A DNA stretch of 64,000 nucleotides, taken from NCBI GenBank assembly GCA_900163555.1, contig FUHX01000079.1:1-64000 (forward strand), in the 5' to 3' direction. The stretch is from Actinomycetales bacterium JB111 (GTDB lineage: Bacteria > Actinomycetota > Actinomycetes > Actinomycetales > Actinomycetaceae). The position numbers were made by a program, and so were the translations under genes. Positions 1 to 64,000 of this stretch are shown here, one piece after another. The stretch's first letter is position 1. Each line of letters starts with the position of its first letter. The notes under the pieces are model-generated. The model did not search any database. It saw nothing but the letters and a program-made list of their open reading frames with translations, and was not told the DNA's origin.

Positions 1-530
1 CACCGCACCGACCCGTCGCTGTTCCGTCCGGTCGGGCCGGTGAAGGTCCTGCGCCTGGGGGTGCGGTCGCCTGAGAAGAAGTCGTCGAAGCGGTGGACGC
101 TCGTGACGACCTGGACGCGGACGAGGCGGTGCGCGGGACGTGATCCGCCGTCGGCGACGGACGCGGGCCGCGCCGCGACCGAGGCGGCGACCGACCAGGC
201 CAGCTCCTCGGCCCGCCCCTCCCGCACGCGACGGTTGATCTGCCGGCGCACCTGGTTCAGGCCGCCGGTGCCGGCGTGCCGGTGGTGAACGATGTGCTCC
301 CCTCCGTCGGCGTCGAAGCCGAGCAGGTGGTGCACCGTCCCGTTGCGGGTGCGACGCGCGGAGAACATCGGGTAGTACGACAGGGGGAAGCCGTCGACCC
401 GGTCGGCCGGCGGGCGATGGTTGTGCCGGATCGGTGAGGCGACCAGCGCGGTCAGCGCGATCCCGGCGAGGTACGCGACCGGCTTGGTGAACAGGGTCCG
501 GCCGGCGTTCGGAGCGGGGTGAGCACTCAT
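1..530 (-). CDS. Unrecognised membrane-anchored protein (3' end outside window)
   Basis: An open minus-strand frame of about 176 codons runs off the left edge. The start is the ATG at 528-530, 22 nt after the stop of the oxidoreductase gene upstream, so it looks like the fourth gene of the minus-strand operon that begins at 5041. The protein opens with a short polar stretch, then one hydrophobic segment (about residues 16-31, VAYLAGIALTALVAS), then a soluble basic part. A conspicuous motif near residue 50 reads GFPLSYYPMFSARRT. No catalytic motif was recognised. Topology suggests a single-pass membrane protein with a soluble domain. Function unknown; the gene is supported by the continuous frame, codon bias and operon position. 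Confidence 0.6.
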   Translation of the reverse strand, partial: MSAHPAPNAGRTLFTKPVAYLAGIALTALVASPIRHNHRPPADRVDGFPLSYYPMFSARRTRNGTVHHLLGFDADGGEHIVHHRHAGTGGLNQVRRQINRRVREGRAEELAWSVAASVAARPASVADGGSRPAHRLVRVQVVTSVHRFDDFFSGDRTPRRRTFTGPTGRNSDGSVR

Positions 531-552
531 CTCGGGTCCCCGGTCGGCGTCG

Positions 553-2079
553 TCATGGCGAGTCCTTTCTCGTCGGGATGTGCACGGTCGGTGCGGGTGC
601 GCGCGTCGACCGCGCGCCCCGTCGCAGGTGGGCGAGGGCCGCGCGGGCCGCGTGGTAGCCGTTCATGCCGTGCACACCGCCGCCGGGCGGGGTGGAGGCG
701 GAGCACATGAACAGGCCGGGGGCGCCGAGTGAGTAGGGGCGCAGCGTGGCCCGCGGGCGCAGCAGGAGCTGGGCGCCGCCCATCGATCCGCCGATGACGT
801 CGCCGCCCACGAGGTTGGCGTTCCACCGCTCGAGGTCGGCCGGCGAGCTCTCGACCCGGCCGATCACGCGATCGCGGAAGCCCGGGGCGAACCGCTCGAT
901 CTGAGCGTCGACCCGGTCGCCGACGGCAACCGTGGAACCGGCCGGCGTGTGCGCGTAGGCGTAGAGGACCTGCTGCCCCGTCGGGGCCCGGCTGACGTCG
1001 ATCGCGCTCTGCTGCGCCACGAGGACGAACGGCCGCCCGGGGTGCCGGCCGGCGTGGACGTCCCGCTCCGCGGCGGCGATCTGCATGAGCGAGCCGCCGA
1101 GGTGGACGGTCCCGGCCCGGCCGAGCCGGGCGTCGTTCCACGGCACCGGCCCGTCGAGCAGGTAGTCGACCTTGTGGACGCCGGTGCCGTACCGCCAACC
1201 TCGAAGCCCGCGGACGACGGCGGCGGGCAGCTCCGCGCCCGCCACGTCCGCGACGGCGTGCGGGCCGAGATCGAGGAGCACGACGTCCGCCGGACGCACC
1301 TGGGCGAGGTCCGTGATCTCGGCGCCGGTGACGACCCGGCCCCCGTAGGACTCGAGCTCGGCGACCAGCGCCGCCGCGATCGCGTCCGACCCGCCCCGGG
1401 CCACGGGCCAGCCGGTGGCGTGGGCGGCGGCGCCGAACAGGACGCCGAACGCGGCGGTCAGCGGCCGGTCGAGCGGGAGGACCGCGTGCGCGGACGTCCC
1501 GGCGAACAGCGCGCGGGCGCGTTCCGTGCGGAACAGGGCGCGCGCGATCGCCTGCGCGGGCAGGGCCCCCCGGATGCTGAGCCGGGCGAGGGCGACGGGG
1601 TGGCGCGGGGGGCGCAGCATGGGGCCGAGGAACGCGGCGACCGTCTCCTCCCAGGCGCCGACGAGCGGCGCGTACAGCCGCCACCAGGCCGACCCGTCCG
1701 GCCCGAGGTCGGCCGCCGTGCGCGCGAGCGAGCGGTACTGCACGGCGGCGGGGCCGTCGTCGAGGGGATGGCCGACGGGGATGTCCGGCTGGACCCACTC
1801 CAGGCCGTGGCGGCTGAGGTCGAGCGTGCGCAGGAACGGGCTGGCCACGCCGAAGGGGTGCACGGCAGAGCCGAGGTCGACGGTCGTGCCCGGGCCGAGG
1901 ACGGCCGCAGACCGGGTGGCGCCGCCGGGCTCGGGGCCGGCCTCGTACACGGTGACCCGCACCCCGGCGCGGGCCAGCGCGACCGCGGCGCTCAGGCCGT
2001 TGGGCCCCGAGCCGACGACGGACGCGGTCCGCCCGGCGACCAGGGGGTCGTGGGCGACGGAATACGGCGAGCCGCTCAT
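553..2079 (-). CDS. Phytoene desaturase-like FAD/NAD(P) oxidoreductase
   Basis: A 508-residue flavoprotein of the phytoene dehydrogenase/amine oxidase superfamily. The N-terminus carries the dinucleotide-binding fold (VVGSGPNGLSAAVALARAG followed by an acidic YEAGPEPGG strand end) at residues about 18-50. The C-terminus has the family FAD-contact segment PPGGGVHGMNGYHAARAAL. There is no signal peptide, so it is probably cytoplasmic or peripheral to the membrane. Its ATG overlaps the stop of the ABC gene (ATGA), implying translational coupling. Homologues act on carotenoids, retinoids or other polyenes or lipids, but no carotenoid synthesis gene is present here, so the substrate cannot be named. 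Confidence 0.8.
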   Translation of the reverse strand: MSGSPYSVAHDPLVAGRTASVVGSGPNGLSAAVALARAGVRVTVYEAGPEPGGATRSAAVLGPGTTVDLGSAVHPFGVASPFLRTLDLSRHGLEWVQPDIPVGHPLDDGPAAVQYRSLARTAADLGPDGSAWWRLYAPLVGAWEETVAAFLGPMLRPPRHPVALARLSIRGALPAQAIARALFRTERARALFAGTSAHAVLPLDRPLTAAFGVLFGAAAHATGWPVARGGSDAIAAALVAELESYGGRVVTGAEITDLAQVRPADVVLLDLGPHAVADVAGAELPAAVVRGLRGWRYGTGVHKVDYLLDGPVPWNDARLGRAGTVHLGGSLMQIAAAERDVHAGRHPGRPFVLVAQQSAIDVSRAPTGQQVLYAYAHTPAGSTVAVGDRVDAQIERFAPGFRDRVIGRVESSPADLERWNANLVGGDVIGGSMGGAQLLLRPRATLRPYSLGAPGLFMCSASTPPGGGVHGMNGYHAARAALAHLRRGARSTRAPAPTVHIPTRKDSP

Positions 2080-3905
2080 GCCGGCACCACCTCGTCGAGG
2101 AGGGCGGTGCCGCCGTCGGAGGTCATCAGCTCGCGGGGCGAGGCCACGCGGACGAGGCGACCGTCCTCGAGGCACCAGACGACGTCGGAGGACGCCATGA
2201 GCTCGTGCCGGTGGGTGACGACGAGGGCCGTGCCCCGATGGTCGGCGAGCACCCGGTCGACGATGCGCGAGTTCTCGGGATCGAGGTGGGCCTCGGCCTC
2301 GTCGAGCACGAGCAGGGCGGGCCTGCCGAGCACGGCGCGCGCGATGCTGATGCGGGCCTGCTGGCCGGCGGAGAGCTGACCGCCGCCGGGGCCGACGTTC
2401 GTGTCCCAGCCGTCCGGGAGGGAACCGACGAGCTCGTCCAGGCCGCACAGGCGGGTCACGCGTGCGAGCTCCTCGTCGTCGACCTTGGGGAGGCGGTAGG
2501 TGACGTTGCGGCGGACGCTTCCCGAGAGCAGCGGCATGCTGGGTGAGGAGATGCCGATCGACCGGCGCACGGAGCGCAGGGAGTGCGCGCGCACGTCCTG
2601 ACCGTCGATGCGGACGGTGCCGGAGTCGGGGTCCACGAGCCGGGCGACGACGGACGTCAGTGTGCTCTTGCCCGCCCCGTTCGGGCCGACGACGGCGACC
2701 CGCGTGCCGGGCTCGGCGCGCACCGTGACGTTCCTCAGGGCGCCGACGAGGCTGACGTCGTCCACCTCGACGAGCCCGTGCTCGACCTCGATGTCCGGTG
2801 CGTCCGGGGCGACCGGCAGCGGCGGGATGTCGAGGAACCGGCGCACGGCATCCTGGGCGACGCTGGCGCGGGAGGCGTACTCGGCGACCCGTCCGAGGTC
2901 GCGCAGGTAGCCGGCGAGCATGCCCGCGAGGCTGACGCCCGCGACGATCGTGCCGGGCGACGCGCGTCCGGCCGTGACCTCGAGCCCGCCGACGACGAGC
3001 GCGGCGGCACTCGCGGCCACGGCGGTGCCCTCGGCGATGGCGCGGGCGGCGCCCGAGGCGCGCGCCTGGTCGACCATGGCGGCCGCGACCTTCTCGCTGT
3101 GCCGACCGACCCGCTTGCTCTCCCGCCGCTCCTGGCCGGCGGCCTGCAGCACCGCGACCTGCGTGAGCCGCTCGGTGACCTCGCCGGTCAGGCGCGAGCG
3201 ACGGCGGCGCGAGACCTTCGCGGTCCGCATCATCCAGGGCGTGATGGCCAGCGTGAGGCCGGCCCCGAGGACGAGGACCACGCCGACGGTGAGACCGAGG
3301 ACGAGGTTCATCCACGCGAGCGCGGACACGGCCAGGGTGATGGCGACGCCGGCGACGGAGAGCCGGGCGAGCCCGCGGCTGACCCACAGGCGCAGCGCCG
3401 AGAGGTCCCCGACGAACTTCATCAGCATGTCGCCGCGCCCGCGTCGGCCGAGCTCGCGGGCCGGGACGGCGGTGAGGTGGCGGAACAGGGTGGCCCGGAC
3501 CTCGGTCACGTAGTGCTGGCCGAGCTTCTCCGACTCCGTGCGCTCCGCGCCGCGCATCCAGGCGCTCACGAGCACGCAGAGCAGCAGGCCGACGACGAGG
3601 ACGGTGAGACTCATGGCGTCGGGTGCCGACGGGCCGCCCGATCCGCCTGCGTCGCCCGTGGTGCCGAGGAGCGTGTCGAAGCCGCGCTGCGTGAGCATGG
3701 CGACGCCGACCGCGGCGAGGGCCTGCCCCACGCCGATGCCGATGAGCTGGCCGAATCGCAGCCGTCGGCCAGGGCCGATGGCGCGCGGGATGCTCGGCGG
3801 GGACTCCTCGGGCGCGGGGGCGCCGGTGGAGGCGCTCGCCTCGGGTGATGCGGGAACCCCTGTGAAGGCTGTCGCCTCGGGGGAGGAGGGAAGGGAGGGT
3901 GTCAT
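2076..3905 (-). CDS. Fused permease-ATPase ABC transporter (exporter type)
   Basis: A 609-residue half transporter with an N-terminal membrane domain and a C-terminal ATPase. The first ~45 residues are low-complexity (repeated PEA/SAST units). Membrane segments occupy about residues 50-330. The nucleotide-binding domain shows Walker A (GPNGAGKST), signature LSAGQQARISIARA, Walker B LLVLDEAEAHLD and the switch His in VVTHRHE. The Q-loop region reads SSPSMPLLSG, where exporters normally have a Gln, so ATP-site coupling may be unusual. The ATG was chosen at 3903-3905 because it overlaps the upstream stop by 1 nt; longer frames only extend into the neighbour. Substrate unknown; operon context suggests export of a product made by the flanking genes. 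Confidence 0.85.
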   Translation of the reverse strand: MTPSLPSSPEATAFTGVPASPEASASTGAPAPEESPPSIPRAIGPGRRLRFGQLIGIGVGQALAAVGVAMLTQRGFDTLLGTTGDAGGSGGPSAPDAMSLTVLVVGLLLCVLVSAWMRGAERTESEKLGQHYVTEVRATLFRHLTAVPARELGRRGRGDMLMKFVGDLSALRLWVSRGLARLSVAGVAITLAVSALAWMNLVLGLTVGVVLVLGAGLTLAITPWMMRTAKVSRRRRSRLTGEVTERLTQVAVLQAAGQERRESKRVGRHSEKVAAAMVDQARASGAARAIAEGTAVAASAAALVVGGLEVTAGRASPGTIVAGVSLAGMLAGYLRDLGRVAEYASRASVAQDAVRRFLDIPPLPVAPDAPDIEVEHGLVEVDDVSLVGALRNVTVRAEPGTRVAVVGPNGAGKSTLTSVVARLVDPDSGTVRIDGQDVRAHSLRSVRRSIGISSPSMPLLSGSVRRNVTYRLPKVDDEELARVTRLCGLDELVGSLPDGWDTNVGPGGGQLSAGQQARISIARAVLGRPALLVLDEAEAHLDPENSRIVDRVLADHRGTALVVTHRHELMASSDVVWCLEDGRLVRVASPRELMTSDGGTALLDEVVPA

Positions 3906-5041
3906 CAGACCGCCTTCGCGTCCTCGGCGAGGACGGCGAGGCCGGTGACGGCCCGGTCCCGGGTCCGCACGGCCTGGTCGCGCAGGGCGAGTGCCTGTTC
4001 GGGGACCTGCAGGTCGGACGTCGCGACGACGTCGGGCCCGTCGGCCCGTTCCAGCTCGCGGACGGCGAGCGGGGACGCCGTCAGCAGGCCGCTGACGGCG
4101 AGCAGCGGGAGGTCGGCCTCGTTCAGCCACTGCACACCCGCGACGGCGCCGAGCGCGTCCCGGGCGGCGAACAGGACGCCGTCGACCCGGTCGCGGAAGA
4201 GAGGGTCCGTGATCAGTGCGGCCGTCTCGGCGTGGAAGAGTCCGTCGGCGACCTCGATGACGTTGACGTCGGTGCGGTCGACGGCGAGCTGGGTGGTGAG
4301 CGTGGTGAAGACGTCCCGGACGGACTCCGGGGCCAGGAGATAGGTGGAGGGGACGCCGGCGTGCGTGAAGTCGTGGACCACGGAGGCGCCCGCGTCGGTG
4401 AACAACCAGACGTCCCCGCCGGCGCCGGTGCCCGTGACCTTCGCGGCGCCGACCCGCAGGCCTGCGGCGCGCAGGCCGCGCACGAGCTCGGCGGCGGCCG
4501 TCGTCTTGCCGGCGTTCATCGACGACCCGACGACGGCGATCGTCGGCGCGCGGTGCGAGCTGAGGGGGACGGCGGGACTCATCGCCGAGTCACGGAGGTT
4601 GACCCGGCGGCCCTGGGCGTCGGCGAGGATGCCGATGGGCGTCAGCTCCGTCGCGCCGCTCATCGCGTCGTGCGAGGCCTCGACCCGCGAGGCGATCCCG
4701 CCGGCCGCCGCGAGGTGGCACGGCCCGAGATCGCCGGGGATCTCGGCGAGGAACTGGTCGGGCGCGTACCGGCTGCCGTAGCAGACGCCCACGACGTCGC
4801 CGGGGTAGAGGGTGGCGCGCCGCCCGGTCTGCAGCTCGATGCGCCTGTGCTGCCCCACGGACGCGACGCGCGCGAGGACGACGTCGCCGACCTGGGGGAC
4901 AGTGTCCGGGTCGGTGAGCAGCGACTCGCCACGGGCGAGGTCGATCCGACCGGTGGTGTACGCCCACTTGGCGGCGGCGACCGTCTCGCGTGCCGACAGG
5001 CCGGGCGCGGCGTCTACCGTGGGAAGAGCGGCAGTGGTCAT
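3905..5041 (-). CDS. DUF1611-family P-loop protein
   Basis: A 378-residue protein with the two-part DUF1611 architecture: an N-terminal domain (1-~175) and a C-terminal P-loop NTPase-like domain beginning AVVGSSMNAGKTTAAAELV, followed by the family pattern AKVTGTG...D.GA..V.DFTHAG.PSTYL. One studied family member, DgcN of a marine bacterium, takes part in D-glutamate metabolism; whether this actinobacterial branch does so is unknown. It is the first gene of the minus-strand operon, and its stop overlaps the ATG of the ABC transporter. The 147 bp upstream, shared with the divergent glycosylase gene, must hold the operon promoter. Confidence 0.75.
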   Translation of the reverse strand: MTTAALPTVDAAPGLSARETVAAAKWAYTTGRIDLARGESLLTDPDTVPQVGDVVLARVASVGQHRRIELQTGRRATLYPGDVVGVCYGSRYAPDQFLAEIPGDLGPCHLAAAGGIASRVEASHDAMSGATELTPIGILADAQGRRVNLRDSAMSPAVPLSSHRAPTIAVVGSSMNAGKTTAAAELVRGLRAAGLRVGAAKVTGTGAGGDVWLFTDAGASVVHDFTHAGVPSTYLLAPESVRDVFTTLTTQLAVDRTDVNVIEVADGLFHAETAALITDPLFRDRVDGVLFAARDALGAVAGVQWLNEADLPLLAVSGLLTASPLAVRELERADGPDVVATSDLQVPEQALALRDQAVRTRDRAVTGLAVLAEDAKAV

Positions 5042-5188
5042 GGGGTGGTCCTCCGTTCCGCGGTGCGGTGTGCACCGGACGCCGACGACGCTACGAACGG
5101 CTCGTGAGCGCTGACCGTCATCGAGATGAGACCGTCCTCAGCAGTTGTTCACCCGATGTTTGACCTGATCAGAGGGGAGGGGAGCGCC

Positions 5189-5635
5189 ATGCGGATCTGG
5201 TCGGTCCACCCGCGGTTCCTCGACGGGAAGGGGCTCGTGGCCTGCTGGCGCGAGACGCTGCTCGCCCAGGCCGTGCTGGCGGGGCGCACCCGCGGCTACA
5301 CGCGGCATCCGCAGCTTCTCCGGTGCCGCGCACAGCCCGATCCGGTCGCCACGGTCGGCGCCTACCTCGCGGCGCTCGCGGACGAGGCGGACGCGCGCGG
5401 CTACCGCTTCCGGCGCGATCGGATCGACCGACCGGACCCGCCAACAGCGCTCCTGGAGGTCACGGACGGCCAGCTCGACCACGAGTGGCGACACCTCCAC
5501 ACGAAGCTCGCCGGACGCAGCCCCGAGGTCGCCGAGCGGTGGCGCGACGCGAGTCCCGAACCGCATCCGCTCTTCCGGGTCGTCCCCGGGCCGATCGAGT
5601 CCTGGGAGCGGCCGCCTACCGGCGCCCGGTCATGA
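5189..5635 (+). CDS. Pyrimidine dimer DNA glycosylase / endonuclease V family
   Basis: A 148-residue protein matching the pyrimidine dimer DNA glycosylase family (T4 endonuclease V-like) by its opening MRIWSVHPRFLD and the conserved CWRETLLAQ, RGYTRHPQL and LDHEWRHLHTKL segments. The Arg-Glu at residues 21-22 lies where T4 enzyme has its catalytic Glu23. The role would be incision at UV photoproducts, although bacterial members are little studied. The ATG at 5189 follows a strong purine-rich ribosome site (gaggggagggg). An in-frame upstream start at 5126 would add 21 unconserved residues and was not used. It runs divergently from the DUF1611 operon and overlaps the convergent peptidase gene by 6 bp. 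Confidence 0.8.
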   Translation: MRIWSVHPRFLDGKGLVACWRETLLAQAVLAGRTRGYTRHPQLLRCRAQPDPVATVGAYLAALADEADARGYRFRRDRIDRPDPPTALLEVTDGQLDHEWRHLHTKLAGRSPEVAERWRDASPEPHPLFRVVPGPIESWERPPTGARS

Positions 5636-6259
5636 GTTCCGCCGCCCGACGACGATCTCGCCGTTCCGAGGCACGCCGCCCTCGAAGGTGAGCGCCACGG
5701 GCCCGGCGCGCCGGGCGTCCGGGCCGTCGATCGCCTGGACGTGCACGTGGGGCTCCATGCTGTTGCCTGAGTTCCCGCAACGACCGACGACGGCGCCGGG
5801 CTCCACGGCGTCACCCGGATGCACGTCCACGCTGCCACGCATGAGGTGGCACAGCGCGACCACCACCCCGTCGTGCTCGATAAGCACGTGGTTCCCTGCG
5901 AGCGCGGGCCACCCCCTGGCGGCCCGTCGTCCTTGGGTGAGCGCATAACCGACCGAGGGGAGGCCGCGGTACGCGGGATGGTCGTGTGCGTCGTCGTCGG
6001 CGGCGAGGACGATCCCCGCGAGAGGCGCGAGGATCGGGTGGCCGAACCCGGGAAACGACTCGGGCGGCTCCGGCCGGAGGAGGGACCGTGGCGTGAACGG
6101 CGCGCTCCGTCCGTCGACGACCGGCACGAAGTCGATCGCGTGTGCGGATCCGAACAGCCGGGTGCCGTGGCTCGGCACGCGGTTGGCAGGGCTGTTGCGC
6201 ACCTCCCAGGACCCGTCGAACGGGTAGGTGACGTCGAGAGTGGGCACGTGCTCGGGCAT
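5630..6259 (-). CDS. M23 (LytM-type) metallopeptidase family protein
   Basis: A 209-residue protein with the metal-site pattern of LytM/M23 peptidases: His and Asp in the GSAHAIDFV segment (residues about 38-46) and the C-terminal HxH of EPHVHVQ, plus the core NHVLIEHDGVVVALCHLMRGSVDVHPGDAV and GRCGNSGNS segments. Unlike most cell-wall hydrolases of the family it has no signal peptide or membrane helix, so it is either cytoplasmic or acts on a non-wall substrate. The ATG is preceded by gaggtcacc-type purine sequence. It converges with the glycosylase gene. Substrate not predictable. Confidence 0.75.
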   Translation of the reverse strand: MPEHVPTLDVTYPFDGSWEVRNSPANRVPSHGTRLFGSAHAIDFVPVVDGRSAPFTPRSLLRPEPPESFPGFGHPILAPLAGIVLAADDDAHDHPAYRGLPSVGYALTQGRRAARGWPALAGNHVLIEHDGVVVALCHLMRGSVDVHPGDAVEPGAVVGRCGNSGNSMEPHVHVQAIDGPDARRAGPVALTFEGGVPRNGEIVVGRRNS

Positions 6260-6292
6260 GGTGACCTCCTCGGCGTGCCGACAGGGTAACGA

Positions 6293-6337
6293 GAACGGGC
6301 CGGCGCGAGCGACTCTCGTCGCCGCGCCGGCCCGTTC
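6293..6337 (-). terminator. Strong hairpin terminator after the VOC dioxygenase gene
   Basis: A perfect 15-bp stem (GAACGGGCCGGCGCG paired with CGCGCCGGCCCGTTC) with a 15-nt loop lies 16 bp after the VOC stop codon. It has no long T run, as is common in high-GC actinobacteria. Confidence 0.7.
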
Positions 6338-6352
6338 CAGGAGAAGGTGCCC

Positions 6353-7267
6353 CTATCGCGCCAGCACCTCGTCCGCCGCGAGGTTCGGGACGGACAGGGT
6401 GACCTGCGTGCCCCAGGGGTCCGTGACCTGCAGGGTCCGGCCGTCGGTGGAGAAATCGATCCCCTTGGCGCGCAGCCGCGCGGCGGTGGCCTCCAGCTCG
6501 GTCGCGTCGGGCACCGTGACGGCGACGTCCCCGAGCCCGAGCATGGCCGCGCGCGGCCCGGCACCCTGGCTGTTCCACGTGTTCATGGCGATGTGGTGGT
6601 GGTACCCGCCGGCCGAGGCGAACAGGGCACCGGGGAAGCTGCTCAGGGTCGACTCGAACCCGAGGGCGTCCACGTAGAACGCGCGTGCCGTGGGCACGTC
6701 GCCGACCTGGAGGTGGACGTGCCCGACCGTCCCGGCCTGGGTCGGCGCGGCGTCGAGGACCTCCTGGGTGAGGTGCTCGCGGAGGTAGGCGTTCGGGTCG
6801 AGGAACGTGGTCGCCATCTGGATCTCGCCGTTCGTGATCGTCCACTGCTCGCGCGGGCGGTCCGTGTACAGCTCGACGCCGTTGCCCTCCGGGTCGGTGA
6901 AGTAGAACGCCTCGCTGACCATGTGGTCGCTCGAGCCCGTGAACGTCCCGCGCGGGTCCTGTGCGGCGCGGTAGACGGTCGCGGACAGCGAGGGCCCGTC
7001 GTCGAACAGGAAGGCCGTGTGGAAGAGGCCGGCCTGGCGGCGGTCGAGGGTCGGCAGGTCAGGGGTGTGGACGAGCCGGACGAAGGGCGTGCCCGCGCGC
7101 CCGAGGAGGCGGTGGACCTCCCGTCCGCGCGCCGTCTCCTCGATGGGCTCCAGGGCGAACGCGTTGGAGTAGTACCCGGACATCGTGTCCAGGTCGCCGA
7201 CGCGCAGGGTCACCGGACCCATGCTCGTCCTGGCGTCGAGGATGCGGTCCTGGTCGGGGGTGCTCAT
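6353..7267 (-). CDS. VOC-family ring-cleavage dioxygenase (CatE-like)
   Basis: A 304-residue protein made of two glyoxalase/VOC modules (about 12-140 and 165-290). Candidate metal ligands are His in GHVHLQVGD and YHHHIAMNTW and Glu in NGVELYTDRP, as in extradiol catechol 2,3-dioxygenases such as Bacillus CatE. The expected reaction is oxygen-dependent cleavage of a catechol or quinol, or a related detoxification. It is the second gene of an operon with the NADP-binding protein (56-bp gap), facing a MarR regulator. MarR-controlled VOC dioxygenases are typical quinone/catechol-response genes, which supports detoxification rather than growth. Confidence 0.8.
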   Translation of the reverse strand: MSTPDQDRILDARTSMGPVTLRVGDLDTMSGYYSNAFALEPIEETARGREVHRLLGRAGTPFVRLVHTPDLPTLDRRQAGLFHTAFLFDDGPSLSATVYRAAQDPRGTFTGSSDHMVSEAFYFTDPEGNGVELYTDRPREQWTITNGEIQMATTFLDPNAYLREHLTQEVLDAAPTQAGTVGHVHLQVGDVPTARAFYVDALGFESTLSSFPGALFASAGGYHHHIAMNTWNSQGAGPRAAMLGLGDVAVTVPDATELEATAARLRAKGIDFSTDGRTLQVTDPWGTQVTLSVPNLAADEVLAR

Positions 7268-7323
7268 GATGACGTCCTTCTCGAGGCGGGCGCGCGTCCG
7301 CGCACCCGCCGCTGCTGGTGGGG

Positions 7324-7902
7324 TTACTTGGCGACCGCGAAGCCGGCGGTCCAGCCGATGTGCTCGTTCGCGGCGAGGGTGAGCTGGAGGAAGCCCATGG
7401 CCTCGAGCTCGTGGGCCCGGGCGAGCGACCCGGCGTCGATCGCGCCGATCCCGCCGGCGGTGATCGACTCGATGAGGGCGACCTTGGCCGAGGCGTCGTC
7501 GCCCGCGACGAGCACGGTGGTCGTCGCGTCGCCGACGGTCTTCGAGGAGAGCGTCGCGGCGAAGTTCGTGTTGAACGCCTTGAGCACCGAGCTCTTCGGC
7601 AGGCGGGCCTGGAGCTGCGCGGTGGCGGAGCTGCCCTCGGGGACCACGAGCGAGTCGAAGGTCTCGAAGTTCAGGGGGTTGGTGATGTCCACGACCGTCT
7701 TGCCGGCCAGCTGGTCGCCGACCGCGGCGATGATCTCGTCGACCGCGGAGTAGGGGACCGCCAGCACGACGACGTCCGTGGAGATGGTCGCGTTCCCGAC
7801 CTCCGCGTGGGCGAGGTGGGTGACGTCGGCCCCGCCGGCGGCGAGGACGTTCCCGATCGCCGTGCCCATGTTGCCGGTGCCGATGATGGTGTAGGTCGTC
7901 AT
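7324..7902 (-). CDS. Small F420-reductase-like NAD(P)-binding protein
   Basis: A 192-residue Rossmann protein related to NADPH-dependent F420 reductases: N-terminal IIGTGNMGTAIGNVLAAGG nucleotide site, VVLAVPYSAV, KTVVDITNPLN and LKAFNTNFA motifs. The stretch between strands 2 and 3 is short, and the SR dipeptide that usually binds the NADP phosphate is absent, so cofactor preference is uncertain. First gene of the operon with the VOC dioxygenase and directly downstream of the tandem operators. The pairing suggests a redox partner in handling reactive quinones. F420 itself is not shown to be involved. Confidence 0.75.
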   Translation of the reverse strand: MTTYTIIGTGNMGTAIGNVLAAGGADVTHLAHAEVGNATISTDVVVLAVPYSAVDEIIAAVGDQLAGKTVVDITNPLNFETFDSLVVPEGSSATAQLQARLPKSSVLKAFNTNFAATLSSKTVGDATTTVLVAGDDASAKVALIESITAGGIGAIDAGSLARAHELEAMGFLQLTLAANEHIGWTAGFAVAK

Positions 7903-7945
7903 GCTCGTGTCCCTCTCGTGAGGCGATGCGATCGCGCCGCGTGAT

Positions 7946-7989
7946 TACTTGTAGATGAAACTATCACGCATTGCTTGCAGGTGCAACTA
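7946..7989. promoter_or_regulatory. Two tandem MarR operators between the VOC operon and marR
   Basis: Two 18-bp copies of the pattern T[A/G]CTTG[T/C]A[G]GTGNAACTA lie at 7946-7963 and 7972-7989, 26 bp apart centre to centre. The right copy contains the palindrome TTGCA-GG-TGCAA, the left a weaker version. They lie in the 104-bp divergent region, the right copy just before the marR -10 hexamer. Repression of both directions by the adjacent MarR protein is inferred. Confidence 0.6.
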
Positions 7990-7993
7990 AAGA

Positions 7994-7999
7994 TACGAT
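7994..7999 (+). promoter_or_regulatory. -10 hexamer of leaderless marR promoter
   Basis: TACGAT ends 7 nt before the marR ATG, so transcription would begin at or next to the start codon. The right MarR operator abuts it. Confidence 0.5.
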
Positions 8000-8006
8000 C
8001 GGTGCC

Positions 8007-8660
8007 ATGAGTGCACTGGACAGGGACGAACGCGTGGCGATCGCGCGCCTGCGAGCAATGGGCGAGCTGCTGCCGACCGCCCTCGACCGCCGGCTCACCG
8101 ACATCGGCATCACCTCGTTCGAGTTCATGCTCCTCGAGGCGCTCGCCGAGGCCGAGGACCGGACGCTGCGCATGACCGCGCTCGCCCTGCGCACGAACGC
8201 CACGCTGCCGCGACTCTCGCGCGTGGTCTCGAGCCTCGAGCGCAAGGGCCTGATCGTCCGGTCCGCGTGCGAGTCGGACCGGCGCGCCACGAACGCCACC
8301 CTGACGGACGACGGCGTGGACGTCTACCGCGAGGCGCTCCCCATCCACACCGACGCCGTGCGCACCCAGGTGCTCGGCGGGCTCGGCGAGGGAGGGGCCG
8401 GCCGGGTCGCCGACCTCGCCCTGTCGATCCTCGCCACGCTCGATCCCGACCGGACGGCGGCGCTCGCGAAGCCGGCGTGCAACGCGGATCCTGAGCCCGC
8501 CGCCGAGGAATCCGCGGAGGGGGAGGCGTGCGCGGCGGACCCGGCGCCCGCCGTCGGGGACGGGGCCGAGCCCGCCTGCGCGGCGGACCCGGTCCCGGCC
8601 CGCGCGGGCGCGGAGGCGCCGTGCCCCGCTGACCCCGTCCTCCCCGGCGCGCTCGCGTAG
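8007..8660 (+). CDS. MarR-family regulator with Cys-repeat C-terminal tail
   Basis: A 217-residue protein. Residues 1-~150 form a MarR winged-helix domain (LTDIGITSFEFMLLEALAEAEDRTLRMTALA, recognition region ATLPRLSRVVSSLERKGLIVRSACESDRR). The last ~60 residues are an Ala/Pro/Glu-rich tail containing four copies of a Cys-x-Ala-Asp-Pro unit (CNADP, CAADP, CAADP, CPADP). Ordinary MarR proteins end near residue 150, so the tail is extra. It stands divergent from the VOC dioxygenase/NADP-binding operon, with tandem operators between, and probably autoregulates. A thiol-based sensing role for the tail is speculation. Confidence 0.85.
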   Translation: MSALDRDERVAIARLRAMGELLPTALDRRLTDIGITSFEFMLLEALAEAEDRTLRMTALALRTNATLPRLSRVVSSLERKGLIVRSACESDRRATNATLTDDGVDVYREALPIHTDAVRTQVLGGLGEGGAGRVADLALSILATLDPDRTAALAKPACNADPEPAAEESAEGEACAADPAPAVGDGAEPACAADPVPARAGAEAPCPADPVLPGALA

Positions 8661-8678
8661 GCGCGCGGGGACGATCCG

Positions 8679-9674
8679 CTAGCGGCCGACGCGCTCGGAG
8701 AGCTCGACGAGCCGGTTCGAAAAGCCCCACTCGTTGTCGTACCAGGCGAAGACCTTGACCTGGTCGCCGACCACCTGGGTCAGCGGCGCGTCGAAGATCG
8801 CCGAGTGCGGGTTGCCCACGATGTCCGCGGAGACCAGCGGCGCCTCGGAGTACTCGAGGTAGCGCGAGAGCCCCTCGCTCGACGCGGCGGCCGCGAACGC
8901 GGCGTTGACCTCCTCGGCCGACGCCGGTCGGCTCAGCCTCGCGGTGAGGTCGGTGATCGACCCGACCGGCACCGGCACGCGCAGGGACATGGCGGTCAAC
9001 CTGCCGTCCAGCTCGGGAATGATCCGTCCGATGGTCCTCGCGGCGCCCGACGACGTCGGGATCGTCGACAGGGCGGCGGCCCGTGCCCGTCGGGGATCCT
9101 TGTGGGGCGCGTCGTGCAGCCGCTGGTCGCTCGTGTAGGCGTGCACCGTGGTCATGAGACCCGACTCCACGCCGAAGGTCTCGTGAAGGACCTTCGCCAT
9201 CGGGGCCAGGCAGTTCGTGGTGCACGAGCCGTTGGAGAAGACGTCGCCGGTGAGGTCGACGTCGTCGTCGTTCACGCCGAGGACGAGCGCGGGAACCTCA
9301 TGGTCCGCAGGGGCGGAGATGATGACCTTGCGTGCACCCGCCGCCAGGTGCTCCCGGGCGCTCGCGGAGTCGGTGAACCGACCGGTGGACTCGATGACGA
9401 CGTCGACGCCCAGCTCACCCCACGGGACGTTCCCGGGCTCTCGTTCCGCCGTCACGCGGATGCGGGATCCGCCAAGCGTGATCGCGTTCCCGTCCACGCC
9501 CACCCCGTCCAGGCGTCCGAGGATCGAGTCCCGTTCGAGGAGGTTCGCGAGAACCGCGGGCTCGACGAGGTCGTTGACGGCGACGACCTCGACGTCGGCC
9601 CCGCTCGCCAGGGCCGTCCGTAGGTAGCTGCGGCCGATGCGGCCGAATCCGTTGATGCCGATGCGAATGGTCAT
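8679..9674 (-). CDS. gap: Glyceraldehyde-3-phosphate dehydrogenase, type I
   Basis: A 331-residue GAPDH: N-terminal INGFGRIGRSYLR, Asp in VVAVNDL (NAD preference), catalytic Cys in NGSCTTNCLAPMAKVL, VHAYTSDQRLHDAPHKD, the P-site SSGAARTIG and C-terminal WYDNEWGFSNRLVEL. It would interconvert glyceraldehyde 3-phosphate and 1,3-bisphosphoglycerate. Unlike the usual gap-pgk-tpi glycolytic operon it stands alone behind a TetR regulator (46-bp gap, same strand), which points to an accessory or inducible isozyme. The ATG at 9672-9674 begins the conserved MTIRIGINGFGR; longer in-frame starts lie in the regulator. Confidence 0.92.
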   Translation of the reverse strand: MTIRIGINGFGRIGRSYLRTALASGADVEVVAVNDLVEPAVLANLLERDSILGRLDGVGVDGNAITLGGSRIRVTAEREPGNVPWGELGVDVVIESTGRFTDSASAREHLAAGARKVIISAPADHEVPALVLGVNDDDVDLTGDVFSNGSCTTNCLAPMAKVLHETFGVESGLMTTVHAYTSDQRLHDAPHKDPRRARAAALSTIPTSSGAARTIGRIIPELDGRLTAMSLRVPVPVGSITDLTARLSRPASAEEVNAAFAAAASSEGLSRYLEYSEAPLVSADIVGNPHSAIFDAPLTQVVGDQVKVFAWYDNEWGFSNRLVELSERVGR

Positions 9675-9720
9675 GGCGTTCTCCTGGGTCGTCGGTGTGG
9701 TGGGGATGGTCGGGCGCGGG

Positions 9721-10290
9721 TCAGCCCGCGGAGTCCCGGGCGGTGTCGAGCAGGGAGAGAGCACCTCGGACGGCGGCGTCCATCGGTTCCTGCTCACCCT
9801 TCGCGCGGGCGAGCACGTACCCGCCCTGAATGACCGCCGCGAGCGTGCGCGCGAGGTCCGCGGGGACGACCGTGCGGGGGAGCTCCCCTGCGTCCACGGC
9901 CTCGTCGATGGTCCGCTCCCAGCGCCCGAGCATCGTGTCGAACGCACCGCCGACGATCGCGCTGAGGTCGTCGTCTGCGACGACCTGAGGGTCCTGGGTC
10001 ATCCGACCGACCCGGCAGCCCTGCGTGCCCGGGCGGGGGACGGTGAGGTAGCGCTTGAGTCGGGCGAGCGGGGAGTCGTCGCCGTCGAGGACCGCGGTGG
10101 CGTCGACGAGGTCCTTCGTGACGGCGCTCATCGCCTCGACCGCCAGCTCGTGCTTGCCGGAGAAGTGGTGGTACATGCTGCCCTGGCCGACCCCGGCCCG
10201 CGCCATCACGTCGCGCGGGCTGGTGGCCGCGTAGCCGCGCTCCCACAGCAGGTCCGCCATGGCCGTCGTCAGCTGGTCCCTGGAGGTCAT
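9721..10290 (-). CDS. TetR-family regulator upstream of gap
   Basis: A 189-residue TetR protein with an N-terminal helix-turn-helix (SPRDVMARAGVGQGSMYHHFSGKHELAVEAM) and a variable ligand domain containing PRPGTQGCRVGRMTQDPQVV. It is transcribed with the GAPDH gene and is divergent from arr across 40 bp that contain a palindromic operator candidate. It most likely represses itself and gap, and by position could also act on arr. Ligand unknown. Confidence 0.85.
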   Translation of the reverse strand: MTSRDQLTTAMADLLWERGYAATSPRDVMARAGVGQGSMYHHFSGKHELAVEAMSAVTKDLVDATAVLDGDDSPLARLKRYLTVPRPGTQGCRVGRMTQDPQVVADDDLSAIVGGAFDTMLGRWERTIDEAVDAGELPRTVVPADLARTLAAVIQGGYVLARAKGEQEPMDAAVRGALSLLDTARDSAG

Positions 10291-10297
10291 TACCCAA

Positions 10298-10319
10298 CTG
10301 TAACAACTAGTATGTACAG
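10298..10319. promoter_or_regulatory. Palindromic TetR operator shared by tetR-gap and arr
   Basis: A 22-bp imperfect palindrome with arms CTGTA and TACAG and central ACTAGT begins 8 bp upstream of the tetR ATG and ends 11 bp before the arr GTG. It is the only clear dyad in the 40-bp divergent region. Confidence 0.6.
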
Positions 10320-10330
10320 CGGGAAGTCGC

Positions 10331-10762
10331 GTGAGGATCTACCCTCTCGTCATGGAGCCCCTCGACGCCGGCCCGTTCTTCCACGGCACGCACGCCGAGC
10401 TGCGTCCGGGCGACGACCTGACCGCCGGCCACCACTCGAACTACCGGCCCGAGGTCCTCATGAACCACGTGTACTTCACCGCGCTGAAGGACGGGGCCGG
10501 CCTCGCCGCCGAGGTCGCCGCGCTGCGCGGCGGGACCCCGCACGTCTACGAGGTCGAGCCCACGGGTACGTTCGAGAACGACCCCAACGTCACGGACAAG
10601 AAGTTCCCCGGCAATCCCACGCGCTCGTACCGCACGGCCGCGCCTCTGCGGATCGTGCGCGAGGTCGGCGACTGGGCTCGGCTCACCCCCCAGCAGCTCG
10701 ACGGATGGCGGGAGCGCCTCGCCGCGCTCGCATCCGATCCCACCGCTCAGATCATCAACTGA
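10331..10762 (+). CDS. arr: Rifampin ADP-ribosyltransferase (Arr)
   Basis: A 143-residue protein with the complete Arr signature: FFHGT near the N-terminus, TAGHHSNY, NHVYFTALKDGAGLAAE, VYEVEPTGTFENDPNVTDKKFPGNPTRSYR in sequence and PLRIVREV. Arr enzymes transfer ADP-ribose from NAD to rifamycins and confer resistance. The GTG at 10331 was chosen because GGGAAG lies 4-5 nt upstream; an in-frame ATG at 10352 would start the protein at MEPLDAGPFFHG and is also plausible. It is divergent from tetR-gap and may share their operator. Confidence 0.9.
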   Translation: MRIYPLVMEPLDAGPFFHGTHAELRPGDDLTAGHHSNYRPEVLMNHVYFTALKDGAGLAAEVAALRGGTPHVYEVEPTGTFENDPNVTDKKFPGNPTRSYRTAAPLRIVREVGDWARLTPQQLDGWRERLAALASDPTAQIIN

Positions 10763-10814
10763 GCGCATCACCTGAGTGTCATCGACTGGGCGTCATCACC
10801 TGAGCGCGGGGACC

Positions 10815-10843
10815 CGGGCGGCCGTCCAGGAGTCGGCCGCCCG
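10815..10843 (+). terminator. Hairpin terminator after arr
   Basis: A perfect 10-bp stem CGGGCGGCCG / CGGCCGCCCG with a 9-nt loop lies between the convergent arr and cupin genes. A second GC-rich dyad follows at about 10860-10890. The rest of the 172-bp gap holds only two short repeats of a catcacctgagcg-type sequence. Confidence 0.5.
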
Positions 10844-10934
10844 AGAGCTGTGTGTCCGGCCGCGGGCGGCCCGCCTCCGGGCCGGCCGCCACCCGGGCGA
10901 GGTGCGCGCGATGGCGCGCTCCGCCGTCGGGGGC

Positions 10935-11267
10935 TCAGCGCTCCTTGACGACCGTGAGGACGACGGCGGAGTCCTCGACCGCGACAAGATCGTGCCGCTG
11001 GTGGGGGATGACCATGAAGTCGCCGGCGTCCAGGGCGTAGGTCCGCTCGGACGTGGCGAGCGTGACCCGGCCGACGATCACCTGCAGGGTGGCCTGGCCG
11101 GGGTTCTCGTGCTCCGAGAGCGACCGTCCCTTCGTGAGTGCCAGCACGATCTGGGTGAGGGAGCCGCCGGGGGCTCCGTGGAAGGACGAGGACTGGCGGC
11201 CGGAGTGGTGCGCCTGGGCCTCGTCGATGAGGGTCTGGGCGAGCGAGTGCAGGTCGATGGGGGACAT
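10935..11267 (-). CDS. Small cupin-domain protein
   Basis: A 110-residue single-domain cupin: LTQIVLALTKGRSLSEHENPGQATLQVIVGRVTLATSERTYALDAGDFMVIPHQRHDLVAVEDSAVVLTVV contains the two cupin motifs with candidate metal ligands His and Glu in SEHENPG and His in PHQRHD. It is a cytoplasmic stand-alone protein. Such cupins bind small molecules or protect against oxidised compounds, but no substrate can be inferred. It converges with arr. Confidence 0.75.
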   Translation of the reverse strand: MSPIDLHSLAQTLIDEAQAHHSGRQSSSFHGAPGGSLTQIVLALTKGRSLSEHENPGQATLQVIVGRVTLATSERTYALDAGDFMVIPHQRHDLVAVEDSAVVLTVVKER

Positions 11268-11273
11268 GACACC

Positions 11274-11279
11274 ACGCTA
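11274..11279 (-). promoter_or_regulatory. -10 hexamer of leaderless cupin promoter
   Basis: TAGCGT on the minus strand ends 6 nt before the cupin ATG. Confidence 0.45.
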
Positions 11280-11323
11280 GGGAGCGGCGGGTGTCGGCGC
11301 GAGGGACGAAAGGCCCGGGTCGC

Positions 11324-11329
11324 TACGAT
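11324..11329 (+). promoter_or_regulatory. -10 hexamer of leaderless DUF1801 promoter
   Basis: TACGAT ends 6 nt before the ATG at 11336; there is no ribosome site between. Confidence 0.5.
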
Positions 11330-11335
11330 TCGCGG

Positions 11336-11758
11336 ATGGACGACCCGATCGCCACCTTCATCGACCGCGCGACGCCCGCGAAGCGGGCCCGCGACGCGCG
11401 CCGCCTCGTCGAGCTCATGCGCGAGGCGACCGGGGAGGACCCGGTTCTGCGCGGCACGATCATCGGCTTCGGGGAGTATCACTACCGGTACGACTCCGGC
11501 CGCGAGGGCGATGCCCCCGCCGCCGGCTTCTCGCCGCGCCGACAGGCGTCGACGATCTACCTGCTCGACGGCGTCGCCGCCCACGCGGACGCGCTCGCCC
11601 GGCTGGGACCCCACACGACCGGCATCGGCTGCGTCTACGTCAAGGACCTCGACGACGTCGACCTGACGGTCCTCGCCGAGATCGTCACCGCCTCGTACCG
11701 CACGCTGACGTCGGGCACCTTCGGCGCTCGGGCGCGCGACGCACAGGGCGGGTCGTGA
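11336..11758 (+). CDS. DUF1801-domain protein
   Basis: A 140-residue protein with DUF1801 features: an N-terminal helix pair (IDRATPAKRARDARRLVELMREATGEDP), then GTIIGFGEYHYRY, ASTIYLLDG and a C-terminal IGCVYVKDLDDVDLTVLAEIV segment. The family is related to small iron/heme-chaperone-like folds, but its biochemical role is unsettled. It appears leaderless. Two convergent/divergent neighbours (cupin, membrane protein) give no functional hint. Confidence 0.75.
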   Translation: MDDPIATFIDRATPAKRARDARRLVELMREATGEDPVLRGTIIGFGEYHYRYDSGREGDAPAAGFSPRRQASTIYLLDGVAAHADALARLGPHTTGIGCVYVKDLDDVDLTVLAEIVTASYRTLTSGTFGARARDAQGGS

Positions 11759-11800
11759 CCGGCCGCCGCGCCCCGGTTCGCCGCGCCGGCAGCAGGCGAG

Positions 11801-12349
11801 GTGAGTGACATGGCGGTCCCGGCCCCGGAGGCCACCGACGACCTGGGCGACGGCGCCCGTGGCGTCCGATGGTCCTGGCGGCTTGCGGCGACCACGTTCC
11901 TCGGCGCCCTGCTGTTCGCGGCGGTCGCGATCGGCATGCCCGCCGAGACCCTCCTGACCGACAAGGGCGAGTCGCGCGACACCATCACGGTGCTGATCCT
12001 CGGCGGGGTCTTCGGCCTGCTCGCCGTCCTCACCGTGCTGCTCGGGGTCGCGCTGCTCCGGGGCCGCGTGTGCCGCCTCGAGCCGGACGCGATCGTCGTG
12101 GAGAAGTTCCTGTGGCGGCCCTACCGCCGCTACCCCTTCGCCGACATCTCCGAGATGGCCCCGGCCGGCAGCGGCTGGCTGCTGCTGAAGATCCCGGCCG
12201 GCGCCGTCGCCGCGAGCGGGAGGCGGCGCAACCGGTCCGCCCGGTTCAAGGTGAGCTCGTGGCGGGGTGGCCGCGAGATCGCGCCGTACCTGTTCGGGCT
12301 GTGGCAGGCGTCGGGCGGGTATCGGCCGGAGGCTCCCGAGCATAAGTGA
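11801..12349 (+). CDS. Two-helix membrane protein, PH-like soluble domain
   Basis: A 182-residue protein, unrecognised by family. Residues ~25-45 and ~62-85 are hydrophobic helices (TTFLGALLFAAVAIGM and VLILGGVFGLLAVLTVLLGVALL). The rest is a soluble domain with alternating strands (VCRLEPDAIVVEKFLWRPYRRYPFADISEM), reminiscent of bacterial PH-like domains. The start is GTG 11801, with an ATG nine bases later as alternative. Its stop codon lies inside the candidate Zur box of the next operon. Confidence 0.6.
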   Translation: MSDMAVPAPEATDDLGDGARGVRWSWRLAATTFLGALLFAAVAIGMPAETLLTDKGESRDTITVLILGGVFGLLAVLTVLLGVALLRGRVCRLEPDAIVVEKFLWRPYRRYPFADISEMAPAGSGWLLLKIPAGAVAASGRRRNRSARFKVSSWRGGREIAPYLFGLWQASGGYRPEAPEHK

Positions 12350-12361
12350 GAAACATTTGCA
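12347..12361 (+). promoter_or_regulatory. Candidate Zur box before the methyltransferase-COG0523 operon
   Basis: TGAGAAACATTTGCA fits the actinobacterial Zur pattern TGAnAAnnnTTnTCA with one mismatch. It ends 6 bp before the -10 hexamer at 12368, where a repressor would block transcription. The downstream COG0523 GTPase is a frequent Zur target, which supports the call; the match itself is short. Confidence 0.5.
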
Positions 12362-12367
12362 ATAAGG

Positions 12368-12373
12368 TAGGCT
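12368..12373 (+). promoter_or_regulatory. -10 hexamer of leaderless methyltransferase promoter
   Basis: TAGGCT ends 6 nt before the ATG at 12380. The same hexamer and spacing occur before ndk and smc. Confidence 0.5.
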
Positions 12374-12379
12374 CGGCGC

Positions 12380-13123
12380 ATGACCGAGGCCGCGAGAGTC
12401 GATGACACCTACGCCGCGACCGCCGTCTCCTACGACCTGCTGACGGCCGACTATCTGCCCGCCCAGCGCGCGGTCGTCGACGCGATGGTCGACCGGCTGG
12501 ATCCGGCGCGCGGGCCGGTGGTCGACATCGGGGCCGGCACGGGGCAGAACGCCGCGTTCGTCCTCGACCGCTCGCCGAGCGCCACCGTGCTCGCGATCGA
12601 GCCGAGCGAGTCGATGCGCGCCGGGCTCGAAGCCACGATAGCGGCGCGACCCGAGTGGGCCGGTCGGATCGAGGTCCGCCCGGAGCGGATCCAGGAGGCC
12701 GAGCTCCCCGACGCGATCGGCGGCGCGGTCATGCTCGGCGTGATCGGACACCTCGACCGCGAGGAGCGCCTCGAGCTGTTCGACCGGCTCGGCAGGCGGC
12801 TGCCCGCGGGCAGCGAGCTCCTGTTCGACCTCCAGGAGCCGATCGCGCCCGCGCGCGTCGAACCGTACGACTTCACGGTCACCCGGTCCGGCGACCACAC
12901 CCACCGCGGCATCGCCGAGGGCTGGCCGGTCGGCGGGGAGATCATGCGGTGGCGGATGCGCTACCTCGTCCTCGACGGCGACCGGGTCGTCCGCGAGGAC
13001 GTCGCCGAGCACGACTACCGGCACCCCCTGCCCGACGTCGTCGCCGCCCAGGCGGACCTCGCCGGCTTCGACCTCGCCCCGGCGGGCGAGGCCCGATTCT
13101 TCCGGCTCCGGCGCAGGCCATGA
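12380..13123 (+). CDS. Class I SAM-dependent methyltransferase
   Basis: A 247-residue methyltransferase with motif I VVDIGAGTGQNAAFV (residues about 48-62), the acidic strand end AIEPSES, and post-motifs AVMLGVIGHLDREERLELFDRL. No substrate-defining domain is present, so the target is unknown. It overlaps the COG0523 gene by an ATGA and shares its candidate Zur-controlled promoter, so a role in zinc limitation, for example modifying a metallophore or translation component, is possible but only inferred. Confidence 0.8.
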   Translation: MTEAARVDDTYAATAVSYDLLTADYLPAQRAVVDAMVDRLDPARGPVVDIGAGTGQNAAFVLDRSPSATVLAIEPSESMRAGLEATIAARPEWAGRIEVRPERIQEAELPDAIGGAVMLGVIGHLDREERLELFDRLGRRLPAGSELLFDLQEPIAPARVEPYDFTVTRSGDHTHRGIAEGWPVGGEIMRWRMRYLVLDGDRVVREDVAEHDYRHPLPDVVAAQADLAGFDLAPAGEARFFRLRRRP

Positions 13124-14169
13124 GCGTTCCCGTCATCGCGCTGACCGGCCGGCTCGGGGCCGGGAAGACCAGCCTGCTCAACCACCTGCTGGCAGCCAGG
13201 GGCGCCCGGATCGGGGTTGTCGTCAACGACTTCGGCGAGATCAACGTCGACGCAGCCCTCGTCGCGGGCCAGGTCGATCAGGCCGCCTCGATCACCGGCG
13301 GCTGCCTGTGCTGCCTGCCCGATTCCGGCGGGCTCGACGAGGCCCTCGAGACGCTGACCGCGCTCAGGCTGCGCCTCGACGCGGTGGTGGTCGAGGCGAG
13401 CGGGGTGGCCCATCCGCTCGAGGTGTACCGGCGCATCCGGTTCAGCTCGGCCGAGCACGCCCGGCCCGGGGGAGTGGTCGAGGTCGTCGACCTCACCGCG
13501 CCCGCGGAGGACGGGGCGGACGGACGGTTCGACGCCGCCACCCTCGTCGTCGCCAACAAGGCCGGCCTCCTGCCGCCGTGGCGGCGCTCGGCGGCCGTCG
13601 CCGATCTCGCCGAGCGCGTGCGGGAGCGCAACCCGGCCGCGTACGTCGTGGCCGCCAACGGCGGGAACGTCGACCCGGGGCTCGTCCTCGACGTCGCCGA
13701 CCCGGACGCCCGCGCCGACGAGCTCCCGCTCGCCGACCTGGTGCGGGCCGAGGCGGGCCCCGCGCACGCGCATGCGCGCTCGGTGAGCGTGCCGGCGTCG
13801 GACGCGATCGAGGCAGGGGCGCTCGTCGACCTGCTGGAGAACCCGCCGCCCGGCGCCTACCGGCTCAAGGGGATCGTCCCCGTGCGCACGCCGCGCGGCG
13901 TGCGGCGGTACGTGGCGAACGTCGTCGGGCGGCACGTGCACATCGCCGACGCGCCGAGGGCTCCCGGGCATCCAGGGCCGGTGGAGGCGACCACGGGCCG
14001 GCCGGCCCATCACGTCGCGCGCCACCCGGACGGGCTCGTGGCCATCGGGACCGACCTGGAGGAGCGGGCCGCGAACGAGCGGCTGCGCGCCGCGCTGCGG
14101 CCCGCGCCGGACCCGGTCCGCGCCTCCGGGCTGCGGCGCCTGGACCGGCACCGACGGCTCAGTCGGTAG
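13120..14169 (+). CDS. COG0523/CobW-family GTPase (zinc metallochaperone type)
   Basis: A 349-residue G3E GTPase: Walker A TGRLGAGKTSLLNHLL, VVVNDFGEINVDAAL, the metal-binding CxCC motif in GGCLCCLPDSGG, Walker B-like VVVEASGVAHP, and NK in VVANKAGLL. The C-terminal domain (about 230-349) has LKGIVPV and several His residues. Zur-regulated members deliver Zn to client enzymes. Translationally coupled to the methyltransferase, it is the strongest reason to read the upstream dyad as a Zur box. Cobalamin synthesis is unlikely because no cob genes are nearby. Confidence 0.85.
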   Translation: MSVPVIALTGRLGAGKTSLLNHLLAARGARIGVVVNDFGEINVDAALVAGQVDQAASITGGCLCCLPDSGGLDEALETLTALRLRLDAVVVEASGVAHPLEVYRRIRFSSAEHARPGGVVEVVDLTAPAEDGADGRFDAATLVVANKAGLLPPWRRSAAVADLAERVRERNPAAYVVAANGGNVDPGLVLDVADPDARADELPLADLVRAEAGPAHAHARSVSVPASDAIEAGALVDLLENPPPGAYRLKGIVPVRTPRGVRRYVANVVGRHVHIADAPRAPGHPGPVEATTGRPAHHVARHPDGLVAIGTDLEERAANERLRAALRPAPDPVRASGLRRLDRHRRLSR

Positions 14170-14256
14170 TTCGCCGAGGGGCTGTGGTCCTTGTCGGGTC
14201 GCGCCGCGTCCCGGTCCGTGCCATCTGGCCGATGCTGTCGGTCGCCCGGCCCACGC

Positions 14257-14667
14257 TCAGTCGTCGACGACCGCGGCGACCGCCTCGACCTCGACCAGCT
14301 GGTCGTCATACCCGAGGACGGTGACGCCGAGCAGCGTGCTCGGGACGTCGTGCTCACCGAGGGTGTCGCGGACGACCTCCCAGGCCGCGACGAGGTCCGC
14401 CTGGTCCGACGAGGCGACGAGCACGCGCGTCGAGATGAGGTCGGTGAGGGTGGCCCCGGCGGCGCCGAGCGCGGTCTCGAGGTTCGCCATGCAGGCGGCG
14501 GCCTGCCCCGCGACGTCGCCGACCGCCGCCGTCGAGCCGTCGGCGTTCAGCGGGCAGGAGCCGGCGAGGAAGATGAGCCGCGCGTCCGCGGGAGCGGTGG
14601 CGGCGTACGCGTACTCGGCGGTGGACGCCAGCTCCGGCGCCCGGATCAGGTGCACTGCGCTGACCAT
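14257..14667 (-). CDS. RidA-like (YjgF/YER057c/UK114) protein lacking the active-site Arg
   Basis: A 136-residue protein with the Rid fold (LIFLAGSCPLNADG, QAAACMANLETALGAAGATLTDLISTRVLV, LVEVEAVAAV). In RidA enamine/imine deaminases an Arg follows the PARS-type turn. Here the corresponding segment reads PSTLLGVTVLGYDDQLVEVEA, without Arg, so deaminase activity is doubtful and it probably belongs to another Rid subgroup. It is a monocistronic gene with a 59-bp palindromic repeat upstream, and its ligand is unknown. Confidence 0.8.
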   Translation of the reverse strand: MVSAVHLIRAPELASTAEYAYAATAPADARLIFLAGSCPLNADGSTAAVGDVAGQAAACMANLETALGAAGATLTDLISTRVLVASSDQADLVAAWEVVRDTLGEHDVPSTLLGVTVLGYDDQLVEVEAVAAVVDD

Positions 14668-14774
14668 GCCCCGATCCTTCCATCACCTCACCCCGTGCGC
14701 ACCCCGGGGTGAGGCGAGCAGGCGTCGGGGGTGGTGGCCGTCCGACGCCCCGGGCGCGGTGACCGGGGAGCCCG

Positions 14775-14833
14775 CGTTCGTCGTCGGGGCGGTGAGTGGC
14801 ACGTTTCTCCCCCGAAACGTGCCACTCACCGCC
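14775..14833. repeat. 59-bp palindromic repeat, copy 1
   Basis: A 20-bp inverted repeat (arm GGCGGTGAGTGGCACGTTTC, loop TCCCCC) preceded by a conserved 13-bp flank. It is identical except for one base to 16247-16305. It lies 25 bp after the stop of the minus-strand membrane gene, so it can also serve as a terminator. Confidence 0.85.
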
Positions 14834-14858
14834 TTCTCGTCGAACGGGGCGGGCGGTC

Positions 14859-15500
14859 TCAGGCGGCCTGGCGCGTGGCGGCGCGGCGCCAGAGCCAGAT
14901 CGCGAGGGCGGAGATCGAGACGGCCATGAGCACGAGCCCGATCTGGAGGGCGACCTCCGGGACGAATGCGCGCAGGGAGACGACCGTGCCGCCGAGCGCG
15001 TAGCCGATCATCGGGACGGCCGGTGCCTCGCCCCTGGAGACGAGCGCGACGGCGAGCGTGACCGTGCCGAGCAGGAAGAGGACGGACGCGACGACGAGCG
15101 CCGTGCCGAGCGGGCCGTCCTGCAGCGCCTGGATCTCGGGCCCGGTCTGCTGGGCGAACACGAGGTTGACGACGAACTCGACGCCGACGAGCAGCGCCAT
15201 CGCCATGAAGCTGACGCCGAACCCGATCCGACCCAGCAGGCCCGACCGGCCGCGCGCGGCGAGGTACAGCGACGCGAGGAAGGCGATGCCGAAGACCTGG
15301 GCGAACGGGGCGAGGAGCTGGGTGACGTCGGTGGTGGGGAGGAGCTCTGCTCGCTTGGCGGCGTTGATCAGAAGGATCAGCGCGGTGAGGACGCCGGCGA
15401 CGGCGCCGGTGCGTGCGAGAGCGGTGGGGGCGAGGGCGTCTGAAGGGGTGGCGTTGCGTGCTGTCCGGCCGGGGGCCGTCGTGGGGTCGAGCGTGGTCAT
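14859..15500 (-). CDS. Multi-pass membrane protein of unknown function
   Basis: A 213-residue protein, not recognised. After a ~30-residue N-terminus it has about six hydrophobic segments (AVAGVLTALILLINA, LAPFAQVFGIAFLASLYLA, IGFGVSFMAMALLVGVEFVVNLVFA, TALVVASVLFLLGTVTLAVALV, and two near the C-terminus). The ATG at 15498-15500 is used; an upstream start in the same frame would extend into the operator. It is divergent from a TetR gene with a perfect inverted repeat between, so it is probably that regulator's target. Confidence 0.65.
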   Translation of the reverse strand: MTTLDPTTAPGRTARNATPSDALAPTALARTGAVAGVLTALILLINAAKRAELLPTTDVTQLLAPFAQVFGIAFLASLYLAARGRSGLLGRIGFGVSFMAMALLVGVEFVVNLVFAQQTGPEIQALQDGPLGTALVVASVLFLLGTVTLAVALVSRGEAPAVPMIGYALGGTVVSLRAFVPEVALQIGLVLMAVSISALAIWLWRRAATRQAA

Positions 15501-15527
15501 GGTGACTCCTAGCGTCGATCGGGAACG

Positions 15528-15568
15528 CAATAACAAGCGATATCAGACTAGGGTGACACTTGTTATTG
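15528..15568. promoter_or_regulatory. Inverted-repeat operator between membrane gene and tetR
   Basis: Perfect 10-bp arms CAATAACAAG (15528-15537) and CTTGTTATTG (15559-15568), separated by 21 bp, fill the 87-bp divergent region. Their AT content stands out from the surroundings. Confidence 0.65.
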
Positions 15569-15587
15569 GTCAACGGATCGGAGAGGA

Positions 15588-16208
15588 ATGGCCACGATGA
15601 CCGTCGTCGAGCAGCTGATGGCCGGCGGGACCGCGCATATCCGCGAGCGCGGCCCCGTCGAGCTCACGGTCCGGGCGCTCTCGAAGTCCTCCGGCCGCAC
15701 GACCATGTGCGTGTACTCCCACTTCGGCAGCCGCGAGACCTACGTCCAGGCGCTGCACGGGTCCTTCGCGGAGGAGCTCCTGGCCGATGTCGACGCGGCG
15801 GCCGAGGGCGGGGACGCGGGGGAGGGGTCCCATGCCGGGGCCGTCGTCGAGTCCGTCGACGCGTGGGCCCGGGCGAACCCGGGGCCGTGGCGGTTCCTCG
15901 TGTCGGTGGACCCCGGCGTCGGGTCGTCCGCCGAGGCCCGCGCCGCGCTGATGGCCGTCCTGTCCGGGCGCATCGCGAGCGGCCTCGCCGCGGACGGCGC
16001 CCCGGCCGACGACCTCGCCGAGCGGGCCGACGCCCTGCTCGCCGGCATCCTCGGGGTCCAGGCGCTGCGCGCACTCACCCCCGACGACGCAGGACCGTCC
16101 GGCGGATCGGCCGGCGGCCGCGCGGGCGCCGAGAGTGCTCCGGGTGCCGACGCGTCGGGCCCGCTGGACCGGGCGTGGTCGGTGATCCGCCGGGCGCTGG
16201 GCTGCTGA
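15588..16208 (+). CDS. TetR-family regulator
   Basis: A 206-residue protein with an N-terminal DNA-binding domain (ERGPVELTVRALSKSSGRTTMCVYSHFGSRETYVQAL) and a C-terminal TetR domain rich in Ala/Gly, ending after a low-complexity SGGSAGGRAG stretch. It is divergent from a multi-pass membrane protein, and the pair lies between two 59-bp palindromic repeats. It probably represses the membrane gene and itself through the inverted repeat at 15528-15568. Ligand unknown. Confidence 0.8.
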   Translation: MATMTVVEQLMAGGTAHIRERGPVELTVRALSKSSGRTTMCVYSHFGSRETYVQALHGSFAEELLADVDAAAEGGDAGEGSHAGAVVESVDAWARANPGPWRFLVSVDPGVGSSAEARAALMAVLSGRIASGLAADGAPADDLAERADALLAGILGVQALRALTPDDAGPSGGSAGGRAGAESAPGADASGPLDRAWSVIRRALGC

Positions 16209-16246
16209 GACCCCGTCGGCGCCGTTGGAGACCGGTTCGGCGACCT

Positions 16247-16305
16247 CGTTCGTCGTCGGGGCGGTGAGTGGCACGTCTCTCCCCCGAAACGTGCCACTCA
16301 CCGCC
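16247..16305. repeat. 59-bp palindromic repeat, copy 2
   Basis: Same element as 14775-14833 with one T-to-C change in the left arm. It lies 38 bp after the tetR stop and can act as its terminator. Confidence 0.85.
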
Positions 16306-16404
16306 CTTTCGTGGCATGCCGCGCTGGAACCGATGGCCCACGTCTCGTCCGGGTGGTGAACGTCCCCCGCGCATCCCGGGACAGGTGTGCATGGGGGTGC
16401 CACC

Positions 16405-17481
16405 ATGGCTGGTGTGTGGATGGCGGTGCTGTGCGCGTTCGGGGCGACCTCGTTGTGGGGCGTCGCGTTCGTGGCCCCCGGACTCGTCGCCACGGACGGT
16501 GCGGAGCTCGCGATCGGCCGCTACATCGTGTTCGGCCTCTCCTCGCTCCTGCTCCTGGCGCTGCGCGGGTTCGACGACCTGAGGGGCATGACGCGCAGTG
16601 ACTGGTGGCGGATCATCGCCCTCGGACTGCTCGGCAACTCCCTGTTCTACGGGCTCATGTCCGCCGGCATCGTCGCGGTCGGCGCGGTGCCTGTTGCCCT
16701 CATCTTCGCGTGCCTGCCGCTCGTCATGGCCGCGGTCGGGAACTATCGCCGACCCGCCTTCGCCTGGCGCACGGTCGCAGGTCCGTTCCTCCTCGTCGCT
16801 GCGGGCCTCACCGTCAACGCGGTCACGTCCATCGCCGGTGAGATCGAGGGCGTCGGCCCCTACCCGGTCCTCGGCTTCATGCTCGCCGCGCTCGCCCTGC
16901 TGTCTTGGCTCGTCTACGGCGTGTGGAACAGCGAGTACCTCACGGACCACCCGCTGACGAAGTCTGTCGCGTGGACGTCGCAGCTCGGCCTCGGCACGCT
17001 CATCACCCTGCCGCTGATCTTCGGCCTCGACACGCTCATGAACGGGCACCCGCCGATCCCGTCCACGACCGGTCTGCCGACCCTCCTCACCTGGTGCGTG
17101 ATCCTCGGCCTCGGCTCCACGTGGGTGGCGACCTGGCTGTGGTCGCGCGCGAGCCTGCGCCTCGGTGCCGCCGTGCTCGGCCTCCTGCTCGTGACCGAGG
17201 CGATGTTCGCGGTCCTGTTCGCCTGCCTGGTGGAGTGGCGCCTGCCCACGCCCGCCGAGGCGTCCGCGGGCTCGCTCACGCTCGGCGGCGTCGCCTGGGG
17301 CCTGTTCGCGATCACGCGCGGCCGACGTCGGAGGACCGCCCGCGAGGCCGCTCGCCTCGTCATTGAAGGCACGGACCTCCCGGACGCGGACGACGCCGAC
17401 GCCGCCCGGGCGGACGAGGAGTCCGCCGACATCTCGACCCTGTCGACCTCCACGGCGGGCGCCGCGAACCCGGTCGGGTAA
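16405..17481 (+). CDS. EamA/DMT-superfamily transporter
   Basis: A 358-residue integral membrane protein with about ten hydrophobic helices and the duplicated EamA layout (ATSLWGVAFVAPGLVATDGAELAIGRYIVFG at the start; AVLGLLLVTEAMFAVLFACLVEWRLPTPAEA in the second half). Such proteins export metabolites or amino acids. The C-terminal ~50 residues are hydrophilic and acidic. The ATG at 16405 has GGGGG 7 nt upstream; an earlier GTG at 16387 is possible. The stop codon lies inside the left copy of the 36-bp repeat bordering the catabolic block. Confidence 0.8.
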   Translation: MAGVWMAVLCAFGATSLWGVAFVAPGLVATDGAELAIGRYIVFGLSSLLLLALRGFDDLRGMTRSDWWRIIALGLLGNSLFYGLMSAGIVAVGAVPVALIFACLPLVMAAVGNYRRPAFAWRTVAGPFLLVAAGLTVNAVTSIAGEIEGVGPYPVLGFMLAALALLSWLVYGVWNSEYLTDHPLTKSVAWTSQLGLGTLITLPLIFGLDTLMNGHPPIPSTTGLPTLLTWCVILGLGSTWVATWLWSRASLRLGAAVLGLLLVTEAMFAVLFACLVEWRLPTPAEASAGSLTLGGVAWGLFAITRGRRRRTAREAARLVIEGTDLPDADDADAARADEESADISTLSTSTAGAANPVG

Positions 17482-17496
17482 CGGCCAGACCCACCC
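17461..17496 (+). repeat. Left 36-bp repeat bordering the catabolic block
   Basis: Matches 25868-25903 at 34 of 36 positions, with a 25-bp identical core at 17472-17496 (begins GGTCGGGTAACGGCC). It overlaps the last codons and stop of the EamA gene. Confidence 0.8.
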
Positions 17497-17602
17497 CGTT
17501 GAGTGTGACGGGACGTGTAGTGGCCTGTCGACGCCGACGGGTGCATCTCGAAGCTCAGCCTGCACCAAGAAGTTCCCGGCATGTGGTTGACCGTGATCTG
17601 GA

Positions 17603-17614
17603 ATCGTATATGAT
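17603..17614. promoter_or_regulatory. Candidate GntR operator before the importer operon
   Basis: The near-palindrome ATCGTATATGAT (10 of 12 positions symmetric) is AT-rich in a GC-rich background and lies 83 bp upstream of the binding-protein start. Assignment to the GntR protein at 25159 is inferred from position. Confidence 0.4.
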
Positions 17615-17626
17615 CTCGTCTACGGT

Positions 17627-17644
17627 CAGTCGCTGAAGCGACTG
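17627..17644 (+). promoter_or_regulatory. Perfect hairpin in the leader of the importer operon
   Basis: CAGTCGCT-GA-AGCGACTG is an exact 8-bp inverted repeat between the candidate operator and the first gene. It may be a second regulator site or an mRNA stem. The rest of 17497-17696 contains no gene. Confidence 0.45.
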
Positions 17645-17696
17645 GTTGTCGTCACTGTCGACGGCGAGCGGAACCACAACGAAGGAGTTGAACCGC

Positions 17697-18674
17697 ATGA
17701 TCTCGAAGCGTGCAGCATCCGGAATCGGACTTATTGCAGCAGCCACCCTGTCATTGGCGGGGTGTGGCGGGGGAGAAGACGGTGGGGAGGACGCCCAGTC
17801 GATCACGTTGGGCTTCCCGGGAACGATCGGCCCCACGGACACGCCGATCATTGCGGCGTTGCAGTCCCTCGAAGAGGACGGCTGGGACGTCGAGTACATC
17901 GAGTTCGACTCGCCGGACGTGCAGACCCAGGCTCTGATGGGCGGCGACATCAACGTGGCGTCGATGGGGCCGGCCACGGTGATGGCAGCCGACGAGGGCG
18001 GAGCCGAGCTGACGATGGTCGGCAACAACAACATCCTCGACTACCTCATCGTCGGTGCATCCGACGTGAACTCGTGCGCGGACTTCGACGGTCGAACCGT
18101 TGCGTACCACTCGGAGGGGTCGACCAGCACGGCGCACCTGCGTCGCTACCTCGCAGACCAGTGCCCTGAGGCCGAGCCGGAGTTCGTCGTGATCTCCGGG
18201 TCGAGCAACCGTGTGACGGCGCTGCTCGACGGCCAGATCGACGGAACGATCGTCAGGGTCGAGGACTGGATGGCCGTCGACGCGGGTGGAGCCGCCCACA
18301 TCATCGACAACCTGGTCGAGACCCAGGCTGATCTTCTGACCCAGACGATCGTCGTCGATCGCGCTGCCGGGGACGGGGCGACCGAGGCCGCCGCCGCGCT
18401 CCTTGCAGCGCTGGACGAGCAGTTCGCAGCGGTCAACGACGACCCCGCGGCCTTTGCCGAAACGGCCGCAGAGATCCTTGGCTCCGACGTCGACGAGGTG
18501 CAGCCCCTCCTCGAGGCCCTGGTGGAGAACGGGACGTTCCCGGAGACCTCCGAGCTCGACCCCGCGAGTGTCGAGGCCACGATCGGCTTCTACCGGGATG
18601 CCGAGGTGATCGGGGACGAGCTGTCGGCCGAGACCGTGGCCGACTACGACGTCGCCGGGAGTGCCGCCGAATGA
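17697..18674 (+). CDS. ABC importer substrate-binding lipoprotein (NitT/TauT type)
   Basis: A 325-residue lipoprotein with a signal peptide ending in lipobox LSLAGC (Cys about residue 22), then a type-II binding domain: ITLGFPGTIGPTDTPIIAALQ, a VQTQALMGGDINVASMGPATVMA segment and a typical SsuA/TauA hinge. It captures a substrate outside the membrane for the permeases encoded next. The start has a good ribosome site (GAAGGAG). First gene of a tightly packed operon (ATGA overlap with the next gene). The co-encoded enzymes suggest an organic acid or aromatic acid rather than nitrate or sulfonate. Confidence 0.85.
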   Translation: MISKRAASGIGLIAAATLSLAGCGGGEDGGEDAQSITLGFPGTIGPTDTPIIAALQSLEEDGWDVEYIEFDSPDVQTQALMGGDINVASMGPATVMAADEGGAELTMVGNNNILDYLIVGASDVNSCADFDGRTVAYHSEGSTSTAHLRRYLADQCPEAEPEFVVISGSSNRVTALLDGQIDGTIVRVEDWMAVDAGGAAHIIDNLVETQADLLTQTIVVDRAAGDGATEAAAALLAALDEQFAAVNDDPAAFAETAAEILGSDVDEVQPLLEALVENGTFPETSELDPASVEATIGFYRDAEVIGDELSAETVADYDVAGSAAE

Positions 18675-19495
18675 CGGCCGCGCCCAGCGACTCGCGTCAG
18701 CGACCGACCGACCTGCCCGCAACCCCACGCATCCAGCTTCGGCAGAAGCTCACGCGTCGGGAGACGTGGGTGGTACGGCTGGCGACGCTCGTGGTCTTCG
18801 CCGGCGTGTGGGAGATCGGGGCTCGCTGGGCCGATTCGCTGCTCATGCCGACATTCCTGGAGGCAATGGCGGCGCTGTGGGAGATCGCCTTCGTCACCGG
18901 CGAGATGTGGCCGGCCCTCGGCCGTTCCAACATCGCCCTGCTCATCGGTTACCCGATCGCGGTCGTCATCTCGGTGCCGCTCGGTCTCGCGATGGCTCGG
19001 TGGAAGCCGATCGACCGCGCGTTCGGGCCCATCACGGCCATCGGGCTCGCGCTGCCGATCGCTCCGCTGATCCCGGTCGTGCTCGTCGCCATGGGGCTCG
19101 GCCTCTCGCCCCGCGTCTTCATCATCGTGCTGTTCGCCTGGGTGTTCATCACGACGAACGTCAGGGCGGGCGTGCGGGCGGTCGACCCGAGTCTTGTCGA
19201 GATGGCGGGGTCGTACGGCGCCTCGGAGTCGCAGCTGTGGCGTCGGGTGCTCATGCCGGCGGCATTCCCCGCGATCATGACGGGCCTTCGAACCGGACTT
19301 GGTCGGGCGTTCGCCGGGATGATCATCGCCGAGCTAATCATGCTCCCGATCGGCATCGGTTCGCTGATGCTCGACTATCGCGGCTTCTTCCAGGCGGACA
19401 AGCTCTACGCCCTCACGATCGCCGTCGCCATCGAAGGAATCGTCCTCGCTCTCGTCATGCAGGCGATCGAGCGTCGCGTCCAGCGCTGGAAGTAG
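18671..19495 (+). CDS. ABC importer permease 1
   Basis: A 274-residue BPD-type permease of the SsuC/TauC group with about six helices and the ATPase-coupling EAA loop (EMAGSYGASESQLWRRVLMPAAFPAIMTGLRTGLG in the C-terminal half). It overlaps the binding-protein gene by 4 bp. A second, different permease is encoded two genes later, so the transporter is probably a heterodimer. Confidence 0.85.
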   Translation: MTAAPSDSRQRPTDLPATPRIQLRQKLTRRETWVVRLATLVVFAGVWEIGARWADSLLMPTFLEAMAALWEIAFVTGEMWPALGRSNIALLIGYPIAVVISVPLGLAMARWKPIDRAFGPITAIGLALPIAPLIPVVLVAMGLGLSPRVFIIVLFAWVFITTNVRAGVRAVDPSLVEMAGSYGASESQLWRRVLMPAAFPAIMTGLRTGLGRAFAGMIIAELIMLPIGIGSLMLDYRGFFQADKLYALTIAVAIEGIVLALVMQAIERRVQRWK

Positions 19496-19532
19496 CAGCG
19501 ACCACTCATCTACCGACCGACAGAAGGCCGCA

Positions 19533-20306
19533 ATGATCACCATCGAGAACGTCAATCACCGGTACATCAGCGAGGGCAGAGGCGAGACCGTCGCCCTGAA
19601 GGATGTCAACCTCACCATCGCGGACAACGAGTTCGTCACCGTCATCGGTCCTTCCGGCTGCGGGAAGACCACTCTCATGCGCGCGGTCGGCGGCCTCGTC
19701 CTGCCGACCTCCGGAACGGTCGACATCGACGGCGCTCGTGTGACGGGACCGCACCAGAAGTCCGCGATCGTGTTCCAGAACTTCGCGCTGCTGCCGTGGG
19801 AGACGGTGGAGAAGAACGTCGCGTTCGGGCTCGAGCTCGCCGGCGTGCCGAAGGCCGAGAGGATGGCGAAGGCCCGTGCCTACATCGAGAAGGTCGGCCT
19901 GACCGGGTTCGAGCAGAAGTACCCGAGGGAACTCTCGGGCGGGATGCAGCAGCGCGTCGGTCTCGCCCGTGCACTCGCCGTCGAGAGCCCCATCCTTCTC
20001 ATGGACGAACCGTTCGGAGCGCTCGACCAGCAGACACGGCGCTACATGCAGGAGGAGCTGCTCGACATCTGGCAGCAGGACCGTCGAACGGTCGTCTTCG
20101 TCACGCACGACATGGAAGAAGCCGTTCTCCTCGGAGACCGGATCGTCCTCATGTCGGCGCGGCCGGGGAAGATCGAGGAGGTCATCGACGTCGACCTGCC
20201 TCGTCCCCGATCCGCAGCCAGGGCCGAGGCCAGCCCGGAGCTCACGCGCCTGAAGGAATACCTCTGGGAGCGCCTTCGCGACATGCATGAAAAGGCCGCC
20301 GTATGA
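19533..20306 (+). CDS. ABC importer ATPase
   Basis: A 257-residue NitT/TauT ATPase with Walker A GPSGCGKTTLMRA, Q-loop VFQNFALLPWETVEKNV, signature LSGGMQQRVGLARAL, Walker B ILLMDEPFGALDQQTR and switch His in FVTHDMEEAV. It powers uptake with the two permeases and overlaps permease 2 by 4 bp. The VQ(N)xxLLPW pattern is typical of the taurine/nitrate/aliphatic sulfonate group. Confidence 0.9.
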   Translation: MITIENVNHRYISEGRGETVALKDVNLTIADNEFVTVIGPSGCGKTTLMRAVGGLVLPTSGTVDIDGARVTGPHQKSAIVFQNFALLPWETVEKNVAFGLELAGVPKAERMAKARAYIEKVGLTGFEQKYPRELSGGMQQRVGLARALAVESPILLMDEPFGALDQQTRRYMQEELLDIWQQDRRTVVFVTHDMEEAVLLGDRIVLMSARPGKIEEVIDVDLPRPRSAARAEASPELTRLKEYLWERLRDMHEKAAV

Positions 20307-21103
20307 CTGCCCTCGCCACGCCCGAAACAAGTGCCACACGGCATTCCGGTCGATCCCTCCGCGCGCTGAAGAACGGAGCGTCCACGTGGGCGGGAATCGT
20401 CGTCATCGTTCTCGCCTGGGAACTCATCGGTCGACTGTTCTCCCTGCGGTGGCTGCCTCCGTTCACCGAGGTGGGCGCGCGGCTCGGTGAGCTCTTCGCG
20501 GACGGAGTCATCCAGCCCCACCTGGTCGCGAGCTTCCGATCCCTGGCCATCGGTTTCGCCATCTCCCTGGTCGCCGGTCTCGTCATCGGCGTGCTCATGG
20601 GGTTGTCGTCGCGCGTGTTCGCGGCGCTGGACATCTACGTCAACGCCATGTTGTTCATCCCGGCGCTCGTCTTCGCGCCGATCCTGTTCGCCGCATTCGG
20701 GCTCTCCGACACCACACGGATCGCTGTCGTCATCCTCTACGCGGTCTTCATCATCATCATCAACACGGCTGCGGGAATCCGGGACGTCGACGATCCGCTC
20801 ATCGACATGGCGGCCTCGTTCGGGGCCTCACGGTGGCAGGCGGTCGTCAAGGTCATCATCCCCTCTGCGGTCCCGCTGATCGTTGCCGGTATTCGCCTCG
20901 GAACGGGTCGAGCAGTGAAGGGAATGATCAACGGCGAGATGTTCATCGCCCTCGTCGGGCTCGGTGGGTTGTCGGCCCGATTCGGGGACGAGAGCAACTT
21001 CCCGTCGGTCTGGGCGATGGCAGTCTTCATCATGATCATCGCCGTCATCCTCAACGAGATTGTCAGCTGGATCGAGAAGAGGTTGACCTCGTGGTACGCG
21101 TGA
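20303..21103 (+). CDS. ABC importer permease 2
   Basis: A 266-residue permease with about six helices and an EAA loop (DMAASFGASRWQAVVKVIIPSAVPLIVAGIRLGTG), clearly related to but distinct from permease 1. It overlaps the ATPase by 4 bp and the FAH-RraA gene by GTGA, tying uptake to metabolism in one transcript. Confidence 0.85.
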   Translation: MTALATPETSATRHSGRSLRALKNGASTWAGIVVIVLAWELIGRLFSLRWLPPFTEVGARLGELFADGVIQPHLVASFRSLAIGFAISLVAGLVIGVLMGLSSRVFAALDIYVNAMLFIPALVFAPILFAAFGLSDTTRIAVVILYAVFIIIINTAAGIRDVDDPLIDMAASFGASRWQAVVKVIIPSAVPLIVAGIRLGTGRAVKGMINGEMFIALVGLGGLSARFGDESNFPSVWAMAVFIMIIAVILNEIVSWIEKRLTSWYA

Positions 21104-22626
21104 ACGCATCGAACGAATCGGATCCGATCACATCCACCCTCGGCCAGCGGCCGGGCAAGATCATCGCTGTTCACATCGCCTATGAATCGCGGGCAGCAGA
21201 ACGTGGGCGTCGACCCGACTATCCGTCCTACTTCTTGAAGGCAACGTCCTCGCTGTCCGGCCCCGGGCAGGTTGCGCGTCCGGCCGGTACCGAGCTCCTC
21301 ACCTTCGAGGGCGAGATTGCCCTGGTGATCGGCCGGACCGTGCTGAACCAGACCGCCGCCGAGGCATGGGACGCAGTCGAGTGGGTCACGGCGAGCAACG
21401 ACCTCGGACTACAGGACCTCAAGTGGGCAGACAAGGGATCGAACGTGCGCTCGAAGAGTGCCGACGGGTTCACCCCGGTCGGTCAGGTCCTGCTCCCGGC
21501 GGCAGAACTGGACCCCCGCCGCCTGGCGATCAGGACCTGGCTCGACGGTCGGCTGGTCCAGGAGGACTCGACCGACGGCCTTATCTTCTCCCTGCCGGAG
21601 ATCGTCGCCGATCTCAGTCGAACGATGACTCTCGAGCCGGGCGACCTCATTCTCACCGGAACGCCCGCCGGCGCCTCGGTGGCGCTCCCGGGCCAACGCG
21701 TCGAGGTCGAGGTCTTCTCCGTCGACGACAAGTCGATGACGTCGGGACGGCTCGCGACCGACGTCGTCGAGGGTCCCGCCGTTCGAGGCGACGGCGCGCC
21801 ACCGCGGGTGGACGCCGCCACGGCTCGCGATGCGTGGGGATCATCGGCGGCGACGACCGCCGGCGACGCAGCGGCACCCGTGCCCGGCAGGTTCCAGCTC
21901 GACGACGATCGCCGCACCCGACTCGGTCGAGTCGCCGTCGCCACGCTGTCGGCACAGCTGAGAAAGCTCGGGCACCCGGGCGCGAGCATCGACGGGGTCC
22001 ACCCGCTCGCCGGCGGCACCCGCATCGTGGGCACCGCGAGGACTCTGCGCTATGTGCCGTACCGCCCCGACCTGTTCGCCAAGCACGGCGGAGGGTTCAA
22101 CGCGCAGAAGCGCGCCATCGACACGGTCGGCACCGGAGAGGTACTCGTGATGGAGGCGCGGCAGGACACGTCGGCCGGCACGTTGGGCGACATCCTCGCT
22201 CTGCGCGCCCAGGCCCGCGGTGCCGCCGGCATCATCACCGACGGAGCCGTCCGCGATTCGGTCGCAGTCGCGGCGACGGGCATGGCCGTCCTCGCAGGAG
22301 GCGCGCACCCGTCCGTGCTCGGCCGCGTCCACATCCCGTGGGAGACCGACGTGACGATCGCCTGCGGCGGCACGACCGTTCAGGTGGGCGACGTCATCGT
22401 CGCCGACGACGACGGCGCGATCGTCATCCCGCCTCCCATGCTCGACGACGTCCTCGAGGCTGCCGAGAAGCAGGAGGCGATGGAGGAGTACATCGCCGAC
22501 CGGGTGCGCGAGGGCCACGCGGTCGAGGGGCTGTACCCCATGAACGAAGCCTGGAAGGTCCGCTACGAGGCCGACCAGGCAGACACCACGAGCGCGGGGA
22601 CTCCCGCAGCAAGGAGCAAGGAATGA
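21100..22626 (+). CDS. FAH-domain / RraA-domain fusion enzyme
   Basis: A 508-residue two-domain protein. Residues ~15-225 are a fumarylacetoacetate-hydrolase domain (YPSYFLKATSSLSGPG, metal-binding acidic FEGEIALVIGR, SNDLGLQDLKWADKG, SADGFTPVGQ, GDLILTGTPAGA). Such domains hydrolyse C-C bonds or decarboxylate/isomerise 2-oxo acids, as in HpaG. After a ~40-residue linker, residues ~265-480 form an RraA/HMG-aldolase-like domain with GTLGDILALRAQARGAAGIITDGAVRDS, including the Arg-Asp that contacts substrate and metal in pyruvate aldolases/oxaloacetate decarboxylases. The fusion probably channels a 2-oxo-dicarboxylate between the two sites. GTG 21100 overlaps the permease stop; GTG 21091 is an alternative. 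Confidence 0.85.
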   Translation: MNASNESDPITSTLGQRPGKIIAVHIAYESRAAERGRRPDYPSYFLKATSSLSGPGQVARPAGTELLTFEGEIALVIGRTVLNQTAAEAWDAVEWVTASNDLGLQDLKWADKGSNVRSKSADGFTPVGQVLLPAAELDPRRLAIRTWLDGRLVQEDSTDGLIFSLPEIVADLSRTMTLEPGDLILTGTPAGASVALPGQRVEVEVFSVDDKSMTSGRLATDVVEGPAVRGDGAPPRVDAATARDAWGSSAATTAGDAAAPVPGRFQLDDDRRTRLGRVAVATLSAQLRKLGHPGASIDGVHPLAGGTRIVGTARTLRYVPYRPDLFAKHGGGFNAQKRAIDTVGTGEVLVMEARQDTSAGTLGDILALRAQARGAAGIITDGAVRDSVAVAATGMAVLAGGAHPSVLGRVHIPWETDVTIACGGTTVQVGDVIVADDDGAIVIPPPMLDDVLEAAEKQEAMEEYIADRVREGHAVEGLYPMNEAWKVRYEADQADTTSAGTPAARSKE

Positions 22627-23561
22627 GCTTCCGCACCGACCCTGCCTCGATCTCCGGGTCCATCGCACCGATCGTCACCCCGTTCACCGATGACGGCTCC
22701 GTCGATCACGACAGCCTCCGAGGCCTCGTGGACTGGCAGCTGGCGAACGGCTCGGACGGTATCTCCATCGGCGGGTCCACGGGGGAGCCGTCGGCGCAGA
22801 CGATCGCCGAGCGTGCCGAGGCGATCCGCACGGTTGCGGCCGCCGTCGACGGGCGGGTGCCGTTCCTCCCGGGAACCGGTACCGCGAAGCTCGACGAGAC
22901 GCTCGAGCTGACGTCGGCCGCACGCGATGCCGGGGCGGACATGGCGCTCGTGATCACCCCGTACTACGCACGACCCACGCAGGAGGCGATGTACGTCTGG
23001 TACTCGACCGTCGCGCGCGAGTTCCCCGACCTGCCGATCGTCGCCTACAACGTGCCGAGCCGGACGGCCGTCGAGCTGGCCCCCGAGACCATCGCCCGTC
23101 TGTTCCGCGACCTGGACAACTTCGTCGGGGTGAAGGAGACGACGAAGGACTTCGAACACTTCTCCCGCGTCCGCTACGAGGCGGGCCCGGAGATTCTCAT
23201 GTGGTCCGGGATCGAGCTCCTCTGCCTGCCCCTTCTCGCGCTCGGTGGCCAGGGGTTCATCTCCGCGCTGGCCAACATCGCTCCGGCCGCGGTCGCCGAG
23301 ATGTACGCCGCGGCGACGGAGGGCAACTGGCGCCGCGCCCAGGAGATCCACTACGGCGTGCATCCGCTCGTGGACCTGCTCTTCACCGAGACCAACCCGG
23401 CGCCCGTCAAGTGGCTCATGGCGGAGAGGGGCCTCATCGCCTCGTCGGCGGTGCGGTCCCCTCTCATCGGGTTGACCGAGGACGGGCGCTCCACCGTCAC
23501 CCGACTGGCCGAGATCGGAGCGGACTACCTGACTCCCGCGCCCGCTGCCACGACCGCCTGA
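22623..23561 (+). CDS. DHDPS/N-acetylneuraminate lyase-family class I aldolase
   Basis: A 312-residue TIM-barrel enzyme with GSTGEPSAQT near residue 50 (GTTGE-like pyruvate-carboxylate site), TPYYARP and YNVPSRT (catalytic Tyr), and Schiff-base Lys in GVKETTKD. The family condenses or cleaves pyruvate-containing substrates or dehydrates 2-keto-3-deoxy acids. This copy is inside a catabolic operon (ATGA overlap with the FAH-RraA gene), so lysine synthesis is unlikely. A retro-aldol or dehydratase step on a 2-oxo acid is inferred; in an HPC-like route it could replace HpaI/HpcH. Confidence 0.85.
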   Translation: MSFRTDPASISGSIAPIVTPFTDDGSVDHDSLRGLVDWQLANGSDGISIGGSTGEPSAQTIAERAEAIRTVAAAVDGRVPFLPGTGTAKLDETLELTSAARDAGADMALVITPYYARPTQEAMYVWYSTVAREFPDLPIVAYNVPSRTAVELAPETIARLFRDLDNFVGVKETTKDFEHFSRVRYEAGPEILMWSGIELLCLPLLALGGQGFISALANIAPAAVAEMYAAATEGNWRRAQEIHYGVHPLVDLLFTETNPAPVKWLMAERGLIASSAVRSPLIGLTEDGRSTVTRLAEIGADYLTPAPAATTA

Positions 23562-23572
23562 GAGGAATCGAC

Positions 23573-25093
23573 ATGACCAGTTCAGAGGACACGGCACGCA
23601 CGGCCGGCAGTCTGCCTCCGGGCATTCCCGACGGGATTCGGCACTACATCGGCGGTCGCCACGTCGACTCCGTCTCGGGCGCGACGTTCGAGGTACTCGA
23701 TCCTGCGACGAACCGCGCCTACACGACGGCCGCCAGCGGGGATGCCGCCGACATCGACCTGGCGGTGGCCGCCGCGAAGGAGGCGTTCGAGACGGGGCCG
23801 TGGCCCCGCATGAGGGCCCGGGAGCGGCACCGGATCCTGCACCGGATCGCCGACGCGGTCGAGGCACGGGAGGACGACCTTGCCGCGATGGAGTCGTTCG
23901 ACACCGGCCTTCCGATCACGCAGGCTCGCGGTCAGGCGCGCCGAGCTGCGGAGAACTTCCGATTCTTCGCGGATCTCGTGGTCGCGCAGCGTTCGGACGC
24001 CTTCGAGGTCCCGGGCGGGCAGCTCAACTACGTCCACCGTCGTCCCGTCGGCGTCGCCGGTCTCATCACACCCTGGAACACGCCGTTCATGCTCGAGTCG
24101 TGGAAGCTCGGGCCCGCGCTGGCCTCCGGCTGCACGGTCGTGCTCAAGCCGGCCGAGTTCACTCCACTGTCGGCGTCGCTGTGGGCCGGGATCATGGAGG
24201 AGGCCGGGGTGCCGGACGGCGTGTTCAACCTGGTCGGGGGGTACGGCGAGACCGCCGGCGACGCGCTCGTCAAGCACCCCGATGTCAGTCTCGTCTCGTT
24301 CACGGGGGAGTCCAGCACGGGACAGACGATCTTCCGTAACTGCGCCGACGGTCTGAAGGGGATGTCGATGGAGCTCGGCGGCAAGTCGCCTGCCATCGTG
24401 TTCGCAGATGCCGACCTGGACGCCGCAATCGACTCGACCCTGTTCGGCGTGTTCTCGCTGAACGGTGAGCGGTGCACGGCCGGTTCCCGAATTCTCGTCG
24501 AGCGGCCCATCTACGACGAGTTCGTCGCTCGGTACGCGGAGCGTGCGGACCGGATCGTCGTGGGTCACCCGCAGGACCCGGCGACCGAGGTCGGTGCGCT
24601 CGTGCACCCCGAGCACTTCGCGAAGGTGTGGGGGTTCGTCGAGGCCGGGAAGTCCGAGGGGCGACTCGTGGCGGGCGGCTGCAGGCCGGAGGGACTCGAG
24701 GAGGGCAACTATCTTCGACCGACCGTGTTCGCGGACGTGCCCATGGAGGCATCGATCTTCCAGGAGGAGATCTTCGGTCCCGTCGTCGCGATCACCCCGT
24801 TCGACTCCGAGCCTGAGGCGCTCGAGCTCGCCAACGGTGTGCGGTACGGGCTCGCCGCGTACGTGTGGACCCGCGACCTCGAGCGCGGTCACCTGTTCGC
24901 CCAGTCCGTCGAGTCGGGCATGGTCTGGCTCAACTCGCACAACGTGCGGGACCTGCGTACGCCGTTCGGCGGGGTCAAGGCCTCCGGTCTCGGCCAGGAG
25001 GGTGGTTACCGGTCTTTGGACTTCTACACCGAGCAGCAGGCCGTCCACGTGTCGCTCGGTCCCGTGCACACCGCGAGATTCGGCGCGCGCTGA
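23573..25093 (+). CDS. HpaE-like semialdehyde dehydrogenase
   Basis: A 506-residue NAD(P)-dependent aldehyde dehydrogenase. It has the catalytic Glu in MELGGKSP, catalytic Cys in NGERCTAGSRILVE, the NAD-fold SFTGESSTG and the C-terminal NSHNVRDLRTPFGGVKASGLGQEGG. The last two closely match 5-carboxymethyl-2-hydroxymuconate semialdehyde dehydrogenases (HpaE) of homoprotocatechuate catabolism. It would oxidise an unsaturated semialdehyde to the acid. It follows the DHDPS-family gene by 11 bp with ribosome site AGAGGA. No HpaD ring dioxygenase or HpaF isomerase is present, so a related rather than identical pathway is likely. Confidence 0.85.
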   Translation: MTSSEDTARTAGSLPPGIPDGIRHYIGGRHVDSVSGATFEVLDPATNRAYTTAASGDAADIDLAVAAAKEAFETGPWPRMRARERHRILHRIADAVEAREDDLAAMESFDTGLPITQARGQARRAAENFRFFADLVVAQRSDAFEVPGGQLNYVHRRPVGVAGLITPWNTPFMLESWKLGPALASGCTVVLKPAEFTPLSASLWAGIMEEAGVPDGVFNLVGGYGETAGDALVKHPDVSLVSFTGESSTGQTIFRNCADGLKGMSMELGGKSPAIVFADADLDAAIDSTLFGVFSLNGERCTAGSRILVERPIYDEFVARYAERADRIVVGHPQDPATEVGALVHPEHFAKVWGFVEAGKSEGRLVAGGCRPEGLEEGNYLRPTVFADVPMEASIFQEEIFGPVVAITPFDSEPEALELANGVRYGLAAYVWTRDLERGHLFAQSVESGMVWLNSHNVRDLRTPFGGVKASGLGQEGGYRSLDFYTEQQAVHVSLGPVHTARFGAR

Positions 25094-25158
25094 GGCACGA
25101 CTGCCTCCGTCGGGGTATGACAGTTCAACTACGATTCATCAACACGCGAAAGGACGGT

Positions 25159-25845
25159 ATGTCGAGCGACACGAGCGAGGCTGCGGTGCCGGCGGCGCCG
25201 TCGAAGTCCGAACGCGTCTACAGGGAGCTCTACCAGCGGATCGTCGACGGGACGTACTCGCCGGGATATCGACTCGTCCTCAGTCAGATCGCGGAGAGCT
25301 TCGGTACTTCTGCGCTGCCGGTCCGGGAAGCAGTACGGCGGCTCGAGGCGGAGGGCCTCGTGACCTACAGGCGGAACATCGGTGCCGAGGTGGCCGGGAT
25401 CGATCCGGTCGACTACGCGGACGTCATGCAGTCGATGGCACTGCTCGAGGGGTTCGCAACCTCCCTTGCGGCGCCGCACGTGTCGTCGGACGAGATCGCG
25501 CATGCCACGGCGATCAACGACGAGCTCCGCAGGATGCGGGGTGAGGATTTCGACCCGATTCGATTCACCCGTCTCAACCAGGAGTTCCACACCGTCCTGT
25601 GCGCGCCGTGCCCGAACGCGCACCTGCTGGACATGCTCACGCGCGAGCAGGAGCGAATGGCTGCGATTCGGCGATCGAGCTTCAGCTATGTGCCGGGACG
25701 CGCGCGGACGTCCGTCGAAGAACACGACGAGATCCTCAGTTTGATCTCGGCGCCGACAATCGACTCCGTCACGCTTGAACGCGTGGCTCGCGAGCACAAG
25801 CTCCACACCCTCAAGCAGTTCCTGGATCGGGCACAGACCGACTGA
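25159..25845 (+). CDS. GntR/FadR-family regulator of the catabolic block
   Basis: A 228-residue regulator with an N-terminal winged helix (VYRELYQRIVDGTYSPGYRLVLSQIAESFGTSALPVREAVRRLEAEGLV) and a C-terminal FCD-type helical domain with metal-ligand candidates (FHTVL, EEHDEIL, EHKLHTL). FCD members sense small organic acids. The ATG is preceded by AAGGACG. Being last in the block and in the same direction, it likely controls the importer operon through the dyad near 17603 and itself. Confidence 0.85.
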   Translation: MSSDTSEAAVPAAPSKSERVYRELYQRIVDGTYSPGYRLVLSQIAESFGTSALPVREAVRRLEAEGLVTYRRNIGAEVAGIDPVDYADVMQSMALLEGFATSLAAPHVSSDEIAHATAINDELRRMRGEDFDPIRFTRLNQEFHTVLCAPCPNAHLLDMLTREQERMAAIRRSSFSYVPGRARTSVEEHDEILSLISAPTIDSVTLERVAREHKLHTLKQFLDRAQTD

Positions 25846-25867
25846 TGTCCAACCGTCCGCACACGGC

Positions 25868-25928
25868 GCCGCGCACCAGGTCGGGTAACGGCCAGACCCA
25901 CCCGGTCGGGTGATAGCCAGACCCGCCC
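25868..25928 (+). repeat. Right border repeat: 36-bp copy plus second tandem unit
   Basis: Positions 25868-25903 match 17461-17496 at 34 of 36 bases. A second 25-bp unit at 25904-25928 repeats the core with four changes (AACG to GATA region and one A to G), making a tandem pair. It lies between the GntR gene and gabD; a short hairpin, GAGGGA-ACGC-TCCCTC, follows at 25944-25959. Confidence 0.8.
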
Positions 25929-26011
25929 CACCGGGTGCACAGTGAGGGAACGCTCCCTCGCGCCCACGGCGGCCGCGGCGGCGACGCACGGCAGAACCCA
26001 AGGAGACGACG

Positions 26012-27502
26012 ATGACTCAAGCGACCACCCACCCGACGGCCGTCACCGACCTGATCGCCACGATCGAGCCCGAGCGCGGCGTGTGGATCGGCGGCGCGGG
26101 CGCCGCCGGATCGACGTCGGCCACGTTCGCGGTCTCGGACCCGGCCACCACGGACGAGCTCGCCCGGATCTCCGACGGCACGCCCGACGACGCCCGCCGC
26201 GCCGTCGACGCCGCGGCGGACGCGCTCCCGGCCTGGTCGGCGACAGCGCCCCGGAAGCGCGCGGACATCCTCCGCCGGGCGTTCGAGCTCATGACCGAGC
26301 GCAGCGAGGCCCTCGCCGGGCTCATCGCCGCCGAGAACGGCAAGGCCATGTCCGACGCCCGCGGCGAGGTGGCCTACGCCGCGGAGTTCTTCCGCTGGTA
26401 CAGCGAGGAATGCGTGCGCATGGAGGGCGTCTACGTCGAGTCGCCGGCCGGCGGCACGCGCACGGTCGTCACGCACCGGCCGATCGGCGTCGCCGCTCTC
26501 GTCACCCCGTGGAACTTCCCGGCCGCCATGGCCACGCGCAAGATCGCCCCCGCGCTCGGCGCCGGCTGCACCGTCCTGCTCAAGCCGGCCTCCGAGACCC
26601 CGCTCACCGCGCTCGCGATCGCCCGCATCCTCACCGACGCCGGAGTGCCCGACGGCGCCGTCAACGTCGTCCCCACGTCGAAGGCCTCGACCGTGGTCAC
26701 CGAGTGGATCGAGGACCCGCGCGTCGCCAAGCTCTCCTTCACCGGCTCGACCGGCATCGGCTCGCGCCTGCTCGAGCAGGCCGCCGGCCGCGTCGTCTCC
26801 ACCTCGATGGAGCTCGGCGGTAACGCCCCGCTCGTCGTCGCCGCCGACGCGGACCTGGACAAGGCGATCGACGGCGCCATGATCGCCAAGCTGCGCAACG
26901 GCGGGCAGGCCTGCACCGCCGCCAACCGCCTGTTCGTCCACGAGGACGTCGCCGAGGAGTTCACCGCCCGGCTCGGCGAGCGCGTAGCGGCGCTGCGGGT
27001 CGGCCCGGCCGCCGACCCCGACACCGAGATCGGGCCGCTCATCAGCGACAAGGCGCGCCGCGGCGTCGACGAGCTCGTGCAGAAGGCCCTCGCCGAGGGC
27101 GCCCGCGTCACCCACCAGGCGGACGTGCCGGACGGGCTCGCCGGCTGGTTCTACCCGCCGATGGTCCTGCGCGACGTCCCCGGTGACTCCGTCCTCATGG
27201 GCACCGAGATCTTCGGGCCCATCGCCCCGATCGTCACCTGGTCCGACGACGACGCCATGGTCGCCGCCGTCAACGACACCGAGTTCGGCCTGTCCGCCTA
27301 CGTCTTCTCCGGCGACCTGAAATGGGCCATGACGATCGCCGAGCGCCTCGAGGTCGGCATGGTCGGCATCAACCGCGGGCTCGTCTCCGACCCGGCCGCG
27401 CCTTTCGGCGGCGTGAAGTCCTCCGGCCTCGGCCGCGAGGGCGGCCACGAGGGCATCGCGGAGTACCAGGAGGTCCAGTACTTCTCGATCGACTGGAGCT
27501 GA
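26012..27502 (+). CDS. gabD: Succinate-semialdehyde dehydrogenase (GabD-like)
   Basis: A 496-residue aldehyde dehydrogenase with ALVTPWNFPAAM, SFTGSTGIGSRLL, MELGGNAPL (catalytic Glu), NGGQACTAANR (catalytic Cys), FGPIAPI and C-terminal PFGGVKSSGLGREGGHEGI, the pattern of NAD(P)-dependent succinate-semialdehyde dehydrogenases. It would feed succinate to the TCA cycle. It lies just outside the right border repeat. Succinate semialdehyde is the end product of HPC-type catabolism, so it may complete the neighbouring pathway, although a GABA role is equally possible. Ribosome site AAGGAGA. Confidence 0.85.
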   Translation: MTQATTHPTAVTDLIATIEPERGVWIGGAGAAGSTSATFAVSDPATTDELARISDGTPDDARRAVDAAADALPAWSATAPRKRADILRRAFELMTERSEALAGLIAAENGKAMSDARGEVAYAAEFFRWYSEECVRMEGVYVESPAGGTRTVVTHRPIGVAALVTPWNFPAAMATRKIAPALGAGCTVLLKPASETPLTALAIARILTDAGVPDGAVNVVPTSKASTVVTEWIEDPRVAKLSFTGSTGIGSRLLEQAAGRVVSTSMELGGNAPLVVAADADLDKAIDGAMIAKLRNGGQACTAANRLFVHEDVAEEFTARLGERVAALRVGPAADPDTEIGPLISDKARRGVDELVQKALAEGARVTHQADVPDGLAGWFYPPMVLRDVPGDSVLMGTEIFGPIAPIVTWSDDDAMVAAVNDTEFGLSAYVFSGDLKWAMTIAERLEVGMVGINRGLVSDPAAPFGGVKSSGLGREGGHEGIAEYQEVQYFSIDWS

Positions 27503-27524
27503 CGAGCAACCCGGCCCGCGCGGC

Positions 27525-30500
27525 CTACGCCGCCCCGTAGCCTCCGCCGCCGGGCGTCTCGACCTGCAGCACGTCACCGGCCTCGACGTGCACGGTGTCG
27601 ACGCCGGCCAGCTCCACGACCTCGCCGCCTGACCGGAACACGCGGTTGACCCCGGGCGCTCCCGGCTCTCCGCCGGCCATCCCGTACGGGGGCACGCGGC
27701 GGTTGTTCGTCAGCAGGCTGACGGTCATCGGCTCGAGGAACCGCAGCCGTCGCCTGCCGCCGTCGCCGCCGTGCCACCGGCCCGCGCCGCCGCTGCCGGA
27801 CCGGATCTCGTAGGACTCGACCAGCACGGGCAGCCGCCACTCGAGGACCTCGGGGTCCGTGAGGCGGGAGTTCGTCATGTGCGTCTGCACCACGTCGGTG
27901 CCGTCGAAGTCCTCGCCCGCGCCCGACCCCGAGGCGAGGGTCTCGTAGTACTGGTGCCTCTCGTTCCCGAACGTCACGTTGTTCATCGTGCCCGCGCCCT
28001 CGGCCATGACGCCGAGAGCCGCGTACAGCGCGCCGGTCACGGCCTGCGACGTCTCGACGTTCCCGCCGACCACCGCCGCGGGGTACGTCGGCGACAGCAT
28101 CGACCCGTCGGGCAGGCGGATCGTGATCGGGCGCAGGCAGCCGTCGTTGAGCGGGATCTCCTTGCCCACGAGCGTGCGGAACACGTACAGCACCGCGGCC
28201 GTGGTCACGGCGGCAGGCGCGTTGAGGTTCGTGCCGAGCTGCGCGGACGTGCCTGTGAAGTCGATGACCGCCTCCCGCGCGTCGCGGTCGATCTCCACCG
28301 AGACGCGGATGTGCGCGCCGGCATCGGTCTCGTAGTCGTAGCTGCCGCCGGTAAGCGTGGCGATGACGGAGCGGACCGCCTCCTCGGCATCGGCCTGGAC
28401 GTGCCCGAGGTAGGCGGTGACGACGTCGAGCCCGTACGTCTCGATCAGCGCCCGCACCTCCGCCACGCCCTTGACGTTGGCCGCGACCTGCGCCCGCAGG
28501 TCCGCGAGGTTCGTCGCGACGTCCCGGGACGGGTAGGGGCCCGCCGACAGGTGCGCCTCCGTCTCGGCCTCGCGGAACTTCCCGTCCGTCACGAGCGGCC
28601 AGTCGTCGAACAGGACGCCCTCCTCGAGCACGGTCGTCGAGGTCGCGGGCATCGACCCGGGCGTGATGCCGCCGATCTCCGCGTGGTGCCCGCGCGAGGC
28701 GAGCAGCATGACCGGCCCGTCGCCGTCGTCGGCGGACGCGTCGAAGACCGGGGTGACGACCGTGACGTCGGGCAGGTGCGTGCCCCCGTGGTACGGGTCG
28801 TTGACCGCGAGGACCTGGCCCGGGCGCAGCGTGTCGCCCCGACGGCGCAGGACCTCCCGGACGGTCGCCCCCATCGACCCCAGGTGCACGGGGATGTGCG
28901 GGGCGTTCGCGATGAGGTTCCCGTCCCGGTCGAACAGGGCGCACGAGAAGTCGAGCCGCTCCTTGATGTTCACCGACTGCGACGTCGCCTCCAGCCGCGC
29001 GCCCATCTGCTCGGCCACCGACATGAACAGGTTCCCGAAGATCTCGAGCATGACCGGGTCGGCCTCGGTCCCCGCGGCAGGCGGCCGGGCGGCGACCACG
29101 CGGTCGAGCCGCAGCGCCCCGCCGTCGGCGACGCTCGCCGACCAGCCGGGTTCGACCAGGGTCGTCGAGTCGTCCTCCGTGATGAGGGCCGGCCCCGGCA
29201 CGTGCGTGCCGGGCGCCAACGATTCCCGACGGCGGACGGGCACCTGGGTGACCACCCCGCCCAGGTGGACGGGAACCGTGGTCGGCTCGGCGTCGTCGGG
29301 GGTGTGCGGTCGGTGCAGCGCCTGCGGCGCGGACGGGGCGAGCGCCTCCACGCTGACCGACTCCACCGTGATCGGCCGGTCCATCGTGAAGGAGTACGTC
29401 CGCTCGTGCTCGGCGGTGAAGTCCCGGACCATGTCCGCGATCTCGCCGAGGGGGACGGCGATCGCGGTGTCGGTCCGCTCGTAGCGCAGGTGCGCGCGGG
29501 GGTGGGTGGAGATGTCGGCCGCGGTCGCCGCCCGCGCCACCTCGGCGCTCGCCGCGGCCCCGATCTCGGCCGCGAGGTCGGCCAGGCGGGGGAGCAGCGC
29601 CTCGTCGAGCCGCTCCTCGACGGACTGCTCGCGGATCGCCGTGACGTCGGCGAGGCCCATACCGAGCGCGGAGAGCACCCCGGCCATCGGCGGCACGAGC
29701 ACCGTGCGGATGCCGAGCGCGTCCGCGACCGCGCAGGCGTGCTGCCCGCCCGCGCCGCCGAAGGTCGTCAGCGCGTACCCGGTGACGTCGTGCCCCCGCG
29801 CGATCGACACCTTCTTGATGGCCCCGGCCATGTTCGCCACGGCGATGGCAAGGAAGCCCTCCGCCACCTGCTCTGGGGTGCGGTCGTCCCCGGTCGCCTC
29901 CCGGATCTCGTCCGCGAGGCGGGCGAAGGAGGACCGGACGACGTCGACGTCGAGGGGCATGTCGCCGTCGGGGCCGAAGACGTGGGGGAAGCTCTCCGGC
30001 CTGATCCGGCCGAGCATGACGTTCGCGTCCGTGACCGTGAGCGGCCCGCCGCGCCGGTAGCAGGCCGGGCCGGGGTCGGCGCCGGCCGAGTCCGGGCCGA
30101 CGACGTACCGCTCGCCCTCAAGGTGCAGGATCGAGCCTCCGCCGGCGGCGACGGTCTCGATGTCGAGCATCGGGGCGCGCAGGCGGACACCGGCGATCTG
30201 GGTGGCGGACGTGCGCTCGAACGTGCCGGCGTAGTGGGAGACGTCGGTGGACGTGCCGCCCATGTCGAAGCCGACCACGCGGGTCAGGCCGACGGCCTCG
30301 GACGTGCGCGCCATGCCCACGATCCCGCCCGCCGGGCCGGACAGGATCGCGTCCTTGCCGCGGAACGAGCCCGCGTCCGTGAGCCCGCCGCTGGACTGCA
30401 TGAACAGCAGCGGCACGCCCGCTAGCTCGGTCGCGACCTGGTCGACGTACCGCCCCAGGATGGGGGAGAGGTAGGCGTCGACGACGGCCGTGTCGCCGCG

Positions 30501-31109
30501 TGAGACGAGCTTCATGAGCGGGCTGACCTCGCTCGACAGCGAGACCTGCGCGAACCCCAGCTCGGCCGCGAGCTCCCCGATCGCGCGCTCGTGAGCCGGG
30601 TGAAGGGAGGAGTGCATGAGCACGACGGCGACCGAGTCGATCCCGTCCTCGCGCGCCCGCGCGAGAGCCGGGCGCAGGTGGTCGAGGTCGAGGGGGAGGA
30701 GCACCTCGCCGTCGGCGGCGACGCGCTCGCGCACCTCGACGACCCGCTCGTAGAGCATCGACGGCAGCTCGATGTGCCGGGCGAAGATCCGCGGCCGCTC
30801 CTGGTACCCGATGCGCAGGGCGTCCCCGAACCCGTCGGTGACGACGAGGGCGGTGGGCTCGCCGCGCCGCTCGAGCAGGGCGTTCGTGGCGACCGTGGTG
30901 CCCATGCGCACGACGTCGATCGTGCCGGGCGGGACCGGCGCGCCGGGGGCGAGGCCGAGGAGCTCGCGGATGCCGGCGACGGCGGCGTCGCGGTAGCGAC
31001 CGGGGTTCTCGGACAGGAGCTTGTGAGTGACGAGGGTGCCGTCGGGGCGGCGGGCCACGAGGTCGGTGAACGTGCCGCCGCGGTCGATCCAGAACTGCCA
31101 TCCGGTCAT
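27525..31109 (-). CDS. Fused HyuA-HyuB 5-oxoprolinase/hydantoinase
   Basis: A 1194-residue protein equal to full-length ATP-dependent 5-oxoprolinase (HyuA part ~1-660, HyuB part ~665-1194). The HyuA part shows [18 protein letters not shown] at the very N-terminus, [27 protein letters not shown] and [18 protein letters not shown]. The HyuB part has [19 protein letters not shown] and [18 protein letters not shown]. The reaction is ATP-driven opening of a cyclic amide (5-oxoproline or hydantoin). The ATG at 31107-31109 fits the conserved N-terminus and a leaderless promoter; a longer upstream frame overlaps arsR and is not real. It converges with gabD. Confidence 0.88.
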
Positions 31110-31115
31110 GGGGCG

Positions 31116-31121
31116 AGCGTA
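31116..31121 (-). promoter_or_regulatory. -10 hexamer of leaderless 5-oxoprolinase promoter
   Basis: TACGCT on the minus strand ends 6 nt before the ATG. Confidence 0.5.
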
Positions 31122-31193
31122 GGAGGTCGGGGAGGGGGCGGTGTGGCCGGGGTCGCTGACGGACCAGCGACGTAGCGATATCATCAAATCACT

Positions 31194-31571
31194 ATGCCAC
31201 TGGATCAGAGTCAGCGCCCCCTGTACGAGGTCAAGGCCGCCATGTTCAAGGGGCTCGCCCACCCCGTCCGCATCCGCATCCTCGAGATGCTCTCGACCAC
31301 GCCCGAGGTGAGCGTCACCGAGCTGCGGGAGGAGACCGGGCTCGAGCAGGCCCACCTCTCGCAGCACCTCGCGGTGCTGCGCACCCACCGGCTGGTGGAC
31401 TCCGAGCGGCGCGCCTCGCACGTGTACTACCGGCTCGCCGACCGCCGGGTGGCCGACCTGCTCTCCGCGGCGCGTTCGCTGCTGCTCGGGATGCTCTCCC
31501 GCGACGGCGAGGACGCCGCCGAGCGCCTCGCCGAGGCGAAGTCCCTGCCCACGATCGGGTCCGCCCGATGA
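31194..31571 (+). CDS. ArsR-family regulator paired with SulP
   Basis: A 125-residue winged-helix protein: [67 protein letters not shown]. It contains no Cys at all, so it cannot use the thiol-based metal or persulfide sites common in the family. Its last codons overlap the SulP gene start (ATGA), so it probably regulates that transporter. An AT-rich stretch, GATATCATCAAATCAC, just before the ATG may be its operator. Confidence 0.85.
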
Positions 31572-33442
31572 ACGAGGTCGAGACGAACGGGGCGGACGGT
31601 TCGCGCGGTGACGGGACGGGCGAGGCCGTGACGGATGCGGCCGGGACGAGCGCGATCGGTGAGACCGGCGCGGGTGCGCCCACCGCGACCGACGCGGGTG
31701 CGCCCGCGGCGACAGCCGCCGTCGGCTCGCGCGGCGACCGTGCCCTCAGGTCGACCGCGCGGACGATCCTGCGCTCGATGTCCGACCTGCGGATGCTGCT
31801 CCCGGCCCGCAGCGACTACGCGGGCGTCCGCCGCACGTGGCGCAGGGACGTCCTCGCCGGCGTCACGGTCGGCATCGTCGCGCTCCCGCTCGCCCTCGGC
31901 TTCGGCGTCAGCTCCGGGCTCACGGCCGAGCAGGGCCTGATCACCGCGATCGTCGCCGGCTTCCTCGCCGCGATCTTCGGCGGGTCGAACGTCCAGGTCT
32001 CGGGCCCGACCGGCGCCATGGTCGTCGTCCTCGTCCCGATCGCCGCCAGTCACGGGCCGGGCGCGATCGCCCTGGTGAGCCTGATGGCCGGGGTGATGGT
32101 CGTCGTCGCGGGGCTCCTGCGCCTGGGGCGCACGGTCTCCGTCATCCCCTGGCCCGTGATCGAGGGCTTTACGCTCGGCATCGCCATCACGATCTTCATG
32201 CAGCAGGTCCCGCTCGTGACGACCGCCGAGCGGTACGCGTCCGGCGACCTCAGCCCCGTCGCGATCGTCGCCGCCGGGCAGGCGCTCGCCGAGGCGGACC
32301 TCGTCCACCTCGCCTGGGCGCTCGGCGCCGTCGCCGTCGTGATTGCGTCCATGGTCCTCCTGCCGCGGCTGCACCCGTCGATCCCGGGCTCGCTGGTGGG
32401 CATCGTCGTCGTCGCGGCGATCACCGCCCTCGTCGACACGCCGCTGGCCACGCTCGGCGCCATCCCGTCGTCCCTGCCGATGCCCTCGATGCCGGGCATC
32501 GACGGGGACATGCTGCGCAGCCTGCTGCCGTCCGCCGCCGCCGTCGCGGCGCTCGCCGCCATCGAGTCGCTGCTGTCCGCGCGGGTCGCGGCCGGCATGG
32601 CGGACACCGGCCCCTACAACGCGGACCGCGAGCTCGTCGGCCAGGGCATCGCCTCGGTCGGCTCGGCGATGTTCGGCGGCATGCCCGCGACCGGCGCGAT
32701 CGCCCGCACGTCCGTCAACATCCGGTCCGGCGGGCGCACGCGCCTCGCCTCGGTGGTGCACGCGCTCATCCTGCTCGGCATCGTGTTCGTGGCCGCGGGG
32801 CCGGTCGGCGAGATCCCGTACGCGGCGCTCGCGGGCGTGCTGTTCGTGACCGCGTGCCGGATGGTGCCGCTGCGACCGATGATCGCCGTGCTGCGGTCCT
32901 CGCGCTCCGGCGCCCTGACGTTCGTCGTCACCGCGATCATCACCGTCTCGTTCGACCTCGTCGTCGCGGTCCTCATCGGGCTCGGCCTCGCCGCGGTACT
33001 CGCCCTGCGCACGCTCGCCCGCTCGACGTCCGTGCGGATCGAACGGATCGAGGGCGGCGGCGAGGATGACGCCGGGATCGTCGCGGTGCGGTTCACCGGC
33101 CCGCTGTTCTTCGCGCCGGCCGAGCGCATCTTCGACACGATCATGGCCGTCCAGCACGCGCGGGTCGTCATCCTGCGCATGTCGCAGCTCGACTTCGTCG
33201 ACGCCACCGGCGCGCACACGCTGCGCGAGCTCGTGACCGGGCTCGAGCGGAGGGGAGTGACGGTGCTGGTCAAGGGCGTGCGGCCCGGCCACGAGGGCAT
33301 CCTGCGGCACGTCGGGGTGCTCGACGCGCTCCGGCACCACCGGCACCTGTTCGAGTCCTTCGACGACGCACTCGAGCACGCGAGGTCGCACGTCCGGCGC
33401 GAGCGCGAGGCGCGGGAGGTGGCGGCGGACAGGGCCGGGTAG
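31568..33442 (+). CDS. SulP-family anion transporter with STAS domain
   Basis: A 624-residue transporter. A ~75-residue low-complexity N-terminus is followed by a SLC26/SulP membrane domain ([20 protein letters not shown], the conserved [18 protein letters not shown], and [29 protein letters not shown]) and a C-terminal STAS domain ([41 protein letters not shown]). It would import sulfate, bicarbonate or a dicarboxylate; the substrate is not readable from sequence. Translationally coupled to the ArsR regulator. Confidence 0.88.
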
Positions 33443-33487
33443 TCCCGCACGAGCGACCTCCGCGAGGGGCCGGGGGTGCGACGCCGT

Positions 33488-33528
33488 GCGGATGCCCTGG
33501 GGCTCGAGCCCTGGGCGGATGCCCTGGG
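33488..33528 (+). repeat. Short direct repeats around a palindrome after SulP
   Basis: GCGGATGCCCTGGG occurs at 33488-33501 and 33515-33528, flanking the perfect palindrome GGGCTCGAGCCC (33500-33511). This lies in the 119-bp convergent gap and could help terminate transcription. Confidence 0.5.
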
Positions 33529-33561
33529 TAGGCACTCCCGTCGGCTGCCGGGAGCCGGTGG

Positions 33562-34191
33562 CTAGAAGCCGGCCGGTCGGGCGTCGTCGGGGCCGTTGCG
33601 CGAGCCGAACGGGCCGGGAGCGGTGCCGGGAGGCGGAGCCTGCCAGTCGAGCGGCGCCTGCTGGAACCGCTGCTCGGGCCGCGCGTACCCGTGCGCGTGG
33701 GCGCCGTGGCCCTGCTGCCCCGTCCCCGCGCCAGGCCCGAACCACGCCTGCCGCGCGGCCGCTCGCTGCTTGCCCCACTTGATGATCTGGTCCGCGGCGG
33801 CCCCCAGGCCGACGAGCGCAACCACGGCTCCGAGGACCCGGGCCGCCGTCTGGCTCTGGGGCGCCCACCGTGGGACGAACTCGCCGGTGAAGAGGCCCGA
33901 GCGGTACGCCATGATCGTCTCCGGGACGACCGCGGTGACGACGCCCGCGAGCCCGAGCAGCGCGAGCCCAACGCCGAAGATCAGGTGCTGGTGGGCGAAG
34001 AACGCGATCGCGGCGCCCAGGGAGGCGAAGAACGCCCCGAGCAGGATCATGAACGTCTTCTCGCTGAGGGAGAGGTTCTCCGCGCCGATCGCGAAGGAGG
34101 CGATGGCGATGCCCGCCCCGGCGAAGAGGAGCAGGACGATGATGCGCGCCGCGAGGTTGGGCTTCTTCGCGGGGGTCTGGTGCTGGGCCAC
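33562..34191 (-). CDS. Four-helix membrane protein, Gly/Pro/Gln-rich tail
   Basis: A 209-residue unrecognised protein. About four hydrophobic helices lie between residues 15 and 130 (RIIVLLLFAGAGIAIASFAIG, FMILLGAFFASLGAAIAFFA, LIFGVGLALLGLAGVVTAVV, AARVLGAVVALVGLGAAA), followed by a cytoplasmic-type tail rich in Gly, Pro, Gln and His. GTG start with a -10 hexamer (TACAGT) 6 nt upstream. It converges with SulP and has no functional context. Confidence 0.65.
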   Translation of the reverse strand: MAQHQTPAKKPNLAARIIVLLLFAGAGIAIASFAIGAENLSLSEKTFMILLGAFFASLGAAIAFFAHQHLIFGVGLALLGLAGVVTAVVPETIMAYRSGLFTGEFVPRWAPQSQTAARVLGAVVALVGLGAAADQIIKWGKQRAAARQAWFGPGAGTGQQGHGAHAHGYARPEQRFQQAPLDWQAPPPGTAPGPFGSRNGPDDARPAGF

Positions 34192-34197
34192 GAGGAG

Positions 34198-34203
34198 ACT
34201 GTA
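34198..34203 (-). promoter_or_regulatory. -10 hexamer of leaderless promoter
   Basis: TACAGT on the minus strand ends 6 nt before the GTG at 34191. Confidence 0.4.
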
Positions 34204-34237
34204 GTGAACTCCGGCGGCGCGACCGTCCGGATTGTCG

Positions 34238-34298
34238 TCGAGGCACCTCGAAAAGAGGCGTTATCGACCGGCGGGCGTCGCGAATCGAGGTGTCTCGA
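34238..34298. repeat. Pair of TCGAG-type palindromes (likely dispersed repeat)
   Basis: The perfect palindrome TCGAGGCACCTCGA (34238-34251) and the near copy TCGAGGTGTCTCGA (34285-34298) lie in the 227-bp region between two minus-strand membrane genes. Together they can form a long stem. The rest of the gap shows no gene. Confidence 0.5.
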
Positions 34299-34418
34299 CT
34301 GGGGAGCGGGACGAGGTCGGGGGGTGCGGAGCTCGGTTGGTCGGGCGTGCGGGTGCGGAGTTCGGCAGGTGGCTCGCGGTCCCGGCCCGACCCGGCCGGT
34401 CCCGGCGGGCGAGCCCGC

Positions 34419-35135
34419 TCAGGCCGTGGGAACCCCGGCGCCCGGGCGCAGCTCCGTGCGCGCCCGCCCGGCCACGACGACGATCGTCACCGCGAGCACG
34501 GCCGCCCAGGCCGGGATGGGCCAGAGCGTGAGCCGTTCGGGGATGGACCAGTTCTTGTCCAGCGCCACGAGGGTCACGGTCCATACAGCGCTGGCCAGGC
34601 AGAACGCCCCCACGCCGACCCCGAGGCCCCCGGCGATCCGCAGCCCCCCGCTGAGGCGGGCGAGCTGGAGTCCCAGCAGCGTGACGGCGGCCGGCGCGAA
34701 GAAGAAGATCGGCACGGACACCAGCGAGTGCAGGTCGACGATCGTGTTGATCGGGACGAGGGCGGTGCCGATGGCGCTGATCCCCGCGGCGACGAACAGC
34801 CCGCGGGTGATCGCCCTGAGGGCCGTCCTCGGCAGCGCGGTGCTCAGCAGCCACGCGCCGGTGGCGAGGAGGACCCCGAAGGCCGCGAACGCCCCGTTCA
34901 TGAGCGCGTGCAGCGGCGAGCAGACGGGCACCCAGTCCCACCGGTACGGGATCCACGCGCACTCCGACGCCCCGAGGTCCGAGATCGTGTTCGAGAGGAA
35001 CGAGAACGGTGCCGTGACGGCCGACGCCACGATCACCTCGACCAGCCAGTACAGCGGGAGGACGGCCCAGATCGCCGCGCCGAAGATCGCCGCTCGCGGG
35101 AGCGGGCGCGCAGTCGCCAGGGGCCGATCGGTCAC
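34419..35135 (-). CDS. DUF998-family membrane protein
   Basis: A 238-residue protein with about six or seven helices and DUF998 features (FSFLSNTISDLGASECAWIPYR, CSPLHALMNGAFAAFGVLLATGAWLL). The GTG at 35133-35135 has GGAGGAG upstream and was preferred over an earlier ATG that adds 15 residues. Function of the family is unknown. It follows the MazG-like gene on the same strand after an 82-bp gap. Confidence 0.75.
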   Translation of the reverse strand: MTDRPLATARPLPRAAIFGAAIWAVLPLYWLVEVIVASAVTAPFSFLSNTISDLGASECAWIPYRWDWVPVCSPLHALMNGAFAAFGVLLATGAWLLSTALPRTALRAITRGLFVAAGISAIGTALVPINTIVDLHSLVSVPIFFFAPAAVTLLGLQLARLSGGLRIAGGLGVGVGAFCLASAVWTVTLVALDKNWSIPERLTLWPIPAWAAVLAVTIVVVAGRARTELRPGAGVPTA

Positions 35136-35217
35136 TGTCTCTCCTCCGGGGTGGGGTGCACGGCCGACGTGACCGGGCACCTGAGAATCGCCGCCGGCGC
35201 CCCGCGGGTCAACCGGC

Positions 35218-35598
35218 TCACGCGGGCAGGTCGCCCCGCCCGCGCGCGTGGTACTCGTCGTACTTCTTGATCGACCCGCGCACGAGGTCCGCCGGATACT
35301 TCTCCCGGTTGGCCGCCATCTTCGTCTCCCAGGCGGCGCCGAGGTCGATGTCGAGGCTCGCCGCGACCTGCACGAGGTAGGACAGGACGTCGCTCAGCTC
35401 GTCGCCGAGCGCGCGGCCGCCCGCCTCGGTCCGCGCGTGCTCGACGACCTGCTCGTCCGTGCGCCACTGCGCGATCTCGACGAGCTCGCCGACCTCACCG
35501 ACGAGCGCCAGCATGAGGTTGCGCGGGGTGTTGAACTGCTCCCAGTCCCGCTCGGCGGAGAAGTCCCGCAGGTCGTCCGCGATCCGTGTGAGGTCCAT
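35218..35598 (-). CDS. MazG-like nucleotide pyrophosphohydrolase
   Basis: A 126-residue all-alpha NTP pyrophosphatase of the RS21-C6/dCTPase type: NLMLALVGEVGELVEIAQW (the EVGEL..I acidic motif) and ELSDVLSYLVQVAASLDIDL supply the metal-binding acidic residues, followed by K.A.N..KYP typical of the family. It would cleave non-canonical or excess dNTPs to the monophosphate, a house-cleaning role. It appears leaderless (TAGAAC 6 nt before ATG). Confidence 0.85.
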   Translation of the reverse strand: MDLTRIADDLRDFSAERDWEQFNTPRNLMLALVGEVGELVEIAQWRTDEQVVEHARTEAGGRALGDELSDVLSYLVQVAASLDIDLGAAWETKMAANREKYPADLVRGSIKKYDEYHARGRGDLPA

Positions 35599-35604
35599 GC
35601 CCCA

Positions 35605-35610
35605 GTTCTA
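35605..35610 (-). promoter_or_regulatory. -10 hexamer of leaderless MazG-like gene
   Basis: TAGAAC on the minus strand ends 6 nt before the ATG at 35598. Confidence 0.4.
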
Positions 35611-35663
35611 CCGTGAACGAGGAAGGGGAAGTGCGGGACAAACCGTGACCAATCCGTGGTTCG

Positions 35664-36323
35664 ATGATGAGCGTGACTGACCTGCACGATTCCCCCGCAC
35701 ACGAGTGGGCCGTCCTGTTCGACCTCGGCGGCACCCTCACCACCAACGGCCCCATCCCCGCGATCGCCGCCCGCCTGCTCGGCCTGCCGACGTCGGGCGA
35801 GCCGCTCGAGAACGTCGTCGCCGCGATCGCCGCCCACCGCGAGGAGTACGGCAGGGTCCACGACGACGCCGCCTACTGGCGGGCGGTCGCCAAGGACGCC
35901 GGGGCCGGCGACATCGACCCGGACGTCATCGCCCAGCTCGTGGCGGCCGACGTCGAGAACTGGATCAACCTGCCCTCCGCCGTGCTCACCCTCGTGCGCG
36001 ACCTGCGCGAGAACCACGTGGAGATGGGCGTCCTGTCCAACGCGCCCCGCTCCCTCGCGCGCTGCTTCGACAACCAGCCGTGGGCGTCCGCCTTCACGGT
36101 CCAGCGCTTCTCCTGCTACACCGGGCTGACCAAGCCGAGCGTCGAGGCGTACGAGGACGCGATCTCGCACTTCGACCACTTCGCGGACCGGATCCTGTAC
36201 CTCGACGACCGCCCGTCCAACGTCGACGCCGGGGCCGCCGCCGGCCTCGACGCCCACCTGTGGACGTCTCCGGACGAGGCGCGCGCCCTGCTCACCGAGC
36301 GCGGGCTGCTGCCCGCGGGCTGA
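35664..36323 (+). CDS. HAD-superfamily protein
   Basis: A 219-residue HAD fold: motif I LFDLGGTLT (nucleophile Asp present, but the usual second Asp two residues later is Gly), helical cap about 30-110, motif II MGVLSNAPR, motif III Lys in GLTKPS and motif IV ILYLDDRPSNVDAGAAAGL. The DxGxT form also occurs in haloacid dehalogenase and YihX-type proteins, so phosphatase activity is plausible but not assured. It is divergent from the MazG-like gene and the substrate is unknown. Confidence 0.8.
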   Translation: MMSVTDLHDSPAHEWAVLFDLGGTLTTNGPIPAIAARLLGLPTSGEPLENVVAAIAAHREEYGRVHDDAAYWRAVAKDAGAGDIDPDVIAQLVAADVENWINLPSAVLTLVRDLRENHVEMGVLSNAPRSLARCFDNQPWASAFTVQRFSCYTGLTKPSVEAYEDAISHFDHFADRILYLDDRPSNVDAGAAAGLDAHLWTSPDEARALLTERGLLPAG

Positions 36324-36377
36324 GCCGGGCCGAGCCGGCCAGGAGGGGCCGAGCCAGGCCCGCCTGGCCGAGCCCGC

Positions 36378-37583
36378 CTACTCCGCCGGTCGCTGCACGC
36401 GGCTCGGCCAGCCCGACGCCGGCAGCCGCCCCGCGTGGGACCGGCTGGCGACCTGCTCGCGGATCGCCCGCAGGTGCCGGTCGACCATGCGCTCGATCCG
36501 CCGGTCCAGCACCTGCTTGGACAGCTTCTCGGACGGGCCGGTGAGGAACGCCAGATAGACGGCCGTCCCCTCCACGGAGGCGATGAGGTCGTGCGTGTCC
36601 TCCACCGTGGGCTCCAGCCCGGACTCGACCGAGTCGAGCAGGACCGAGGCGAGGTCCCGCACGGACTGGCCAACCGTCTCCTGCCAGAGGTCGGCGAAGA
36701 CCTCGGGGTAGATGCGGGTCTCGATGTTCAGCCGGTACATGGCGTTGCCGTGGCGCCCGCCGTACTGGTCGATGCGCCGGTGCGCCGCGTAGAGCAGCCG
36801 CGTGCGCACGGACGGCTTCCGCTTCCGACCACCCGTCGGCGGGTGGATGACCGAGTAGTCGATGCCCCGCAGGGCGTCCATGAGCAGGTCCTGCTTGTCC
36901 GACCAGCGCAGGTAGATCGACGACTTGCCGAGCCCCGCCCGCTGCGCGACCGCGTCCAGCGACAGCCCGGCCCAGCCGCGCTCCCCGAACAGGTCGAGGA
37001 TCGCCTCGTGGGCCTTGGACTCGGCGGCCGCGCTGCGGGGCCGTCCCGGCCCCTTGCCCGTGGTGCCGCCCGCCCGACGTCGGGGGGTCGCCCTGGGTGC
37101 GTCCGCCTGGGCGGGCGCGGCGACCGAGGGCGGGGACTCGTAGCCGCCGGGCGGCGGCATGCGGTCGCCCGCGGCGATCCACGGGTCGAAGGGGCGTCCG
37201 GAGATGGTGCGCCGGCGGCGGGACGGGCGGTCGTCGTCGGGGTAGGGGTCCAGGTCCTTCGACGACGGTGCCCGCGAGGGCCACGACGCCGGGAACGAGC
37301 GGCCCGCCGGCCGGTCCGCGGACGCCTCGGCGTCCGCCGCCTCCCCGCTCGCGGCACCCCCCGGCTCCGGCCCGGGCGACCCGGGGCCTCCGACCCCGGC
37401 CTCTGGAGACGTGGCCGCGACGTCGTCGGGAGCGGCTGCAGCAGCGGCAGGCTCGTCGTCGTCGCGGGGGGAGGTGACCGTGGCCGCCTCGTGGTCTGTC
37501 CCCCCGGACGCGACCGCGGAACCGGAGCGGGCGGGCGCGCCCGGCCGGTACCACGGAAGCCTGCCGATATCTGAGTCGCTCAT
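36378..37583 (-). CDS. TetR-family regulator with ~175-residue disordered N-terminus
   Basis: A 401-residue protein, twice the usual TetR length. Residues 1-~175 are low-complexity (Ala/Pro/Gly/Asp-rich, then RRRRT and the AT-hook-like GKGPGRPRS). The TetR domain follows (HEAILDLFGERGWAGLSLDAVAQRAGLGKSSIYLRWSDKQDLLMDAL), then a C-terminal domain with YRLNIETRIYPEVFADLWQETVG. Codon bias continues unbroken through the N-terminal part and the ATG at 37583 has good context, so the extension seems real. It follows the PNP gene by 52 bp on the same strand. Confidence 0.8.
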   Translation of the reverse strand: MSDSDIGRLPWYRPGAPARSGSAVASGGTDHEAATVTSPRDDDEPAAAAAAPDDVAATSPEAGVGGPGSPGPEPGGAASGEAADAEASADRPAGRSFPASWPSRAPSSKDLDPYPDDDRPSRRRRTISGRPFDPWIAAGDRMPPPGGYESPPSVAAPAQADAPRATPRRRAGGTTGKGPGRPRSAAAESKAHEAILDLFGERGWAGLSLDAVAQRAGLGKSSIYLRWSDKQDLLMDALRGIDYSVIHPPTGGRKRKPSVRTRLLYAAHRRIDQYGGRHGNAMYRLNIETRIYPEVFADLWQETVGQSVRDLASVLLDSVESGLEPTVEDTHDLIASVEGTAVYLAFLTGPSEKLSKQVLDRRIERMVDRHLRAIREQVASRSHAGRLPASGWPSRVQRPAE

Positions 37584-37635
37584 GGCGGTTCCTTACCCGA
37601 GAGGTCCGATCACCCGGCGGGTCGGCCGGTGTGCA

Positions 37636-38352
37636 TCACGACAGCGCCGCCGCGACGGCGAGGTCGAGGGCGAGCCCGAACCGGGTCTCGCGGTCCTCCG
37701 GCGACATGTCTCCGGAGTGGTCGAGCAGGTGGTCCGAGACCGTGAGGACGGCGAGGGCCTGTCGCCCGTGCTCGGCCGCGACGCCGTAGAGGCCGGCGGC
37801 CTCCATCTCGACGGCGAGCGTGCCGTAGCGGGCGAGCGTGACGTTGAGGTCGTCGGCGTTGCCGTAGAAGTGGTCGCGGGACACGATCGGCGCGATGTGC
37901 ACCGGGGTGTCGCCGGCCTTCGCCTCGGCGGCGGCTGCCGCCGCCGCGACGAGGTTGAAGCTCGCGATCGCGGAGAAGTGCAGGCCCGGGAGCCGGGGCA
38001 CGTTGATCGCGGAGTCGGTGTGGGCGCCGGTGGCGATGACGACGTCGCCGACCTTGACGTTGCGCGCCAGCCCGCCCGCGGTGCCGACGCGGATGATGCG
38101 CTGGACACCGAAATGGCTGAACAGCTCGTTGGCGTACAGGACGGCGGACGGGATGCCCATTCCGGACGCCATGACGGTGAGAGGCTTGCCGTCGATCTCA
38201 CCGGTGTACACCTTGTTCGCGCGGACGTCGGAGACGACCTTCGCGTCCGGGATGAGCATCTCGGCGATGCGCCCGGCCCGCTTGGGGTCGCCGGGAAGAA
38301 TGACGGCCGGGGCGATGTCGCCCGGTTCGGCGGCGATGTGCGGGGTAGCCAT
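37636..38352 (-). CDS. deoD: Purine-nucleoside phosphorylase, DeoD type
   Basis: A 238-residue hexameric-type PNP: ILPGDPKRAGRIAEML near the start, GMGIPSAVLYANEL, IIRVGTAGGL, the nucleoside-binding VEMEAAGLYGVA and the catalytic Asp in VLTVSDHLL. It cleaves purine nucleosides with phosphate for salvage. The ATG at 38350-38352 gives the family N-terminus; an earlier in-frame GTG/ATG adds 19 atypical residues. The 214-bp gap upstream, shared with the divergent ligase-like gene, shows no other gene. Confidence 0.9.
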   Translation of the reverse strand: MATPHIAAEPGDIAPAVILPGDPKRAGRIAEMLIPDAKVVSDVRANKVYTGEIDGKPLTVMASGMGIPSAVLYANELFSHFGVQRIIRVGTAGGLARNVKVGDVVIATGAHTDSAINVPRLPGLHFSAIASFNLVAAAAAAAEAKAGDTPVHIAPIVSRDHFYGNADDLNVTLARYGTLAVEMEAAGLYGVAAEHGRQALAVLTVSDHLLDHSGDMSPEDRETRFGLALDLAVAAALS

Positions 38353-38554
38353 ATGCGCTGGTCCTTCGACGAGAGTGGGTCCGCCGGGTCGAAAAACCAG
38401 GCGTGACAATGTCGTGTGGATGATCCCACGAACCGGGGCCCGGATGTGGCCGCGCGGTCGGCGGAAGTGGAGCGGCTCGGGGAGCGGCGGGAGCGCCGGT
38501 CGTCGTGCCGGGTGGTGCGGCGCCCCCCGGGCTCCGGCGGACGTCCCGCGGGGC

Positions 38555-38560
38555 TAGCCT
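38555..38560 (+). promoter_or_regulatory. -10 hexamer of leaderless ligase-like gene
   Basis: TAGCCT ends 6 nt before the GTG at 38567. Confidence 0.45.
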
Positions 38561-38566
38561 GGCGAG

Positions 38567-40348
38567 GTGAGCGAGCAGCCGACGGCCGACCACCCGCACC
38601 CCTGGCGGGCCCTGGTCGGGCGCTCGACCGACGACTCGCCGGCCCTCACGACCGGCTCGGGGACGCGCACGGGGCGCGGCCCCGCCGACGGCCCGATCTC
38701 CTGGCGGACCCTGCACGACGACGCCACGAGGGTCGCCCTCGCGCTCGCCGACGTCGGGGTCACGGCCGGTGACCGGGTCGGCGTCGTCCTGCCCACCGGG
38801 CGGGAGCTCGCCGCCTGCCTGTTCGCGATCGGCCGGATCGGGGCCGTCGCCGTCCTCGCCGACCCGCGCCTCGGCACCCGACAGCTCGACCGCGCCCTGC
38901 GCCGCGCCGGCCTCGACCGCCTCATCGGGACCCCCGCGGCCGCCAGAGCGGCACGCGTGCGGAAGTGGGCGCCCAAGCGATACGTGGCGGGCACGCCGGG
39001 CGGCAAGCCGTTCAGCACCGCCCAGCGGCGCCTGCTCGGCCTGCGCGGCTCGTACCCGGAGCTGGTCGCGCACGGTGAGGAGCTCCTGGCCGGGGGAGCG
39101 TCGCTGCCCGCCGAGCCGGAGCCAGGGGCCGACGCCCTCGTCGTCTTCCACGCGACCGGCTCGACCCGCCCCTCCGGCGTCGTCTACAGCCACGCCACGC
39201 TCGCCGCGATGCTCGACGCCGCCCGGCGGGTTCTCCCGTTCGGCCCGGACCGCGGCGTCATCGCCGCCTTCGCGCCGGCCGCGCTGCTCGCGCTCGGCGC
39301 CGGGGCGCCCGCGGTGATCCCGGCCGCCGGGCGGTCCGGCCGGCTCGACGCCGGGGAGCTCGCCGCCGCCGCGCGCCGACTTCCGAACGCCGTCCTCTCC
39401 CTCACGCCCGCCCAGGTCGCCTCGGTCCTGGAGAGTGCCGACGCCCTCGGCGACGACGATCGCCGCGCGCTGCTCACGATCGGCTCCGTCGCGGTCGGTG
39501 GAGCCCCCGTCACCGTCGACGAGCTCGCCCGGCTCTCGAACCTCCTCGGTACCCGCGACGTGCACGCCCCGTACGGCCTCGCCGGCGCCCTCCCGCTCAC
39601 CGACATCACCCTCGACGAGCTGATCGAGGCCGAGTCCACGCGGGCCGCCGGGTCCGGCACCTGTGTGGGCCGACCGCTGCCCGGCGTCGAGATCGCGATC
39701 GCCCCGCACGACCCCGACGCCGCCCCCGCACGGTCCGCGGACGACCTCGCGACCGAGGCCGGCGTCAGCGGCGAGGTGTGGGGATCGGCGCCCCACATCC
39801 GCGACCGCTACCTCCTGCCCGCGGCCGAGCAGGCCCGCGCCCAGATGAGCGCCGGCTGGCACCGCACCGGCGACACCGGGCACGTGGACGCCGCCGGCCG
39901 CCTCTGGCTCACCGGCCGCCGCGGCAGCGAGATCACTCCGCCCGGCTCCGTCCTCGAGCCCGTCGCGATCGAGCTCGCCGCCCGCGGCGTGCGCGGCGTG
40001 GCGAAGGCCTGTGCGGTCGGCATCGGGCCGCGCGGCCGCCAGGTCCTCGCGGTCGCGGTCGAGCCGACCCCTGCCGCCCGCGGTCGCGGCGCCTCCCGCG
40101 GCGCCTCCCGCGGCCGGCCCGCCGGCCGCCCGGCGCTCGCCGGACCCGCGCTCGCCTCGCTGGTGACCCGCGCCGTGGGCGACGTGACGGACGTGGCCGT
40201 GGGCGCCGTCGTCGTGCTGGACCCGATCCCGGTGGACGTGCGGTACGGGTCCCAGGTGCAGCGGGAGGCCGTCTCCGCGGCGATCGAGTCCCTGGTCACT
40301 GGCCCCGGGCGCGCGGGCCGCCGCGGCCGAACTACCCTGAAGCGGTGA
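38567..40348 (+). CDS. AMP-binding (ANL) superfamily protein without the A10 lysine
   Basis: A 593-residue adenylating-enzyme relative: VFHATGSTRPSGVVYSH (P-loop-like A3 motif), GVEIAIAP, WHRTGDTGHVDAAGRLWLTGR (A7/A8). Its C-terminal motif reads IPVDVRYGSQVQRE where OleC-like members have a Lys after RHN[S/A], here Gln. Missing this Lys would impair adenylate formation, so it may do only the partial reaction or another task. It overlaps the DUF4233 gene by GTGA and occupies the place where folC usually precedes DUF4233-ndk. OleC (beta-lactone synthetase) resemblance is suggestive only. Confidence 0.7.
   Translation: MSEQPTADHPHPWRALVGRSTDDSPALTTGSGTRTGRGPADGPISWRTLHDDATRVALALADVGVTAGDRVGVVLPTGRELAACLFAIGRIGAVAVLADPRLGTRQLDRALRRAGLDRLIGTPAAARAARVRKWAPKRYVAGTPGGKPFSTAQRRLLGLRGSYPELVAHGEELLAGGASLPAEPEPGADALVVFHATGSTRPSGVVYSHATLAAMLDAARRVLPFGPDRGVIAAFAPAALLALGAGAPAVIPAAGRSGRLDAGELAAAARRLPNAVLSLTPAQVASVLESADALGDDDRRALLTIGSVAVGGAPVTVDELARLSNLLGTRDVHAPYGLAGALPLTDITLDELIEAESTRAAGSGTCVGRPLPGVEIAIAPHDPDAAPARSADDLATEAGVSGEVWGSAPHIRDRYLLPAAEQARAQMSAGWHRTGDTGHVDAAGRLWLTGRRGSEITPPGSVLEPVAIELAARGVRGVAKACAVGIGPRGRQVLAVAVEPTPAARGRGASRGASRGRPAGRPALAGPALASLVTRAVGDVTDVAVGAVVVLDPIPVDVRYGSQVQREAVSAAIESLVTGPGRAGRRGRTTLKR
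40333..40338 (+). promoter_or_regulatory. -10 hexamer inside the ligase-like gene, before DUF4233
   Basis: TACCCT ends 6 nt before the GTG at 40345, so DUF4233 could also be expressed alone. Confidence 0.35.
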
Positions 40349-40797
40349 CGACCGAACCGACCGAGACCCCGCAGCAGCCCGCGAGACCCCCGCGGCCGCC
40401 GCGGCCCCCGAAGTCGGCCCGGGCCATGTTCTGCACGTCGATCCTGGCCCTCGAGGCTTTCGTCATGCTGTTCGCCGCGCTCGTCGCCCACGGGCTGCGC
40501 GTCGCGCCGCTGCCCTGGATCTGGTCGGTCGGGGCGGTCGCGTTCGTCGCGTGCATCGTCGGGGCGGCGCTCATGCGCAAGCACCCCGGCCCGGTCGAGA
40601 TCCTCGGCTGGGTCATCCAGTCCGGCCTGGCACTCAGCGCCCTGCTCGTGCCGCTCGCGCTCGCGCTCGCCGTCGTCTTCGCGCTCCTGTGGCTCATCGC
40701 CCTGCGCACCGGCGCGGACATCGACGCCGACCGGGTCGAGCGGTACAAGGCGGAGCTGGAGTACTACGACGACGCGGTCGCGGCCTTCGAGGCCTGA
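40345..40797 (+). CDS. DUF4233-domain membrane protein
   Basis: A 150-residue protein: ~23 residues of Pro/Arg-rich N-terminus (ARPPRPPRPPKSARAM), then DUF4233 with about four helices (LALEAFVMLFAALVAHG, VGAVAFVACIVGAAL, ILGWVIQSGLALSALLVPLALALAVVFALLWL) and a short charged tail. The family is confined to actinobacteria and normally sits between folC and ndk; its function is unknown. Here ndk follows 22 bp later. Confidence 0.8.
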   Translation: MTTEPTETPQQPARPPRPPRPPKSARAMFCTSILALEAFVMLFAALVAHGLRVAPLPWIWSVGAVAFVACIVGAALMRKHPGPVEILGWVIQSGLALSALLVPLALALAVVFALLWLIALRTGADIDADRVERYKAELEYYDDAVAAFEA

Positions 40798-40807
40798 GCA
40801 CCCCACG

Positions 40808-40813
40808 TAGGCT
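40808..40813 (+). promoter_or_regulatory. -10 hexamer of leaderless ndk promoter
   Basis: TAGGCT ends 6 nt before the ndk ATG. Confidence 0.5.
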
Positions 40814-40819
40814 GGCGCC

Positions 40820-41245
40820 ATGACCTCATCGCTCGAGCGCAGCCTTGTCCTCATCAAGCCCGACGGCGTCGCCCGCAACCTCACCGGCGAGGTGCTGCGC
40901 CGGATCGAGGCCAAGGGATACGTCATCTCCGAGCTGAAGATGCTCACCGCGGGCGACGACCTGCTCGGCGAGCACTACGCCGAGCACCGCGAGCGCCCGT
41001 TCTTCCCCGGCCTGGTCGAGTTCATGAAGCGTGGCCCCGTGGTGGCCGCCGTGATCACCGGCCACCGCGTCATCGAGGGCATCCGCACCCTTGCCGGCAC
41101 GACCGACCCGACGACGGCGGCCCCCGGCTCGATCCGCGGCGACCTCGCGTTCGAGACCGGCGGGCCCGTCATCGAGAACATCATCCACGCGTCGGACTCG
41201 GTGGAGAGCGCCGAGCGCGAGATCGCCCTCTGGTTCGCGGCCTGA
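40820..41245 (+). CDS. ndk: Nucleoside diphosphate kinase
   Basis: A 141-residue NDK: SLVLIKPDGVARNLTGEVLRRIE, EHRERPFFPGLVEFMKRGPVV, GTTDPTTAAPGSIRGDLA and the phosphorylated His in NIIHASDSVESAEREI. It balances NTP pools by transferring gamma-phosphate between nucleotides. It has the usual actinobacterial position after DUF4233 and is followed by a strong terminator. Confidence 0.95.
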   Translation: MTSSLERSLVLIKPDGVARNLTGEVLRRIEAKGYVISELKMLTAGDDLLGEHYAEHRERPFFPGLVEFMKRGPVVAAVITGHRVIEGIRTLAGTTDPTTAAPGSIRGDLAFETGGPVIENIIHASDSVESAEREIALWFAA

Positions 41246-41257
41246 GCAGACCTCATC

Positions 41258-41295
41258 GGCCCCGGGGCGCGGATATCCGCGGCCCGGGGCCTTTT
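41258..41295 (+). terminator. Rho-independent terminator after ndk
   Basis: GGCCCCGGG pairs with CCCGGGGCC around an inner GCGGATATCCGC stem, followed by TTTT. This is the clearest intrinsic terminator in the window. Confidence 0.9.
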
Positions 41296-41301
41296 CTCAC
41301 C

Positions 41302-41307
41302 TAGGCT
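41302..41307 (+). promoter_or_regulatory. -10 hexamer of leaderless smc promoter
   Basis: TAGGCT ends 6 nt before the smc GTG and directly follows the ndk terminator. Confidence 0.5.
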
Positions 41308-41313
41308 TCCCGC

Positions 41314-44300
41314 GTGTACCTGAAGACGTTGACGATGCGGGGGTTCAAGTCCTTCGCATCCGCGACGACCCTTCATCTCGAGCCCGGCATCACCGCCGTC
41401 GTCGGCCCGAACGGGTCCGGAAAGTCCAACGTGGTGGACGCGCTCAGCTGGGTGATGGGGGAGCAGGGAGCGAAGTCCCTGCGCGGCGGCACGATGCAGG
41501 ACGTCATCTTCGCCGGCACCTCCGGCCGCCCGCCGCTGGGTCGCGCCGAGGTCTCCCTGACGATCGACAACACCGACGGCGTGCTCCCGATCGAGTACAC
41601 CGAGGTGACGATCAGCCGCACCCTGTTCCGTTCCGGCGGCTCCGAGTACGCCATCAACGGCGAGTCCTGCCGGTTGCTCGACATCCAGGAGCTCCTGTCC
41701 GACACGGGCATGGGCAAGGAGATGCACGTCATCGTCGGGCAGGGGCGCCTCGACTCCGTCCTCCAGGCCACACCCGAGGACCGCCGCGGCTTCATCGAGG
41801 AGGCCGCCGGCGTCCTCAAGCACCGGCGGCGCAAGGAGAAGGCGCTGCGCAAGCTCGAGGCCACCGCCGCGAACCTCGCCCGCCTCCAGGACCTCACCGG
41901 CGAGATCCGCCGCCAGCTGGGCCCGCTCGCCCGGCAGGCGGACGTCGCCCGGCGCGCGCAGGTGGTCCAGGCCGACCTGCGGGACGCCCGAGCGCGGCTC
42001 CTGGCCGACGACCTCGCCCAGCTCCGCGCCGCCGCCGAGGCCGCGAGCACCGACACCGCCCAGATCACGGCGCAGCTCACCAAGGCCGAGGCGGAGCAGG
42101 ACGCCGCCCGACGCACGCTCGCCTCCCTCGAGCAGGCCGCGGCCGGCGCGGCACCGCGGATCGGCGCCGCCACCGACACCTGGTACCGGCTCTCCTCGGC
42201 CCGGGAGCGCCTGCGCGCGCTCGTGGACGTGGCCGCGGAGCGCGCCCGCCTGCTCGGTGGGCCGGGCGAGGACGCGGCCGCCTCGGCCGACCGGTCCGAC
42301 GACGACGGCCGGGACCCCGAGTCCCTCATGGCCCGCGCCAAGCAGGCGCGCGAGGCCGAGGCCGAGCTCGCGGGCGAGCGCGACGAGGCGAAGGCCACCC
42401 TCACCGAGGCCGAGGAGGCGCGCGGCGAGGCGGAGACCACCGAGCGCTCCGCCGAGCACGCCCTGGCCGCCGTGCACCGGGCCGTCGCCGACCGCCGCGA
42501 GGGACTTGCCCGGCTCACCGGCCAGGTCGCCGAGCGGCGCAGCCGGCTCGAGGGCGCGCAGCGGGAGCTGGACCGCATCCACCAGGCCGAGGAGGACGCG
42601 CGGGCGCGCATCGAGAAGGCGCAGCTCGAGTTCGAGTCCCTCGAGCGCGAGGTCGCCGGCGCCGAGGACGGCGAGGAGGACCTCGACTCGGTGTTCGAGA
42701 CGGCGTCCGATGCCCTGGACGCCGCCGAGGAGAAGGTCGCCGAGCTCGAGCAGACCCTGCGGCAGGCGGAGTCCGAGCGCGACGCCGCGACGTCGCGTGC
42801 GGACGCGCTCGCCCTCGGCCTGAGCGCGTCGGAGGCGGCCCCGGGCGAGGACGTCGAGGGCATCCTCGGCCCCCTGCCCGATCACCTCGACGTCGAGGCG
42901 GACTGGGCGGACGCGGTCGCCGCGGCCCTAGGCCCGCTCGCCGCCGCGTTCGTCGTGCAGTCCCTCGACGCCGGCGTCACCGCGATCCGCGGCGCGCGCG
43001 AGGCCGAGAGCGGCAAGGTGCGCCTCGTCGTCGCCGCGGACCCCGGCGCGGACGCGCCGGCAGTCCCGGCGGACCTGCCCGACGGTGTCGTGGCGGCAGC
43101 GGGTGTCGTCACCGCCAAGGGGGAGCTGGGCCCGACGCTCGCCCGCCTGCTCGAGCGCGTGGTGCTCACCGACGATCTCGCCGCGGCGCGGGCCGCGGTG
43201 GCGGCCCGTCCCGAGTGGACGGCCGTGACGAGACTGGGTGACGTCGTCGGGGCGGGATACGTCTTCGGCGGCGGTGGGGAGGAGTCTTCGGTCCTCACGC
43301 TGCACGCCGCGCACGAGGAGGCGCTCGCCGCGGTGGCGGAGGCGACCGCGCGGGCGGAGGCGACGCGGTTCGCGCTCGGCCCTGCTGGGGAGGCCGTGGA
43401 GGCCGCGCGCGCCGAGGCGAAGTCCGCGCTCGACGCGCTGCACGCCTCGGACGCCGAGATGTCGGCCGTCACCGAGCGGCTCGGCCGCCTGCGCCAGACG
43501 ATCCGGGACGCGGGCACCGAGGTGGAGCGGTCGGGCCCGGCCCGCGAGCAGGCCGAGGCGGCGCTGGCCGAGCACCGGACGGCCCTCACGGACCTCACCG
43601 AGCGGCTCGAGCTGGCCGGTCGGGAGCCGGAGGAGGCCGAGGCGGACCTCGAGCGGGCGACCCTCGAGCGCGACGAGGCCGCCGGCAAGGCGCGTGCCGC
43701 CCGCGCGCACGAGACCGACATGCGGCTCGCGCTGCGCACCGTCGAGGAGCGCGTGGGGGCGCTCGCCGGGCGCGCCGCGTCGCTGGAGTCCGCGGCCCGC
43801 GCCGAGCGCGCCGCCCGGCAGGCAGCGGCCGAGCGGGCCGAGAAGCGTCGTCGGCAGGCGGCCGTCGCGGACGAGGTCGTGCAGCGCGCGACCGAGGGAG
43901 TCGCCGTCGCCGACAGGGCCGTGGAGAAGGCCGCCGAGGTGCGGGCCGCGGCCGAGGCCGAGCGGGCCGACCGCGAGCAGGTGACGGCCCGCGTGCGCGG
44001 GGAGATCGCCGAGCTGGACGCGAACCTGCTCCGGCTCCGCGATGCCGCGCACCGCGAGGACCTCGCCCGCGCCGAGCAGGCGCTGCGCGTCGAGCAGGCC
44101 GAGCAGCGGTCGATCGAGGAGCTCGGCATCGACCCGGAGGTCCTGCTGGAGGAGTTCGGGCCGCTCGTCCTCATCCCGTCCACGGAGCCGGTCGCGGACG
44201 GCGAGGAGCCGCCCGAGCCGACCCCGTTCGTCCGCGTCGAGCAGGAGAAGCGTCTCGCGAAGGCCGAGAAGGACCTCGCGCGCCTCGGCAAGGTCAACCC

Positions 44301-44886
44301 GCTCGCCCTCGAGGAGCACGCCGCGCTCGAGGAGCGCCACAAGTTCCTCACCGAGCAGCTCGCCGACCTCACGCGGTCCCGCGAGGACCTCCTGCAGATC
44401 GTGCGGGACATCGACGTGCGGGTCGAGGAGGTCTTCACCTCCGCGTTCCACGACACGGCCGAGCAGTTCGAGAAGGTCTTCCCGCGGCTCTTCCCGGGCG
44501 GTGAGGGCAAGCTGGTGCTCACCGACCCGTCCGACATGCTCGCGACCGGAATCGAGATCGAGGCGCGGCCCGCGGGCAAGAAGGTCAAGCGCCTGTCGCT
44601 GCTGTCGGGCGGCGAGCGGTCGCTGACGGCCGTGGCGCTGCTGGTCGCGATCTTCACCGCGCGGCCCAGCCCGTTCTACGTGATGGACGAGGTGGAGGCG
44701 GCGCTCGACGACGTCAACCTCGGCCGCCTCATCGAGATCTTCGCCGAGCTGCAGCTGAGCTCCCAGCTCATCGTCATCACCCACCAGAAGCGGACCATGG
44801 AGGTCGCTGACGCGCTGTACGGCGTGACGATGCGCGGCGGACTGTCGACCGTCATCTCCCAGCGGCTGGAGCGGGACTCGGCGTAG
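41314..44886 (+). CDS. smc: Chromosome segregation SMC protein
   Basis: A 1190-residue SMC. The N-terminal ATPase half has GPNGSGKSNVVDALSWVMGE, then a long coiled coil (~170-500, very Ala/Glu/Arg-rich), a hinge (~505-670 with EGILGPLPDHLDVEADWADAVAAALG), a second coiled coil, and the C-terminal half with signature LSGGERSLTAVALLVAIF and Walker B FYVMDEVEAALDD. With ScpA/ScpB (not here) it forms condensin for DNA loop extrusion. In many actinobacteria rnc-mutM precedes smc; here ndk does. ftsY follows. Confidence 0.95.
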   Translation: MYLKTLTMRGFKSFASATTLHLEPGITAVVGPNGSGKSNVVDALSWVMGEQGAKSLRGGTMQDVIFAGTSGRPPLGRAEVSLTIDNTDGVLPIEYTEVTISRTLFRSGGSEYAINGESCRLLDIQELLSDTGMGKEMHVIVGQGRLDSVLQATPEDRRGFIEEAAGVLKHRRRKEKALRKLEATAANLARLQDLTGEIRRQLGPLARQADVARRAQVVQADLRDARARLLADDLAQLRAAAEAASTDTAQITAQLTKAEAEQDAARRTLASLEQAAAGAAPRIGAATDTWYRLSSARERLRALVDVAAERARLLGGPGEDAAASADRSDDDGRDPESLMARAKQAREAEAELAGERDEAKATLTEAEEARGEAETTERSAEHALAAVHRAVADRREGLARLTGQVAERRSRLEGAQRELDRIHQAEEDARARIEKAQLEFESLEREVAGAEDGEEDLDSVFETASDALDAAEEKVAELEQTLRQAESERDAATSRADALALGLSASEAAPGEDVEGILGPLPDHLDVEADWADAVAAALGPLAAAFVVQSLDAGVTAIRGAREAESGKVRLVVAADPGADAPAVPADLPDGVVAAAGVVTAKGELGPTLARLLERVVLTDDLAAARAAVAARPEWTAVTRLGDVVGAGYVFGGGGEESSVLTLHAAHEEALAAVAEATARAEATRFALGPAGEAVEAARAEAKSALDALHASDAEMSAVTERLGRLRQTIRDAGTEVERSGPAREQAEAALAEHRTALTDLTERLELAGREPEEAEADLERATLERDEAAGKARAARAHETDMRLALRTVEERVGALAGRAASLESAARAERAARQAAAERAEKRRRQAAVADEVVQRATEGVAVADRAVEKAAEVRAAAEAERADREQVTARVRGEIAELDANLLRLRDAAHREDLARAEQALRVEQAEQRSIEELGIDPEVLLEEFGPLVLIPSTEPVADGEEPPEPTPFVRVEQEKRLAKAEKDLARLGKVNPLALEEHAALEERHKFLTEQLADLTRSREDLLQIVRDIDVRVEEVFTSAFHDTAEQFEKVFPRLFPGGEGKLVLTDPSDMLATGIEIEARPAGKKVKRLSLLSGGERSLTAVALLVAIFTARPSPFYVMDEVEAALDDVNLGRLIEIFAELQLSSQLIVITHQKRTMEVADALYGVTMRGGLSTVISQRLERDSA

Positions 44887-44928
44887 GGCTGGTCGCGTTG
44901 GGCTGGTCGCGCAGGGCGGGTCGTCCGC

Positions 44929-44946
44929 GCGGGTGTGAGCACCCGC
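44929..44946 (+). terminator. Small hairpin between smc and ftsY
   Basis: GCGGGTG-TGAG-CACCCGC forms a 7-bp stem in the 109-bp gap, preceded by two copies of GGGCTGGTCGCG. It may be a weak terminator or attenuator. Confidence 0.4.
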
Positions 44947-44995
44947 CCATCGGGCGCGTCCGCACCGGCCCGCCCGGGCTGCCACACTGGGGGCC

Positions 44996-46234
44996 GTGGA
45001 CAACCCCCTTGTGATCGCAGGCATCGTCCTCGGCGTCATCGTCGTCGTGGGACTCATCGTCGGACTCTGGCTCGTTCCCTCCCGGAAGCGGAAGAACGCG
45101 CCGCTGCCGAAGCAGGACGCGAGCCCGTACCCGGCCGACGCCGAACCGGCCGCGGGCGCATCGGCCACCGGTGGTTCGGCCACCGCCACGCTCGAACGCC
45201 CGGACGCGGGCGTCCTCCCGGGCGAGGAGGGGACCGAGGAGGCAGGCGCGGGCATCGACGTCGCGCCGGAGCCCGCGGCCCCGACCCTGGAGACGCCCGA
45301 GGGCATCGGTTCGCGGCTGCAGCGCCTGCGGGCGCGCCTCGCGCGCTCCGGCGGGTTCGGCAAGGCCCTGCTCTCCATCCTGTCGCGCGGCGACCTGTCC
45401 GAGGACGACTGGGAGGAGCTCGAGGAGACGCTGCTGCTCGCGGACGTCGGCGTCGGCCCGACCACCGAGCTCATCGACAAGCTGCGCACCGAGGCGAAGA
45501 TCCTCGGCACCTCCGACGCCGGGGAGATCCGCGAGGTCCTGCGTCGCGAGCTGCTGCAGTTCGTCGGCCCGGACGTCGACCGCTCGCTCAACCTCGCCCC
45601 GCATGCGGGCGAGGACGGCGAGCCGCACCCCGCGACCGTCCTCGTGGTCGGCGTCAACGGCACCGGCAAGACCACCACGATCGGCAAGCTGGCCCGCGTG
45701 CTCGTGGCCGAGGACCACGACGTCCTCTTGGGTGCCGCGGACACCTTCCGCGCCGCCGCGGCCGAGCAGCTCGGCACGTGGGGCGAGCGCGTCGGCGTGC
45801 CCGTCGTCCGCTCGGAGAAGGAGGGGGCCGACCCGGCGTCGGTCGCCTTCGACGCCGTGAGCACCGGCCGGAGCGAGGGCGTCGACGTCGTCGTCGTGGA
45901 CACGGCCGGCCGCCTGCAGAACAAGGCCGGCCTGATGGAGGAGCTGGGCAAGATCAAGCGCGTCATGTCGCGACAGGCGCCCGTCTCCGAGGTGCTGCTC
46001 GTGCTCGACGCGACCACCGGCCAGAACGGCATGCAGCAGGCGAAGGTCTTCTCCGAGGCCGTCGACGTCACCGGCATCGTGCTCACCAAGCTGGACGGCA
46101 CCGCGAAGGGCGGCATCGTCGTCGCGGTCCAGCGCGAGCTGGGCGTGCCGGTGAAGTTCATCGGCCTCGGCGAGGGCCCGGACGACCTGGCGCCCTTCGT
46201 CCCCGAGGACTTCGTGGACTCCCTCCTCGCCTGA
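44996..46234 (+). CDS. ftsY: Signal recognition particle receptor FtsY
   Basis: A 412-residue FtsY. A single N-terminal membrane helix (LVIAGIVLGVIVVVGLIVGLWLV) replaces the purely peripheral attachment of E. coli FtsY, followed by an acidic/Ala-rich linker (~30-110) and the NG domain: GVNGTGKTTTIGKLARVL, DTFRAAAAEQL, DTAGRLQNKAGLMEEL, TKLDGTAKGG and FIGLGEGPDDLAPF. It docks SRP-ribosome complexes at the membrane; its partner Ffh is encoded at 50834. GTG start. Confidence 0.95.
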   Translation: MDNPLVIAGIVLGVIVVVGLIVGLWLVPSRKRKNAPLPKQDASPYPADAEPAAGASATGGSATATLERPDAGVLPGEEGTEEAGAGIDVAPEPAAPTLETPEGIGSRLQRLRARLARSGGFGKALLSILSRGDLSEDDWEELEETLLLADVGVGPTTELIDKLRTEAKILGTSDAGEIREVLRRELLQFVGPDVDRSLNLAPHAGEDGEPHPATVLVVGVNGTGKTTTIGKLARVLVAEDHDVLLGAADTFRAAAAEQLGTWGERVGVPVVRSEKEGADPASVAFDAVSTGRSEGVDVVVVDTAGRLQNKAGLMEELGKIKRVMSRQAPVSEVLLVLDATTGQNGMQQAKVFSEAVDVTGIVLTKLDGTAKGGIVVAVQRELGVPVKFIGLGEGPDDLAPFVPEDFVDSLLA

Positions 46235-46265
46235 CCATTCGGCGGGGTTCGGACTCGGCAATGAG

Positions 46266-50678
<4,413 letters not shown>

Positions 50679-50833
50679 ACGAGTCGCACTCGCATGCGTC
50701 CGATCCCACGCCTTGCGCCGTCCCCGGCACCCGGCGCGAGGCGGCCGCGTTGCTACCCTGGACGCCAGTAGTTCGCCCGCCGCGCGGTCGCCCGACCGAC
50801 GCGCCGGCACGTCCCGAACAGACAAGGACCCAC

Positions 50834-52402
50834 GTGTTCGCCAGCCTCTCCGACCGGATCACCGGCGCCTTCAGCGCCCTGCGCGGGAAGGGTCGACTCT
50901 CCGACGAGGACGTCGAGACCACCATCCGGGAGATCCGCCGCGCGCTGCTCGACGCCGACGTCGCCCTCCCGGTCGTCCGCCAGTTCTCCGCCGCGATCCG
51001 CGAGCGCGCCACCGGCGCCACCCTGTCGAAGGCGCTGAACCCGGGCCAGCAGGTCATCAAGATCGTCCACGAGGAGCTCGTCGAGATCCTCGGCGGCGAC
51101 TCCCGCGACCTCGCCTTCGCGAAGCACCCGCCGACCGTCATCATGCTCGCCGGCCTCCAGGGCGCCGGCAAGACCACGCTCGCCGGAAAGCTCGGCCTGT
51201 GGCTGCGCGAGCAGGGGCACACCCCGCTGCTCGTCGCCTCGGACCTCCAGCGCCCGAACGCGGTCAACCAGCTCCAGGTCGTCGGCCAGCGCGCCGGGGT
51301 CGAGGTCTGGGCGCCGGAGCCCGGCAACGGCGTCGGCGACCCGGTCCAGGTGGCCCGCTCGGGCATCGACCGCGCGAGGCAGGGCATGCACTCGGTCGTC
51401 ATCGTCGACACCGCCGGTCGCCTCGGCATCGACGAGGAGATGATGCGGCAGGCCGCGAACATCCGCGACGCCGTGCAGCCCGACGAGACCCTGTTCGTCC
51501 TCGACGCGATGATCGGTCAGGACGCCGTCACCACCGCGAACGCCTTCGCGGAGGGCGTCGGCTTCACCGGCGTCGTCCTGTCCAAGCTCGACGGCGACGC
51601 CCGCGGTGGTGCGGCCCTGTCCGTGCGCGGCGTGACCGGCGTGCCGGTCCTGTTCGCCTCGACCGGCGAGAAGCTCACCGACTTCGAGCGCTTCCACGCC
51701 GACCGGATGGCCTCCCGCATCCTCGACATGGGTGACGTCCTCACCCTCATCGAGCAGGCGGAGAAGGTCTACGAGGCCGAGGAGGCGGAGAAGCTCGCCG
51801 AGAAGCTCGCGGGCAACGACTTCACGCTGCACGACTTCCTCGGCCAGCTCCAGCAGCTGCGCAAGATGGGCTCGATGAAGAAGATGCTCGGCATGCTGCC
51901 GGGCATGGGCCAGATGCGCGAGCAGCTGGACAACTTCGACGAGAAGGAGGTCGACCGGGTCGAGGCGATCATCCGCTCGATGACCCCGGCCGAGCGCGCG
52001 AACGTGAAGATCCTCAACGGCTCGCGCCGGTCCCGCATCGCCAAGGGCGCCGGGACGACCGTGCAGGCGGTGAACTCGCTCGTCGAGCGGTTCGAGCAGG
52101 CCCGCACGATGATGCGCAACATGAACCGCGGGGGCGGCGGAATGCCGGGCATGGGTGGGATGCCCGGGATGCCGGGCGGGCCGGGCATGGGGGGCGGCAA
52201 GAAGTCGCGCGGCCGCCAGGTCCAGCAGCCGCGGAAGAAGAAGGGCAAGAGCGGCAACCCCGCCAAGCGCGCCCGCCAGGAGCAGGCCATGGCGGAGAAG
52301 CCGTCGAAGGGCAGCGGCGCCGCCTTCGGTAGTGGCTCCGGCCCCGTCTCGCCCGCTCCCGACGACGTCGACCTCGACGCCCTGCAGAAGTTCCTGCGGT
52401 AG
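50834..52402 (+). CDS. ffh: Signal recognition particle protein Ffh
   Basis: A 522-residue Ffh with NG domain (LAGLQGAGKTTLAGKLGLWL, DLQRPNAVNQLQ, DTAGRLGIDEEMM, LSKLDGDARGGAAL) and Met-rich M domain (~330-440: LQQLRKMGSMKKMLGMLPGMGQM). The C-terminal ~90 residues are a GM-rich linker and basic tail (GGKKSRGRQ, KKKGKSGN). It binds signal peptides and 4.5S RNA (RNA gene not in the window). GTG start; a TACCCT -10 hexamer lies about 75 bp upstream. Confidence 0.95.
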   Translation: MFASLSDRITGAFSALRGKGRLSDEDVETTIREIRRALLDADVALPVVRQFSAAIRERATGATLSKALNPGQQVIKIVHEELVEILGGDSRDLAFAKHPPTVIMLAGLQGAGKTTLAGKLGLWLREQGHTPLLVASDLQRPNAVNQLQVVGQRAGVEVWAPEPGNGVGDPVQVARSGIDRARQGMHSVVIVDTAGRLGIDEEMMRQAANIRDAVQPDETLFVLDAMIGQDAVTTANAFAEGVGFTGVVLSKLDGDARGGAALSVRGVTGVPVLFASTGEKLTDFERFHADRMASRILDMGDVLTLIEQAEKVYEAEEAEKLAEKLAGNDFTLHDFLGQLQQLRKMGSMKKMLGMLPGMGQMREQLDNFDEKEVDRVEAIIRSMTPAERANVKILNGSRRSRIAKGAGTTVQAVNSLVERFEQARTMMRNMNRGGGGMPGMGGMPGMPGGPGMGGGKKSRGRQVQQPRKKKGKSGNPAKRARQEQAMAEKPSKGSGAAFGSGSGPVSPAPDDVDLDALQKFLR

Positions 52403-52424
52403 CGAGAGCTCGTCACGAGCGCTT

Positions 52425-52454
52425 GAGGGCCCCCGGCGAACGCCGGGGGCCCTC
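52425..52454 (+). terminator. Hairpin terminator after ffh
   Basis: A perfect 14-bp stem GAGGGCCCCCGGCG / CGCCGGGGGCCCTC with a 2-nt AA turn lies 22 bp after the ffh stop. No T run follows. It also lies in front of the convergent amidohydrolase stop. Confidence 0.75.
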
Positions 52455-52475
52455 CGCGTTGTCCCTGGTCGGGAG

Positions 52476-53582
52476 CTACACGACCCGGGTGCCGCGCAGG
52501 ATGACGGCCCTGGGGGCCCGGGTGACCGTGATGTCGGCGCGCGGGTCGGTCTCGTAGACGACGACGTCGGCGCTGGCCCCGTCCTCGACGCCGTCCGCCC
52601 CGAGGTACTCGCGTCCCGCCCACGTGGCGGCGGCGAGGACGCGCTCGGCCGGGATGCCGAGCTCGACGCAGGCGGCGAGCTCGCGGGGGAGGGTGCCCTG
52701 GTCCAGGGTGGACCCGGCGTCGGAGCCCATGAGCAGCGGGACGTCGGCGTCGACCATGCGGCCCCAGAAGTCGGTCCGGCCCTCGTACATGGCGAGCATG
52801 CGAGCGGCGTAGACCGGGTACTTCGCGCCGGCCTGGCCGACGAAGTCCTTGAACAGCTCCGTCTGCAGGGCGGTGACGGTGACGTGGATGCCGCGGGCCG
52901 CGAACTCGGCCATGTGGTCGTCGCTCATGCCGGTACCGTGCTCGACCCCGTCGACGCCGGCCGCCAGGACGTCGTCGATGGTCTCCCGGGCGAAGGCGTG
53001 GATCGTCATGCGCGCGCCGTTCTCGTGGGCGGCGGCGACGGCGTCGGTGAGCACGTCGACCGGCCACAGGGGCGTGAGGTCGGCGTCGGCACCGAGCGAG
53101 CGGTCGATCCAGTCGCCGACGAGCTTGACCCAGCCGTCCCCGCGGCGCGCCTCCTGCGCCACGACCTCCGGCAGGTCGTTCACGTCCTCCAGCTCGCGGG
53201 CGAAGTTGCGGATGTAGCGCTTCGGGCGGGCGATGTGCTGCCCCGCGCGGACGAGGCGGGGGAGGTCCTCGCGCTCCTGCACCCAGCTGTTGTCGATCGC
53301 GGACCCGGCGTCGCGGATGAGCAGCGTGCCGACGTTCCGGTCGAGGATCGCCTGCTCCTCGGCGCGCTCGACCGACGTGGGGCCGTCCGCCCCGATCCCG
53401 ATGTGCGAGTGCACGTCGACCAGACCCGGCACGACGACGCCGCTGATCTTCTCGAACTCGCCCGCGCTCTCGGGGGCGGACGTGTGGATCACGCCGTCGG
53501 CGATCCAGATCTCGTCCAGCTCCCAGTCTGGGCCCACGAGGATCGTTCCGGTCAGGTGCATCGGTCGCTGCGCGCTCGTCAT
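52476..53582 (-). CDS. Amidohydrolase-superfamily metal enzyme
   Basis: A 368-residue TIM-barrel amidohydrolase: VVVPGLVDVHSHIGIG (HxH metal ligands), DGWVKLVGDWID (candidate carbamylated Lys), MTIHAFARETIDDVLAAGVDGVEHG (His ligands), LLMGSDAGS (catalytic Asp) and a C-terminal composite strand region ASADVVVYETDP. Relatives include imidazolonepropionase-like and prolidase-type enzymes; the substrate is unknown. The ATG at 53580-53582 is used; a longer frame would begin near the GntR operator. Confidence 0.82.
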   Translation of the reverse strand: MTSAQRPMHLTGTILVGPDWELDEIWIADGVIHTSAPESAGEFEKISGVVVPGLVDVHSHIGIGADGPTSVERAEEQAILDRNVGTLLIRDAGSAIDNSWVQEREDLPRLVRAGQHIARPKRYIRNFARELEDVNDLPEVVAQEARRGDGWVKLVGDWIDRSLGADADLTPLWPVDVLTDAVAAAHENGARMTIHAFARETIDDVLAAGVDGVEHGTGMSDDHMAEFAARGIHVTVTALQTELFKDFVGQAGAKYPVYAARMLAMYEGRTDFWGRMVDADVPLLMGSDAGSTLDQGTLPRELAACVELGIPAERVLAAATWAGREYLGADGVEDGASADVVVYETDPRADITVTRAPRAVILRGTRVV

Positions 53583-53683
53583 GGGTCCGAGGATCCCACG
53601 GCGCGAGTGGGCGGGCGCGGGGGCGACCGCGAACGCGCGTGGGCGAGTGCGTCGTCGGGGGTTGACGCCACTCGGGGTTCCAT

Positions 53684-53707
53684 GGTTCATTAGTCGAGTA
53701 ATGAACC
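53684..53707. promoter_or_regulatory. Perfect palindromic operator of the GntR-ABC operon
   Basis: Nine-base arms GGTTCATTA and TAATGAACC flank a 6-bp centre. A -35-like TTGACG lies at 53662-53667, so the dyad covers the -10 region. Autorepression by the YtrA-type regulator encoded 18 bp downstream is inferred. Confidence 0.75.
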
Positions 53708-53725
53708 AGAGAGGTGGTGGGTGAC

Positions 53726-54094
53726 GTGTTCGACGGGCCCGAGCCCATCTATCAGCAGATCGCTCAGCACATCCGGCGGCAGGTCCTCGCCGGCGACCTT
53801 CGCGAGGGGGAGCAGGTCATGTCCACGACGCAGTTCTCGACGACGTACCGCATCAACCCGGCCACGGCGCAGAAGGCCTTCGGTCTTCTCGTGGACGAGG
53901 GCGTGCTCTACAAGCAGCGCGGCGTCGGCATGTTCGTCGCGGACGGGGCGCAGGACCGGCTGAGGGGCAGCGGCCGCGCCGCGTTCTTCGCCGAGAAGCT
54001 CGACCCGATCCTCGACGAGGCCGCCTACCTCGGCATCGACACCGAGGCGCTCCTCGCCCACATCACCGCCCGGACGAACAGGGAGGCGTCATGA
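53726..54094 (+). CDS. YtrA-type GntR regulator
   Basis: A 122-residue short GntR protein: winged helix (FDGPEPIYQQIAQHIRRQVLAGDLREGEQVMSTTQFSTTYRINPATAQKAFGLLVDEGVLY) plus a short helical tail, the YtrA layout found beside ABC exporters. The GTG at 53726 begins the conserved VFDGPEPIY; earlier GTGs at 53714 and 53717 are possible. It overlaps the first ATPase gene by ATGA and probably represses the whole operon until a cell-envelope-active compound or metabolite is present. Confidence 0.85.
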   Translation: MFDGPEPIYQQIAQHIRRQVLAGDLREGEQVMSTTQFSTTYRINPATAQKAFGLLVDEGVLYKQRGVGMFVADGAQDRLRGSGRAAFFAEKLDPILDEAAYLGIDTEALLAHITARTNREAS

Positions 54095-54819
54095 CCGGCT
54101 ACGGGGTCGACCTCACCGGCGTGAGCGTGCGCTACGGCGCCGAACGGGCGCTGGACAACGTGTCGCTCACGATCGAGCCCGGCACGATCACGGGCCTGCT
54201 CGGCCCGAACGCCTCGGGGAAGTCCACGCTCCTCGGCCTGCTCGCCTCGTTCCGGCGCCCGAGCGCCGGCCGCGTGTTCGTCGGCGGGGCGGACCCGTTC
54301 GAGGACGAGCAGCGGATGGAGCGCATCTGCCTCGCGGGGGAGGGCGGGCACCTGCTCCAGGGCAGCGTGCGGGAGGTCCTCGGTCTCGCCGCCCGGGCCC
54401 GGCCCGGCTGGGCGGCGGACCTCGCCGCCGAGATGATCGACCACCTCGAGATCCCCGTGCGAGCGATCGTCCCGCAGCTCTCGCGCGGCAAGCGCTCCGG
54501 GCTGGCAGCCGCCATCGGGCTCGCCTCGCGCGCCGAGCTGACGATGTTCGACGAGGTGCAGCTCGGCATGGACGCGCCGACCCGCGGCTACTTCTACGAG
54601 CGGCTGCTCGAGGACTACATCGCGCACCCGCGCACGATCATCATCGCCAGCCACCTCATCGAGGAGGTCGAACGCGTGCTCGAGCGCGTCGTCGTGCTCG
54701 ACCGCGGGCGGGTGCGCATCGACGGCGAGGTCGAGCAGGTCGTCGCCGAGCACTCGGTCGGCGGCGTCCGCGCAGGCCTGCAGGAGATCGTCATCGACGC
54801 CACGAGGAGGACCCGATGA
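54091..54819 (+). CDS. ABC exporter ATPase 1
   Basis: A 242-residue ATPase with Walker A GLLGPNASGKSTLLGLLASF, an atypical signature LSRGKRSGLAAAIGLA in place of LSGGQ, Walker B LTMFDEVQLGMDAPTR and switch His in IIASHLIEEVER. The LSRGKRS form also occurs in ATPase 2 of this operon, so it marks this YtrB-like group. Overlaps gntR and its permease gene. Confidence 0.85.
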   Translation: MTGYGVDLTGVSVRYGAERALDNVSLTIEPGTITGLLGPNASGKSTLLGLLASFRRPSAGRVFVGGADPFEDEQRMERICLAGEGGHLLQGSVREVLGLAARARPGWAADLAAEMIDHLEIPVRAIVPQLSRGKRSGLAAAIGLASRAELTMFDEVQLGMDAPTRGYFYERLLEDYIAHPRTIIIASHLIEEVERVLERVVVLDRGRVRIDGEVEQVVAEHSVGGVRAGLQEIVIDATRRTR

Positions 54820-55601
54820 GCACGTCGCACAGCGCCGGCATCACCCCCGCTCCTACCGCTACCACCGCAACAGGGGTGCGCAGCCCGCAGTGGCTGCGGG
54901 CCGCCGGGGACATCGCCCGCGTCAACCGGGTCGCCGTCCTCGGCTTCGTCGGCCTGCTCCTCGTCGTCGCGCTCGCCGGCGGCCCGGTCGTCGGGGCCTT
55001 CACCGACCTCGACCAGTCGATCGTGCGCGGCGTGCTCGTCGCGTCGCCCGGGTTCATGGCGGCTCTTGGACTCATCCTCGTGCTCGTGCAGACCGGCGCC
55101 CATGTGGCGGCCGGAATGACCAGGCGCTCGTTCCTCCGGGCGGCGGCGGCCACGTCGGCGCTCGGGGTCGTCATCGTCGGGCTCGGCGGGACGCTCGCGC
55201 TCGTCGTCGAGGGCGTCGTCTACCGCGGTCTCGACATCCCGCACGGCGGGTTCGGCACCGGCCCGGCAGGCGTCGCGACGGGCCTGTGGGACGAGGGCAT
55301 CGCCGTCACGGTCGGCGTGTGCACCCTCGCCTCGCTCGCCGGGGTGGTGGCCGGGCTCGCCGTCGGGGCCGGGTACCAGCGGCTCGGCGGGCTCACGGGG
55401 TCGGTGTACCTGCCTCTCGGCGCGCTCACCCTCATCGCCGCCATGTCCCAGTTCGACGCCCACTCCGCGGAATCGCTGGCCGCTCGCGCCGGCCTGGGGG
55501 CGGCCCCCCTCGCCGGACTCGTCGGCGTGCTCACGGTGGTGTGCGCCGTCGTCGTGGTCGCGACCCTGCGATCCACGCCGATCCGGACCCCGCGGGCATG
55601 A
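54816..55601 (+). CDS. ABC exporter membrane subunit 1
   Basis: A 261-residue membrane protein with about six helices (VAVLGFVGLLLVVALAG, FMAALGLILVLVQTGAHVAAG, ALGVVIVGLGGTLALVVEGVV, and three more) and the motif GMTRRSFLRAAA, echoed as GATRRNIAIGQ in the second membrane subunit. It forms a transporter with ATPase 1 (ATGA overlap). Substrate unknown. Confidence 0.75.
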   Translation: MSTSHSAGITPAPTATTATGVRSPQWLRAAGDIARVNRVAVLGFVGLLLVVALAGGPVVGAFTDLDQSIVRGVLVASPGFMAALGLILVLVQTGAHVAAGMTRRSFLRAAAATSALGVVIVGLGGTLALVVEGVVYRGLDIPHGGFGTGPAGVATGLWDEGIAVTVGVCTLASLAGVVAGLAVGAGYQRLGGLTGSVYLPLGALTLIAAMSQFDAHSAESLAARAGLGAAPLAGLVGVLTVVCAVVVVATLRSTPIRTPRA

Positions 55602-55702
55602 GTGACGCCGACGGCGGGAGCGGGGCGCGCCCCGCTCCGCGACCCAGCCCGCCACCCGATGCACGTACCGACCCACGGCCCACCACGGACCAAGGAGACT
55701 CG

Positions 55703-56596
55703 ATGTCCACCGACCACACCCCTCGCCCGCTCGACGCGAGGCTCGAGAACGCCACCGTGCGCTACGGGCGCTCGCTCGCGCTCGACGCCGTCAGCTTCGA
55801 GATCGAGGCCGGCAGCATCACGGGCCTGCTCGGACGCAACGGCTCGGGCAAGACGACCGCGCTGTCCCTGCTCGCCGGGTTCCGCGCCCCGACCAGGGGC
55901 ACGGTCACCGTGGGCGGCGCCGACCCGATGGAGGAGGAGGACGTCGCGACCTCCGTCTGCCTCATCCGCGAGAGCGGGGACGTCATCGGCGACTCGAAGG
56001 TCGCCGACACCCTCGAGGTCGCAGAGATGTTCCGGCCCCGCTGGGACGGGGATCTCGCGCACGAGCTCCTCGACAGGTTCGAGGTCCCGCTGACCAAGAA
56101 CCCGAACGCGCTGTCCCGCGGGAAGCGGTCGGTGCTGGGCGCCGTCATCGGCCTGGCCACCCGCGCGCCGCTGACGATGCTCGACGAGATCCACCTCGGC
56201 ATGGACGCGGCCACCCGCGTGGAGTTCTACGAGCTGCTGCTCGCGGACTACGCGGCCCACCCGCGGACGATCGTCATCTCTTCGCACCTCATCTCCGAGG
56301 TCGAGACGATGCTCGAGAACGTCGTGCTCCTCGACCGCGGGTCGGTCGTCCACGCCGGCGGGACCGAGGAGCTGCGCTCCCAGGGCGCCACCCTCACCGG
56401 CCGCGACGACGCCGTGAGGCAGGCCGCCGCCGACATGCGCGTGCTCAGCGAGCGCACCCTCGGCCCCACCACCGAGCTCACCGTGCTCGCCGACCTCGAC
56501 GCGGCCGCGCGCGCCGACCTCGCCACCCGCGGGATCGGCGTCGGCCACGTCGGGCTCCAGGACGTCGTCATCCACATGACCGGGAGGACCTCATGA
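55703..56596 (+). CDS. ABC exporter ATPase 2
   Basis: A 297-residue ATPase: GLLGRNGSGKTTALSLLAGF, signature LSRGKRSVLGAVIGLA, LTMLDEIHLGMDAATR and VISSHLISEVE, then a ~75-residue C-terminal extension absent from ATPase 1. ATG with AAGGAGA upstream, 101 bp after the first membrane gene. Similarity to ATPase 1 suggests an ancient duplication of an ATPase-permease pair. Confidence 0.85.
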   Translation: MSTDHTPRPLDARLENATVRYGRSLALDAVSFEIEAGSITGLLGRNGSGKTTALSLLAGFRAPTRGTVTVGGADPMEEEDVATSVCLIRESGDVIGDSKVADTLEVAEMFRPRWDGDLAHELLDRFEVPLTKNPNALSRGKRSVLGAVIGLATRAPLTMLDEIHLGMDAATRVEFYELLLADYAAHPRTIVISSHLISEVETMLENVVLLDRGSVVHAGGTEELRSQGATLTGRDDAVRQAAADMRVLSERTLGPTTELTVLADLDAAARADLATRGIGVGHVGLQDVVIHMTGRTS

Positions 56597-57351
56597 GCGC
56601 CCCGACCAAGTACAGCAACGAGCCCCAGTGGGCGAAGGTCGCCGTGTGGACCACGGCCGTGCAGGCGTTGTTCGCCGGCTTCCTGCTCTTCGGCGCGGCG
56701 GTCGTCGTCGCCATCGTGCTCGGCCTCGTCAACCGCTTCGGCACGGTCGACATGTCGTTCGCCCAGTTCGCCGTGCAGATCGCCGTGTGGCTCTCCTTCG
56801 CCGTCGCGATCTCGTCCGTCTACACCCAGGCGAACGTCTTCATCGCCAACGGCGCCACGCGGCGGAACATCGCGATCGGCCAGATCGTGTCCGCCCCCGT
56901 GACCGGGCTCGTCTGGGCCGCGGCCTGCGTGCTGCTCGTCCGGATCGAGGGCCTCGTGTTCGACGGGTACGGCTGGACCCACGCCACGAACACCACCAAC
57001 GACGGCGTCGCCCAGCCGGCCGACTGGGATCGCGGCTGGTGGGTCTACCTCGCCCTGCTGACGATCCACCTGATGTGCGCGCAGCTCGGCGGCACGGTCA
57101 CCGGGATCGCGTTCTACCGGTTCACCGGCTCCGACTGGTACATCCCGATCGCGCTCCTCATCGTCACGGCGGCCGTGCCCGTCCTCGTGGTCGCCGGGGT
57201 GTTCAACCTGTCCTCGTACGGGGACCTGCACCGGTGGATCCACATGCCGATCGGGGTGGGACTCGGGATCTCCGCGCTCATCGCGGCCTACCTGTGTGTC
57301 CTGGCGTGGCTGTGGTTCCGCCGCATCCCGGTCCGCCCCAAGGTTGCCTGA
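56593..57351 (+). CDS. ABC exporter membrane subunit 2
   Basis: A 252-residue membrane protein with about six helices and GATRRNIAIGQIVSAP near residue 95. It overlaps ATPase 2 by ATGA. Paired with ATPase 2 it makes the second transporter of the GntR-controlled operon; both pairs may join in one complex. The operon ends at the nested palindrome downstream. Confidence 0.75.
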   Translation: MSAPTKYSNEPQWAKVAVWTTAVQALFAGFLLFGAAVVVAIVLGLVNRFGTVDMSFAQFAVQIAVWLSFAVAISSVYTQANVFIANGATRRNIAIGQIVSAPVTGLVWAAACVLLVRIEGLVFDGYGWTHATNTTNDGVAQPADWDRGWWVYLALLTIHLMCAQLGGTVTGIAFYRFTGSDWYIPIALLIVTAAVPVLVVAGVFNLSSYGDLHRWIHMPIGVGLGISALIAAYLCVLAWLWFRRIPVRPKVA

Positions 57352-57386
57352 CCGCGCCCTGCGCCCTGCGCCCCGTTTCCTCATTT

Positions 57387-57461
57387 CCGCGAGGTAGGAA
57401 CGGGACCTGCGAGGGAGGAACTACGAGTTCCTACCTCGGGCGCTCCGTTCCTACCTCGCGG
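57387..57461. repeat. Nested double palindrome after the ABC operon
   Basis: Outer arms CCGCGAGGTAGGAACGG (57387-57403) and its exact complement (57445-57461) enclose an inner hairpin (57410-57438, 13-bp arms with one mismatch, loop ACG). The core GAGG[T/G]AGGAAC thus occurs four times, two in each orientation. It can fold as a long stem or cruciform and may end the ABC operon. Confidence 0.8.
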
Positions 57462-57676
57462 GAGGGGGTGGGGGCGGACGTGGCCCACTGCACGTGGCTG
57501 CTCGGGCCGTGGCGGTTACGCGCGGCGCGATCTCTGGCACAATATGGGGCTGTACTCGGCATTCGTGGGCCCCTCTCTCCTGCGTGCGTCGCGTCCCGAG
57601 CAGCACCGTCGGTCCGACACCCACCGGCATGACGGCGCCGCTCACCTGAACCCCAGAACCAGGAGCACCCACTCAA
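57462..57676 (+). promoter_or_regulatory. rpsP promoter and leader region
   Basis: No gene is seen. A -10-like CACAAT at 57538-57543 (with GTTACG about 18 bp upstream) would give an mRNA leader of about 125 nt before rpsP, room for autoregulation by ribosomal protein. A ribosome site (AGGAGC) precedes the GTG. Confidence 0.45.
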
Positions 57677-58174
57677 GTGGCAGTCAAGATTCGACTTAAG
57701 CGATTCGGCAAGACCCACGCCCCGCAGTACCGCGTGGTCGTCATGGACTCGCGCACCCGCCGCGACGGCCGTGCGATCGAGGAGATCGGGCAGTACGAGC
57801 CCCTCCAGGAGCCCTCGCTCATCAACATCAACTCCGAGCGTGCGCAGTACTGGCTCGGTGTCGGCGCGCAGCCGACCGAGCAGGTCGCGAACCTGCTGAA
57901 GATCACCGGTGACTGGCAGACGTTCAAGGGCCTCCCGGGCGCCGAGGGCACGCTGCGCACCAAGGAGACCACGGAGGAGCAGGCCGCCGAGGCCCGCGCC
58001 GCCGCCGTCAAGGCCGCCGAGGACGCCGCCGAGAAGCGCAAGGCTGACGCGTCGGCCAAGAAGGCCGCCGAGGACGCCGAGGCTGCTGCCGCGGCCGCCG
58101 CCGAGGCAGCCGGTTCCGACGACGCCGCCGCCGAGGAGACCCCGGCCGAGGACGCTCCGGCCGAGGAGGCCTGA
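57677..58174 (+). CDS. rpsP: Ribosomal protein bS16
   Basis: A 165-residue S16: [40 protein letters not shown] is the canonical N-terminus. After the ~85-residue core, the C-terminal ~75 residues are an Ala/Glu/Lys-rich tail ([24 protein letters not shown] type), an extension common in actinobacteria but long here. Part of the 30S 5' domain. First gene of the rpsP-khpA-rimM-trmD-rplS cluster. GTG start. Confidence 0.95.
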
Positions 58175-58175
58175 C

Positions 58176-58415
58176 GTGCTCGCCGACGCCCTCGAGCACC
58201 TCGTGCGCGGGATCGTCGACAACCCTGACGACGTGCGCGTCACCGAGCGCTCGCTGCGCCGCGGGGACCTCCTCGAGGTTCGCGTGGACCCGACGGACCT
58301 CGGCCGCGTGATCGGCCGTCAGGGCCGCACCGCCAAGGCGCTGCGCACCGTTGTCGGCGCGCTGTCGACGACCGGCCCCGTGCGGGTCGACGTGGTCGAC
58401 ACCGACCGTCGCTGA
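58176..58415 (+). CDS. khpA: KH-domain RNA-binding protein KhpA
   Basis: A 79-residue single-KH protein with RVIGRQGRTAKALRTVVGA (GxxG loop GRQG) and flanking strands. KhpA/KhpB complexes bind many RNAs and affect cell shape and division in other bacteria. It begins 1 bp after the rpsP stop, as is standard in this cluster. Confidence 0.9.
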   Translation: MLADALEHLVRGIVDNPDDVRVTERSLRRGDLLEVRVDPTDLGRVIGRQGRTAKALRTVVGALSTTGPVRVDVVDTDRR

Positions 58416-58440
58416 CGGCCGGCTACGCACCATCCGCATC

Positions 58441-58469
58441 GGACCCGGCCCGCTCAGCGGGCCGGGTCC
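58441..58469 (+). terminator. Strong hairpin between khpA and rimM
   Basis: A perfect 13-bp stem GGACCCGGCCCGC / GCGGGCCGGGTCC with loop TCA. It may attenuate read-through so that rpsP-khpA are expressed above rimM-trmD. The remaining ~85 bp contain short CACGCCAGTCA repeats and AAGGAG before rimM. Confidence 0.7.
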
Positions 58470-58556
58470 GGCGCGTTTCACCGGGCGGACGCCTCCGCAC
58501 CTCACGCCAGTCAAGCCTTCACGCCAGTCAGGCCCACACGCAGTCAAGGAGTTCTC

Positions 58557-59099
<543 letters not shown>

Positions 59100-59100
59100 C

Positions 59101-60450
59101 GTGCGCATCGACGTCGTGACGATCTTCCCGGACTACCTCGCGCCGCTGGACCTCAGCCTCATCGGCAAGGCGCGCGCGGACGGGCTCGTGACGATCGGTG
59201 TGCACGACCTGCGGGACGTCACGACGGACCGCCACCGGACGGTCGACGACACGCCGTCGGGCGGGGGAGCGGGCATGGTCATGCGCGCCGACGTCTGGGG
59301 CCAGGCGCTCGACCCACTGCTCGCGGACGGCGGCACGCTCGCCATCCCCACGCCGTCCGGCGCCCCGCTCACGCAGCGCGCCGTCGAGAAGCTCGCCGCG
59401 TCCGGCGGGCCGCTCGTCATCGCCTGTGGCCGCTACGAGGGCATCGACGCGCGCGTGGCCGAGCACTACGCGAGCCGCGACGACGTCACGGTCATGGAGT
59501 TCTCGCTCGGCGACTACGTCCTCAACGGCGGCGAGGTCGCCGCGCTGGCCCTTACCGAGGGCGTCGTGCGCCTGCTGCCGGGCGTCGTCGGGAACCCGGA
59601 CTCGCTCGAGGAGGAGTCCCACGCCGGCGACGGGACCCTCGAATACCCCGTGTACACGCGCCCCGAGACGTGGCGCGGGCTCGAGATCCCCGCCGTCCTC
59701 ACCTCCGGCGACCACGGCGCCGCCGCGGCCTGGCGCCGCGAGCAGTCCCTCGCCCGCACGGCCGCACGCCGACCGGACATCCTGCACTCCCTCGACGTCG
59801 ACGCCCTGGACCCCGCCGACCGCCGCACCCTCGCCTCGCTCGGCTACGTGGTGCCGTCGGGAGCCGGGTCCCCGGTGCCGGTCACCGTCCGCGATGCCAC
59901 CCCCGCCGACGGCGACGCGGTCGCCGCGCTCGCGGCCCTCACCTTCCCGCTGGCGTGCCCGCCGGGCACGAGCCAGGAGGACATCGACAGCTTCGTCGAC
60001 ACGCACCTCACGCCGCGGGCGATGGCGGAGCACGCCGAGCGGGCGACGTCGGTCCTGCGGGTCGCGTGGGTGGGGGAGGCCGCCGTCGGGTACACGCTCA
60101 GCCTGCTGCCGACGACGGTCGACGAGCCGCCCTACGCGGCTGACGTCGCGGCCTGCGTGACCGCGCGCCCGGCGGCCGAGCTGTCCAAGGTGTACGTGCT
60201 GCCGGAGTACATGGGCTCCGGGCTCGCCTCGCTGCTCATCGCCGACGCCGGTCGGGCCGTGCGCGCGGCGCGCGTGGAGGGCGAGCCGGTCGCCGCGCTC
60301 TGGCTCGGCACGAACGGCGGCAACAAGCGCGCCCAGAAGGCGTACCGGCGCTCCGGCTTCACCCGCGCGGGCCGGCGGACGTTCCGGGTCGGGGAGACGA
60401 CCCACTCCGACGTCGTGATGGTGCTCGACCTCACGCGCGAGGGCGTCTGA
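59101..60450 (+). CDS. trmD: TrmD tRNA (m1G37) methyltransferase fused to a GNAT domain
   Basis: A 449-residue fusion in one open frame. Residues 1-~245 are TrmD: MRIDVVTIFPDYL, GGGAGMVMRADV, knot CGRYEGIDARV and FSLGDYVLNGGEVAAL, and YTRPETWRGLEIPAVLTSGDH. The catalytic Asp of TrmD (E. coli D169, in an EDS context) is Glu172 here (SLEEESH). Residues ~261-449 are a GNAT acetyltransferase domain (VTVRDATPADGDAVAAL at its start; acetyl-CoA-binding VYVLPEYMGSGLASLLI; NKRAQKAYRRSGF). Expected roles: m1G37 formation to prevent frameshifting, plus acetylation of an unknown target. GTG start, 1 bp after rimM. Confidence 0.9.
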   Translation: MRIDVVTIFPDYLAPLDLSLIGKARADGLVTIGVHDLRDVTTDRHRTVDDTPSGGGAGMVMRADVWGQALDPLLADGGTLAIPTPSGAPLTQRAVEKLAASGGPLVIACGRYEGIDARVAEHYASRDDVTVMEFSLGDYVLNGGEVAALALTEGVVRLLPGVVGNPDSLEEESHAGDGTLEYPVYTRPETWRGLEIPAVLTSGDHGAAAAWRREQSLARTAARRPDILHSLDVDALDPADRRTLASLGYVVPSGAGSPVPVTVRDATPADGDAVAALAALTFPLACPPGTSQEDIDSFVDTHLTPRAMAEHAERATSVLRVAWVGEAAVGYTLSLLPTTVDEPPYAADVAACVTARPAAELSKVYVLPEYMGSGLASLLIADAGRAVRAARVEGEPVAALWLGTNGGNKRAQKAYRRSGFTRAGRRTFRVGETTHSDVVMVLDLTREGV

Positions 60451-60627
60451 ACCCCCTGGGGCGCGGGGGCTCGGCTGTGGCAGGATGGACAGGCTTGCGC
60501 GGCCATGTGCCGCGGCCGATCTCCTGCCGCAGGGGGCGACGGCCTTGAGCACGCACCACCAGACGAACGGCGCGATGCGCCACCATGCCGCCCGTGACCT
60601 GCGCGCACGGACGAAGGAGTGAACGAT

Positions 60628-60975
60628 ATGCAGACTCTGGACTTCATCGACGACAAGTCGAAGCGCTCGGACGTCCCCGACTTCCGCGCCGGCGACACCG
60701 TCAAGGTCAACGTGAAGGTCGTCGAGGGCACCCGCTCGCGCGTGCAGGTCTTCCAGGGCGTCGTCATCGGCCGTCAGGGCAAGGGCGTCCGCGAGACGTT
60801 CACGGTCCGCAAGGTGAGCTTCGGCGTCGGCGTCGAGCGCACCTTCCCGGTCCACGCCCCGTCGATCGACTCGATCGAGCTCGTCAGCCGCGGCATCGTG
60901 CGCCGCGCCAAGCTGTACTACCTGCGCGAGCTGCGCGGCAAGGCGGCCAAGATCCGCGAGAAGCGCGTCAACTGA
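60628..60975 (+). CDS. rplS: Ribosomal protein bL19
   Basis: A 115-residue L19: [51 protein letters not shown], and [23 protein letters not shown]. It sits at the 30S-50S interface. The ATG at 60628 has AAGGAGTGA 6 nt upstream; a GTG at 60619 is less likely. The 177-bp gap after trmD is long enough for a separate promoter and leader; a CAGGAT -10-like hexamer is near 60481. Confidence 0.95.
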
Positions 60976-61012
60976 TCTCGCTCCACCTCGCCCCGGCGAG
61001 GAATGTGTCGAA

Positions 61013-61039
61013 CGCCCGGCGGACATCGTCCGCCGGGCG
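61013..61039 (+). terminator. Terminator after rplS
   Basis: A perfect 12-bp stem CGCCCGGCGGAC / GTCCGCCGGGCG with loop ATC lies 37 bp past the rplS stop. A -10-like TAGTGT for lepB follows near 61055. Confidence 0.75.
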
Positions 61040-61126
61040 TCGCCATGTCCGGGATAGTGTGATCGGCGTCGGCGACACGGACGCCGGTCGGCCGGGGCCC
61101 CTCCCGAGCCGCATCGAGGAGGACCG

Positions 61127-62053
61127 ATGACCGACCCGCGCGACCCGAGTGCGCCGACGCCCGAGCAGGCGCCCGACGCCGGTCGCCAGGGTCTGAGCGG
61201 CTCGCGCGACGGTGCGCGGATCGAGCGGGACGATGCCGACGGCGAACGGGGAGACGTGTCGGAGCACAGGGCCGGTGCAGAGCACCACACGGAAGCGGGG
61301 CACGGGACGTCCGCCGGGCACGCGGCGTCCTCGGAGGGCGCTCACCGTGAGCGGGACGGCTCCCGACGACGGCGCCGACGTTCGTCCGGCATCCTCGCCT
61401 GGGTCCGCGAGACCGCCATCGTGGTGGTCTGCGCGCTCGTGCTGTCCGTCCTCATCAAGACCTTCCTCGTCCAGGCCTTCTACATCCCCTCGGGCTCCAT
61501 GGAGGAGACCCTCGAGATCGGCGACCGCATCATGGTCAGCAAGCTGACCCCGGGGCTCACCGACGTCGAGCGCGGCGACATCGTGGTCTTCGTCGACCCG
61601 GGCGGCTGGCTCGACGACGTGCCGGAGAACGACGGCGGGCCCGTGCGCAACGCGATCACCGAGGCGCTGACCTTCGTCGGCATCTACCCGCAGGACGCCG
61701 GGCACCACCTCATCAAGCGGGTCATCGGGCTGCCCGGCGACACGGTGGCCTGCTGCACGGCAGACGGCAACCTCACGGTCAACGGGGTCGAGATCGACGA
61801 GCCGTACCTCGCGCCCGGCGCCGCCCCCTCCCGGATGGAGTTCGAGATCGTCGTGCCCGAGGACTCCCTGTGGGTCATGGGCGACAACCGGGACAACTCC
61901 GCTGACTCCCGCGCCCACCTGGGCCAGCCGGGAGGCCCGTTCGTCCCCATCGACAACGTGGTGGGCACGGCCTTCGTGACCGTGTGGCCGCTCAGCAACA
62001 TCACCTGGCACTCGGACCCGGACGAGACCTTCGATCCGGTTCCCGACCCGTGA
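61127..62053 (+). CDS. lepB: Signal peptidase I
   Basis: A 308-residue type I signal peptidase. A long hydrophilic cytoplasmic N-terminus (~85 residues, acidic/His-rich, ending in an RRRRRR run) precedes one membrane helix (AIVVVCALVLSVLIKTFLV). The catalytic Ser is in FYIPSGSMEETL and the Lys in HLIKRVIGLPGD, with MGDNRDNSADSR in the C-terminal box. It removes secretory signal peptides outside the membrane. Overlaps rnhB by GTGA. Confidence 0.93.
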   Translation: MTDPRDPSAPTPEQAPDAGRQGLSGSRDGARIERDDADGERGDVSEHRAGAEHHTEAGHGTSAGHAASSEGAHRERDGSRRRRRRSSGILAWVRETAIVVVCALVLSVLIKTFLVQAFYIPSGSMEETLEIGDRIMVSKLTPGLTDVERGDIVVFVDPGGWLDDVPENDGGPVRNAITEALTFVGIYPQDAGHHLIKRVIGLPGDTVACCTADGNLTVNGVEIDEPYLAPGAAPSRMEFEIVVPEDSLWVMGDNRDNSADSRAHLGQPGGPFVPIDNVVGTAFVTVWPLSNITWHSDPDETFDPVPDP

Positions 62054-62874
62054 CCGGCGCCCGCCCGGCGGGCCGCCGCCCGGTCGCCGGTCAGGCTTCT
62101 GCCGGCCCGCCCGCCTCCGGCCCTCTCGCCTCCGGCCCGGCCTCCGCCGCTCAGCCCGCAGCCGCCTCCGGTCCGGCCGCCTCCGGCCCCGACCTCACCC
62201 ACGAGTTCGACCTCCTTTCGGCCTGCGCGCCGGGCGGCGTCGTCCTCGGTGTCGACGAGGTCGGCAGGGGAGCGCTCGCCGGCCCCGTGACGGTCGGCGT
62301 CTGCGCGATCGGCGCGGACGCCGGGGAGATCCCCGCCGGCCTGAACGACTCCAAGATGCTCAGCCCGGCCGCCCGCGAGGCCCTCGTGGGGCCGAGCCGG
62401 TCCTGGGCGGTGAGCATCGGCGTCGGGCACGGAACTCCGCAGGAGATCGACTCCCTCGGGATCATGGCCGCCCAGCGCCTGGCCGCCGGCCGCGCGCTCG
62501 CCCAGGTGCTCGCCGGCCTTGCGGGGCGCCCCGTGGTCGCGACGATCCTCGACGGCACCCACAACTGGCTCGCCGTCCCCGACGACCTGTTCGCATCCGC
62601 CGACGACCCCTGGCCCACGCCGGTGACCACGGTCGTCAAGGGCGACATGCGGTGCGCGTCCGTGGCCGCCGCGAGCGTCGTGGCGAAGGTCGAGCGCGAC
62701 GGCCTGATGACGGAGGCGTCCGCGCTCCCGGAGTTCGCCCCCTACGGCCTGGACGGCAACAAGGGATACGGCTCCACGAAGCACCGCGACGCGATCGCCG
62801 CGTTCGGCCCGAGCGCGCTGCACCGTGTCTCATGGCGACTGCCCGCCCGCCAAGAGGGCATGATGGCCCCGTGA
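62050..62874 (+). CDS. rnhB: Ribonuclease HII
   Basis: A 274-residue RNase HII: the Asp-Glu of GVDEVGRGALAGPV, LNDSKMLSPAAREAL, the catalytic Asp in ATILDGTHNWL and VKGDMRCASVAAASVVAKVERD. About 50 residues of Ala/Ser/Pro-rich sequence precede the core. The GTG at 62050 overlaps the lepB stop; initiation farther inside is possible because the N-terminus is low-complexity. It removes ribonucleotides from DNA. Confidence 0.9.
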   Translation: MTGARPAGRRPVAGQASAGPPASGPLASGPASAAQPAAASGPAASGPDLTHEFDLLSACAPGGVVLGVDEVGRGALAGPVTVGVCAIGADAGEIPAGLNDSKMLSPAAREALVGPSRSWAVSIGVGHGTPQEIDSLGIMAAQRLAAGRALAQVLAGLAGRPVVATILDGTHNWLAVPDDLFASADDPWPTPVTTVVKGDMRCASVAAASVVAKVERDGLMTEASALPEFAPYGLDGNKGYGSTKHRDAIAAFGPSALHRVSWRLPARQEGMMAP

Positions 62875-63179
62875 GTGCAGAGGACCTGGAGAACTACGAG
62901 ACCGATCTCGAGCTCGCGTTGTACCGCGAGTACCGGGATGTGGTGAACCTGTTCACCTACGTCGTCGAGACCGAGCGGCGCTTCTACCTGTGCAACTCGG
63001 TTGACGTGCAGGTGCGCAACGCCGGCGGCGACGTCTTCTTCGAGCTCAACCTCTCCGACGCCTGGGTGTGGGACGTCTACCGCTCTGCCAGGTTCGTGAA
63101 GAACGTGCGGGTCGTGACGTTCAAGGACATCAACGTCGAGGAGCTCAACCAGGCGGACATCAAGCTCCCCGAGGTCTGA
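62871..63179 (+). CDS. DUF2469-family protein
   Basis: A 102-residue protein matching the actinobacterial DUF2469 family nearly end to end: SAEDLENYETDLELALYREYRDVV, VVETERRFYLCNSVDVQVR, YFELNLSDAWVWDVYR-type and ARFVKNVRVVTFKDINVEEL. It always follows rnhB in actinobacteria; function unknown. Starts GTG overlapping the rnhB stop. The next 171 bp (63180-63350) show no gene. Confidence 0.9.
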   Translation: MSAEDLENYETDLELALYREYRDVVNLFTYVVETERRFYLCNSVDVQVRNAGGDVFFELNLSDAWVWDVYRSARFVKNVRVVTFKDINVEELNQADIKLPEV

Positions 63180-63350
63180 TCCCGGGGGGGCTTGTCCCGT
63201 TTCGTCCCCGTAGCCCCGGCCGGTCCGGGGCCGGGTCACCAGGCCGCGTGATCCACAACCGTTCCGGCCGCCGCTCCGTCCACAGCCCCGACGCCGGGGC
63301 GCGCCCCGCGTCCGCCCCGTCGCCTTGGGTAGGGGGCGGAGGTGGTCACC

Positions 63351-63749
63351 ATGACGAGCGTGGACGACGTCGCTGCGCCCCCCGATCGGGGCGCGGGCCG
63401 CATCGCCCTGGGGGCGTGGGGTGAGGAGCGGGCGGCCGACTACCTGGCCGGCCTGGGTTGGGCGGTCGAGGAGCGGAACTGGCGCTGCCGCGCGGGCGAG
63501 ATCGATCTTGTCGCGTGGGATCCCGGCGAGGGGTCGTGGGTGGCCGTGGAGGTGAAGACGCGTCGCGGCGCCGTCTTCGGCGACGCGATCGAGGCGGTGA
63601 CGCCCGCCAAGGCGGGGCGCCTGCGGACCCTCGCGCGGCAGTGGGTCGAGGCACGCGGCCCGGAGCAGCGGCGGGTGCGCATCGACGTCGTCGGGATCGT
63701 CGTGCACGCCGACGGCGGCGAGCTCACCCACCTGAGGGCAGTGAGCTGA
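63351..63749 (+). CDS. YraN-family nuclease-like protein
   Basis: A 132-residue UPF0102/YraN protein: [39 protein letters not shown] and [10 protein letters not shown] carry the Glu/Asp/Glu-x-Lys pattern of a restriction-endonuclease-like core. ATG chosen with GGAGG 8 nt upstream. It overlaps comM by 1 bp. The family's biological role is not settled; co-occurrence with comM suggests DNA processing. Confidence 0.88.
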
Positions 63750-64000
63750 TGAGCGCACGACTCGGACGGGCGCGCGCCGTCGCGCTCGTGGGTACGACCG
63801 GGCACGTGGTCGAGGTCGAGGCGCACATCTCCGACGGCCTGCCCGCCTTCACGATCGTGGGCCTGGCGGACACGGCCGTCTCCGAGGCGCGGGAGCGCGT
63901 GCGCGCGGCGCTCGCGTCCTGCGGGCGGCCCTGGCGGCCGTCGCGCACCACCGTCAACCTCGCGCCCGCGTCCCTGCCGAAGCACGGGACCGGGCTCGAC
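63749..64000 (+). CDS. ComM/YifB Mg-chelatase-like AAA+ protein (5' part)
   Basis: The first 84 codons of a ComM/YifB homologue: [50 protein letters not shown] and [18 protein letters not shown] are the conserved N-terminal domain. The frame is open at the window edge; the AAA+ part lies outside. In other bacteria ComM promotes branch migration during transformation. Confidence 0.9.

Follow-up and report, generated by a model that had tools for sequence, protein, structure and literature searches.

The gene at 59101-60450 encodes a TrmD and a GNAT domain in one reading frame, and we consider it probable that its product is a genuine, lineage-wide bifunctional protein in which TrmD and GNAT work independently, the outcome of a single fusion that brings a benefit of co-expression. 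The gene lies on the forward strand of the 64,000-nucleotide stretch of DNA that was analyzed (the window), opens with GTG, has no internal stop, and encodes 449 residues; the gene order around it, rimM-trmD-rplS, is typical of TrmD (Table 1). An Rfam search of 56500-63000 returned nothing at the gathering threshold. An earlier note on this DNA had described an unbroken frame of 449 residues passing from TrmD into a GNAT domain at about residue 261. The frame was borne out by the stop-free ORF and by both domains scoring over their model cut-offs, and the proposed start fits the data, as the solved acetyltransferase 8osp aligns over residues 268-441 and the first GNAT strand in the structural model spans residues 262-265.

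Table 1. Coordinates of the fused gene's parts, key codons, and neighboring genes in the window.
Feature	Position	Strand	Basis or remark
TrmD (m1G37 methyltransferase), residues 1-231	59101..59793	+	NF000648 and TIGR00088 over cut-off; PF01746
TrmD/GNAT junction, residues 232-261	59794..59883	+	stop-free; pLDDT of model
PaiA-class GNAT acetyltransferase domain (predicted), residues 262-449	59884..60447	+	profile against PDB; model
Glu172 codon, equivalent to E. coli Asp169 site	59614..59616	+	alignment with mycobacterial TrmD
Glu360 codon, equivalent to LcGNAT Glu92	60178..60180	+	alignment; role per PMC10416765
Tyr365 codon, equivalent to LcGNAT Tyr97	60193..60195	+	alignment
Acetyl-CoA P-loop region M371-G-S-G-L-A376	60211..60228	+	Met371 codon at 60211-60213
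Tyr415 codon, equivalent to Tyr142 of LcGNAT and PaiA	60343..60345	+	alignment
rpsP (ribosomal protein S16), upstream neighbor	57677..58174	+	
rimM, immediately 5' of trmD	58557..59099	+	1 base separates rimM stop from trmD start
rplS (ribosomal protein L19), 3' of fused gene	60619..60975	+	starts 168 bases after fused ORF

TrmD occurs in almost all bacteria, as a rule with a single function, and is a drug target. The TrmD half of the fused protein scored above the cut-offs of two NCBIfam equivalogs, NF000648 (275.8 bits; cut-off 220) and TIGR00088 (217.7 bits; cut-off 195), and also matched PF01746 in a Pfam search. A second trmD, which the earlier note had suggested looking for, was not found on search of the window's genome (3.26 Mb in 85 contigs, 98% complete), and the fused copy is the sole TrmD detected there.

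The same note had placed a Glu where TrmD has its catalytic Asp, and in our alignment Glu172 indeed falls opposite the Asp of the DSH motif of solved mycobacterial TrmDs, leaving an acidic residue at the Asp169 site. Across the order, every locus compared has Glu here (117/117): 77 distinct loci, fused and unfused, from the window's family f1 and families f12, f13, and f8, plus 40 drawn from other families. Outside the order, among the best 30 loci from a draw of 149 genomes across the phylum, a tally biased toward near relatives, Asp was found in all seven loci of the same class, and 18 others comprised 17 Glu and one Asp. According to the available text of PMC8643618, E. coli TrmD with Glu at position 169 equals the wild-type Asp enzyme in activity, and all D169A populations recovered through A169E. 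The concern that the Asp-to-Glu change threatens methylation was not upheld, and an active site tuned or crippled by it was ruled out by the order-wide Glu and the activity of E169. Since Glu occurs in fused and unfused loci and E169 is active in E. coli, Glu172 is, judged from the alignments, a normal and harmless residue in this order, independent of the fusion and with no sign of impaired methylation.

The second half of the protein belongs to the GNAT superfamily by two Pfam models, PF00583 (26.8 bits over residues 310-420; cut-off 20.7) and PF13508 (27.8 bits; cut-off 27). Compared against the PDB, a profile of 29 fused GNAT sequences (profile A1) gave 8osp (E 1.9e-27), 1tiq (8.9e-25), and 4e2a (3e-17) as best matches. 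The first of these is LcGNAT, which acetylates canavanine and not arginine, depends on Glu92, Tyr97, and Tyr142 for catalysis, and has a degenerate P-loop common to its polyamine-class homologues (available text of PMC10416765). All three catalytic positions of the PaiA class are filled in the window protein (E360, Y365, and Y415). The two tyrosines are kept in all 61 fused copies compared and in all 69 standalone copies, the latter drawn from the best 80 of 568 named relatives; Glu360 is kept in 47 of the fused copies (Tyr in 14) and, within the same best 80 of 568, in 67 of the standalone ones (Gln in 2). Met371 at the first P-loop position is unique among the 61 fused copies, the others having Arg, His, or Gln.

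Modeling of the whole protein yielded a GNAT half with block means of 87-98 in pLDDT and 10-residue blocks of 86-95 over residues 231-260, while pLDDT fell below 50 at residues 50-57 and 165-194. The latter segment is probably, by analogy, the TrmD interdomain linker, which in TrmDs that have been studied gains order when tRNA binds (PMC9508554, as far as its text was available). Because the pTM was 0.67, the relative placing of the domains is unsure. In a structure search with this model the top 50 rows were all TrmD, and the GNAT domain was therefore modeled separately, with a mean pLDDT of 96.2. Foldseek then ranked 8osp, 1tiq, and 4e2a highest, and VIA-align placed 1tiq in its top row (Z 21.2, rmsd 2.4, 173 residues aligned) with 1wk4, 8osp, 3fix, and 3f0a within 1. 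By profile, predicted fold, and catalytic residues the GNAT domain is thus assigned to the PaiA class, and it looks catalytically competent, a predicted acetyltransferase. Most fused GNATs carry a negative net charge (the mean is -3.6, and 7 of 61 are positive), which argues weakly against direct tRNA binding.

The fusion is present throughout the window's family. Nearly every family genome (150 of 151) matched the full protein, and 104 of them had a top match covering both domains (from residue ≤3 to ≥439), the remainder being split or partial; the window's genome is the sole representative of its genus among the genomes scanned. At E ≤1e-15, profile A1 detected a GNAT match in 138 of the 151 genomes, of which 137 had their best GNAT match overlapping the TrmD match or at most 262 bases away on the same contig; in the exception, G006, the GNAT opens one contig and TrmD ends another. 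That the junction reflects a sequencing error or a frameshift was ruled out because TrmD and GNAT adjoin across the family in this way and also share a single frame in the fused loci of relatives that were read.

The 13 family genomes without a GNAT match include two with an unfused TrmD and no GNAT tail (G013 and G025), one with neither GNAT nor TrmD match (G115), and G097 and G122. The others account for eight loci in which TrmD carries a divergent or decayed-looking GNAT tail (L035-L037 in genus g24, L038, L043-L045 in g20, and L046 in g31), which form a natural loss series. In 22 of the 151 genomes the GNAT profile matched at a second site at E ≤1e-15, usually with a weaker score (for example G116:C2:7788-8306, G056:C8:7534-8037, and G038:C1:852244-852735), so that GNAT is not strictly single-copy in the family. 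Up to 22 candidates were scored per genome in the family and order scans, and copy numbers are lower bounds.

As the earlier note had proposed to check, relatives beyond the family carry the same fusion. A scan of 149 genomes of the order at E ≤1e-20 identified 49 with a GNAT, one match each: 22 were fused, confined to families f1 (the window's, which includes Georgenia subflava), f12, and f13 (which includes Occultella glacieicola), and 27 were standalone, spread across eight other families. TrmD sits elsewhere in the 23 of these 27 genomes for which its place was listed, about 23 kb off in one of them (G218). The phylum draw of 149 genomes, which contained no other f1, f12, or f13 genome, gave a full-length match in a single genome, that of the window. 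Among named relatives, the best 80 of 568 comprised 11 fused loci (four from Georgenia, two from Occultella, Ruaniaceae bacterium KH17, and four MAGs) and 69 standalone loci, and within flanks of up to 4 kb on each side of these 69 no TrmD was found.

To place the fused domains among their relatives, a tree was computed from the 61 fused GNATs and the 69 standalone ones (the latter from the best 80 of 568 named relatives), leaving out the 11 named fused loci (presumed duplicates of genomes with G handles), the duplicates L001 and L053, loci in which GNAT was not matched, and copies whose length fell outside 150-290 residues. On a quick tree the fused label required three changes rather than a single one, which counts against one origin; with shuffled labels the mean was 43. 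When all fused GNATs were constrained to one clade, the likelihood was above that of the free search, with a p-AU of 0.711, and a single fusion origin is therefore allowed, not proven. In 12 hand-chosen pairs pN/pS was below 1 throughout, at 0.04-0.44 for GNAT and 0.02-0.32 for TrmD, and the GNAT value exceeded that of TrmD in all 12, with synonymous change saturated in four. By these ratios, the GNAT domain is kept by purifying selection, more loosely than TrmD.

We hypothesize a single joining of a GNAT gene to trmD, in a shared ancestor of the window's family (with Georgenia) and families f12 and f13, followed by loss or decay of the fused GNAT in a few lineages. In the TrmD half, m1G37 would be formed as usual, with Glu172 in the role of Asp169. 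The retention of TrmD where the GNAT is absent, divergent, or decayed suggests, at the level of sequence, that methylation can proceed without the GNAT. The link that the earlier note had raised between m1G37 formation and acetylation of a ribosomal protein or of tRNA is conjecture. We infer that the GNAT half moves an acetyl group from acetyl-CoA onto an amine, independently and not in the service of methylation; its acceptor would most likely resemble those of the closest studied relatives, being a small molecule that is cationic or amino-acid-like. The benefit of the fusion, we infer further, most likely lies in steady co-expression from a ribosomal-protein operon and not in channeling. Weighing against this account are the Tyr in place of the catalytic Glu in 14 of 61 fused copies, the unusual Met371 of the window protein, the 13 family genomes without a GNAT match, the second matches in 22, and the higher pN/pS of the GNAT.

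A different target, a ribosomal or tRNA-associated protein for which the TrmD dimer would position the GNAT, is possible but on balance unlikely. It would suit the place of the fused gene between rimM and rplS, although the trmD operon context is TrmD's own. The RimI model for S18 N-acetylation (TIGR01575) was matched weakly by 26 of the 29 members of profile A1, with the window member at 23.8 bits, below the cut-off of 86.4. Among the 69 standalone loci from the best 80 of 568 named relatives, nine have rplA, encoding ribosomal protein L1, within 4 kb of the GNAT, while 60 have no rplA in their flanks. Apart from groups from related genera, rplA was the only repeat followed in the standalone neighborhoods; it lies within about 200 bases of the GNAT in eight of the nine loci and about 2.4 kb away in L122. 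The nine loci with rplA within 4 kb are L159:3233-3919, L088, L101, L118, L122, L126, L137, L144, and L158. Against a protein target, too, the best solved relatives use small molecules, canavanine in one case and spermidine or spermine in the other.

That the domain is a strict PaiA-type spermidine/spermine acetyltransferase, joined to TrmD on account of the binding of polyamines to tRNA, appears decidedly unlikely. The strict NCBIfam equivalog for this activity, SpmdActasePaiA, matched all 29 members of profile A1, yet the window member reached 32.8 bits, far below the cut-off of 250. The solved enzyme 1tiq came second in the PDB sequence search and in the top structural row, but the canavanine enzyme has the identical fold and residues, and because these are held in common the PaiA class does not give the substrate. 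Spermidine itself is disfavored by the rarity of its synthase in the family: of 41 family genomes, two had PF01564 above cut-off and five had it at E ≤0.001, the genome of the window gave no PF01564 match, and the control was positive in 11 of 14 named genomes. Import of polyamines is possible.

A mainly structural or regulatory role of the GNAT for TrmD, in stability, dimer formation, or tRNA contacts, with catalysis secondary or absent, we regard as highly unlikely. In its favor, the catalytic Glu is altered in 14 of 61 copies and the eight loci described above still carry a GNAT-like tail that has diverged or decayed; against it, all 61 copies retain both catalytic tyrosines and the TrmDs of G013 and G025 do without a GNAT tail. 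There is, finally, only the faintest likelihood that the TrmD dimer serves as a tRNA anchor while the GNAT acetylates a cargo of TrmD's tRNA substrates, such as a wrong amino acid or an analogue on aminoacyl-tRNA, an arrangement that is modeled on canavanine detoxification for arginine tRNA and that would, if true, make a combined decoding-fidelity enzyme. Toxins that acetylate aminoacyl-tRNA exist; none is named among the top 50 structural rows, which excludes nothing.

On our reading, the fused protein would be two independent enzymes in one chain. A family-wide acetyltransferase fusion would give TrmD of these bacteria an additional job that can be tested, and it pairs a widespread, uncharacterized GNAT of Actinobacteria with a partner that is already known. 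As the GNAT exists in fused, standalone, and lost versions, these constitute a natural experiment.

Fusions of TrmD are already known, and domain-architecture databases may list the TrmD-GNAT combination. Within open-license literature, covered mostly by titles and the starts of abstracts, no paper describing a TrmD-GNAT fusion was recognized, and the available text of PMC1282579 does not mention one. A 2022 review of SPOUT enzymes gives characterized TrmD C-terminal domains as about 74-95 residues, and neither GNAT nor acetyltransferase occurs in its main text as available (PMC9508554).

Compared with TrmD as generally described (tRNA m1G37 methyltransferase, COG0336), the window protein has in common the whole core, a single detected copy, the rimM-trmD-rplS order, and scores above the equivalog cut-offs; it differs in the added GNAT of about 190 residues and in the Glu at the Asp169 site, the latter as in all loci of the order compared. 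With the PaiA-class enzymes LcGNAT (8osp, canavanine) and Bacillus subtilis PaiA (1tiq), the GNAT half shares the predicted fold, the equivalents of Glu92, Tyr97, and Tyr142, and an off-consensus P-loop, whereas those enzymes are free-standing Firmicutes proteins that are 16-23% identical to it in structural alignments. Closer in sequence are the standalone actinobacterial GNATs, such as those of Isoptericola (L157), Rhodococcus (L091), and Mycolicibacterium (L102): across 34 sequences they have 36-48% identity to the window GNAT and share both catalytic tyrosines, but they are unfused and lie elsewhere in the genome, with one match each in the order scan. The nearest precedent in architecture is TrmD-Tm1570, found in Calditerrivibrio nitroreducens (PMC11187310) and in Deltaproteobacteria (PMC1829167), as far as the available texts describe it. 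There, as here, a second enzyme domain follows TrmD at the C-terminus. The Tm1570 partner is a second SPOUT methyltransferase (PF09936/COG4752), and PF09936 is absent from the five families matched at E ≤0.001 in our Pfam search of the fused protein, in which the partner is instead a predicted acetyltransferase.
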